Assembly: GCA_947632155.1 (NCBI GenBank)
Contig: CANROF010000026.1
Span: 1-36,074, forward strand
Length of the DNA stretch: 36,074 nucleotides
DNA from: an uncultured Oscillospiraceae bacterium
GTDB taxonomy: Bacteria; Bacillota; Clostridia; Oscillospirales; Oscillospiraceae
Direction: 5' to 3'
A program made the position numbers and the translations under genes. The notes beneath the pieces were generated by a model, which ran no database searches, was not told the origin of the DNA, and was given only the letters and a program-made list of their open reading frames with translations. This document shows positions 1-36,074 of this stretch, in pieces. Position 1 is the stretch's first letter, and every line of letters starts with the position of its first letter.

Positions 1-49
1 TTGCAAAAAGCTGTGGTTTTTTCCACAAAAAAGCGGGGCCGCGAAAATT

Positions 50-73
50 CACGTCTCAGCCGACGTGTTTTTT
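50..73 (+). terminator. Rho-independent terminator for a gene left of the window
   Basis: CACGTC (50-55) pairs with GACGTG (62-67) around a six-base loop and is followed by six T residues (68-73), the layout of an intrinsic terminator read on the plus strand. On the minus strand the same hairpin is followed by AATTTT, so it may also help stop transcription coming out of addA. A second, weaker hairpin at 12-27 (TGTGG/CCACA) is followed on the minus strand by GCTTTTT. No gene is seen in 1-146. Confidence 0.55.
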
Positions 74-146
74 CACAGCCCCCTACTACCACGTCCCACC
101 AAAAAATATATATCGCGCCGGGTTTTTCACGCTTTTGGCCTTTGTA

Positions 147-3100
147 TTACACATCGACGCTTATTCCGGCGGTGAGGAAGCAGAGGATGCGGCGGCGGAC
201 GGGCTTGCGGAGGACGCGCTCCATGGCCAGGGCGTAGGCGTCGAGCTGGCCTTTATAATAGGCCGCCCGCTCCCCCGCCGTCTCCCGCGTCACACGGTCG
301 GTCTTGAAATCTATGACCGCCAGGCTCTCCGCGTCCTCGACACAGCAGTCCACCACCCCCTGCAAAAGCACCTTCTCCCCGGCGGGAAAGCCCGGTATGT
401 CCTCCGAGGGGGTCAACAGCGAGAATTTAAGCTCCCGGTGGAGCTTCGGCGCGCCCAAGATGAGCCGCCCCGGCTCCGTAGCGAAGAAATCGGAGAGGAG
501 CCGGGGCCTCACGGCCCGGGCCTGCTCGCCGCTTATCGTGCCCATGGCCCGAAGGCGCTCCACCTCCCCGGCGGCGCCCTCCGGGGTGAGCAGGCGCGCG
601 TAATCGGCGTACTGCATCACAAGGTGCGTCGCCGTGCCCTTTTGCGCCGCCGTAAGACCCCGCTTACCGTCCAGGAACGTGGGGCGGAAGGTGGGCTTAC
701 TCAGCTCCCCGGGCCGATTCTCCGGCTCCGGCGTGCTCTCCGGCGCGCCCGCGCCGCCCAGGGGCTCGGCCTCCTCGGCGGCCTCCTGGGTTTCGGCGTT
801 GCCCTTGAGCTCCGTGGCCGTGACCTTGGAGGGCATGGAGACGGCCCCGGGATGGGGATAGGAAAAGGACAGCCCCTCCAGCACCTCCGGCGGCAGCTCC
901 GCTTCGGGCTCCCCGGAGCTTTGTATTTCCGGCATCTCCCGCCGCTCCGGCGCAGCCCCGGCGTCGGAGAGCCGGATGAGCCGCACATCCCACCGGTCCC
1001 CGCCGGTGTCGCAGGGGATGTTGGGCGCGCCGAAGCGCAGCGCTTCGCTCTCCGGACGCCTCAGCGCCGGCATCAGGATCCACTCCGCCATGGTCTTTGC
1101 CATGCCCAAAAGCTCCGGCGGCGCGGGGAGGGGCGTATTTCGGAGCTTTGCCAGCTCCTTTTCGGCGTCGCCAAAGGCGCAGAGCATGATGAGCTTTTCC
1201 CGGGGCCGGGTCATGGCCACATAGAGGACCCGCAGCTCCTCGCTCATGATCTCCTGCCTCAGCTTCACCGCCACGGCCCGGCGGGCCAGGGTGTAATACT
1301 CGATTCTCCGCTTGTCATCGGTGAACTTGGGCCCCACGCCCAGCTCCGGGTGAATGAGGAGCCGCGTCCTGGTGTCCTCGTCGTTTATCTCCTTTGTAAG
1401 GCCCGCCAGGATGACTACCGGGAACTCGAGGCCCTTGGACTTGTGGATGCTCATGAGTCTGACGGCGTTTCCCCGGCCCACGGCGGCCGTCTCCGGTCCC
1501 ATGCCCTGCTCCCGGAGCCTCCGGACGTAGGTGAGGAAGCCGAAGAGCCCCCGATACCCCGCCCCCTCGCAGGTCCTGGCAAGCTCGGCAAGGAGCATCA
1601 GATTTTCCCGTCTCTCCTGCCCCTCCCCCATGGCGCAGACCACGGCGATAAGGCCCGTGGCGGAGTAGACATGCCACAAAAGCTCATCGCTGCTCTCATC
1701 CGCCGCGGCTGACCTCAGAGCGTTGAGCTCACGCAGGAACTGCGCGCATTTGGGCTTTTCCGCCGCGGCCTTATTGAGGGCGGACCAGAAGTCGCCCTCC
1801 CGGTCGAATATCCTGATCTCCGCCAGCTCCCCGGCCGTGAAGCCCCAGACGGGGCTTTTGAGGGCGGAGATCAGGGGGATGTCCTGCCGGGGGTTGTCGA
1901 TGATGTCCAGTATCGACAGCGCAAGGGAGACTTCCGGCTCGGCGAAGAAGTCCCGCGTCTCGTCCGTCTCCAGCGGCACGCCCCAGGCGGCGAAGACCTG
2001 CTGCCACACGGAGAGGGCCGACCTGGGCGAGCGCATCAGCACCGCCACGTCCCCAAATCTCACGGGCCGCGTTCCCTCCCCGTCGGGTATGCGGGCGCTG
2101 CCCACGAGCTCCAGGATCCGCCTGGCGGCGAAAGCGGCCTCCGCCTCGGCCTTGTCCGTTACGGCCTGGTCCCCGTCCTCCCCGGGGGCCATGTCCAGGA
2201 CGTCCAGCTCCACCTCCGCCTCCTCCGTCTCCGGCACGGGCGCGCCGGGGCGCAGCGACTCGTCCCGGCCGTATTCCAGGTCGCCCAGCTTCACGCTCAT
2301 GACGTTACCGAATATGAAATTCACGGCGTCCAGTATCCCCGGGCGCGAGCGGAAATTTGCCGTCAGCAGGAGCTTCCCCGGCTCCCCCTCCCCGGCAAGC
2401 TCCGCGGGCGGGAAGGTGTTGTACTTGCCCAGGAAGATGGTGGGGTCCGCAAGGCGGAAGCGGTAGATGGACTGCTTCACGTCCCCCACGGTGAAGATGT
2501 TCTTCCCCTCCCGGGAGACGGCGTTGAAGATTGTCTCCTGGATGAGGTTCACGTCCTGGTACTCGTCAACCATGATCTCCTCAAATCTCCGGGAGATCTC
2601 CCGGGCCAGGGGCGTTGGCTCCCCTGTCTCCGGCTCCGTCAGGAGCTTCAGGGCCATGTGCTCCTGGTCGGAAAAATCCAGGACCCCCCTGGCGCGCTTC
2701 ATGGCGGCGTAGCGCTCGTCGAACTTCAGCACCGCGTCAAAAAGCGCCCGCATGGCCGGTGCCACGGCGGCCATATCCGCAAGGGCCCTGGCCGAGTTGT
2801 CCCAGAAGAGGGCGGATATATTCTCCATGGCCTTTTTGCAGCCGCTGCGCACCGCCTTGAGGTCCTCGTAGCCCGATATGCGCCCGGCGGGGAACTGGAT
2901 GGCGGAGGCCTCCCGGGCCCGGTCCCAGCCGCCGTCCAGGGCCCTGCGGAAGCTCCTGAGGGACTCCAGCGTCCCCCGGAAGCTGTTCCCGTAGCCGCGG
3001 TCCAGCTTGGGGTCGCCCTGGGCCTCGTCCACCAGGTATTCCATCTGCTCCGCCCAGTAGTCCGCGGCGTCCCGGGCCCGGTCCATTATGACTCTCCCCC

Positions 3101-3728
3101 AGGGCGTGGCGGCGGCGTCGGTCACGTCCCGGAGGTCCAGCGCCTGGAGCTGTTTTTTTACCCAGGCCTCCGGCGAGGGGTGGCTCAACAGCTTGGCGTG
3201 GGCGTCCAGTATCACCGTCTCCAGCTTCGAGTCGTCGCGTCCCGCCCCGACGGTGTCCGCCAGGGCGTAAAAATCCGGGTCGCCGGAGTCGTAGAGCTGG
3301 TCCAAAAGCTCCTTCAGCGCCGCCTCCCGCACAAGCCCCGCCTCCGCCTCGTCGGCCACGCGGAAGTCCGGCGGGAGCTTCAACCGGTGGGCGTTTTCGC
3401 GTATCACCCCGGCGCAGAAGCTGTGGATGGTGCCGATCTTCGCCTTCCCCACCGCCGCGGCCTCCCGCCGGAGCCGGAGGTCGGCGGGGTCCAGAGCGAT
3501 GCGCTCATATATGGCGTCGGTTATCTTGCCCCGGAGCTCCGCCGCGGCGGCGTTGGTGTAGGTGATGACGAGAAAATCCTGGAGCCGCGCGCCGGCCTCT
3601 ATCCTGCGCATCAGCCGCTCCACCAGCACCCTGGTCTTGCCGCTCCCGGCGGCGGCGGAGACAAGGAGCTGCCCGCCGGAGCGCTCCACCGCGGCGCGCT
3701 GTTCGTCCGTCAGCCTTATATCGCTCAT
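147..3728 (-). CDS. addA: ATP-dependent helicase/nuclease subunit A (AddA)
   Basis: This is the helicase-nuclease subunit of AddAB, the Firmicute counterpart of RecBCD. It unwinds and trims double-strand DNA ends and prepares them for RecA. The protein is 1193 residues, normal for AddA. It starts with a Q-motif-like TDEQ (7-10) and a Walker A site AAAGSGKT (25-32). A UvrD-type Walker B VDEYQD lies near residue 387, and SIHKSKGLEFP is a late superfamily 1 helicase motif. Near the C-terminus AVIDFKTD (about 1140) is the RecB-family nuclease motif. The open frame extends upstream to 4340, but that part lies over addB. The start at 3728 is chosen because it opens MSDIRLTDEQ, has a GAGGAGG ribosome binding site 8 bases upstream, and overlaps the addB stop as ATGA, so the two are translationally coupled. 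Confidence 0.96.
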   Translation of the reverse strand: MSDIRLTDEQRAAVERSGGQLLVSAAAGSGKTRVLVERLMRRIEAGARLQDFLVITYTNAAAAELRGKITDAIYERIALDPADLRLRREAAAVGKAKIGTIHSFCAGVIRENAHRLKLPPDFRVADEAEAGLVREAALKELLDQLYDSGDPDFYALADTVGAGRDDSKLETVILDAHAKLLSHPSPEAWVKKQLQALDLRDVTDAAATPWGRVIMDRARDAADYWAEQMEYLVDEAQGDPKLDRGYGNSFRGTLESLRSFRRALDGGWDRAREASAIQFPAGRISGYEDLKAVRSGCKKAMENISALFWDNSARALADMAAVAPAMRALFDAVLKFDERYAAMKRARGVLDFSDQEHMALKLLTEPETGEPTPLAREISRRFEEIMVDEYQDVNLIQETIFNAVSREGKNIFTVGDVKQSIYRFRLADPTIFLGKYNTFPPAELAGEGEPGKLLLTANFRSRPGILDAVNFIFGNVMSVKLGDLEYGRDESLRPGAPVPETEEAEVELDVLDMAPGEDGDQAVTDKAEAEAAFAARRILELVGSARIPDGEGTRPVRFGDVAVLMRSPRSALSVWQQVFAAWGVPLETDETRDFFAEPEVSLALSILDIIDNPRQDIPLISALKSPVWGFTAGELAEIRIFDREGDFWSALNKAAAEKPKCAQFLRELNALRSAAADESSDELLWHVYSATGLIAVVCAMGEGQERRENLMLLAELARTCEGAGYRGLFGFLTYVRRLREQGMGPETAAVGRGNAVRLMSIHKSKGLEFPVVILAGLTKEINDEDTRTRLLIHPELGVGPKFTDDKRRIEYYTLARRAVAVKLRQEIMSEELRVLYVAMTRPREKLIMLCAFGDAEKELAKLRNTPLPAPPELLGMAKTMAEWILMPALRRPESEALRFGAPNIPCDTGGDRWDVRLIRLSDAGAAPERREMPEIQSSGEPEAELPPEVLEGLSFSYPHPGAVSMPSKVTATELKGNAETQEAAEEAEPLGGAGAPESTPEPENRPGELSKPTFRPTFLDGKRGLTAAQKGTATHLVMQYADYARLLTPEGAAGEVERLRAMGTISGEQARAVRPRLLSDFFATEPGRLILGAPKLHRELKFSLLTPSEDIPGFPAGEKVLLQGVVDCCVEDAESLAVIDFKTDRVTRETAGERAAYYKGQLDAYALAMERVLRKPVRRRILCFLTAGISVDV

Positions 3729-6700
3729 TTTTCCGCCTCCTCGATGATTCTCCAAAGCTCCGGCGTCTTGAGATTTGTGGGCCTCACGCGGCTCCGGCCG
3801 GAGCTGCCCTCCACAAAATGGCAGGCGTCGTAATATTCGCAAAAGCCGCAGGCGCTCTGGAGCTTGTTCCTCACATAGGGGTTCGCGCTGATGGCCCCGG
3901 ACTTGAGCTCCCTGGCCATGTCGCCCACCAGCCTGTCCACGGTCCTGCCAAGGGCCCCAAGCTGCTTTGCGGTGGCGAGGCTCCTTTGGACGTCGCCGCC
4001 GCGGGAGGAGACTTCTATCGGGAGGCGCTTTTTTTCGCCGTGCTCCATGGCCTCCAGCACCTCGGGGTCGTCCAGCAGGAGGCCGGAGAACCTCGTCTCC
4101 TTTAAAAGCTCCTTTTCGAGCTGCCGGTCGTCGAGGTCCCACTTTTTGGAGATCATCACGTCCCTGGCCGGGTAATACAGCACCCCGGCGGGGACGATCT
4201 CCATGCCGTAGCGGTCCCTCCCCTCCCGCTCCAGGGCGAAGAGGTATATGAACATCTGAAGGTCCAGGCCGTTTATGACGTCCCGGAGGTCCATGGTCCT
4301 GTTTCTCGAGCCGGTCTTGTAGTCCACCACCCGGATGCACAGCTTCCCGTCACGGAGCCAGCCGTCCACCCGGTCCACCTTGCCGATCACGCTGTCGCCG
4401 GAGGGGAATTCCACCGCGGGGAGCTGCCCGTCGGAGCCGAATTTCAGCTCGAAATCCAACGGCCTGAAGTCGGAGCTCATAAGCTCCTCCCGCATGGTCA
4501 CCGCCACCTGCTCCGCGGCCTTGGCAAGCCTCCTGTACAGGTACTTAAAGCGCCCGGACTTATTCTCCAATCCCCCCAGCCGCGCCTGGGCGTACTGGGC
4601 CACAAGGCCGGGGACCATGTCCCGGAGCTCCCGCTCCGTCACATTCCCGAAGCCGCCCCGGGCGTAGGCCTCCTTCGAGACGTGCTCCAAGATAAAATGC
4701 ATGAACGTGCCTGTCTCCAGCGCGTCCATGGCCGCCTCGCTCCGGGGCCTGGCTCTGAGGCCGAACTGTAGAAAGTACGCGTAGCGGCAGGAGTAGAATT
4801 TGTCGATCTGCGTGGCCGACAGGCGCAGCCTGCGGCCGTAGAGCCTCCCGGCGGTGTCCCGGTCCAGGCCGCCCTCCGGGGCGCGGGCCGCGGCGCGGAT
4901 CGCCGAAAGGCGCGCCCCCAGCTCGCCGTCGCCGGCAAAGTACCTTCTCGCCGCCGCGCCCAGGGCCCCCTCGTCAAAGGCCGCCAGCTCAAAAAACGGC
5001 TCCCGCGCGGCGGTAAAGACCTCCGTCCCGGGGACGCGCTCCGCCACGTCAAAGAGCTTACGGAGCCGCGAGACGACGTAGGAGGGCCGCTTCGTCTCCG
5101 GCCAGCTCACCGTAAGGCTCTCCGTGGGCACCGTCAGGGACGCGTAAACGCCGGAGAGCTCCCGGGAGAGGGCGTCCTCGCGGCTGTCCAGCGTCCCCAG
5201 GCCCAGCTCAATGAGCTCCTCGCGCTCGGCCTCGGAGAACACGCCCCCCTCCCCGCGTCTCTGCGGCAGGGCGTCGTCCGTGGTGCCCAGGACGATGAGG
5301 TGCCGTATCCCCCGGGCCCGGATGCGGGACATGTCCCCCGCCCGGACCGCGTCCACAGAGGTGGGGATGACGCCCACGGTGTAGCGGCTCAGCACCAATT
5401 TAAGGAGCCTCGTGAATTCCTCCGTGTCCATGGGCGTGTCGCCCAGGACCTCAAAAAACTGCTCCATGGCGCCAACAACAATGTCCCAGAGCTGCCTGTA
5501 TTCCGCCGCCGGCTCCTCCCGGCCGGAGGCGCGAAGCTCCCGGGCCTTGCGCTCCAAAATGCCGTAGAGCTCCGTTTCGTCCATAAATCCGTAGAGCGCC
5601 CGGAGCTTGTCCGACGCGCCTGTCCCGGCCCGCATGGCATCGGAAAGCCGCGAGAGCGGCCCCGCCACGCGCCGGCGGACCTGGTTGAGGGTCTGAAGCG
5701 TCTCCCGCTCCTCCTCCGTGAGCTCCTGGGCGTAGCCCCTGGGGGACATGGTCCACTCCCGGCCCCAGGCCCTCTCGCCGCGGATGTTCCACTTGAGGAC
5801 GTAGTTCTCCAAAAGGTCCCGCTCGTCCAGGGTGAGCCCCGTCAAATTTGTCTTAATATACCTGAATATGTTTACATGATCCCAGTTATTATTGATTATG
5901 TCAAGCGCGGACAAGATCAGCGCCATGACGGGCTTTTCCAGGATGTCGCTGCGCTCGGTGCGCGTCACGGGGAGGCCGTATTTTTGAAAGACGCCCTCCA
6001 AAATCGGCGCGTATGCCTCCCAGGTGGGAGAGACAACGGCGATGTCGCGATACCTGGCCCCGGAGCGCACAAGCTCCGCCACCCGGGCCGCCGCCGCGCC
6101 GCACTCGTCGGACACGCAGGCGGCCCGGATAAGCTCCACGCGCCCCGCGTCCCCGGCGTATTTGGGAGCCGAATAGTCCATAAGATTCCGCTCGAGATAC
6201 CGAAGCGCCCCGTCCCGCCCAGGCTTTTCCGGAAAGCGCAGTATCTCCGCCCTCTCCCCCAGCCTGGACGCCAGCGCCATAAGCCCCCGGGCCGTTTTGA
6301 CGCTCAACCGGAAGGTGAGGTCGTCGCAGGTCAGCTCCGGGCAGTTGAGGCTCACGGTGACGTCCGCGCCCTTTTTCAAAAGCGCCTCAATGACGCGCCT
6401 CTCCTCGTATGTAAAGTCCGTGAAGCCGTCGATGAACACCCGCCCCCGGCTGCCCACGGAGCTCTGGCCGATCTCCTGGGCGAGCCGCTCCAGCCTGTCC
6501 CGGGCGTCTGCGCCGCTGCGGGCCTTCACGGCGTCGAAGGCCTCAAAAATAAGCGCCAGGTCCTCTAACTTGTCCCGGAGCGTCCCCCGGGCGCCCTGGG
6601 CCGCCGCCAAAAGGCTCTCCGTCCCCAAGGCGGCGGAGCGAAGCTCGTCGTAGGCCGCGGTCAAATTCGTTATAAAGTCCGGCCGCCTGCCGCCCACGTC

Positions 6701-7018
6701 GTAGATTTTGAGCCGGGAGCTGACGGACATGTAGGCCATGCTCATGGCCAGGGTCCTGCCCCCAGCGTCCAGCATCACCTGAGCGAGGCCCCCTGTCTCC
6801 GAAAACACCCGGCTGCACAGCCTCGTGAAGCTCAGCACCTGGGCGTAGAGGCACACGCTGTCCCCCTGGGCCGCCAGGGCGCGCTCGCAGTCGTGGGAGT
6901 ACTGCTCCGGGACGACGAGGATGTTCCCGTCCCGGCCCTCCGACGCCAGCTTCCCCAGCTCCTCTAAAATATACGAGGTCTTGCCGCTGCCGGCGCGGCC
7001 CAGATAAAGTCTCAGCAT
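3725..7018 (-). CDS. addB: ATP-dependent helicase/nuclease subunit B (AddB)
   Basis: This is the second subunit of AddAB. It carries the other nuclease domain and, by family knowledge, the Chi-recognition module. The protein is 1097 residues. It opens with MLRLYLGRAGSGKT, a Walker A site at 7-14. The nuclease motif VVDYKTG lies near residue 898. The iron-sulfur cluster ligands typical of AddB are present: one Cys in FYSCRYAYF before the nuclease domain, and CGFCEYYDAC near the C-terminus. The frame can be read back to a TTG at 7042, but the ATG at 7018 is preferred because a GGGGG ribosome binding site lies 8 bases upstream and the P-loop then sits at the very N-terminus as in the family. addA follows with a 4-base overlap. 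Confidence 0.95.
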   Translation of the reverse strand: MLRLYLGRAGSGKTSYILEELGKLASEGRDGNILVVPEQYSHDCERALAAQGDSVCLYAQVLSFTRLCSRVFSETGGLAQVMLDAGGRTLAMSMAYMSVSSRLKIYDVGGRRPDFITNLTAAYDELRSAALGTESLLAAAQGARGTLRDKLEDLALIFEAFDAVKARSGADARDRLERLAQEIGQSSVGSRGRVFIDGFTDFTYEERRVIEALLKKGADVTVSLNCPELTCDDLTFRLSVKTARGLMALASRLGERAEILRFPEKPGRDGALRYLERNLMDYSAPKYAGDAGRVELIRAACVSDECGAAAARVAELVRSGARYRDIAVVSPTWEAYAPILEGVFQKYGLPVTRTERSDILEKPVMALILSALDIINNNWDHVNIFRYIKTNLTGLTLDERDLLENYVLKWNIRGERAWGREWTMSPRGYAQELTEEERETLQTLNQVRRRVAGPLSRLSDAMRAGTGASDKLRALYGFMDETELYGILERKARELRASGREEPAAEYRQLWDIVVGAMEQFFEVLGDTPMDTEEFTRLLKLVLSRYTVGVIPTSVDAVRAGDMSRIRARGIRHLIVLGTTDDALPQRRGEGGVFSEAEREELIELGLGTLDSREDALSRELSGVYASLTVPTESLTVSWPETKRPSYVVSRLRKLFDVAERVPGTEVFTAAREPFFELAAFDEGALGAAARRYFAGDGELGARLSAIRAAARAPEGGLDRDTAGRLYGRRLRLSATQIDKFYSCRYAYFLQFGLRARPRSEAAMDALETGTFMHFILEHVSKEAYARGGFGNVTERELRDMVPGLVAQYAQARLGGLENKSGRFKYLYRRLAKAAEQVAVTMREELMSSDFRPLDFELKFGSDGQLPAVEFPSGDSVIGKVDRVDGWLRDGKLCIRVVDYKTGSRNRTMDLRDVINGLDLQMFIYLFALEREGRDRYGMEIVPAGVLYYPARDVMISKKWDLDDRQLEKELLKETRFSGLLLDDPEVLEAMEHGEKKRLPIEVSSRGGDVQRSLATAKQLGALGRTVDRLVGDMARELKSGAISANPYVRNKLQSACGFCEYYDACHFVEGSSGRSRVRPTNLKTPELWRIIEEAEK

Positions 7019-7053
7019 ACAAAAGCCCCCGTCAAAAAACAATTTATAAAATG

Positions 7054-7083
7054 ATTATAGCATATCTGGGCGCTTTGTGACAA
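7054..7083 (-). promoter_or_regulatory. Promoter of addB-addA
   Basis: Read on the minus strand, TTGTCA (7078-7083) and a perfect TATAAT (7054-7059) are separated by 18 bases. The -10 lies 36 bases upstream of the addB start. No operator-like palindrome was noticed around it. Confidence 0.65.
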
Positions 7084-7163
7084 CCGATATGAAAAAAATA
7101 GAAGTATATTCTCTCTGCCTCCCGGTTAAATTAACTCCGCAACAAAAAGGAGGGATTCATGCT

Positions 7164-7376
7164 ATGATCATGGACAGAATCGCCCTTGTGCTCCTGATAA
7201 TCGGCGGACTCAACTGGGGCCTTGTCGGTATATTCAAATTTGACCTGGTCGCCTATCTCTTTGGCGGGCAGACGGCCTCCGTCAGCCGGGTGGTCTACAC
7301 CCTGGTGGCTCTGGCGGCGCTTTGGTGCGTGTCGCTCCTGTTCAGGGACCGTATCGAATCAAGAGACAACGGATAA
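7164..7376 (+). CDS. DUF378 family small membrane protein
   Basis: A 70-residue protein with two hydrophobic helices (about residues 3-22 and 36-58) separated by a short loop. The segment ALVLLIIGGLNWGLVGIF and the following FDLVAYLFG are typical of DUF378, a family of small bacterial membrane proteins of unknown function. The frame can be read back to 7077, but the ATG at 7164 is chosen because AAAGGAGG lies 10 bases upstream. An in-frame ATG two codons later is less well spaced. The gene stands alone, divergent from addB and convergent with the flippase. No convincing promoter of its own was found. Confidence 0.8.
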   Translation: MIMDRIALVLLIIGGLNWGLVGIFKFDLVAYLFGGQTASVSRVVYTLVALAALWCVSLLFRDRIESRDNG

Positions 7377-7381
7377 AAAAC

Positions 7382-7401
7382 GCGGAGGCAGGCGCCTCCG
7401 C
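7382..7401 (+). terminator. GC-rich hairpin after the DUF378 gene
   Basis: GCGGAGGC pairs with GCCTCCGC around AGGC, five bases after the DUF378 stop. There is no T-run directly behind it. The next hairpin, inside the repeat element at 7414-7433 (AAAAGCCC/GGGCTTTT), has T-rich tails on both strands and may complete termination. An almost identical hairpin lies at 7673-7692 on the far side of the element. Confidence 0.5.
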
Positions 7402-7656
7402 AGAGCCTGTCGAAAAAGCCCTGACGGGCTTTTCCGACAAGGGGGAACGTGCGGGAAATTTTCGCTGAATTTTGCGAAATTCAGCGAAAACTTCCCTGCT
7501 GTCGCCCTGCGCGCGCCCCGTTGGGGCACTACGACTCGCTAAGAGCCGCCGCATAGCGGCGGTTGCTCGCTTGCATGGCGCCTGCGGGCGCCAACTTGGA
7601 CGACAAAAGGGATTTTTTCCAAGGCACATGTCCTTGGAAAAAATATTGAATTTGAG
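7401..7656 (-). repeat. Structured intergenic repeat, copy 1
   Basis: About 256 bp that recurs, inverted, at 18473-18725. By hand alignment there are about 18 substitutions and two small gaps (roughly 92% identity). It is a string of hairpins: AAAAGCCC/GGGCTTTT (7414-7433), a 20-bp stem with one A-C mismatch and loop TGCG (7453-7496), CCGCC/GGCGG, GGCGCC/GGCGCC, and CCAAGG/CCTTGG flanked by T- and A-runs near 7615-7643. In the 20-bp stem the two copies differ by three compensatory base-pair changes. No ORF with a ribosome binding site is present. It lies between two convergent genes. Confidence 0.85.
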
Positions 7657-7672
7657 TTTTTTGACAATCTGC

Positions 7673-7692
7673 GCGGAGGCAGCCGCCTCCGC
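7673..7692 (-). terminator. GC-rich hairpin after the flippase gene
   Basis: GCGGAGGC/GCCTCCGC with loop AGCC, 11 bases beyond the flippase stop on the minus strand. It differs by one loop base from the hairpin at 7382-7401, so repeat copy 1 is bracketed by two nearly identical hairpins. Just inside it, minus-strand CAGATTGTCAAAAAACTC resembles CAGAGCCTGTCGAAAAAGCC at the other end, hinting at imperfect terminal inverted repeats. Confidence 0.5.
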
Positions 7693-7703
7693 ATACATAT
7701 TAT

Positions 7704-9224
7704 TCATCTCATGTCCCGGAGCATCCCCGCAAGCTCCGCCCTGTCCACGGCCCGGAGGAGCGTTATCAGCGTTATGTAAACCGCGATAAACACCGCCCCG
7801 CCGCAGATAAGCCCCAAAAGGCCGTTGGCGCCGCCGGAGAGCGCCATCGCCAGCCGCGTCAGCCCCGCGGCGGCCAGCGCCGAGAGGCCCGTCAGCGCCA
7901 TCCCTCTGATGCTCCCGCCCAGGGCCGTCAGGCGCGCGAGCCTTCGGACGCTGAGGGTGAAGTTGAATATCTCCGAGGCGTAGAGGATCGCCATGTACCC
8001 GTAAAGCCCCCAGACCGGCAGGGCGAAATAGATGAGCGCGGTGGATACCACGGAGTCGATGATATTGACCCTCATGCAGTAAAGCTGCTCCCCCAGGCCC
8101 CGGAGCAGTCCGTCGGTGATGTGGTCCATGTACATGACGGGCATCAAAAGCGCCAAGAGCCCGATATAGCGCCCGGCCTCGGCGCTTTGGTAGATACATC
8201 TGCCCAGCCCATCGGAAAAGCACCAGAGATACGCCGCCACCGCCGCCGAAAAGGCGAAGGTCAGCATCAAAAGGGCGTTGGCCGCGGCCTCGATGCGCCG
8301 GGAGTTGCCCTGGACCTGCTCCTCGGTGAGCTCCGGGACGATGAGCTCCGAGAGGGAGGAAAAAATGACCATGGGAAAGGTCATCACCGGGAAGACCATG
8401 CCCTGAATCATGCCGTACCCCGCCAGCGCCGCCTCCGCCGAGGCCCCGCTTTTTCGTAGGCCGGAGGGGATGAGCATGTTCTGAACGGTGTTGAGCGCCA
8501 CCCGGGCGTAGGCCGTCAGCGCCAGGGGCATGGCGATGCCCAGCATCCGCCGGGTGACGCCGCCTCCCGGGGCCTCTCCCCCTCCGCGCCTGCCCCGGTC
8601 GAAAAGATAGAGCGCCAGCAGCACCAAAAAGGAGAAGATCTCCCCGGAGGCGCTGCCCGCCGCCACCGCGGCGCAGGCGAGCTCCGGATTTGCCGTGCGG
8701 ACGAAGCTCAGCGCCGCCAGCGCCACGGCCACGCGGCAAAGCTCCTCGGACACCGTTCCCATCAGGGCGCGTCCGGCCTTGCACATGCCGGTGAAATACC
8801 CGCCCAGCACGGCGCCGGTGGAGATAAAGGGCATCCCCACCGCCAGCACCCGAAGAGCCAGCGCCGTGCGGACGTCGCCTAAAAACCGCACGGCCACGGT
8901 GTCGGCCAGCAGGAGCAGCAGGCCCGAGGCCGCGCACCCGAATACGGCGGCGTAGGCAAGGCACCGCCGCACCACCCCGGAGACGCCTCCCAGCCTCCCC
9001 CGGCCCATCTCCTCGGACACCAGCCGCGTGGCGGCGAAGCGTATCCCGGAGATGGCGAAGGTCGCCGCCAGCGAACCCACGGACAAAATGAGCTGCATAA
9101 GCCCGATTCCCGCCGCCCCCATCCGCCGGGACAGCGCCACCTGGAACCACAGGCCCACGGAGCGAAGGAAAAGTGACACCAGCGTCATGATGACGGTATT
9201 GACAAACAGCCTTTTTCCCTTCAA
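7704..9224 (-). CDS. spoVB: SpoVB-like oligosaccharide flippase (MOP/PST family)
   Basis: A 506-residue polytopic membrane protein with about 14 hydrophobic segments, the length of SpoVB and related flippases that move lipid-linked saccharides across the cytoplasmic membrane during cell wall or spore cortex synthesis. The N-terminal segment with LVSLFLRSVGLWFQVALSRR and GAAGIGLMQLI is characteristic of the SpoVB branch. The start is TTG at 9224, supported by a GGAGG site 6 bases upstream and by the hydrophobic segment that follows directly; no nearby ATG is better. No other sporulation gene is nearby, so the sporulation role is inferred from family alone; a general exopolysaccharide flippase is the alternative. 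Confidence 0.82.
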   Translation of the reverse strand: MKGKRLFVNTVIMTLVSLFLRSVGLWFQVALSRRMGAAGIGLMQLILSVGSLAATFAISGIRFAATRLVSEEMGRGRLGGVSGVVRRCLAYAAVFGCAASGLLLLLADTVAVRFLGDVRTALALRVLAVGMPFISTGAVLGGYFTGMCKAGRALMGTVSEELCRVAVALAALSFVRTANPELACAAVAAGSASGEIFSFLVLLALYLFDRGRRGGGEAPGGGVTRRMLGIAMPLALTAYARVALNTVQNMLIPSGLRKSGASAEAALAGYGMIQGMVFPVMTFPMVIFSSLSELIVPELTEEQVQGNSRRIEAAANALLMLTFAFSAAVAAYLWCFSDGLGRCIYQSAEAGRYIGLLALLMPVMYMDHITDGLLRGLGEQLYCMRVNIIDSVVSTALIYFALPVWGLYGYMAILYASEIFNFTLSVRRLARLTALGGSIRGMALTGLSALAAAGLTRLAMALSGGANGLLGLICGGAVFIAVYITLITLLRAVDRAELAGMLRDMR

Positions 9225-9240
9225 AGCGCACCTCCGGGGA

Positions 9241-9258
9241 TATACTTGGTCAAGTATA
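9241..9258. promoter_or_regulatory. Perfect palindrome upstream of the flippase gene
   Basis: TATACTTG-GT-CAAGTATA is an 18-bp inverted repeat with 8-bp arms, ending 16 bases before the TTG start of the flippase gene and immediately ahead of its GGAGG. It could be an operator or an RNA hairpin near the ribosome binding site. No regulator is recognised from the sequence. Confidence 0.45.
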
Positions 9259-9335
9259 TGAGGGAGGAAGAAAAAGGATGTCCCCTAAAGGGGGAGGCAA
9301 GGAGGGGAAATAACAAAGGGGAGAAAACGGAGGAC

Positions 9336-9486
9336 GGGTCGCCGGGGACGGCGACCCCTACGGCTGATTTAAAAGTTTCGCGTTAAATTTGGGGCGATGC
9401 GCAATGGCTTTCCTGCACACATACGCTTTCCGGCAAACGGGATTTGCCCCCCTCCCCCGCTGTAGGGGCCGCCGTCTCGGCGGCCC
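9336..9486. repeat. Pair of inverted GTAGGGGCC-type intergenic repeats
   Basis: The non-coding gap 9259-9523 holds two related units facing each other. One is a hairpin GGGTCGCC/GGCGACCC (9336-9357) followed by CCTACGGC. The other is TGTAGGGGCC with hairpin GGGCCGCC/GGCGGCCC (9466-9486). Each has CGGAGGACGGG or its complement on the outer side. The second unit is preceded by GCTTTCCGGCAAA (9425-9437), a string found again at 18228-18240 ahead of a similar hairpin. No ORF here has a convincing start. Confidence 0.7.
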
Positions 9487-9523
9487 GTCCTCCGTTTTTC
9501 GCACGCGTCCCAATCTCTCCGCG

Positions 9524-10309
9524 TCAAAACAGCTCGTCCAGCAGCGCGAAATATCTTATCTTCTCCCGGTCGGGGGTGATGCCGAGGTATTTGAAAAGGG
9601 CGTCGGCGTCAAAGCCGGGGGACGCGTGGCCGTGGTGGCCGTCGGTGTTGTCGCGGAGGCTCCGGCGGGCGATGGCGTAGTCCCGGTACGGGTCGCCCAC
9701 GCCCGCGCCGCCAAGGTCCAGAAAGCCCGAGATCGCGCCGTTTTCCGTGAAAACGTTGGGGAGGCACATGTCGCCGTGGGTGAAGGCCGCCTCCTCCCGG
9801 GGGCGGTTTTCCTCCAGCCATGTGAGCAGATGCTCCGGGTCCCGGAAGCCCCCGGGGGCGAAGGTGGCAGGGTCGGTGTTCTCCACGTCCACCTCTCCCC
9901 GCTCCACATGCCCGCGGGCGACGGCCAGTTCGACATCCAGACCGGCCATGTACGGGCAGTCCGAAATATTAACTGAATTTACCATCTCCAGCGCCCGCGC
10001 CAGGAGCCTGGCCACGTTGGCGGCGTCCCCAATGACGGCGCTGTGGCACAGCATAGTTCCGGGAAGCCGCGTCATCAGCAGATACTGCCGCCCGCCCTCC
10101 CGCGCGCAGGCCAGGACCTCCGGCACCGGGAGGCGCCCCCGCAGCCACGCCAGGATGTCCGCCTCCCGGCGGGCGGTATCGTCGTCCCGGGCGATCTTCA
10201 GCACCGCCTCCGGGTAGAGCCGTATTTCCGCGCCGGACATGCCGATGCCGTCCCTCTCAAAGGGAGTGGGACCCAGGATTTTTCTTATTTTCTCAGGAAG
10301 TCTCTCCAT
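9524..10309 (-). CDS. APH(3')-like aminoglycoside phosphotransferase family protein
   Basis: A 261-residue kinase-fold protein, the normal length for APH(3') enzymes, which phosphorylate the 3'-hydroxyl of kanamycin-type aminoglycosides using ATP. Visible motifs are the ATP-site Lys in AVLKIA (K38), the paired Glu in READILAWL (E49), the catalytic loop HGDMCLPN (D180, N185), the metal-binding LDLGGAGVGD (D198), the following YRDYAI and the APH(3')-type C-terminus ALLDELF. All catalytic positions are intact. The start lies one base after the recG stop, so it is expressed as the last gene of a recG transcript; the nearest ribosome binding site is AAGGGG inside the end of recG. Composition matches its neighbours, which argues against recent acquisition. 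Whether it confers resistance cannot be told from sequence. Confidence 0.85.
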   Translation of the reverse strand: MERLPEKIRKILGPTPFERDGIGMSGAEIRLYPEAVLKIARDDDTARREADILAWLRGRLPVPEVLACAREGGRQYLLMTRLPGTMLCHSAVIGDAANVARLLARALEMVNSVNISDCPYMAGLDVELAVARGHVERGEVDVENTDPATFAPGGFRDPEHLLTWLEENRPREEAAFTHGDMCLPNVFTENGAISGFLDLGGAGVGDPYRDYAIARRSLRDNTDGHHGHASPGFDADALFKYLGITPDREKIRYFALLDELF

Positions 10310-10310
10310 T

Positions 10311-12368
10311 TTAATTGAATGTCCCCTTGTTTTTCTCCAAAAGCCGCTCCACGCTCTCCCGGAGGACGGCGTTTTCGGGGCGTCTGAGCTCCGGGTCCTC
10401 TGTCAGGAGCTCCCTGGCGGCGGACTGGGCGGTCTTCAGCATATCCATATCGGAGGCGAAGCTGGCGATCTGCATATCGGGAAGGCCGCTCTGCCGGGAG
10501 CCGAAAAAGTCGCCGGGGCCGCGGATTCTAAGGTCCTCCTCGGCGATCTTGAAACCGTCGTTGGTCTTGCAAAAGGCCCTCATGCGCTCCCGGGCCAGCT
10601 CGCCCCCGCCGCCCTCGAAGAGGACGCAGTAGGACTTGTGGTCCCCTCTTCCCACGCGGCCACGGAGCTGGTGGAGCTGGGAGAGGCCGAACCTGTCGGC
10701 GTTCTCCACCACCATGAGGGCGGCGTTGGGCACGTCCACGCCCACCTCGATGACCGTGGTGGCCACTAAGATGTCGATGCTTCCCGCGGCGAAGGCCTCC
10801 ATGACCTCGTTTTTCTCCTTGGGCCGCAGCTTTCCGTGGACCAGGGCCACCCGGAGGTCCGGGAACACCCGCTCCTGAAGCTCCTTTGCGTACTCCTTCA
10901 CGGATTTAAGCCCGTCCGGCGACTCCTCCGTCTCCTCCACGGCGGGGCAGACGATGAACGCCTGCCGCCCCTCGCCCACGAGGCGCCGGATGAAGTTATA
11001 GATGCGCTGGCGCATGCTCTCCCCCACCAAAAACGTGTCGATGACCTGTCTGCCAGGGGGGAGCTCGTTGATGACGGAGACGTCCAGGTCCCCGTAGACG
11101 ATGAGGGCCAGGGTCCTGGGGATGGGCGTGGCGGACATGACCAGGACGTGGGGCGTGTCGCCCTTGTCCGTCAGCGCCGCGCGCTGCTGGACGCCGAAGC
11201 GGTGCTGCTCGTCGGCGATGATGAGGGCCAGCTTCAGAAATTCCACGTCACCGGAAATAAGCGCGTGGGTGCCTATGACCAGGTCCGCGCCGCCCAGCCT
11301 GACGGCCTCCCGGGCCTCCCGCTTGGCCTTCGCCGCCATGCCGCCGGTAAGGAGCGCCACGCGGACGCCCAGGGGCTCCAAAAGCGCGGACAGGGACCTA
11401 AAGTGCTGCTCGGCCAGAATCTCCGTGGGCGCCATGAACGCCGCCTGATACCCGGCCCTTACGGCGGCGAAGGCCGCGGCGGCGGCCACCGCCGTCTTGC
11501 CGGAGCCCACGTCGCCCTGAATGAGGCGGCTCATGGGGGCGTCCCCGGCCATATCCCGGAGGATGTCGCCGACGGCGCGGCTCTGCGCCCCGGTGAGCTC
11601 AAAGGGCAGCGCCCGGTAAAATTCGGTCATGTCCACGTCCGCGATCCGGTACGGGCTTTTTCTGAGCTGCCGGGTCCGCATGAAGCTCAAGGTACAGCTC
11701 AGGACGAAAAGCTCCTCAAAGATGAGCCGCCTCCTGGCAAGCTCCAGGCTCTCCATGTCCCGGGGGAAGTGGATATTCTCATAGGAGAAGCAGGTCTGGG
11801 CCAGGTGATAGCGCTCCCGTATCTCCCGGGGCAGCCGCTCCGGGAGCTGGTCGCCGCACGCGTCCAGCCCAACGCGGACGGCGTTCATCATCGTCCGCTG
11901 ATTGAGGCCCGCGGTCATCCGGTAGACGGGCACGATTCGCCGGGTGGCGGCGGGTGTGTTCGTCTCCTTCTCAAAAACGGGATTCGTCATCTCCGGCGCG
12001 CCGATTCGCCCGCCGATACGCCCGTAGAAGATGTAGCTCTCCCCGGGGATGAGCGTATTTTTGACGTAGCTCCGGTTGAAAAACGTGACGGTCATCCTGC
12101 CCCCGGCGTCCACCACGGGGACCCGCGTGATGTCCAGGCCCTTTCGGATAAAGGAAAGCCTGGGCGGCGCGGCCACGGTGGCGCTGACGCAGCAGGTGTC
12201 GCCGAATTGGAGCCGGGGGATGGTCTTCACCGCCGTCCTGTCCTCATAGACCCGGGGGAAGTTCATCACCAGCTCCCGGAGGTTGGTGACGCCCAGCTTT
12301 TCAAAGGCCCTGGCCTTCTGCTCCCCCACGCCCTTGATGTATCGAATATCCGTGTCCAGCCGCGTCAT
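10311..12368 (-). CDS. recG: ATP-dependent DNA helicase RecG
   Basis: A 685-residue superfamily 2 helicase that remodels stalled forks and branched recombination intermediates. The N-terminal wedge/OB region covers roughly residues 1-240 and begins with an IKGVGEQKARAFEKLG helix-hairpin-helix. The helicase core follows: GDVGSGKT Walker A near 285, DEQHRFG near 388 (the RecG form of the DExH box), SATPIPRT and QLRGRVGRG near 568. The length is normal. The ATG at 12368 has GGGGTGA a few bases upstream. The aph-like gene follows after a single base. Confidence 0.97.
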   Translation of the reverse strand: MTRLDTDIRYIKGVGEQKARAFEKLGVTNLRELVMNFPRVYEDRTAVKTIPRLQFGDTCCVSATVAAPPRLSFIRKGLDITRVPVVDAGGRMTVTFFNRSYVKNTLIPGESYIFYGRIGGRIGAPEMTNPVFEKETNTPAATRRIVPVYRMTAGLNQRTMMNAVRVGLDACGDQLPERLPREIRERYHLAQTCFSYENIHFPRDMESLELARRRLIFEELFVLSCTLSFMRTRQLRKSPYRIADVDMTEFYRALPFELTGAQSRAVGDILRDMAGDAPMSRLIQGDVGSGKTAVAAAAAFAAVRAGYQAAFMAPTEILAEQHFRSLSALLEPLGVRVALLTGGMAAKAKREAREAVRLGGADLVIGTHALISGDVEFLKLALIIADEQHRFGVQQRAALTDKGDTPHVLVMSATPIPRTLALIVYGDLDVSVINELPPGRQVIDTFLVGESMRQRIYNFIRRLVGEGRQAFIVCPAVEETEESPDGLKSVKEYAKELQERVFPDLRVALVHGKLRPKEKNEVMEAFAAGSIDILVATTVIEVGVDVPNAALMVVENADRFGLSQLHQLRGRVGRGDHKSYCVLFEGGGGELARERMRAFCKTNDGFKIAEEDLRIRGPGDFFGSRQSGLPDMQIASFASDMDMLKTAQSAARELLTEDPELRRPENAVLRESVERLLEKNKGTFN

Positions 12369-12396
12369 ACAGTCACCCCGATCGTTTTATGAGCCT

Positions 12397-12425
12397 ATTG
12401 TACCACTTTTCCCCCAACAACGCAA
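12397..12425 (-). promoter_or_regulatory. Possible recG promoter
   Basis: On the minus strand a good -10, TACAAT (12397-12402), lies 28 bases upstream of recG. A poor -35, TTGCGT (12420-12425), sits 17 bases further up and overlaps the foot of the hairpin after the lyase gene. Read-through from the lyase gene is the alternative. Confidence 0.35.
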
Positions 12426-12457
12426 GAAGGGCCGCCCGGAGTGAGCGGCTCTTCTTG
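12423..12457 (-). terminator. Hairpin after the PL9/SLH gene
   Basis: Thirteen paired bases (CAAGAAGGGCCGC with GCGGCTCTTCTTG, one G-T wobble) around a 9-base loop, 20 bases past the stop of the lyase gene. The stem is strong, but only GTTGTT follows on the minus strand, so it is a poor canonical terminator. Confidence 0.5.
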
Positions 12458-12477
12458 GGAATAGGGGTCTGTTAATT

Positions 12478-15400
12478 TTATTTGAGATTCAGATAGGCGT
12501 CGATGATGACTGCGGCCTGGGCGCGGGTGACGGGGGCGCGGGGGGACAGGACGCCGTCCGCGGGGACGGTGATGACCTTGTTCATCACGCACCAGCACAA
12601 TGCCTCGAAGGCCCATTCGTCGATGTCGGCCAGGTCCTTGACGTCCAGGCGGAACATCCAGTTGCCTGTGAAGCCGCCCTTCTTCTCGTTTTGCTCATAG
12701 CGGTAGAGCATCAGGGCCAACTGCTCCAGGGTCAGATCGTCGTTGGGCCCGAAGCGCCCGTCGCCGTAGCCGGCGGCGATCTCCATGGCCGTCACGTAGC
12801 GCACGGCCTCGGTGAACCACTGGCCCTCCTTCACGTCGGTGTAGAGGAGGAGCAGGTTGGGGGTCTTAAAGCCGGAGGCGCGGTAGAGGATCATGGCCAG
12901 CTCCGCGCGGGTCAGGTGCTTTCCGGGCTTAAACTCGCTGAGGGTGACGCCGTTGATAAATCCCTTTTCCGCAAGGTCGCTGACGGCCTCGAAGCAGGGG
13001 TCGGAGGGGATGACGTCCCGGAAGTTCTGGCCCTGCCTGCCGGGGAGCCTGGCGCCGGCGTCCGCCGGGGCCTTGTCGGTGAGCTCCAGATAGCCCCCCA
13101 GGGAGACGGTGCCGTCGGCGTTGCGGGTGATGCCGTGCTTTATGGCCGCGTCGGTGTCGAGGCTCTTGAACCAGTCCCCGGCCACCTTTTCGCCGGAGGG
13201 GAGGCCCTTCAGGTAGTTGGTGTCGTTGAGGTAGTCGGCCTTGACCTGAGCGCCCTGGGCCTTGACGCTGTCGGCGCTGCCGCCCTCATAGGAGATAAAG
13301 CCGTGGACGGCGAAGGCGGTGTCGGACTCGGCGATGTTGGTGTAGAGGGCCAGGCTGCCCTTTCCGTTGGCGTAGGCGGTGCAGTTTTTCACCTTCACAT
13401 TGGGGTTGGAGTTGCAGGTAAAGCCGTTGGCCTTGTTGGCGAAGGCCACGGAATTTTCAATGAGCTGGTCCACGGGGATGTTGCCGCCGCCCAGCTTGAA
13501 GCCGTTGCCGTTGCCGGCGTCCACCTCCTTGCCGTCCACGATGTCGTAGCCGTTCTTGAAGGCCACGGAGTTGCGGATGACGACAGGGGCGATCCTATCG
13601 CCCCGGGCGAAGAGGTCCCAGCCGTCGTCGGCGTTGTAGGCGGCGATGCAGCCGTCAAAGACGTTGCCCACGCCCACGGTGAGCTTGGCCTCGAAGCCGT
13701 CGGCGTCCTCATAGCCGGGGTCGGCGTTGAGCCAGGAGGAGCAGTTGAGGATGGTGTTGTAGCTGGGCCAGTCGGGGATGGCGTCGCCGAAGTTGATACG
13801 GGAGATGGACAGGCCGGTATTGGCGTTCCTGTATACGTTGACCCGCTCCACGACGTTGTGATTGCCGCCCACATGGACGCCCTTGGCGGTGGAGCGGGTG
13901 GAGTCGAAGCCGTAAAGATACCACCAGTCGCCGTTTATGCGCAGTCCGTTGCCCTTTTCCTCCCAGTCCAGGACGGGCCGGGTCACGGCGTCGTCGGCGG
14001 CCTTCAGGGTGATGGGCTTATCCGCGGTGCCGTTGATGCCCCGGTCCACGGTGACGCCGGAGGTCAGGTGATAGGTGCCCTCCATGAGGATGATGACGGC
14101 GCCGGGGGCCGGGCACTTGACGGCCTCGGCCAGGGTGGTGGGATCGTCGGCGGTGCCCTTGGCGTCCGCCCTGCCCTCGGGGGAGACATAGATGGTCGTC
14201 CTGGCGTCCACGGAGCAGCTGACGGTCACGGAGACGGTCTGCTCACCGTAGCTTGTGAGCTTGAGGCCGCCGGCGGTGAGGGCGTCCTTATCGGGGGTCA
14301 TGACGGCGGTGAAGGTGTTGGCCCCACCGGCGAGGGTCACGGGCACGGTGAGCTTCTCGCCGGCCTTCACGGCGCCCCTGTAGACCTCAGCGCCCTCACC
14401 GTCGGTGATGACGACGCGGCCGTCCACGTTGGAGCGGTAGTCCAGCTCGAATTTCTCCCGGTTGGAGACGACGGGGTTTTTGAAGCTGTAGTCGGGCTCC
14501 GCGGCCTTCTCCTTCTCCTCCCCCGCGCCGGAGCCGGAGGCCTCGGTAGTGGTAAAGCTGATGTCGGTGAAGGTCACGTCCATGTGCCTTGCGCAGAACA
14601 TGCCGACGTAGATGTAGTCGTCCACCTGGCTCAGGGTATCGGGGTACTTGGCGGTGTGCTCCACGCCGTTATGGTCGGTGTAGGTGACAAAGCAGCCCTC
14701 ATCGTTCTTCTCCAGCTTCAGCTTGAAGGAGGTAAGCGCCGGGGAGAGGCTGGCGCCGCGCTGGTCCAGCTTATCCTGATTGGAGCAGTTGCCCACGATG
14801 TTCTTGATGGAGTTGTCGTCGATGCCGCTCAGGTCCGCGATCCACCGGCCGCTATAGGTGGCGGGGACGGAGGCGGAGTACTCGGAAACGCCGGTGCGGG
14901 CCAGGGCCCCCACGCCCAGGCGCCTCTTGGCGCCGATGCTGAGGCCCGTGACGCCCAGCATGAAGGAGTTGGAGAACACCGGCGCGGTGCTGCCGCTGAC
15001 GCCCACCTGGTCCATCACCAAAAGGCCGAAGCCCTCCTGGCCGTTGTCGTACTCCCAGGTGTTCACGTTGGCGGTGGCGGTGAAGACGAAGTTGGTGGTG
15101 TCGGGGTCAATGGCGGTGTAGTAGAAGGCCAGGCCGTCCTCGGCGGAGGGCTGGACCTTGCCGCTGCCGTTGATGGAATAGACGCGGACGCTGCCGTCGT
15201 CCTTTTTCTCAAAGCCGTTGTTGGTGAGCTTGGTGCTGGTGCCGAAGGCGGCGAAGACCCAGGCCACCTCGGGCTTGTCGGAGACGGCGACCTGAGACTT
15301 GGCGGCGGGGCCGGTGCTCTCCCCGCGGACGGCCACGACGGAAATATCCGCCGTCTCGCCCACGGTGAGGCCCGTGACGGTCCCCTTGGTGCCGGTGACG

Positions 15401-16869
15401 TCCAGGGTCTTCTTCCCCACGGTGAGTTGATAGCCCGTGGCCTCGGCCACGGCGTTCCACTCCACGGTGATGCCGCCCTTGCCGTCGTTGACGGCGTACT
15501 TCAGCACCGGCGCCGTCAGGGGCAGGATGAAATCGAAGCTGGCGGTCCTGCTCCCCCGGTGGACGTCCGTCTCGTCCCTGCGGGAGGATGTGACCTCAAA
15601 GGTATAGGTCCCGGAGGCGGAGGGGGTGAACTCCAGCGTATGCTCGTCCTTCTCGGCAAGCGAGCTCTTGCTGCCCAGCTCCCAGCCGTCGGCGTCCCGC
15701 ATGACGACGGTGACGTCGTCGGCCCCGTCGTAACCCACAAGGCCGGAGACGGTGACGGTGACCTTATTGGCGTCCTCCGCGTCCACGGCCACGGAGGCGA
15801 TCTCCGGCGCGGCCACGGTGTCCCAGGCCGCGGGAGGGGCCTTCCCGGCGGCGCCCTCGGTGACCACGACCTTCATGATGTAGCAGGTGCCCTCGGGGGT
15901 GGCGATCGTGTAGGTCCCGGCATCCGTAAGCTCCGTCTCGGTGACGACGGCCTTGTTCTTCTCGGTGCCTTCGGTGGTGACGAAGACCTCCTTGCCGGCG
16001 GCGTCGATGATGTGGACGTTCCTGCCGGCGTCGCCGCAGACCCACCAGATCTTAACAGCGGCCTTGCCGGAGGTGGTGAATCGGATGAAGCGGCTGGCGT
16101 TGTCCTTGGGGGTGCCGCCGCCGAAGTTGAAGCGCACGCCGGGGACATAGCCGTCGTCAAACTTGGCGCCGGTCTTGTCCACCTTGCCCTTGCTGCCCCA
16201 GCTCACGGTGAAGTAGCCGTCGGTGCCCGCCTTCTCGTCGGAGGCGTTGGCCTTATCGACCTCGCCGAAGGAACCGGCGTCCAGGACATACTCCTTCTCG
16301 GCGGCGCCCTCGGTGACCTCCACCTTGAATATGTAGTTGCTGCCGGTGTCGCCGCCCAGGTAATAGGTCCCGGCCTCGGAAAGCTCCAGGGTGGAGAGAT
16401 ACGGGGAGTTCTTCACGCTGGCATCACTGGTCTTGACCACCTCCGCGCCGTCCTTGTCCAAGAGCACCATCTGCCTGTCCCCGCCGCTGGCCCACCAGAT
16501 CTTCACCGTGGCGGGGCCGGAGGTGGTGAATTTGACGGAGTTTTTGTTTGTGGCGGCCTTTCCGCCCAGGTTGATGCGCTGGCCGGACGTGTAGCCGTCG
16601 TCCCATTCCTTGCTGCTGCTGTCCACCGCGGAGCTCTTGCTCCACAAGACGGTGAAATAGCTGTCATAGGCGGTGACGTCCCCATCCGCCTTGTCGCCCT
16701 TGGAGAAGGCCGTCATGGTGCTGGCCTCCAACACGTGTACGTTGGGGTCCGTCTGCGGCGGCGCCGCGGCGGGCTCGTCCTCCGCCGCCATGGCTCCGAA
16801 GGGCAGGACGCCGAGGCACATCGTCAGCGCCAGCACGTAGACCAGCGCGCGTTTTGCCAGATGCTTCAT
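12478..16869 (-). CDS. Secreted SLH-domain polysaccharide lyase, PL9 pectate-lyase-like
   Basis: A 1463-residue surface enzyme. Residues 1-29 are a signal peptide ending MAA. Two related beta-rich modules follow (about 45-186 and 194-337), each with DGYFTV or DSYFTV, FDDGY or WDDGY, and KFTTSG or RFTTSG plus VKIWW. A further Ig-like stretch and an Fn3-like domain (about 452-534) come next, then a region with a concanavalin-like look (about 535-800). Residues about 890-1200 form a right-handed beta-helix of the PL9 type. D1057, D1081, D1082, D1085 and K1125 match the spacing of the calcium ligands of Erwinia Pel9A and, with a four-residue insertion, its catalytic lysine. Three SLH repeats (about 1281-1463) would bind the secondary cell-wall polymer. 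The likely role is pectin or homogalacturonan cleavage at the cell surface. The start at 16869 has AGGAGG 9 bases upstream; an upstream in-frame extension to 16938 lacks this. Confidence 0.85.
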   Translation of the reverse strand: MKHLAKRALVYVLALTMCLGVLPFGAMAAEDEPAAAPPQTDPNVHVLEASTMTAFSKGDKADGDVTAYDSYFTVLWSKSSAVDSSSKEWDDGYTSGQRINLGGKAATNKNSVKFTTSGPATVKIWWASGGDRQMVLLDKDGAEVVKTSDASVKNSPYLSTLELSEAGTYYLGGDTGSNYIFKVEVTEGAAEKEYVLDAGSFGEVDKANASDEKAGTDGYFTVSWGSKGKVDKTGAKFDDGYVPGVRFNFGGGTPKDNASRFIRFTTSGKAAVKIWWVCGDAGRNVHIIDAAGKEVFVTTEGTEKNKAVVTETELTDAGTYTIATPEGTCYIMKVVVTEGAAGKAPPAAWDTVAAPEIASVAVDAEDANKVTVTVSGLVGYDGADDVTVVMRDADGWELGSKSSLAEKDEHTLEFTPSASGTYTFEVTSSRRDETDVHRGSRTASFDFILPLTAPVLKYAVNDGKGGITVEWNAVAEATGYQLTVGKKTLDVTGTKGTVTGLTVGETADISVVAVRGESTGPAAKSQVAVSDKPEVAWVFAAFGTSTKLTNNGFEKKDDGSVRVYSINGSGKVQPSAEDGLAFYYTAIDPDTTNFVFTATANVNTWEYDNGQEGFGLLVMDQVGVSGSTAPVFSNSFMLGVTGLSIGAKRRLGVGALARTGVSEYSASVPATYSGRWIADLSGIDDNSIKNIVGNCSNQDKLDQRGASLSPALTSFKLKLEKNDEGCFVTYTDHNGVEHTAKYPDTLSQVDDYIYVGMFCARHMDVTFTDISFTTTEASGSGAGEEKEKAAEPDYSFKNPVVSNREKFELDYRSNVDGRVVITDGEGAEVYRGAVKAGEKLTVPVTLAGGANTFTAVMTPDKDALTAGGLKLTSYGEQTVSVTVSCSVDARTTIYVSPEGRADAKGTADDPTTLAEAVKCPAPGAVIILMEGTYHLTSGVTVDRGINGTADKPITLKAADDAVTRPVLDWEEKGNGLRINGDWWYLYGFDSTRSTAKGVHVGGNHNVVERVNVYRNANTGLSISRINFGDAIPDWPSYNTILNCSSWLNADPGYEDADGFEAKLTVGVGNVFDGCIAAYNADDGWDLFARGDRIAPVVIRNSVAFKNGYDIVDGKEVDAGNGNGFKLGGGNIPVDQLIENSVAFANKANGFTCNSNPNVKVKNCTAYANGKGSLALYTNIAESDTAFAVHGFISYEGGSADSVKAQGAQVKADYLNDTNYLKGLPSGEKVAGDWFKSLDTDAAIKHGITRNADGTVSLGGYLELTDKAPADAGARLPGRQGQNFRDVIPSDPCFEAVSDLAEKGFINGVTLSEFKPGKHLTRAELAMILYRASGFKTPNLLLLYTDVKEGQWFTEAVRYVTAMEIAAGYGDGRFGPNDDLTLEQLALMLYRYEQNEKKGGFTGNWMFRLDVKDLADIDEWAFEALCWCVMNKVITVPADGVLSPRAPVTRAQAAVIIDAYLNLK

Positions 16870-16936
16870 AGCTATTATCCTCCTATATCGTTTTTCCTCC
16901 CCGTCCCCTCGGCGGAGGACAGGTCCGGTTCTTACC

Positions 16937-16965
16937 ATTATGCACTATTTTCCCAGTAAAAGCAA
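16937..16965 (-). promoter_or_regulatory. Promoter of the PL9/SLH gene
   Basis: On the minus strand TTGCTT (16960-16965) and CATAAT (16937-16942) are 17 bases apart, 67 bases upstream of the start codon. The 5' leader carries a GC-rich stretch and then the strong ribosome binding site. The region is shared with the divergent permease promoter. Confidence 0.55.
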
Positions 16966-17053
16966 TACTTTGCCTAAAAAATTAACAATTTAAATCTTCC
17001 GATTGTGCATCATGACGCAAATGCGTCCGCCGCCACGTAAATTTTGAAAACAC

Positions 17054-17082
17054 TTGCCAAAACGCGGCGCGGATGGTAAAAT
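17054..17082 (+). promoter_or_regulatory. Promoter of the ArsP_2-like permease
   Basis: TTGCCA (17054-17059) and TAAAAT (17077-17082) are exactly 17 bases apart, 32 bases before the start codon. Confidence 0.65.
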
Positions 17083-17114
17083 AAAGTTTTATAACGACAA
17101 ATGCGGAGGATGAC

Positions 17115-17972
17115 ATGGCCGATATTCTGCTGGACGCGGCTCTTGACGCGCTGAAGCTGCTGCCCTTTTTATTTTTGACATACCTGCTCCTGGAATTTAT
17201 CGAGGAGCGCGCCGAGGCCGGCTCCCTGAAATTGGTGCGCCAGTCCGGCGTCTGGGGGCCCTTTGTGGGGGCGGCGCTGGGCGTTATCCCCCAGTGCGGC
17301 TTTTCCGCCTCGGCCTCCAGCCTCTTCGCCCAGAGGCTCATCTCCGCCGGGACACTCATCGCGGTGTTCCTGTCCACCTCGGACGAGATGCTGCCCATCC
17401 TCATTTCCAGCGCCGTCCCGCCGCTGACCATCGTCAAGATTCTGGGCGTCAAGGTCCTGGCAGGCATCGTCGCCGGACTTTTGGCGGATAAGCTCTTCCG
17501 GCTCTGCCGGCACGAGGGGGAGCGCATCGACCTACACGAGCTGTGTGAGGAGGAGAACTGCGGCTGCGAGGAGCACGGCATCCTCCTCTCCGCCCTCCTC
17601 CATACCGTCCAGATTGCGGGGTTCGTGCTGACCATCAACGTAATTTTGGGCGTGGCTCTCCATTTTGTGGGCGAGGAGACGCTGTCGGAGCTCATTTTGA
17701 ATAGGCCCGTCATCGGGCCCGTGATCTCCGGCGTGGTGGGCCTCATCCCCAACTGCGCGGCCAGCATTTTGATCACCGAGCTCTACCTCCAGGGCGCCAT
17801 GACCGCCGGGAGCATGATGGCGGGGCTTCTCTCCGCCTCGGGCGTCGGGATGCTGGTCCTCTTCCGCACAAACCGCCGGGCCATGGCGGACAACGTGAAG
17901 ATTTTGGGCTACGTCCTCGTTTTCTCCATCCTCGCCGGTATCGCCCTGGACCTTTTGGGGCTGACCTTCTGA
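17115..17972 (+). CDS. ArsP_2-type putative 10-TM metal/metalloid efflux permease
   Basis: A 285-residue membrane protein with about ten hydrophobic segments in two related halves. Each half carries a Pro-x-Cys signature, GVIPQCGFSA (C61) and GLIPNCAASI (C214), as in the ArsP_2 family of putative heavy-metal or organoarsenical exporters (often also annotated as putative manganese transporters). The halves are joined by a hydrophilic loop (residues 131-155) rich in Cys, His and acidic residues: H133, H141, C144, C149, C151, H154. That loop looks able to bind metal; this is inference. The start at 17115 has GGAGG six bases upstream. The gene is single, divergent from the lyase, with no metalloregulator (ArsR, MntR) in view, so the substrate is unresolved. 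Confidence 0.75.
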   Translation: MADILLDAALDALKLLPFLFLTYLLLEFIEERAEAGSLKLVRQSGVWGPFVGAALGVIPQCGFSASASSLFAQRLISAGTLIAVFLSTSDEMLPILISSAVPPLTIVKILGVKVLAGIVAGLLADKLFRLCRHEGERIDLHELCEEENCGCEEHGILLSALLHTVQIAGFVLTINVILGVALHFVGEETLSELILNRPVIGPVISGVVGLIPNCAASILITELYLQGAMTAGSMMAGLLSASGVGMLVLFRTNRRAMADNVKILGYVLVFSILAGIALDLLGLTF

Positions 17973-17976
17973 CACA

Positions 17977-18141
17977 TAATACTAATCCCTGATTAAAAAC
18001 GCCAACCGAGCGGCGAGGATTTTTTGCGTCAGGCGAGGAAGACGGCGCAGAGAATACTGTATGTATTGTCAAGCCGTCTGACGAAGCATGGCGCAAAAAA
18101 GACCGTCGCGAATTGGAGTTTTTGATTAGGGATTAGTATTA
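17977..18141. repeat. MITE-like element with 24-bp terminal inverted repeats
   Basis: The left arm (17977-18000) begins TAATACTAATCCCT. The right arm (18118-18141) is its complement, ending AGGGATTAGTATTA. All 24 positions pair, allowing two G-T wobbles. The interior has further matching blocks: CCAA/TTGG, TTTTGCG/CGCAAAA, GACGGC/GCCGTC and a central AATAC/GTATT hairpin. The whole 165 bp can therefore fold into one long imperfect hairpin. The ends are TA, compatible with a TA target duplication as in IS630/Tc1-type elements. There is no ORF. It begins four bases after the permease stop. Confidence 0.7.
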
Positions 18142-18186
18142 GCAGCCATGCCACACAACCCCGATAGCCGGAAATCGTTCATGTAG

Positions 18187-18466
18187 GGGCCGATGACCAC
18201 ATCGGCCCATTCCTCCGATTCGCGCCTGCTTTCCGGCAAATGATGATTCCTTATTTCCGCTGTACGGGCCGCCGCCCACGGCGGCCCATTTCCCGTTCTT
18301 CACCGCGCTCCGTTGAACGGAGGTCGGGAGCGCAATGAAAGCGCGGGCCGATGTGATCCGCCCAGGGGCACTTCCTTCGGTCGTCGGCCCCTACAGGGGC
18401 GTGGTGCGATTGATGGAAAACGGGCGGTGAATCGAAAAGACGGGTCGATGAGGTCATCGGCCCGTC
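18187..18466. repeat. Cluster of GTAGGGGCC-type hairpin repeats
   Basis: At least four units of the family also seen at 9336-9486. They are GGGCCGATG/CATCGGCCC (18187-18208), GGGCCGCCG/CGGCGGCCC (18266-18287), a longer degenerate pair GGGCCGA...TCGGCCC (18345-18390), and a 12-bp stem GACGGGTCGATG/CATCGGCCCGTC (18439-18466). Several are preceded by TGTAGGGG or followed by its complement. The stem sequences differ between units but remain complementary. No ORF here has codon use or a start site resembling the neighbouring genes. Confidence 0.7.
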
Positions 18467-18472
18467 CCGGAG

Positions 18473-18725
18473 CTCAAATTCAATATTTTTTTCAAGGACA
18501 TGTGCCTTGGAAAAATCCCTTTTGTCGCACAAGTTGGCGCCCGCAGGCGCCATGCAAGCGAGCAACCGCCGCTATGCGGCGGCTCTTAGCGAGTCGTAGC
18601 GCCTCTGCGGGGCGCGCGCAGGGCGACAGCAGGGGCATTTTCTCTGAATTTCGCAAAATTCAGAGAAAATGCCCCGCACGTTCCCCCCTGTCGGAAAAGC
18701 CCAACAGGGCTTTTTCGACAGTCTG
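18473..18725 (+). repeat. Structured intergenic repeat, copy 2 (inverted relative to copy 1)
   Basis: The second copy of the element at 7401-7656, in the opposite orientation. It starts CTCAAATTCAATA and ends GACAGTCTG. The hairpin at 18632-18675 is a perfect 20-bp stem here, against one mismatch in copy 1. Three of its base pairs differ from copy 1 on both strands. The terminal hairpin AAAAGCCC/GGGCTTTT (18695-18714) has T-rich tails on both strands and can terminate transcription leaving hydA. It lacks the CAGATTGTCAAAAAA end sequence present beside copy 1. It also lies between convergent genes. Confidence 0.85.
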
Positions 18726-18760
18726 AGGGGCGGGTCCTTGGGACCCGCCCCTGGCTTTTT
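18726..18760 (+). terminator. Strong intrinsic terminator after copy 2
   Basis: AGGGGCGGGTCC (18726-18737) pairs perfectly over 12 bp with GGACCCGCCCCT (18741-18752), three-base loop, followed by GGCTTTTT on the plus strand. It would stop plus-strand transcription before it runs antisense into hydA. For hydA itself the stem lies directly after the stop codon but has no T-run on that strand. Confidence 0.7.
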
Positions 18761-20525
18761 AGTTGAACCGCTCGCGCGCGGCGTAGGAGGTGTGTAAAAG
18801 CTCGTGGGCTTTGTGGCCGCAGGGCTCGCCCAGGTAGTCGGCGTAGAGCTGCTGGATCTGGGTGTTGTTGTGGCTCTGGCGGACGGTCTGGCGCTCGTCC
18901 TCGGAATAGAGGGCGGCGGAGCGCTTGGCCTTATAGGTATCCAGGATGTCGATGTCCTCGTTGGGCAGGAAGCAGGGCTTGACGTAGGGCTGACCGCCTC
19001 CGGCCACGCAGCCGCCGGGGCAGCCCATGATCTCGATGAAGGTGTATTTGCTCTTTCCCGCGCGGACCTCGTCCATCAGGACCTTGGCGTTCTTCATGCC
19101 GTGGGCGACAGCCACATTGACGGTGGTGCCGTCAATGTCGATGGAGGCCTCCTTGATGCCCTCTAAGCCCCGGACCTGCTCGAACTTCACAAGCTCGTGC
19201 TCTTTTCCGGTGAGGATGTGGTACGCGGTGCGCAGGGCCGCCTCCATGACGCCGCCGGTGACGCCGAAGATGACGCCGGCGCCGGTGTACTCGCCCAGGA
19301 GGTCCTGGTCAAACTCCTCGTCGGGGAGCTTCTGGAAGTTGATACCGCTGCGGCGGATGAGGTCGCCCAGCTCTCTGGTGGTGAGGACGCAGTCCACATC
19401 GGGAAGGCCGTCGGCGTTCTTGAGCTGGTCCCGTTCCTTCTCGAACTTCTTGGCGGTGCAGGGCATGATGGAGACGACGAAGATGTTCTTGGGGTCCAGG
19501 CCGTTCTTTTCGGCGAAGTAGGACTTCACGATGGCGCCGAACATCTCGTGGGGGGACTTGCAGGAGGAGAGGTGGTCAAGCTGATCTCCGTAATAATACT
19601 CGGCATAGTTGACCCAGCCGGGAGAGCAGGAGGTGATCATCGGCAGGACGCCGCCATTCTTGATGCGGCCCACCAGCTCGTTGGCCTCCTCCATGATGGT
19701 CAGGTCCGCGCCGAAGTTGGTGTCGTAGACCTTGTCAAAGCCCAGGCGCTTCAGGGCCGCCACCATCTTGCCGGTGACGGGGGTGCCGATCTTCATGCCG
19801 AACTCCTCGCCAAGAGCGGCGCGGACGGCGGGGGCGGTCTGGACCACGATGTACTTGCCGGCTTTCTTCGCCTCGTCGATCTTCCAGATCTCGCTCTTCT
19901 CCAAGAGGGCGCCGGTGGGACAGACGGAGACGCACTGGCCGCAGAGGATGCAGGGGGAGTCCATGAAGCTGCGGTTCTCGGCGGGGCCCACGATGGTGTT
20001 GAAGCCGCGGTTCTCATAGCCCAGGACGGAGAGGCCATGGGCGTTCTGGCAGCGGGCGATGCAGCGTCCGCACAGGATGCACTTGGAGGTGTCCCGGATA
20101 ATGCTGGGGCTCAGCTCGTCCACGGTGACGGGGGTGCGGGCGCCGGCCTTGTCGATGACGCGGGCGCCGGTCATCTGCGCCACGCGCAGGAGCTCGCAGG
20201 AGCCGTTCTTGCCGCACTCCTGGCACCAGGCGGAGTGGTTGGAGAGAAGGAGCTCCACGCTGGTGCGCCGGGCCTGGACGGCCTTGGGGGAAGAGATGGT
20301 GATCTCCATGCCCTCGGATACGGGATAGACGCAGGAGGCCACGAGGCCCCGGGCGCCGGTGGCCTCCACGAGGCACACGCGGCAGGAGCCCTGGTTGCAC
20401 TCGCCGTGATTGAAAGCGCAGAGGGACGGGATGTCGTAGCCGCAGCGCTTGGCGGCCTCCAAAATGGTGAGGCCCGCCTCGACCTCGTAGGGATGTCCCT
20501 CGATTTTTATGTTGACTAAAGACAT
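18759..20525 (-). CDS. hydA: [FeFe]-hydrogenase catalytic subunit HydA
   Basis: 588 residues, the catalytic subunit of a multimeric [FeFe]-hydrogenase that reduces protons to H2 (or the reverse). Order of cofactor sites: N-terminal [2Fe-2S] (C36, C48, C51, C65); His-Cys3 [4Fe-4S] (H97, C101, C104, C110); two ferredoxin [4Fe-4S] clusters (C149, C152, C155, C159 and C192, C195, C198, C202); then the H-cluster domain. Its L1 motif is TSCSPGW (298-304), L2 is MPCTAKKFE (354-362) and L3 is EIMGCPGGCVAGGGQP (498-513). L1 has Ser where the textbook monomeric motif has a second Cys; from memory this is usual in HndD-type subunits. The C-terminal tail (about 520-588) is the small-subunit region, fused. 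It lies 18 bases after hydB, with GGGAGG upstream of the start. Confidence 0.96.
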   Translation of the reverse strand: MSLVNIKIEGHPYEVEAGLTILEAAKRCGYDIPSLCAFNHGECNQGSCRVCLVEATGARGLVASCVYPVSEGMEITISSPKAVQARRTSVELLLSNHSAWCQECGKNGSCELLRVAQMTGARVIDKAGARTPVTVDELSPSIIRDTSKCILCGRCIARCQNAHGLSVLGYENRGFNTIVGPAENRSFMDSPCILCGQCVSVCPTGALLEKSEIWKIDEAKKAGKYIVVQTAPAVRAALGEEFGMKIGTPVTGKMVAALKRLGFDKVYDTNFGADLTIMEEANELVGRIKNGGVLPMITSCSPGWVNYAEYYYGDQLDHLSSCKSPHEMFGAIVKSYFAEKNGLDPKNIFVVSIMPCTAKKFEKERDQLKNADGLPDVDCVLTTRELGDLIRRSGINFQKLPDEEFDQDLLGEYTGAGVIFGVTGGVMEAALRTAYHILTGKEHELVKFEQVRGLEGIKEASIDIDGTTVNVAVAHGMKNAKVLMDEVRAGKSKYTFIEIMGCPGGCVAGGGQPYVKPCFLPNEDIDILDTYKAKRSAALYSEDERQTVRQSHNNTQIQQLYADYLGEPCGHKAHELLHTSYAARERFN

Positions 20526-20543
20526 TTCTCGGTTCCTCCCCTA

Positions 20544-22433
20544 TTATTCCTTAATGATGGCCTTGAACTTGCAGGTGGACATGCAGGCGCCGCACTTCAC
20601 GCACTTGGCGGGGTCGATCTCCATGGCGGCCAGCTTCTTGCCGGGGGCCACGTAGTCGGTGCGGGAGATGGCGGAGGCGGGGCACTGCTTGGCGCACATG
20701 CCGCAGCCGAAGCAGGAGTCCTTCACGATCTTGTACTGCATCAGGTTCTTGCAGACGTGGGCGGGGCACTTCTTGTCGTTGATGTGGGCAAGATACTCGT
20801 CCATGAAGTGGGTCATGGTGGACTTCACGGGGTTGGCCGCGGTCTGGCCCAGAGCGCACAGGGAGCCGTTCTGGGTCACGTGGACCAGCTCCTCAAGGGC
20901 GGTGATGTCGTCGGGCTCGCCCTTGCCCTCGGTGATCTTGGTCAAAATCTCAAGCATGCGCTTGGTGCCGATGCGGCAGGGGGTACACTTGCCGCAGGAC
21001 TCGTCGCAGATGAACTCCATGTAGAATTTGGCCACGTCCACCATGCAATTGTCCTCGTCCATGACGATGGCGCCGCCGGAGCCCATCATGGAGCCCTTGG
21101 CCACCAGGTTGTCAAAGTCGATGGGCTCGTCCAGGTACTCCTTCGTCAGGCACCCGCCGGAGGGGCCGCCGGTCTGGATGGCCTTGAACTCCTTGCCGCC
21201 GGGGATGCCGCCGCCGATGTCGTAGATGAGCTCCCGGAGGGTGGTGCCCATGGGGACCTCCACGAGGCCGACGTTGTTGATCTTGCCGCCCAGGGCGAAG
21301 ACCTTGGTGCCCTTGCTGCGCTCCGTGCCGTACTGGGCGAATTTCTCCCAGCCCTCCCGGAGGATGTAGGGGACGCAGGCCAGCGTCTCCACGTTATTGA
21401 CGATGGTGGGGCATTGCCACAGGCCCTTCACCGCCGGGAACGGCGGGCGGGGACGGGGCATGCCGCGCTTGCCCTCGATGGAGTTGAGGAGCGCCGTCTC
21501 CTCGCCGCAGACAAAGGCGCCGGCGCCGAGGCGGATATGTACGTCGAAGCTGAAATCGGTGCCCAGGATGTGCTCGCCCAGGAGCCCGATCTCCTTGGCC
21601 TCCTTTATGGCGATGCGCAGACGGCGCACGGCCACGGGGTATTCGGCGCGGACGTAGAAGTAGCCGTTCTTGGCGCCGATGGCGTAGCCGGCGATGACCA
21701 TGCCCTCGATGACGGCCAGGGGGTTGCCCTCAAGGATAGAGCGGTCCATGAACGCGCCGGGGTCGCCCTCGTCGCCGTTGCAGACCACGTACTTCTCGTC
21801 GCCCTTTTCATTGTAGGCAAACTGCCACTTGCGGCCCGTGGGGAAGCCGCCGCCGCCGCGTCCGCGAAGGCCGGCCTTCAGGACCTCGTTGATGACCTCC
21901 TGGCGGTCCATGGTGAGGGCGCGCATGAGCCCCTGATACCCGCCGAAGCCCAGGGCCTCGTCGATGTTCTCCGGGTCGATGGTGCCGCAGCCGTGGAGGG
22001 CGATGCGGCGCTGCTTCTTATAGAAGTTGATGTCGTCCTGGCGCTGGACCTTCTCGCCGGTGGCGGGGTCCACGTAGAGAAGGCGCTCCACGATCTGGCC
22101 GCCCAGGAGGTCCTTTTCCACGATCTCCTCCACGTCCTCTAACTTCACCATGCGGTAAAGGGTGTCCTCGGGGAAGATCTTGCAGAAGGGGCCCTGGGAG
22201 CAGAAGCCGAAGCAGCCCACCTGATTGACGGAGACTTTGTCGTGAAGGCCCTTCTCGTCGATGACCTGCTGGAATTTCTCGCGAATCTCGGCGGAGTTGG
22301 AGGAGAGGCACCCCGTGCCGCCGCAGAGCACCACGGCGCGCTTACCGTCCTCGCCCTTGAACTTGCCGTCCAGGCACGCGGAACAGGCGGCGACTTTTTC
22401 CCGGAGCTCCTCGGGTGTTTTGATCATTTCCAT
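20544..22433 (-). CDS. hydB: Hydrogenase NADH-oxidising subunit HydB (NuoF-like)
   Basis: 629 residues, the flavin subunit that exchanges electrons with NAD(H) in trimeric hydrogenases. An N-terminal thioredoxin-like [2Fe-2S] domain (C37, C42, C74, C78) is followed by the NuoF core with the FMN/NADH glycine-rich motif RGRGGGGFPTGRKW (190-203). Next come the [4Fe-4S] ligands ESCGKCTPC (C480, C483, C486) and C526, and a C-terminal two-cluster ferredoxin domain (C574, C577, C580, C584; C611, C614, C617, C621). This full layout matches HydB of electron-bifurcating HydABC rather than plain NuoF. It lies between hydC (20-base gap) and hydA (18-base gap). The ATG at 22433 has GGGAGGAAAG upstream. 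Confidence 0.95.
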   Translation of the reverse strand: MEMIKTPEELREKVAACSACLDGKFKGEDGKRAVVLCGGTGCLSSNSAEIREKFQQVIDEKGLHDKVSVNQVGCFGFCSQGPFCKIFPEDTLYRMVKLEDVEEIVEKDLLGGQIVERLLYVDPATGEKVQRQDDINFYKKQRRIALHGCGTIDPENIDEALGFGGYQGLMRALTMDRQEVINEVLKAGLRGRGGGGFPTGRKWQFAYNEKGDEKYVVCNGDEGDPGAFMDRSILEGNPLAVIEGMVIAGYAIGAKNGYFYVRAEYPVAVRRLRIAIKEAKEIGLLGEHILGTDFSFDVHIRLGAGAFVCGEETALLNSIEGKRGMPRPRPPFPAVKGLWQCPTIVNNVETLACVPYILREGWEKFAQYGTERSKGTKVFALGGKINNVGLVEVPMGTTLRELIYDIGGGIPGGKEFKAIQTGGPSGGCLTKEYLDEPIDFDNLVAKGSMMGSGGAIVMDEDNCMVDVAKFYMEFICDESCGKCTPCRIGTKRMLEILTKITEGKGEPDDITALEELVHVTQNGSLCALGQTAANPVKSTMTHFMDEYLAHINDKKCPAHVCKNLMQYKIVKDSCFGCGMCAKQCPASAISRTDYVAPGKKLAAMEIDPAKCVKCGACMSTCKFKAIIKE

Positions 22434-22453
22434 GTAAGCTTTCCTCCCTTTCC

Positions 22454-22930
22454 TTACGCGTTCCTGTACGAGGCCACGATCTCAGGGACATCGCTGACCT
22501 TGACCTTGGGGTAGACCTTGCCGTTGATGGAGACGGCGGGGGCAATGCCGCAGGCGCCAAGGCACCGGAGGGCGTCCAAGGTGAAGAGCCCGTCCGCGGT
22601 AGTCTCGCCGCCCTTGATGCCCAGGACCTCGGAGAACTTGTCAAAGACCTGTCCGCCGCCCTTGACGTAGCAGGCGGTGCCCAGGCAGCAGCCGATGACG
22701 TACTTTCCCTTGGGCTTTAAGGAGAAGTAGGAGTAGAACGTCACCACGCCGTAGATCTCGGCCACCGAGATGCCGGTCTTGGCGGACACCAGCTCCTGGA
22801 CCTCCAGGGGTATGTAGCCGTACTCGTTCTGGATGTCGCTGAGGATCATCATAAGCGGGGTGGGCTCGTCAGCGTATCTTTCGCAGATCTCGCCGATCTT
22901 CGCCGCGGCGCTTTCGCTCAAATGAGCCAT
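22454..22930 (-). CDS. hydC: Hydrogenase small electron-transfer subunit HydC (NuoE-like)
   Basis: 158 residues, a thioredoxin-like [2Fe-2S] protein of the NuoE family and the first gene of the operon. The ligands are visible as CLGTAC (C82, C87) and CLGAC (C123, C127). The N-terminal helical part with EICERY and LSDIQNEYGYIP is normal. It accepts or passes electrons next to the HydB flavin. The start at 22930 has AGGAGG eight bases upstream. Together the three genes encode a complete trimeric enzyme, expected in the cytoplasm; no membrane segment is present. No maturation genes (hydE, hydF, hydG) are in the window. Confidence 0.95.
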   Translation of the reverse strand: MAHLSESAAAKIGEICERYADEPTPLMMILSDIQNEYGYIPLEVQELVSAKTGISVAEIYGVVTFYSYFSLKPKGKYVIGCCLGTACYVKGGGQVFDKFSEVLGIKGGETTADGLFTLDALRCLGACGIAPAVSINGKVYPKVKVSDVPEIVASYRNA

Positions 22931-23008
22931 AGAAAAAACCTCCTGTATTTCGAATTTCCTCTTTCATTAAGGGCCGCGCGCCGCCCGTGGGCGCACGCAG
23001 AGCCATTA

Positions 23009-23045
23009 TTGTTAATAGAATAACATTTATACAGGTAAACTTCAA
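23009..23045 (-). promoter_or_regulatory. hydCBA promoter overlapped by a Rex-like operator
   Basis: On the minus strand TTGAAG (23040-23045) and TATTCT (23017-23022) are 17 bases apart, 86 bases upstream of hydC. The -10 lies inside an 18-bp imperfect palindrome, TTGTTAATAGAATAACAT (23009-23026), which matches the clostridial Rex operator TTGTTAA-N4-TTAACAA at 12 of 14 defined positions. Rex senses the NADH/NAD+ ratio and is known to control hydrogenase and fermentation genes, so the location fits. No rex gene is in the window. Confidence 0.6.
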
Positions 23046-23181
23046 TAGTTGTTTTCCGCTTTTTTATGCAGGATGTGATAAAATTTTCAACCAAAATGAC
23101 ATATCGCTGTCCCAAATGGAACAAAAAGTAACACGCGCCCACCGCGACGCTGTATCCGTGTTCCAGCGGGCGGCCGCGTCC

Positions 23182-24546
23182 TCAGAACATGGCGATGTAG
23201 CCCTGGATAAAGACCAGAAGGACGATGACCGGGAGGACATATGCCACGTAGGGCCGCAGCCAGCGGGGAAAGCGCAGGCCCTCCCCGGCGTCGGCCTCGC
23301 GGAGGAAGCTGTCCCACCCCCAGCCGTAACGGGAGGTGCAGAAGAAGACGTAGACAAGGCTCCCCAGGGGCAGAAGGTTGTTGCTGACGATGAAATCCTC
23401 CAGGTCCAGGACCGTGGACTCGCCCCCCAGGGGGTGGAAGCCCGAGAGGACGTTGAAGCCCAGCACGCAGGGCATGGACAGGACCAGGATGGCGGCGAGA
23501 TTCACCGCCACCGCCTTTTTCCGGCTCCAGCCCCACAGGTCCATGGCGAAGGAGAGGATGTTTTCAAAGACGGCGATGACGGTAGAGCCCGCCGCGAAGA
23601 GCATGCACAGGAAGAACATCGTCCCCCAGACGCGCCCGCCGGCCATGTTGTTGAAGATGTTGGGGAGAGTGATGAAGATGAGCTGCGGGCCGCTCCCCGG
23701 CCGGACGCCGTAGGTGAAGCAGGCGGGGAAGATGATGAGCCCGGCGATGAGCGCCACCGCGGTGTCGAGGCCGGTGACGAAGAGGGCCTCCCCGGAGAGG
23801 GAGCGCTTTTTGTCGATGTAGCTTCCGAAGATGGCGATGGAGCCGATGCCGATGCTCAGGGTGAAAAACGCCTGGCCCATGGCGCCGAAGACGACGTTGG
23901 CAAGTCCCGCCTCCGCGGCTTTTTTGAAATCGGGCTTCAAATAGAAAGCCAGCCCCTCCCCCGCCCCGGGCAGGAGCGCGGAGTGGACGGCCAGGACCAC
24001 CATGAGGCCCAGCAGGAGGAGCATCATGACCTTGGTGATTTTTTCCACGCCCCCCTGGAGCCCCAGGCTGCATATGCCGAAGCAGACGGCGACCACCGCG
24101 GCCATGCAGGCCGTCATGAGCCAGGGCTGCCCCATAAGGGTGGTAAACTCCGCCTCCACCGCCGCGGCGTCCAGGCCCTCAAAGCTCCCGGAGACGGTGC
24201 GGATGAGGTATAGGAGTATCCACCCGCCGATGGTGGTGTAGAACATCATGAGGAGGTAATTGCCCGCCATGCCGGTATATTTGTGGAGGTGCCACTTTGT
24301 CCCCGCGGGCTCCAGCTTGTCAAAGGACATGGCGATGCTGGCCTGGCTGGCCCTCCCCACCGCGTATTCCATGACCATGATGGGCAGGCCCAGAATCACC
24401 AGGAAGAACAGGTAAATGAGCACAAAGGCCGCGCCGCCGTACTGCCCCACCACGTAGGGAAAGCGCCAGACGTTCCCAAGTCCGATGGCGCATCCCGCCG
24501 AGATGAGGATAAATCCCAGCCGGGAGCCGAATTTTTCGCGCTTCAT
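23182..24546 (-). CDS. Neurotransmitter:sodium symporter (NSS) family transporter
   Basis: 454 residues with about 11-12 hydrophobic helices, the size of bacterial LeuT-type transporters that take up amino acids or amines together with Na+. The first helix carries the family hallmark SAGCAIGLGNVWRFPYVVGQ, with the unwound GLGNVWRFP segment that contributes to the sodium and substrate sites. The start is placed at 24546 (MKREKFGSRLGF) because GGAGGGG lies six bases upstream. An in-frame ATG at 24573 has none. It follows the phosphodiesterase gene by 35 bases and probably shares its transcript. The substrate cannot be assigned. Confidence 0.9.
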   Translation of the reverse strand: MKREKFGSRLGFILISAGCAIGLGNVWRFPYVVGQYGGAAFVLIYLFFLVILGLPIMVMEYAVGRASQASIAMSFDKLEPAGTKWHLHKYTGMAGNYLLMMFYTTIGGWILLYLIRTVSGSFEGLDAAAVEAEFTTLMGQPWLMTACMAAVVAVCFGICSLGLQGGVEKITKVMMLLLLGLMVVLAVHSALLPGAGEGLAFYLKPDFKKAAEAGLANVVFGAMGQAFFTLSIGIGSIAIFGSYIDKKRSLSGEALFVTGLDTAVALIAGLIIFPACFTYGVRPGSGPQLIFITLPNIFNNMAGGRVWGTMFFLCMLFAAGSTVIAVFENILSFAMDLWGWSRKKAVAVNLAAILVLSMPCVLGFNVLSGFHPLGGESTVLDLEDFIVSNNLLPLGSLVYVFFCTSRYGWGWDSFLREADAGEGLRFPRWLRPYVAYVLPVIVLLVFIQGYIAMF

Positions 24547-24581
24547 GGCGTCCCCTCCTAACTCCTTATTCATTTAATTAT

Positions 24582-25574
24582 TTATTCGCGAAAAAGCCCA
24601 AAGACCATATCCGGGTAATCGCTCATGATGGCGTCCGCGCCCTTGGCGGCAAGGTCGGCGGCGAGAGCGGCGTCGTTGATGGTCCAGTACTGCACGGCGA
24701 TGTTGTGCCGGTGGGCGTAATTCACAAGCCGCGTGGTGCCCAGCTTCACAACGTAGTCCTCGTCGGGAATCTGGAGTGCCACAAAGTGGTAGTACCCCTC
24801 CGGCTTATCAAGGCCCAGGAGGGAGTTGAAGTAGAGCTCCACCACCTCCATGACGCCGGCGGAGCGGAGCATATCTGGATAGGTCTTGTCCAGATACTCC
24901 GTGACCTCCCCGTGGAAGGTGCCGATGATGGCCCGGGAGAGCATCCCGCGCTCGGATAAGACCTCGTAGATCCGGTCCGCCGCCCGGAAGCCCCGCTCCC
25001 CGGAGTCCTTGATCTCCATGATGAAGCGGTACTGGCCATAGCCGTCCAGGAAGTCGAAAAGGTCCTCCAGGCGCAGCACCCGCAGGTCGTCCGGGATGTC
25101 CTCCCCCCGAAGCCCCCGGTAGGGCGTCTCCCCCTCCGCGTTCTGGAAGTTCTCCCCCATGTTGAGCTCCCGGAGCTGGGCGTAGGTGTGGTCCGCGGGA
25201 TAGACATTCTCACCCCCGAAGCGCTCCACGGCGTCGGAGGTCCGGTCCAGCGTCTCGTCGTGGAGCAAAATGAGCTCGTCGTCGGCCGTCAGGGCCAGGT
25301 CGAACTCGAAGATGTCAACCTCAAAATCCGACTCCACCACGTTGCGGAAGGCCATCAGCGTGTTCTCCGGCGCGATGCCCCCGCCGGAGCGGTGGGCGGA
25401 CACCATGGGCGCGCCGGTCTGGGAGATGTAGGGGTTATCGAGCCCCGAAACATCCATGGGCGCCGCCCCGGACCAGTCGTGGGTCACAATAAAATAGACC
25501 GCCCCCGCCAAAACCGCCAGCACAAGCAGGGTCATCCCGATGCCCAGCAAAACCTTTTTCAAAACCTTATTCAT
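24582..25574 (-). CDS. Membrane-anchored glycerophosphodiester phosphodiesterase
   Basis: 330 residues. An N-terminal membrane helix (about 9-30) is followed by a GDPD-type TIM barrel that would face outside the cell. GDPD enzymes split glycerophosphodiesters into glycerol-3-phosphate and an alcohol. Catalytic features are HR (61-62), EN (70-71), EFDLALTADD (E90, D92) and LLHDETLDRT (H105), all intact. The C-terminal QYWTINDAALAADLAAKGADAIMSDYPD is typical. The frame reads back to 25673, but the start at 25574 is chosen because GGGGGG lies five bases upstream and the lysine-rich MNKVLKK directly precedes the membrane helix. It heads an operon with the NSS transporter. Confidence 0.9.
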   Translation of the reverse strand: MNKVLKKVLLGIGMTLLVLAVLAGAVYFIVTHDWSGAAPMDVSGLDNPYISQTGAPMVSAHRSGGGIAPENTLMAFRNVVESDFEVDIFEFDLALTADDELILLHDETLDRTSDAVERFGGENVYPADHTYAQLRELNMGENFQNAEGETPYRGLRGEDIPDDLRVLRLEDLFDFLDGYGQYRFIMEIKDSGERGFRAADRIYEVLSERGMLSRAIIGTFHGEVTEYLDKTYPDMLRSAGVMEVVELYFNSLLGLDKPEGYYHFVALQIPDEDYVVKLGTTRLVNYAHRHNIAVQYWTINDAALAADLAAKGADAIMSDYPDMVFGLFRE

Positions 25575-25605
25575 CGAATCCCCCCGTGGTTCGCTCTTTG
25601 TAAAA

Positions 25606-25634
25606 ATTATATCATAGCGGCCGGGCGTGTTCAA
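25606..25634 (-). promoter_or_regulatory. Promoter of the GDPD-NSS operon
   Basis: On the minus strand TTGAAC (25629-25634) and a perfect TATAAT (25606-25611) are 17 bases apart, 32 bases upstream of the start codon. Confidence 0.75.
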
Positions 25635-25656
25635 GGGGGAAGTTACCCCGTGAACA

Positions 25657-25678
25657 ATAGAATGCCGGGACATTCTAT
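25657..25678. promoter_or_regulatory. Palindrome between two divergent promoters
   Basis: ATAGAATG (25657-25664) and CATTCTAT (25671-25678) are perfect inverted 8-bp arms around CCGGGA. The site lies 23 bases upstream of the GDPD -35 and about 80 bases upstream of the methyltransferase -35. It has the geometry of a dimer-bound operator; the regulator is not recognised. Confidence 0.4.
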
Positions 25679-25756
25679 GAGATGTGCGTATTCCTGCCGT
25701 TGATTTTTGAATTTGTTCGTACTGTTGATGAACCGTGTTTTTAAGACATACAACAG

Positions 25757-25785
25757 TTGACTTTACGGGCGTAAAATGGTATTCT
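25757..25785 (+). promoter_or_regulatory. Promoter of the methyltransferase-ecf-truA operon
   Basis: TTGACT (25757-25762) and TATTCT (25780-25785) are 17 bases apart. An inverted pair ACTGTTG (25721-25727) and CAACAGT (25751-25757) spans the region just upstream and touches the -35, a possible binding site. A short frame of 18 codons (25802-25858, preceded by GGAG) overlaps the methyltransferase start in another frame. Confidence 0.65.
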
Positions 25786-25826
25786 TTATGATTGGAGTAT
25801 TATGAAGATACGGGGAATGGATATTT

Positions 25827-26684
25827 ATGTGGTCTGCGGACAAGTGGAAGGATTATGAGCTTCTGGACTGCTCCTGCGGGGAGCGGCTGGAGCGGTGGGG
25901 GGACCGGATCCTCATCCGGCCCGACCCCCAGGTGATCTGGGACACGCCGAAAAAGGACAGACGGTGGAAAAGCGCGGACGCCCGGTATCAGCGCTCCTCC
26001 ACCGGCGGCGGGGCCTGGGACAAGCGGGACGTGCCGGAGAGCTGGCAGGTGCGCTACGGGGAGCTCACCTTCAACGTAAAGCCCATGAATTTCAAGCACA
26101 CCGGCCTTTTCCCGGAGCAGGCCGCCAACTGGGACTGGGCCGCGGAGAAGATCAAGGCCGCGGGGCGGCCCATATCGGTTTTAAATCTCTTTGCCTACAC
26201 CGGCGCCGCCACTGTGGCGGCCTTAAAGGCCGGTGCCAGTGTGTGCCACGTGGACGCCGCCCGCGGCATGGTCCAGTGGGCCAGGGAGAACGCCCAGAGC
26301 TCCGGCGTGGCCGGCGGGAGCGTCCGCTGGATCGTGGACGACTGCGGAAAATTCGTGGAGCGGGAGGTACGGCGCGGACACCGCTACGACGCCATCATCA
26401 TGGACCCGCCCAGCTACGGCCGCGGCCCCGGGGGCGAGATCTGGAAGCTGGAGGCAAACCTCATGCCCTTCACGCGGCTGTGCGCGGGGGTGCTGTCCGA
26501 CAGGCCCCTTTTCGTGCTCATCAACTCCTACACCACGGGCCTGTCCGCCTCCACCATCCGCTACGTGGCGGAGACGGCCTTCGCCGGCCGCGGCGGCCGC
26601 GCCCAGGCCCAGGAGCTGGGCCTCCCCGTCACCGCCACGGGCCTCGATCTCCCCTGCGGCGCGGCGTGCAGGATGGAATTTTGA
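25827..26684 (+). CDS. Class I SAM-dependent methyltransferase (COG1092-like)
   Basis: 285 residues, a Rossmann-fold methyltransferase resembling the RlmI/RlmK group of rRNA cytosine methyltransferases but lacking their N-terminal PUA domain. The SAM-binding motif I is VLNLFAYTGAATVAAL (118-133), the acidic end of strand 2 is HVDAARGMVQWARENA, and the catalytic-type motif is IIMDPPSYGRGPGGEIWKLE (190-209). The substrate is probably RNA, by family; which base is unknown. The ATG at 25827 has CGGGGA 10 bases upstream. ecfA1 starts 20 bases after the stop, so it leads the operon. Confidence 0.83.
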   Translation: MWSADKWKDYELLDCSCGERLERWGDRILIRPDPQVIWDTPKKDRRWKSADARYQRSSTGGGAWDKRDVPESWQVRYGELTFNVKPMNFKHTGLFPEQAANWDWAAEKIKAAGRPISVLNLFAYTGAATVAALKAGASVCHVDAARGMVQWARENAQSSGVAGGSVRWIVDDCGKFVEREVRRGHRYDAIIMDPPSYGRGPGGEIWKLEANLMPFTRLCAGVLSDRPLFVLINSYTTGLSASTIRYVAETAFAGRGGRAQAQELGLPVTATGLDLPCGAACRMEF

Positions 26685-26704
26685 GATATTTCACGGAGCG
26701 ATAT

Positions 26705-27559
26705 ATGGATAAAACGGCGATCAAAATCGAAAATCTCACCTTTTTCTATAACCCGGAGGACGAGGGGGCGGCGCCGGAGGACGTGCTGTCCGGCGTGAGC
26801 CTGGAGATCCGGCGCGGCTCCTTTGTGGCGGTATTGGGGCACAACGGGTCGGGGAAGTCCACCCTGGCGCGGCACCTCAACGCCCTGCTGCTGCCCAAGG
26901 GGGGCACGGTGACGGTCTTCGGCATGGACACAAAAAACGAGGACCTGACGCTGGAGATTCGCCGGCGCGTGGGGATGGTGTTCCAAAACCCGGACAACCA
27001 GATCGTCTCCAACGTGGTGGAGGAGGACGTGGCCTTCGCCCCGGAAAATCTGGGCGTGCCCTCCCCCGAGATACGCGCGCGTGTGGACGAGGCGCTGAGG
27101 ATGGTGGGGATGTACGAATTCCGGGACCACGCCCCGCATCTTCTCTCCGGCGGGCAGAAGCAGCGGGTGGCCATTGCCGGGGTGCTGGCCATGCGGCCGG
27201 AGTGCGTGGTCTTTGACGAGCCCACCGCCATGCTGGACCCCCGGGGCCGCCGGGACGTGATGGACATCATCGACAAGCTCCGGCAGAAGTACGGCACCAC
27301 CGTCATCCTCATCACCCACCACATGGAGGAGGCCGCCCGGGCGGACCGGGTGGTGGTGATGTCCGACGGGAGGATCGTCATGGACGGCGCCCCGAAGGAG
27401 GTCTTCGTCCGGGTGGAGGAGCTGGACAAATTGGGTCTGGCGGTGCCCGGGACGGTGCGGCTTTTGTATACCCTCCGGCAAAACGGCGTGGACGTGCCCC
27501 TCTCCGCCCTCAGCGTGGACGAGTGCGCCCAGGTCCTGGCCAAACACTTTAAGGCGTAA
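26705..27559 (+). CDS. ecfA1: ECF transporter ATPase EcfA1
   Basis: 284 residues, one of the two ATPases of an energy-coupling factor transporter that powers uptake of vitamins or metals captured by separate S-components. Walker A is GHNGSGKS (45-52), Q-loop Q94 in FQNPDNQ, signature LSGGQKQRVAIAG (147-159), Walker B VVFDEP (168-173), and the switch His lies in LITHHMEE. FQNPDNQ and the C-terminal extension after about 235 are typical of EcfA1. The start at 26705 has GGAG seven bases upstream; the same frame is open far upstream but there it overlaps the methyltransferase. An imperfect-repeat gap of 54 bases separates it from ecfA2. Confidence 0.94.
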   Translation: MDKTAIKIENLTFFYNPEDEGAAPEDVLSGVSLEIRRGSFVAVLGHNGSGKSTLARHLNALLLPKGGTVTVFGMDTKNEDLTLEIRRRVGMVFQNPDNQIVSNVVEEDVAFAPENLGVPSPEIRARVDEALRMVGMYEFRDHAPHLLSGGQKQRVAIAGVLAMRPECVVFDEPTAMLDPRGRRDVMDIIDKLRQKYGTTVILITHHMEEAARADRVVVMSDGRIVMDGAPKEVFVRVEELDKLGLAVPGTVRLLYTLRQNGVDVPLSALSVDECAQVLAKHFKA

Positions 27560-27613
27560 TGAAACGGGAGGTATCCCATTGCCGTTTGGGAGCTTCACCG
27601 AAAGGAATCATCT

Positions 27614-28486
27614 ATGAACGAACCCATTTTAAAAACCGAAAATCTCTGCCACGTGTACTCCGCCGGGACGCCCTTTGAGCTGACGGCGGTGAAGGACGTG
27701 AACATTGAAATATATAAGGGCGAGATATTGGGCGTCATCGGGCACACGGGCTCGGGGAAGTCCACCCTCATCCAGCATCTGAACGCCCTTATAAAGCCCA
27801 CCTCCGGCGCGGTGCTGCTGGACGGGCGGGACATCAACGCCTCCAAGGACTCCGTTCGCCAGGCCCGCTCCCGGGTGGGGCTGGTGTTCCAGTACCCGGA
27901 GTACCAGCTTTTTGAGGAGACGGTCTACAAGGACATCGCCTTCGGGCCAAAGAACATGAAGCTCAGCGAGGCCGAGATCGACGAGCGGGTACGCATCTCC
28001 GCCCAATTCGTGGGGGTGGAGGAGGAGCTTTTGGACCGCTCCCCCTTTGAGCTCTCCGGCGGGCAGAAGCGCCGGGTCGCCATCGCCGGCGTCATCGCCA
28101 TGATGCCGGAGGTGCTGGTGCTGGACGAGCCCATGGCGGGCCTGGACCCCGGCGGGCGGGAGAGCATCATGGAGAACATCCTCACCTACCACAAAAAGAC
28201 CGGCGCGGCCATCGTCATCGTCACCCACTCCATGGAGGAGGCCGCCCGCCACGCCGGGCGCATGGTGGTTTTAAATCACGGCACGGTGGCCATGGACGGC
28301 ACGCCGGAGGAGATCTTCTCCCGGGGGGAGGAGCTTCGGAGCATGGGCCTGGCGACGCCCGTGATGACGGACCTCTCCGAACGGCTGGCGGCCCTGGGCG
28401 TGAAGCTCCCCCGCACCGTCTACACGGTGGAGCAGATGACCCGGGCGCTTTTGGAGCTGGAGAGGGGGTGCCGGGATGCTTCGTGA
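27614..28486 (+). CDS. ecfA2: ECF transporter ATPase EcfA2
   Basis: 290 residues, the partner ATPase of EcfA1. Walker A is GHTGSGKS (43-50), the Q-loop reads FQYPEYQLFEETVYKDIAFGP (the FQYPEYQ form distinguishes EcfA2), signature LSGGQKRRVAIAG (147-159), Walker B LVLDEP (168-173). The ATG at 27614 has AAAGGA nine bases upstream. It overlaps ecfT by 11 bases, indicating coupled translation. Confidence 0.94.
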   Translation: MNEPILKTENLCHVYSAGTPFELTAVKDVNIEIYKGEILGVIGHTGSGKSTLIQHLNALIKPTSGAVLLDGRDINASKDSVRQARSRVGLVFQYPEYQLFEETVYKDIAFGPKNMKLSEAEIDERVRISAQFVGVEEELLDRSPFELSGGQKRRVAIAGVIAMMPEVLVLDEPMAGLDPGGRESIMENILTYHKKTGAAIVIVTHSMEEAARHAGRMVVLNHGTVAMDGTPEEIFSRGEELRSMGLATPVMTDLSERLAALGVKLPRTVYTVEQMTRALLELERGCRDAS

Positions 28487-29279
28487 CATCACGCTGGGCC
28501 AGTATTTCCCCGGGAACACCGTGGTACACCGGCTGGACCCCAGAACGAAGATACTGCTGGTGGTCCTCTATATCGCGGCGCTGTTCACCGCCAACAGTTG
28601 GGCGTCCTACGGCGTGGTGGTGGTCTTTCTGGCCGCCGCCATGGCCATATCCAAGATCAAGCTCCGGGTCATGCTCAAGGGCATGAAGCCGCTGATCTTC
28701 GTTATCGTCCTCACCGCCGGGCTCAACCTCTTTTATACCCGCGGCGAGGTCCTGGCCCAGTGGTGGATCTTCACCGTGACCCGGGAGGGCATCCGCTCCG
28801 CGGTCTTTATGGCCGGGCGCATCATACTGCTTGTGATGGGGACCTTTATGCTGACCTACACCACCTCCCCCATCATGCTGACCTACGGGCTGGAGCTCTT
28901 GCTGAGCCCCCTCAAAAAGCTGAAGGTCCCGGTCCACGAGCTGGCCATGATGATGAGCATGGCCCTGCGGCTCATCCCCACCCTCATCGAGGAGACGGAC
29001 AAGATCATGTCCGCCCAGAAGGCCCGGGGGGCCCAGTTCGACACGGGCAATCTCCTGGAAAAGGCCCGGGCCATGCTGCCCATCCTCATCCCCCTCTTTC
29101 TCTCCTCCTTCCGCCGGGCCGACGAGCTGGCCACGGCCATGGAGGCCCGCTGCTACCACGGCGGGGAGGGCCGCACGAGGCTCCGGGTGCTGCGCTTTGA
29201 GCTCCGGGACTTCGCCGCTTTAGGGCTGGGGCTTTCGGTGCTGGCGGCGGTCATCGTCATAAAGAGGTTTTCGCTGTGA
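28476..29279 (+). CDS. ecfT: ECF transporter transmembrane subunit EcfT
   Basis: 267 residues, the scaffold that links both ATPases to interchangeable substrate-binding S-components. About six to seven hydrophobic segments are visible. The two cytoplasmic coupling helices carry the family's Ala-Arg motifs, AQKARGA (A183-R184-G185) and AMEARCY (A224-R225-C226); the second has Cys where Gly is common. No S-component gene is adjacent, so this is a group II (shared-module) arrangement. truA begins inside its stop codon (GTGA). Confidence 0.92.
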   Translation: MLRDITLGQYFPGNTVVHRLDPRTKILLVVLYIAALFTANSWASYGVVVVFLAAAMAISKIKLRVMLKGMKPLIFVIVLTAGLNLFYTRGEVLAQWWIFTVTREGIRSAVFMAGRIILLVMGTFMLTYTTSPIMLTYGLELLLSPLKKLKVPVHELAMMMSMALRLIPTLIEETDKIMSAQKARGAQFDTGNLLEKARAMLPILIPLFLSSFRRADELATAMEARCYHGGEGRTRLRVLRFELRDFAALGLGLSVLAAVIVIKRFSL

Positions 29280-30043
29280 GAAATATCGCCCTGAAGCTGC
29301 GCTACCGCGGCACCGCCTACCACGGCTGGCAGGTGCAGAAAAACGACGTCACCGTGGCCGAGACGGTGGAGGACGCCCTTTTTAAGCTCACCGGGGAGCG
29401 CTCCCGCGTCACCGGCTGCGGGCGCACGGACGCCGGCGTCCACGCCCTCAATTACTGCGCCAATTTCAGGTCCGGGACGTCCATCCCCCCGGAGCGCTTT
29501 CCCCTGGCCCTCAACTCCCGGCTGCCGGAGGACATTTCGTGTCTGGCGGCTGTGGACGCGCCGGAGGATTTCAACGCCATCCTCTCCTGCGTAAAAAAGG
29601 AGTACGTCTACCGCATCCGCAACACCCGCATCCCCGATCCCTTTGAGCGGGACCGGGCCTGGTTCTACCCCTCCCCGCTCCGGGAGGACGTGATGCGCGC
29701 CGCCGCGGCCCAATTCGTGGGCACCCACGATTTCGCCGCCGTCCGGAGCGTGGGGACGGAGACGAAAACCACCGTCCGGACGGTCTACTGGTGCGAAATC
29801 GGGCGGGAGGGGAGCCTTATCACCATGCGCATCTGCGCCGACGGGTTCCTGTACAACATGGTCCGGGCCATCATGGGCACGGTGGTGTACTGCTCGGAGG
29901 GCAAGCTGGACCCCCGGGACATCCCGGCGCTTCTGGCTGCCCGGGACCGGCGCCTCACCGGCCCCACCGTCCCGCCCCAGGGGCTCTATTTGAGCCGCGT
30001 CTGGTACGACGGCGCCGTGGGGGCCATGATGGCCGCGGAATAA
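29276..30043 (+). CDS. truA: tRNA pseudouridine(38-40) synthase TruA
   Basis: 255 residues. It isomerises uridines 38-40 in the anticodon stem-loop of many tRNAs. The catalytic Asp is D52 in TGCGRTDAGVHA, and GFLYNMVRAIMGT is the second family motif. Other landmarks include RGTAYHGWQVQ at the N-terminus and KKEYVYRI. The start codon is GTG at 29276, overlapping the ecfT stop by four bases. Linkage of ecfA1-ecfA2-ecfT-truA is common in Firmicutes, where rplM and rpsI often follow; they are absent here. Confidence 0.96.
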   Translation: MRNIALKLRYRGTAYHGWQVQKNDVTVAETVEDALFKLTGERSRVTGCGRTDAGVHALNYCANFRSGTSIPPERFPLALNSRLPEDISCLAAVDAPEDFNAILSCVKKEYVYRIRNTRIPDPFERDRAWFYPSPLREDVMRAAAAQFVGTHDFAAVRSVGTETKTTVRTVYWCEIGREGSLITMRICADGFLYNMVRAIMGTVVYCSEGKLDPRDIPALLAARDRRLTGPTVPPQGLYLSRVWYDGAVGAMMAAE

Positions 30044-30062
30044 AATATTACTTTTCTGTAAT

Positions 30063-30091
30063 TTGCAAAAAATTAACCATTGTGGTATAAT
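30063..30091 (+). promoter_or_regulatory. Promoter of the DUF5711-cvpA operon
   Basis: TTGCAA (30063-30068) and a perfect TATAAT (30086-30091) are 17 bases apart. Transcription would begin near 30098, so the 5' leader is about 59 bases and contains the triple 13-bp repeat. Confidence 0.75.
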
Positions 30092-30108
30092 AACTTGTTA
30101 AGATAGTA

Positions 30109-30147
30109 TCTGATGCTTTAGTCTGATGCTTTAGTCTGATGCTTTAA
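30109..30147 (+). repeat. Three tandem 13-bp repeats in a 5' leader
   Basis: TCTGATGCTTTAG occurs at 30109-30121 and 30122-30134, and TCTGATGCTTTAA at 30135-30147. The array ends at the ribosome binding site AAGGTGA of the DUF5711 gene and lies wholly within the predicted untranslated leader. Copy number could vary by slippage. Confidence 0.85.
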
Positions 30148-30156
30148 GGTGACACT

Positions 30157-31263
30157 ATGGAAACAAGGCGGCAGAAAAAAAGGGGATTTATCAAGGTCCT
30201 CTGCATACTGATGCTCATCGCCGCGGCTATACTGGCCGTGGCAATGGCCGTCGCCAGCCAGCGGGAGGGCGGACTGCGCCAGGTCTGGCGGGACCTCCGG
30301 GGCGAAGTGGACACCGACGAGTTTTTCTTTGAAAACGCCTCCGGCGGCGCCTTTGCCGACATGGACAACGGCCTGGCCGTGGCGGCCACCTCGGGGCTCT
30401 ACGTCTACGACCGGGCGGGCGGCGAGGCCTTCACCCGCCTTTACGCCTGGAGCCGTCCGGCGGTGACCTCCGCCGGGAGCTACGGCGCGGCCTGGGACGT
30501 GGGCGGCGACCTGGTGCTGTTTTTCGACACCGGGAAGATGATCTCCGAGCTCAAATTCGACAGCCCCGTAGTCTCCGCCAGGGTCAATTCTCTCGGTTAT
30601 CTCACCGTCTGCACGCAGGAGAGCGACTACATGGGCTCCGCCACGGTCTACAACTCCCTGGGCACAGCCATTTACAGGTGGTCCTCCGGCAGCGGCCGGG
30701 TGCTCTCGGCCGCGGTCCGGGACCGGGATGAGCTGATGGTCCTGACCGTGGGCGCCGGCGGCAGCCGCCTGGTGCTGATGGAGCTGGACGACGAGGCCCT
30801 TTTGGCCGACTGCACCGTCCCGGAGCTGTGCGTGGACGCGGCCTTTGTGAGCTCCGGCGTTGTGCTGGTCACCACCACCGGCCTTGTGGGCCTTGGCGAA
30901 AGGCTGGAGGGGACCTGGAGCTACGATTACTCCGACAGGTTCCTCACCGGCTACGACATCTCCGGGAACGCCGTGATGATCGCCCTCTCCGACTTTCAGG
31001 TGGGCGGCGCCAGGACCGTCCTGACGGTGTCGGACTCCGGGGCGGTTTTGGGGAGCCTCCAGGCGGACGGCGACGTCACGGACCTGTCCCTCTCCCAAAG
31101 CCGCGCCGCCATACTGGCCGGCGACACCCTGACGGTGTATGACAGGGCCCTCACGGAGCCCGCGCAGTACCAATGCGACTTCGGCGCCGAGCGCGCCATC
31201 ATAAGGCAGGACGGCACGGTGCTTTGCGCCGGGACCTTCTCCGCCTACGTCTACGGGAAATAG
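30157..31263 (+). CDS. DUF5711 family membrane-anchored beta-propeller-like protein
   Basis: 368 residues. A basic N-terminus (METRRQKKRGFIK) is followed by one membrane helix (about 13-34). The extracellular part is made of repeating short beta-strand blocks such as NGLAVAATSGLYVYDRAG, GDLVLFFDTGKMISELKFDS, LGYLTVCTQ and RAAILAGDTLTVYDR, which look like propeller blades. This matches DUF5711, a family of unknown function common in Oscillospiraceae and often next to cvpA, as here. The start at 30157 has AAGGTGA seven bases upstream. cvpA follows after 49 bases. Confidence 0.75.
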   Translation: METRRQKKRGFIKVLCILMLIAAAILAVAMAVASQREGGLRQVWRDLRGEVDTDEFFFENASGGAFADMDNGLAVAATSGLYVYDRAGGEAFTRLYAWSRPAVTSAGSYGAAWDVGGDLVLFFDTGKMISELKFDSPVVSARVNSLGYLTVCTQESDYMGSATVYNSLGTAIYRWSSGSGRVLSAAVRDRDELMVLTVGAGGSRLVLMELDDEALLADCTVPELCVDAAFVSSGVVLVTTTGLVGLGERLEGTWSYDYSDRFLTGYDISGNAVMIALSDFQVGGARTVLTVSDSGAVLGSLQADGDVTDLSLSQSRAAILAGDTLTVYDRALTEPAQYQCDFGAERAIIRQDGTVLCAGTFSAYVYGK

Positions 31264-31312
31264 AGCGCGAAACGCATCACATACAACCAACGAGCTTTAA
31301 GGAGAAACGTAC

Positions 31313-32032
31313 ATGAGCTTAGCTATCGACCTTGTGCTGGTGGGCATCGTGGCGCTGTGCGCCTGGCGGGGCTTCAGGACCGGCATCATCAACGGCGTCT
31401 CCTGGATATTGGCCGTCGTCATCGCCATTTACGGGGCAAACTTGGTGGCGAAAACCTACTCCAGGGAGCTTTCCGGGATGCTCCAGCCCTTTGCCATGGG
31501 CCTGGTGGACTCCACGCTGAACGGCGGCGGGGAGAATGACGAGCCCGACAGCGAGACGGTCATCGACCAGAATATCTCCATCGACGAGCGCGACAAGTTG
31601 GACGTTTTCACCGTCTCCAAGGCCGTGCTGACAAGGCTGGGCCTTGCCTCCGGCGCCGCGGATTCCCTGGCCCGGCAGGCCGCCCAGGAGTTTGAGCACG
31701 TCAGCACCGACATGTCCGTGCGCCTCACGGAGCTCCTTTGCGACAGGGCCGCCTATGTGGCGCTGTTCGCCATCGCCTTCGCCCTCATATCCATCGTCTT
31801 TACGGTCATCGGAAACGTCTTTGACCTGTCCTTCGGCATACCGGGCCACGAAAATCTAAACCACATGACCGGCGCGGCTCTGGGCGTCATACGCGGCGTC
31901 CTTCTGCTGCTGGTCCTGGGGTGCGTGGGCCGGTATGTGGGCATCGTCCTCCCCGGCGGGGTCATGGACGGCACCGTGATCTTCAAAAAAATCGTGGAGG
32001 TAAACAAGATAGCGGCTATGCTGAATATCTGA
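31313..32032 (+). CDS. cvpA: CvpA family membrane protein
   Basis: 239 residues with about four hydrophobic segments: 5-25 and 28-45, then, after a soluble acidic stretch of about 100 residues, 148-170 and 188-210. The N-terminus IDLVLVGIVALCAWRGFRTGIINGVSWILAV is the CvpA signature (cf. Leu/Ile-D-x6-10-GxxxG). CvpA proteins are named for colicin V production in E. coli, but the function in Firmicutes is unclear. The start has AAGGAG eight bases upstream. It probably shares a transcript with the DUF5711 gene and possibly with clpE. Confidence 0.88.
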   Translation: MSLAIDLVLVGIVALCAWRGFRTGIINGVSWILAVVIAIYGANLVAKTYSRELSGMLQPFAMGLVDSTLNGGGENDEPDSETVIDQNISIDERDKLDVFTVSKAVLTRLGLASGAADSLARQAAQEFEHVSTDMSVRLTELLCDRAAYVALFAIAFALISIVFTVIGNVFDLSFGIPGHENLNHMTGAALGVIRGVLLLLVLGCVGRYVGIVLPGGVMDGTVIFKKIVEVNKIAAMLNI

Positions 32033-32067
32033 CTTGTTTGCCGCCGCCCCGGCATAAGCTGGAACGA

Positions 32068-32114
32068 GGCCCTTTCAGGGCCCGCACAGCACAGTGAACC
32101 GGCCCGTAGGCCGG
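32068..32114 (+). promoter_or_regulatory. Two short hairpins ahead of clpE
   Basis: GGCCCT-TTC-AGGGCC (32068-32082) and CCGGCC-CGTA-GGCCGG (32099-32114), both perfect six-bp stems, in the 99-base cvpA-clpE gap. Neither has a T-run. No -35/-10 pair and no CtsR-type heptad operator was found, so clpE may be transcribed from further upstream. Confidence 0.4.
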
Positions 32115-32131
32115 AAAATGAGGAGACAACT

Positions 32132-34462
<2,331 letters not shown>

Positions 34463-34481
34463 CAGAATTTATCGAAAGGAA

Positions 34482-34515
34482 AAAGCCGGGTCTTGACCCG
34501 GCTTTCCCCGATTTT
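34482..34515 (+). terminator. clpE terminator immediately ahead of rlmD
   Basis: AAAGCCGGGTC (34482-34492) pairs perfectly over 11 bp with GACCCGGCTTT (34495-34505). CCCCGATTTT follows, so the U-tract is short and displaced. The rlmD start codon begins directly after TTTT. A GAAAGGA sequence lies just before the hairpin (34474-34480), and no ribosome binding site lies between the hairpin and the ATG. Confidence 0.6.
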
Positions 34516-36074
34516 ATGAACGAGCTTCGAAAAAACGACATTGTGGAGGCCGTCTGCGCCGGCTATGCCTCCGACGGGTCGGGCGTGGCCAGGATAAACG
34601 GCATGGCGGTCTTCGTCTCCGGGGGCATCGCCGGGGAAAGATGCCGCGTCCGGATCTTAAAGGTCCTGAAAAACGCCGCCTTTGCCAAGGTAGAGGAGGT
34701 CCTGGAGCCCTCCCCGGAGCGCCTGCCCCCGGACTGCCCCCACTACCCCGCCTGCGGCGGCTGCGCCCTGCGGCACATGAGCTGCGCCGAGGAGCTGCGG
34801 TTTAAAAAAGAGAAGGTGGAGGACGCGCTTGCGCGAATCGGCGGCGTGGAGCTTGCGCTGGACGCCGTCCACGGCGCCGAAAGGCCCTGCCGCTACCGCA
34901 ACAAGGTCCAGCTTCCCGTCTCTCCGGGGCCGAAGATCGGCTTTTACCGGGGCCGGAGCCACGACGTCCTGGATGTGCCGGACTGCCTTCTCCAGCCGGA
35001 GTGCGCCGGGCGCGTCCGGGCCGCAGTTCTTTCCTGGATGCGGGAATTTTCCGTCCCGGGCTACGACGAGCGATCCCACACCGGGCTTGTGCGGCACCTC
35101 TATGTCCGGGTGAGCTCCGCCGGGGACAGCCTCGTGTGCCTGGTGGTGAACGCCCCTGCGGAGCGTCCCCTCCCCCACGAGCCGGGCCTTGTGCGCCGCC
35201 TCCGGGAGGCCGAGCCGGGGATCGCGGGCGTGGTGCTCTCCTCCAACACCGCCAAAACCAACGTGATTTTAGGGCCCTCCTATCGGACGGTATGGGGGCA
35301 GGATACCTTGGACGAGACGCTGTGCGGCCTTCGCTTCCGCCTCTCTGTCCCCTCTTTTTTCCAGGTCAACCGGGACCAGTGCGAAATTCTCTACGCCCGG
35401 GTCCTGGATCTCGCGGGCCTCACGGGGCGGGAGACGGTGCTGGACCTCTACTGCGGCATCGGCACCATCACGCTGTGCCTTGCGAAAAGCGCCAAAAAGG
35501 TCATCGGCGCGGAGATCGTCCCGGAGGCCATCGAGGACGCCAAAGGGAACGCCGCCCGCAACGGCATCGAAAACGCGGAATTTTTCTGCGGCGACGCCTC
35601 CGCCATCGCCCAAAAGCTGGCCCGGGACGGCGTCCGCCCGGACGTGGTGGTGGTGGACCCGCCCCGCCGCGGCCTCGCCCCGGAGGTCATCGCCGCCATC
35701 GCCCAAATGTCCCCCGCCCGCGTAGTCTACGTCTCCTGCGACCCCGCCACCCTCTCCCGCGACCTCAAGCTCTTCACAACCCTGAACTACACCCCCCTCC
35801 GCGCCGAAGCCATAGACATGTTCCCAAGAACGGAGCATGTGGAGACGGTAGTTTCTCTGTCCCAACAAAAGCCGGACGATGTTATCCGGGTAGGCTTGGA
35901 CTTGGATGAGCTGGAGGTCACACCCGCCGAGGCAAAGGCTACCTATGGTGAAATCAAGGCGTATGTGAAAGAGCATACCGGGCTTGCGGTTTCTTCTCTC
36001 TATATCGCGCAAGTGAAACAGAAATACGGTATCATTGAGAGGGAGAACTATAATAAGCCAAAGTCAGAAGATGC
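34516..36074 (+). CDS. rlmD: 23S rRNA (uracil-C5)-methyltransferase RlmD-type, partial, with foreign-looking C-terminus
   Basis: The reading frame is open to the window edge (519 codons seen, no stop). Residues 1-65 are a TRAM RNA-binding domain. A [4Fe-4S] site follows (C74, C80, C83, C90). The methyltransferase core has VLDLYCGIGTITL, VVVDPPRRGL, the nucleophile Cys408 in VSCDPATLSRD, and the catalytic-base Glu443 in EHVETV. The family uses SAM to make 5-methyluridine (U1939 in E. coli 23S rRNA). After HVETV the protein continues for 74 residues or more with DLDELEVTPAEAKATYGEIK and NKPKSED, absent from E. coli RlmD, and composition drops to 38-48% GC. The start at 34516 is needed for the TRAM domain but lacks its own ribosome binding site. 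Confidence 0.9.
   Translation, partial: MNELRKNDIVEAVCAGYASDGSGVARINGMAVFVSGGIAGERCRVRILKVLKNAAFAKVEEVLEPSPERLPPDCPHYPACGGCALRHMSCAEELRFKKEKVEDALARIGGVELALDAVHGAERPCRYRNKVQLPVSPGPKIGFYRGRSHDVLDVPDCLLQPECAGRVRAAVLSWMREFSVPGYDERSHTGLVRHLYVRVSSAGDSLVCLVVNAPAERPLPHEPGLVRRLREAEPGIAGVVLSSNTAKTNVILGPSYRTVWGQDTLDETLCGLRFRLSVPSFFQVNRDQCEILYARVLDLAGLTGRETVLDLYCGIGTITLCLAKSAKKVIGAEIVPEAIEDAKGNAARNGIENAEFFCGDASAIAQKLARDGVRPDVVVVDPPRRGLAPEVIAAIAQMSPARVVYVSCDPATLSRDLKLFTTLNYTPLRAEAIDMFPRTEHVETVVSLSQQKPDDVIRVGLDLDELEVTPAEAKATYGEIKAYVKEHTGLAVSSLYIAQVKQKYGIIERENYNKPKSED
35836..36074 (+). mobile_element. Putative left end of an integrative element inserted in rlmD (partial)
   Basis: From the codons CATGTGGAGACGGTAGT (35836-35852, encoding HVETVV) onward, GC falls from 58-78% in the preceding lines to about 52, 60, 48 and 38% in successive 60-base lines, and codons shift to A/T-ending ones. 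The encoded tail is an extension that, from memory, is often found where conjugative elements are integrated in the rumA/rlmD 3' end and supply a substitute C-terminus. No recombinase is visible because the window ends. The boundary is placed at the most conserved codons by inference. Confidence 0.5.

Follow-up and report, generated by a model that had tools for sequence, protein, structure and literature searches.

Hairpins as insertion targets are described for IS1272 and TnSha1 of the IS1182 family, whose target stem-loops include several confirmed transcription terminators and have no primary-sequence consensus; in the insertions treated there the stem-loop is deleted or replaced and no target duplication is formed (PMC4923244, PMC5678879). 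The model given in PMC5678879 also draws, as its pathway b, the duplication of the whole stem-loop as an outcome. The loci of this study resemble these elements in their hairpin targets and, for the insertion sequences (IS) among them, in an IS1182-family transposase, but the whole stem-loop is duplicated here, and the unit studied is a repeat of 200 bp that lacks a transposase gene. BOX, RUP and SPRITE of Streptococcus pneumoniae are regarded as MITE-like, with SPRITE enriched near gene 3' ends (PMC3049150). They are likewise interspersed in the genome as short folded units, modular or terminator-like, whereas host and sequences differ, and the passages of that paper on these repeats mention neither hairpin-length duplications nor the term 'compensatory' (PMC3049150). 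REP sequences of the GTAG and CGTC types are palindromes of 20-40 bp, the GTAG type being linked to tyrosine (RAYT) transposases (PMC3733652). They too are palindromes present in many copies, and their stems likewise show alternative residues that are complementary; in the present repeat, by contrast, the ends of a DDE transposase element enclose four hairpins. The structured mobile repeat bcr1 of the Bacillus cereus group is similar in size and differs in host, ends and target. According to ISfinder, repeat lengths vary and targets are palindromic in IS1182, so the duplication of hairpins may in itself already be known. In the literature covered, which included few subscription papers, we found no description of the element or of an IS1182-driven MITE. 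We consider it very probable that the repeat described below is a genus-specific, non-autonomous MITE which depends on an IS1182-type transposase, inserts at intrinsic-terminator hairpins, duplicates the stem-loop and has its modules shuffled.

Anatomy and distribution of the repeat

The window, meaning the whole stretch of 36,074 nucleotides analysed, comes from an uncultured Oscillospiraceae bacterium. A preliminary description had noticed in it a block at 7401-7656 that recurs inverted at 18473-18725, with about 18 substitutions, two small gaps and seven of the changes in one stem. Scripted comparison confirmed the recurrence and counted 18 substitutions from 7406 to 7656, or 20 from 7401, together with one 1-nt gap instead of two. 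The stem in question, that of hairpin H2, does differ at exactly seven positions, which form three compensated pairs (A-T to G-C, A-T to C-G and G-C to T-A) and one change that turns an A.C mismatch into A-T. Folding of both copies lies far below that of shuffles, with z of -6.59 and -8.55. The coordinates given there miss the right end; copy 1 spans about 7404-7671, has both terminal repeats and sits between two copies of a 22-nt hairpin (Table 1).

Copies open with the left end and H1; a linker around AGGGGAACGTGCGG leads to H2, whose cap is conserved, and H3, H4 and the right end follow. About 200 bp lie between the ends, or 265 bp in copies with an insert, which is too short for a transposase gene; we read this unit, in which conserved linkers join four hairpins, as a putative MITE. 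The long form, to which both window copies belong, has about 64 nt inserted within H3, and the limits of this insert follow from short copies that match the block query at 4-129 and 194-256 in BLAST. By eye, a second repeat inside H3, as if nested, was seen in the related copies L186, L150, L218, L166, L208 and L329. H1 stems are very variable, with the A-tract, G+C stem and T-tract mostly kept (by eye), and H1 may, as judged by eye, be a portable bidirectional terminator; it is absent from the consensus terminator scan of the window because its T run lies inside the stem.

Table 1. Features of the two copies of the repeat in the window
Feature	Position	Strand	Remark
Left duplicated terminator-like hairpin (target site duplication)	7381..7402	.	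Repeat of L001, 22 nt, score 19; terminator-like on the minus strand in the consensus scan
Left terminal repeat of copy 1 (AGCCTGTCGAAAAAG), overlapping the 5' arm of H1	7404..7418	+	
H1 hairpin of copy 1	7408..7439	+	A-tract, G+C stem, T-tract; bidirectional-terminator-like by eye
Conserved linker AGGGGGAACGTGC	7440..7452	+	
H2 hairpin	7453..7496	+	Variable stem on conserved cap GAATTYTGCGRAATTC; UGCG tetraloop
H3 hairpin, long form	7501..7604	+	
H3 insert, about 64 nt, long versus short form	7530..7593	+	Limits approximate
H4 hairpin ATTTTTTCCAAGGCACATGTCCTTGGAAAAAAT	7612..7644	+	
Right terminal repeat TTTTTTGACAATCTG	7657..7671	+	
Right duplicated hairpin	7672..7693	.	Empty site (L249) has one such hairpin
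Copy 2, long form, H1-H4	18473..18725	-	Right terminal repeat unrecognisable
H2 hairpin of copy 2	18632..18675	-	
Terminator-like hairpin AGGGGCGGGTCC-CAA-GGACCCGCCCCT	18726..18752	.	Left end of copy 2 (by eye)

With reference to its distribution, the core hairpin occurs at 117 places and the right-hand hairpin motif at 80 places in the 2.5 Mb draft genome from which the window comes (the source genome), and each backwards-pattern control gave 0. BLAST with the block returned at least 128 matching pieces (40 of 205 candidates scored). The genome-wide search that the preliminary description had proposed thus yielded more than 100 further copies, which the empty controls set apart from chance. 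For analysis, 109 copies of the source genome (of the 117 core places) and 110 related ones were used. The element was present in 22 of 34 genomes of the same genus, and the core hairpin in 0 of 147 genomes sampled from other genera of the family. Public genome contigs held at least 93 stretches, and all 80 of those listed belong to uncultured Oscillospiraceae with isolates named 'Lapin'; viral contigs searched with the core pattern gave 0 matches.

Duplicated hairpins and a probable IS1182-family partner

Copies were divided into class A, with two ends, and class B, without a recognisable right terminal repeat. Class A ends read CAGnnTGTCRAAAAA on both sides, some left ends being without CAG, and the terminal inverted repeats are CAGCCTGTCGAAAAA / TTTTTTGACAAnCTG in two-ended copies. 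Many of these have a complete hairpin outside both ends. Scored by local alignment with a threshold of 15, a flanking direct repeat was detected in 34 of 64 two-ended copies of the source genome against 2 of 4032 mismatched flank pairs, and in 14 of 35 related copies against 1 of 1190; no flank repeat reached that score in 30/64 and 21/35, respectively. The repeats begin 0-6 nt from the right end and measure 15-35 nt in the source genome and 21-38 nt in related ones. All but one of the 34 source-genome repeats fold as one hairpin of 18-35 nt, the exception being L004, where a 15-nt repeat without a fold lies 18 nt from the left end. Copy 1 of the window is among the copies with duplicated hairpin flanks, and we observed by eye its empty site in the same-genus locus L249, where a single hairpin stands between the left gene and the right gene known from the window.

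Judged from this anatomy, the whole stem-loop is duplicated at the target. The IS1272-type outcome, with the stem-loop lost and no duplication, was not encountered in copies with repeats, which have the whole hairpin on both sides. As to the enzymology, the element would insert where an intrinsic-terminator-like hairpin has its foot, the strands presumably being cut at the two feet. Repair would then copy the entire stem-loop, and the target structure would set how long the duplication is.

IS1182-family matches (NF033551) were found in 20 of the 34 genus genomes, eight of which have one above the NCBIfam cut-off (loci L265-L272). In seven of these eight loci the insertion sequence lies immediately between exact direct repeats, 21-31 nt long, every one of which forms a complete hairpin. 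Five of them (L268-L272), from five same-genus genomes, have ends of CAGnYTGTCAAAAAA and a length of 1496-1511 bp, while L266 and L267 are 1648 bp long with ends of CAGWCTGTMG; at L265 a search for ends of this kind found none. Protein identity between the two groups is about 40%, and Pfam DUF772 and DDE domains were recorded in two of the transposases checked. All eight genomes also contain the element. By their sequences, L268-L272 represent autonomous elements in the genus, with matching ends and the same duplication type, and an IS1182-family DDE transposase of this kind most likely moves the element in trans. Matches to the end pattern numbered 0-2 in the 12 element-free genus genomes and at least 2 in the 22 with the element, a contrast that offers weak support because most of the matches are probably the element's own ends, sites can be counted again and the backwards control gave 0-4. 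In three genomes (G155, G152 and G153) IS1182 matches occur although the element is absent.

The IS1182 copies of the source genome were also considered as partner and rejected, as they have ends of GGGGCTGTGAAAAA and another transposase group. Eight of these nine hits are 80-96% identical to L284 and one (L141) 62%, and identity to the L268 group is about 26-32% where the match runs long. The source draft genome gave 0 matches when searched for the IS-type ends, and no matching transposase was found in it. By eye, members of this source-genome group (ends GGGGCTGTGAAAAA or alike) lie in or beside the element copies L133, L136, L138 and L036, which suggests that the group also favours hairpins.

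Among the earlier proposals, the mobile DNA element recognised through hairpins holds with respect to mobility, through the terminal repeats, the duplicated flanking hairpins, the empty site and the IS1182-family elements with the same ends and duplication; recognition through hairpins fits the terminator-like target and may or may not extend to the element's own hairpins. The high copy number and the frequent position beside terminator-like hairpins would also suit immobile REP-like or terminator repeats, or a remnant of a group IIC intron, and group IIC introns likewise favour terminators. Against this stand the terminal repeats, the duplication of the flanks, the empty site and the agreement with the IS ends, and the window is without an Rfam match at gathering score; we regard this explanation as highly improbable.

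Covariation and exchange of hairpins

Alignment A1 was built from 163 short-form copies, long forms and copies lacking H4 being set aside; 109 passed the diversity filter, of which 95 were used and 14 left out. In these 95 diverse copies 95.3% of the cells are paired against 77.5% in shuffles, and a two-sided change that keeps pairing was observed in 35 of 48 pairs, amounting to 753 cells against 217 in shuffles (0/500). Sliding the partners by 1-3 columns gave 68-198 two-sided cells. Kinship among the copies inflates such counts, yet hardly on this scale. The compensated changes noticed between the two window copies are thus general, and the claim that the fold is preserved extends to the whole family of copies.

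All four combinations of H1 with H3 and of H3 with H4 occur among the 98 classified copies of the source genome, with counts of 47, 27, 8 and 6 for H1 TGTC/TGGC by H3 TCGC/TTTT, and of 44, 18, 11 and 12 for H3 TCGC/TTTT by H4 AAGG/GACG-GTC. Both flanks are shared in eleven pairs of copies; one pair is a single locus (L050), and the other ten fall at six sites. Four of these sites have flanks 75-96% identical and a difference in H1, in H2 or in both, with the stems remaining (nearly) paired (L216/L169/L202; L146 and L199 versus L226, with H2 common to L146 and L199; L112/L170; L215/L195). H1 is replaced and H2 nearly unchanged at the fifth site (L110/L149), and at the sixth (L177/L148) H1 differs and the H2 of L177 is decayed (0.59 paired). 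These mosaics and changed stems at orthologous sites indicate that whole hairpins are exchanged between copies, probably by recombination at shared linkers; re-insertion at the same site could also change the stems. The window copies may therefore differ by exchange rather than by seven separate mutations. Few private changes were seen among 56 young copies of the source genome.

Exchange by itself creates no new paired stems, so selection on the fold or self-templated correction is needed, and a constraint on the fold, acting at the RNA or DNA level, probably keeps the stems paired. The preliminary description had named selection or a copying mechanism as the cause; the copying mechanism gains support from the exchanged hairpins, and constraint on pairing is likely, although self-templated correction may act in its place. 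In quasi-palindrome correction, template switching during replication turns imperfect DNA hairpins into perfect ones, and, with gene conversion spreading them, compensation would arise without selection. In line with this, pairing is 0.90 in H4-less fragments versus 0.93 in full copies (18 vs 187, p=0.76), different perfect H1 inner stems stand beside (near-)identical H2 in one related genome (L145 on the minus strand, L161, L168, L201 and L203), and tandem and nested hairpins exist (L338, L334). However, linkers and caps are nearly invariant where stems vary, which calls for constraint or homogenisation as well, some single-arm variants have been left uncorrected, and the H2 arms have decayed in two truncated copies. 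Compensation without any selection is, in our assessment, unlikely.

Class B copies and the possible role of the folded unit

Class B copies keep paired hairpins without a recognisable right end, and many start with CTGGCTyGAAAG. Gene context was taken from a simple codon score, of which two scorings differ in counts and the stricter was used. The median distance of class B copies after a stop codon is 2 nt in the source genome (n=23) and 17.5 nt in related genomes (n=20), and the genes on both sides mostly share the orientation of the copy (++ 18 vs -- 4, p=0.004). For class A the figures are 8 vs 2 (p=0.11), which does not establish that the two classes differ in orientation.

Among the relatives compared at four class B sites (78 places), 4/20, 5/20, 2/18 and 3/20 have the core or H4, and two further remnants at class B sites were seen by eye (L301, L365). 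Several empty relatives of sites L110, L125 and L128 have, by eye, a short intergenic region in which no hairpin stands out, with L342 and L349 as exceptions where a hairpin is present; terminator insertion thus fails to explain these three sites. According to Pfam, the neighbours are RelA/SpoT and D-Tyr-tRNA deacylase (L110), class II aldolase and transketolase (L125), and, downstream of L128, serine dehydratase beta. Other forms recognised by eye comprise H1 and H4 only (L309, L311), a class A copy inside a class B H1 (L310), nested hairpins (L334), truncated and decayed copies (L335, L340), and three tandem hairpin-plus-linker units before the element, between RelA/SpoT and tRNA deacylase genes (L338). 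Other long sequences occupy one same intergenic site in L325, L326, L328, L331, L332, L336, L337 and L339 (by eye), which may be an insertion hot spot. Capture of a host terminator as the source of H1 was considered and is unsupported at L228, which by eye has its own terminator beside H1.

The structured RNA proposed earlier finds no match at gathering score in Rfam 15 within the window, and in five loci searched at E up to 5 only sub-threshold matches appeared. On the plus strand of H2, A.C exceeds G.U with 48 vs 20 distinct contexts (152 unique arm pairs). In A1 the counts of A.C and G.U are 32 vs 13 for H2 (p=0.007), 21/20 for H1, 7/5 for H3 and 3/2 for H4. The H2 excess speaks weakly against a plus-strand RNA, which the wobble counts thus do not favour, and would suit the minus strand, on which A.C reads as G.U. 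On the minus strand of copy 1, a sigma-70-like TTGTCA-16-TATTTT at 7667-7640, within the right terminal repeat and H4, reads into the element (shuffle mean 0.1).

It is possible, if doubtful, that the repeat is a structured RNA under host-level selection, whose hairpins act on site as a 3' UTR element, a terminator or a minus-strand small RNA H4-H3-H2 ending at H1, transposition having merely spread them. The well-paired H2 of class B (means 0.94 in the source genome and 0.95 in related ones), the position near stop codons with co-orientation, the H2 loop, which we take to be a UNCG-type tetraloop, the promoter-like site in copy 1 and the H2 wobble excess agree with it. Against it, the class contrast is not established, H1, H3 and H4 lack wobble asymmetry, class B copies are by eye without the -35 box, most relatives fetched at the four sites are without the element, and H2 is decayed in the truncated L335 and L340 (by eye). 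A mobile hairpin cassette turned host RNA appears doubtful as well; here class B hairpins, mostly in one orientation and often after stop codons, would be kept because the folded unit has a function, possibly as a small RNA transcribed from the minus strand, started by a promoter in the transposon end and stopped by a terminator in H1, with stems turning over by module exchange and loops and linkers fixed.

The mobile element that very probably underlies these repeats provides dozens of natural insertions with a complete hairpin duplicated, and seven full-length IS1182-family elements show the same; the length of the duplication would accordingly follow the target structure and not a fixed stagger. 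The published stem-loop model allows this outcome, and its authors report no duplications for new IS1272 insertions. With more than 100 copies in one genome, covariation, hairpin shuffling and terminator insertion can be traced together, and the family serves as a warning that strong covariation in a repeat is by itself no proof of a functional RNA.
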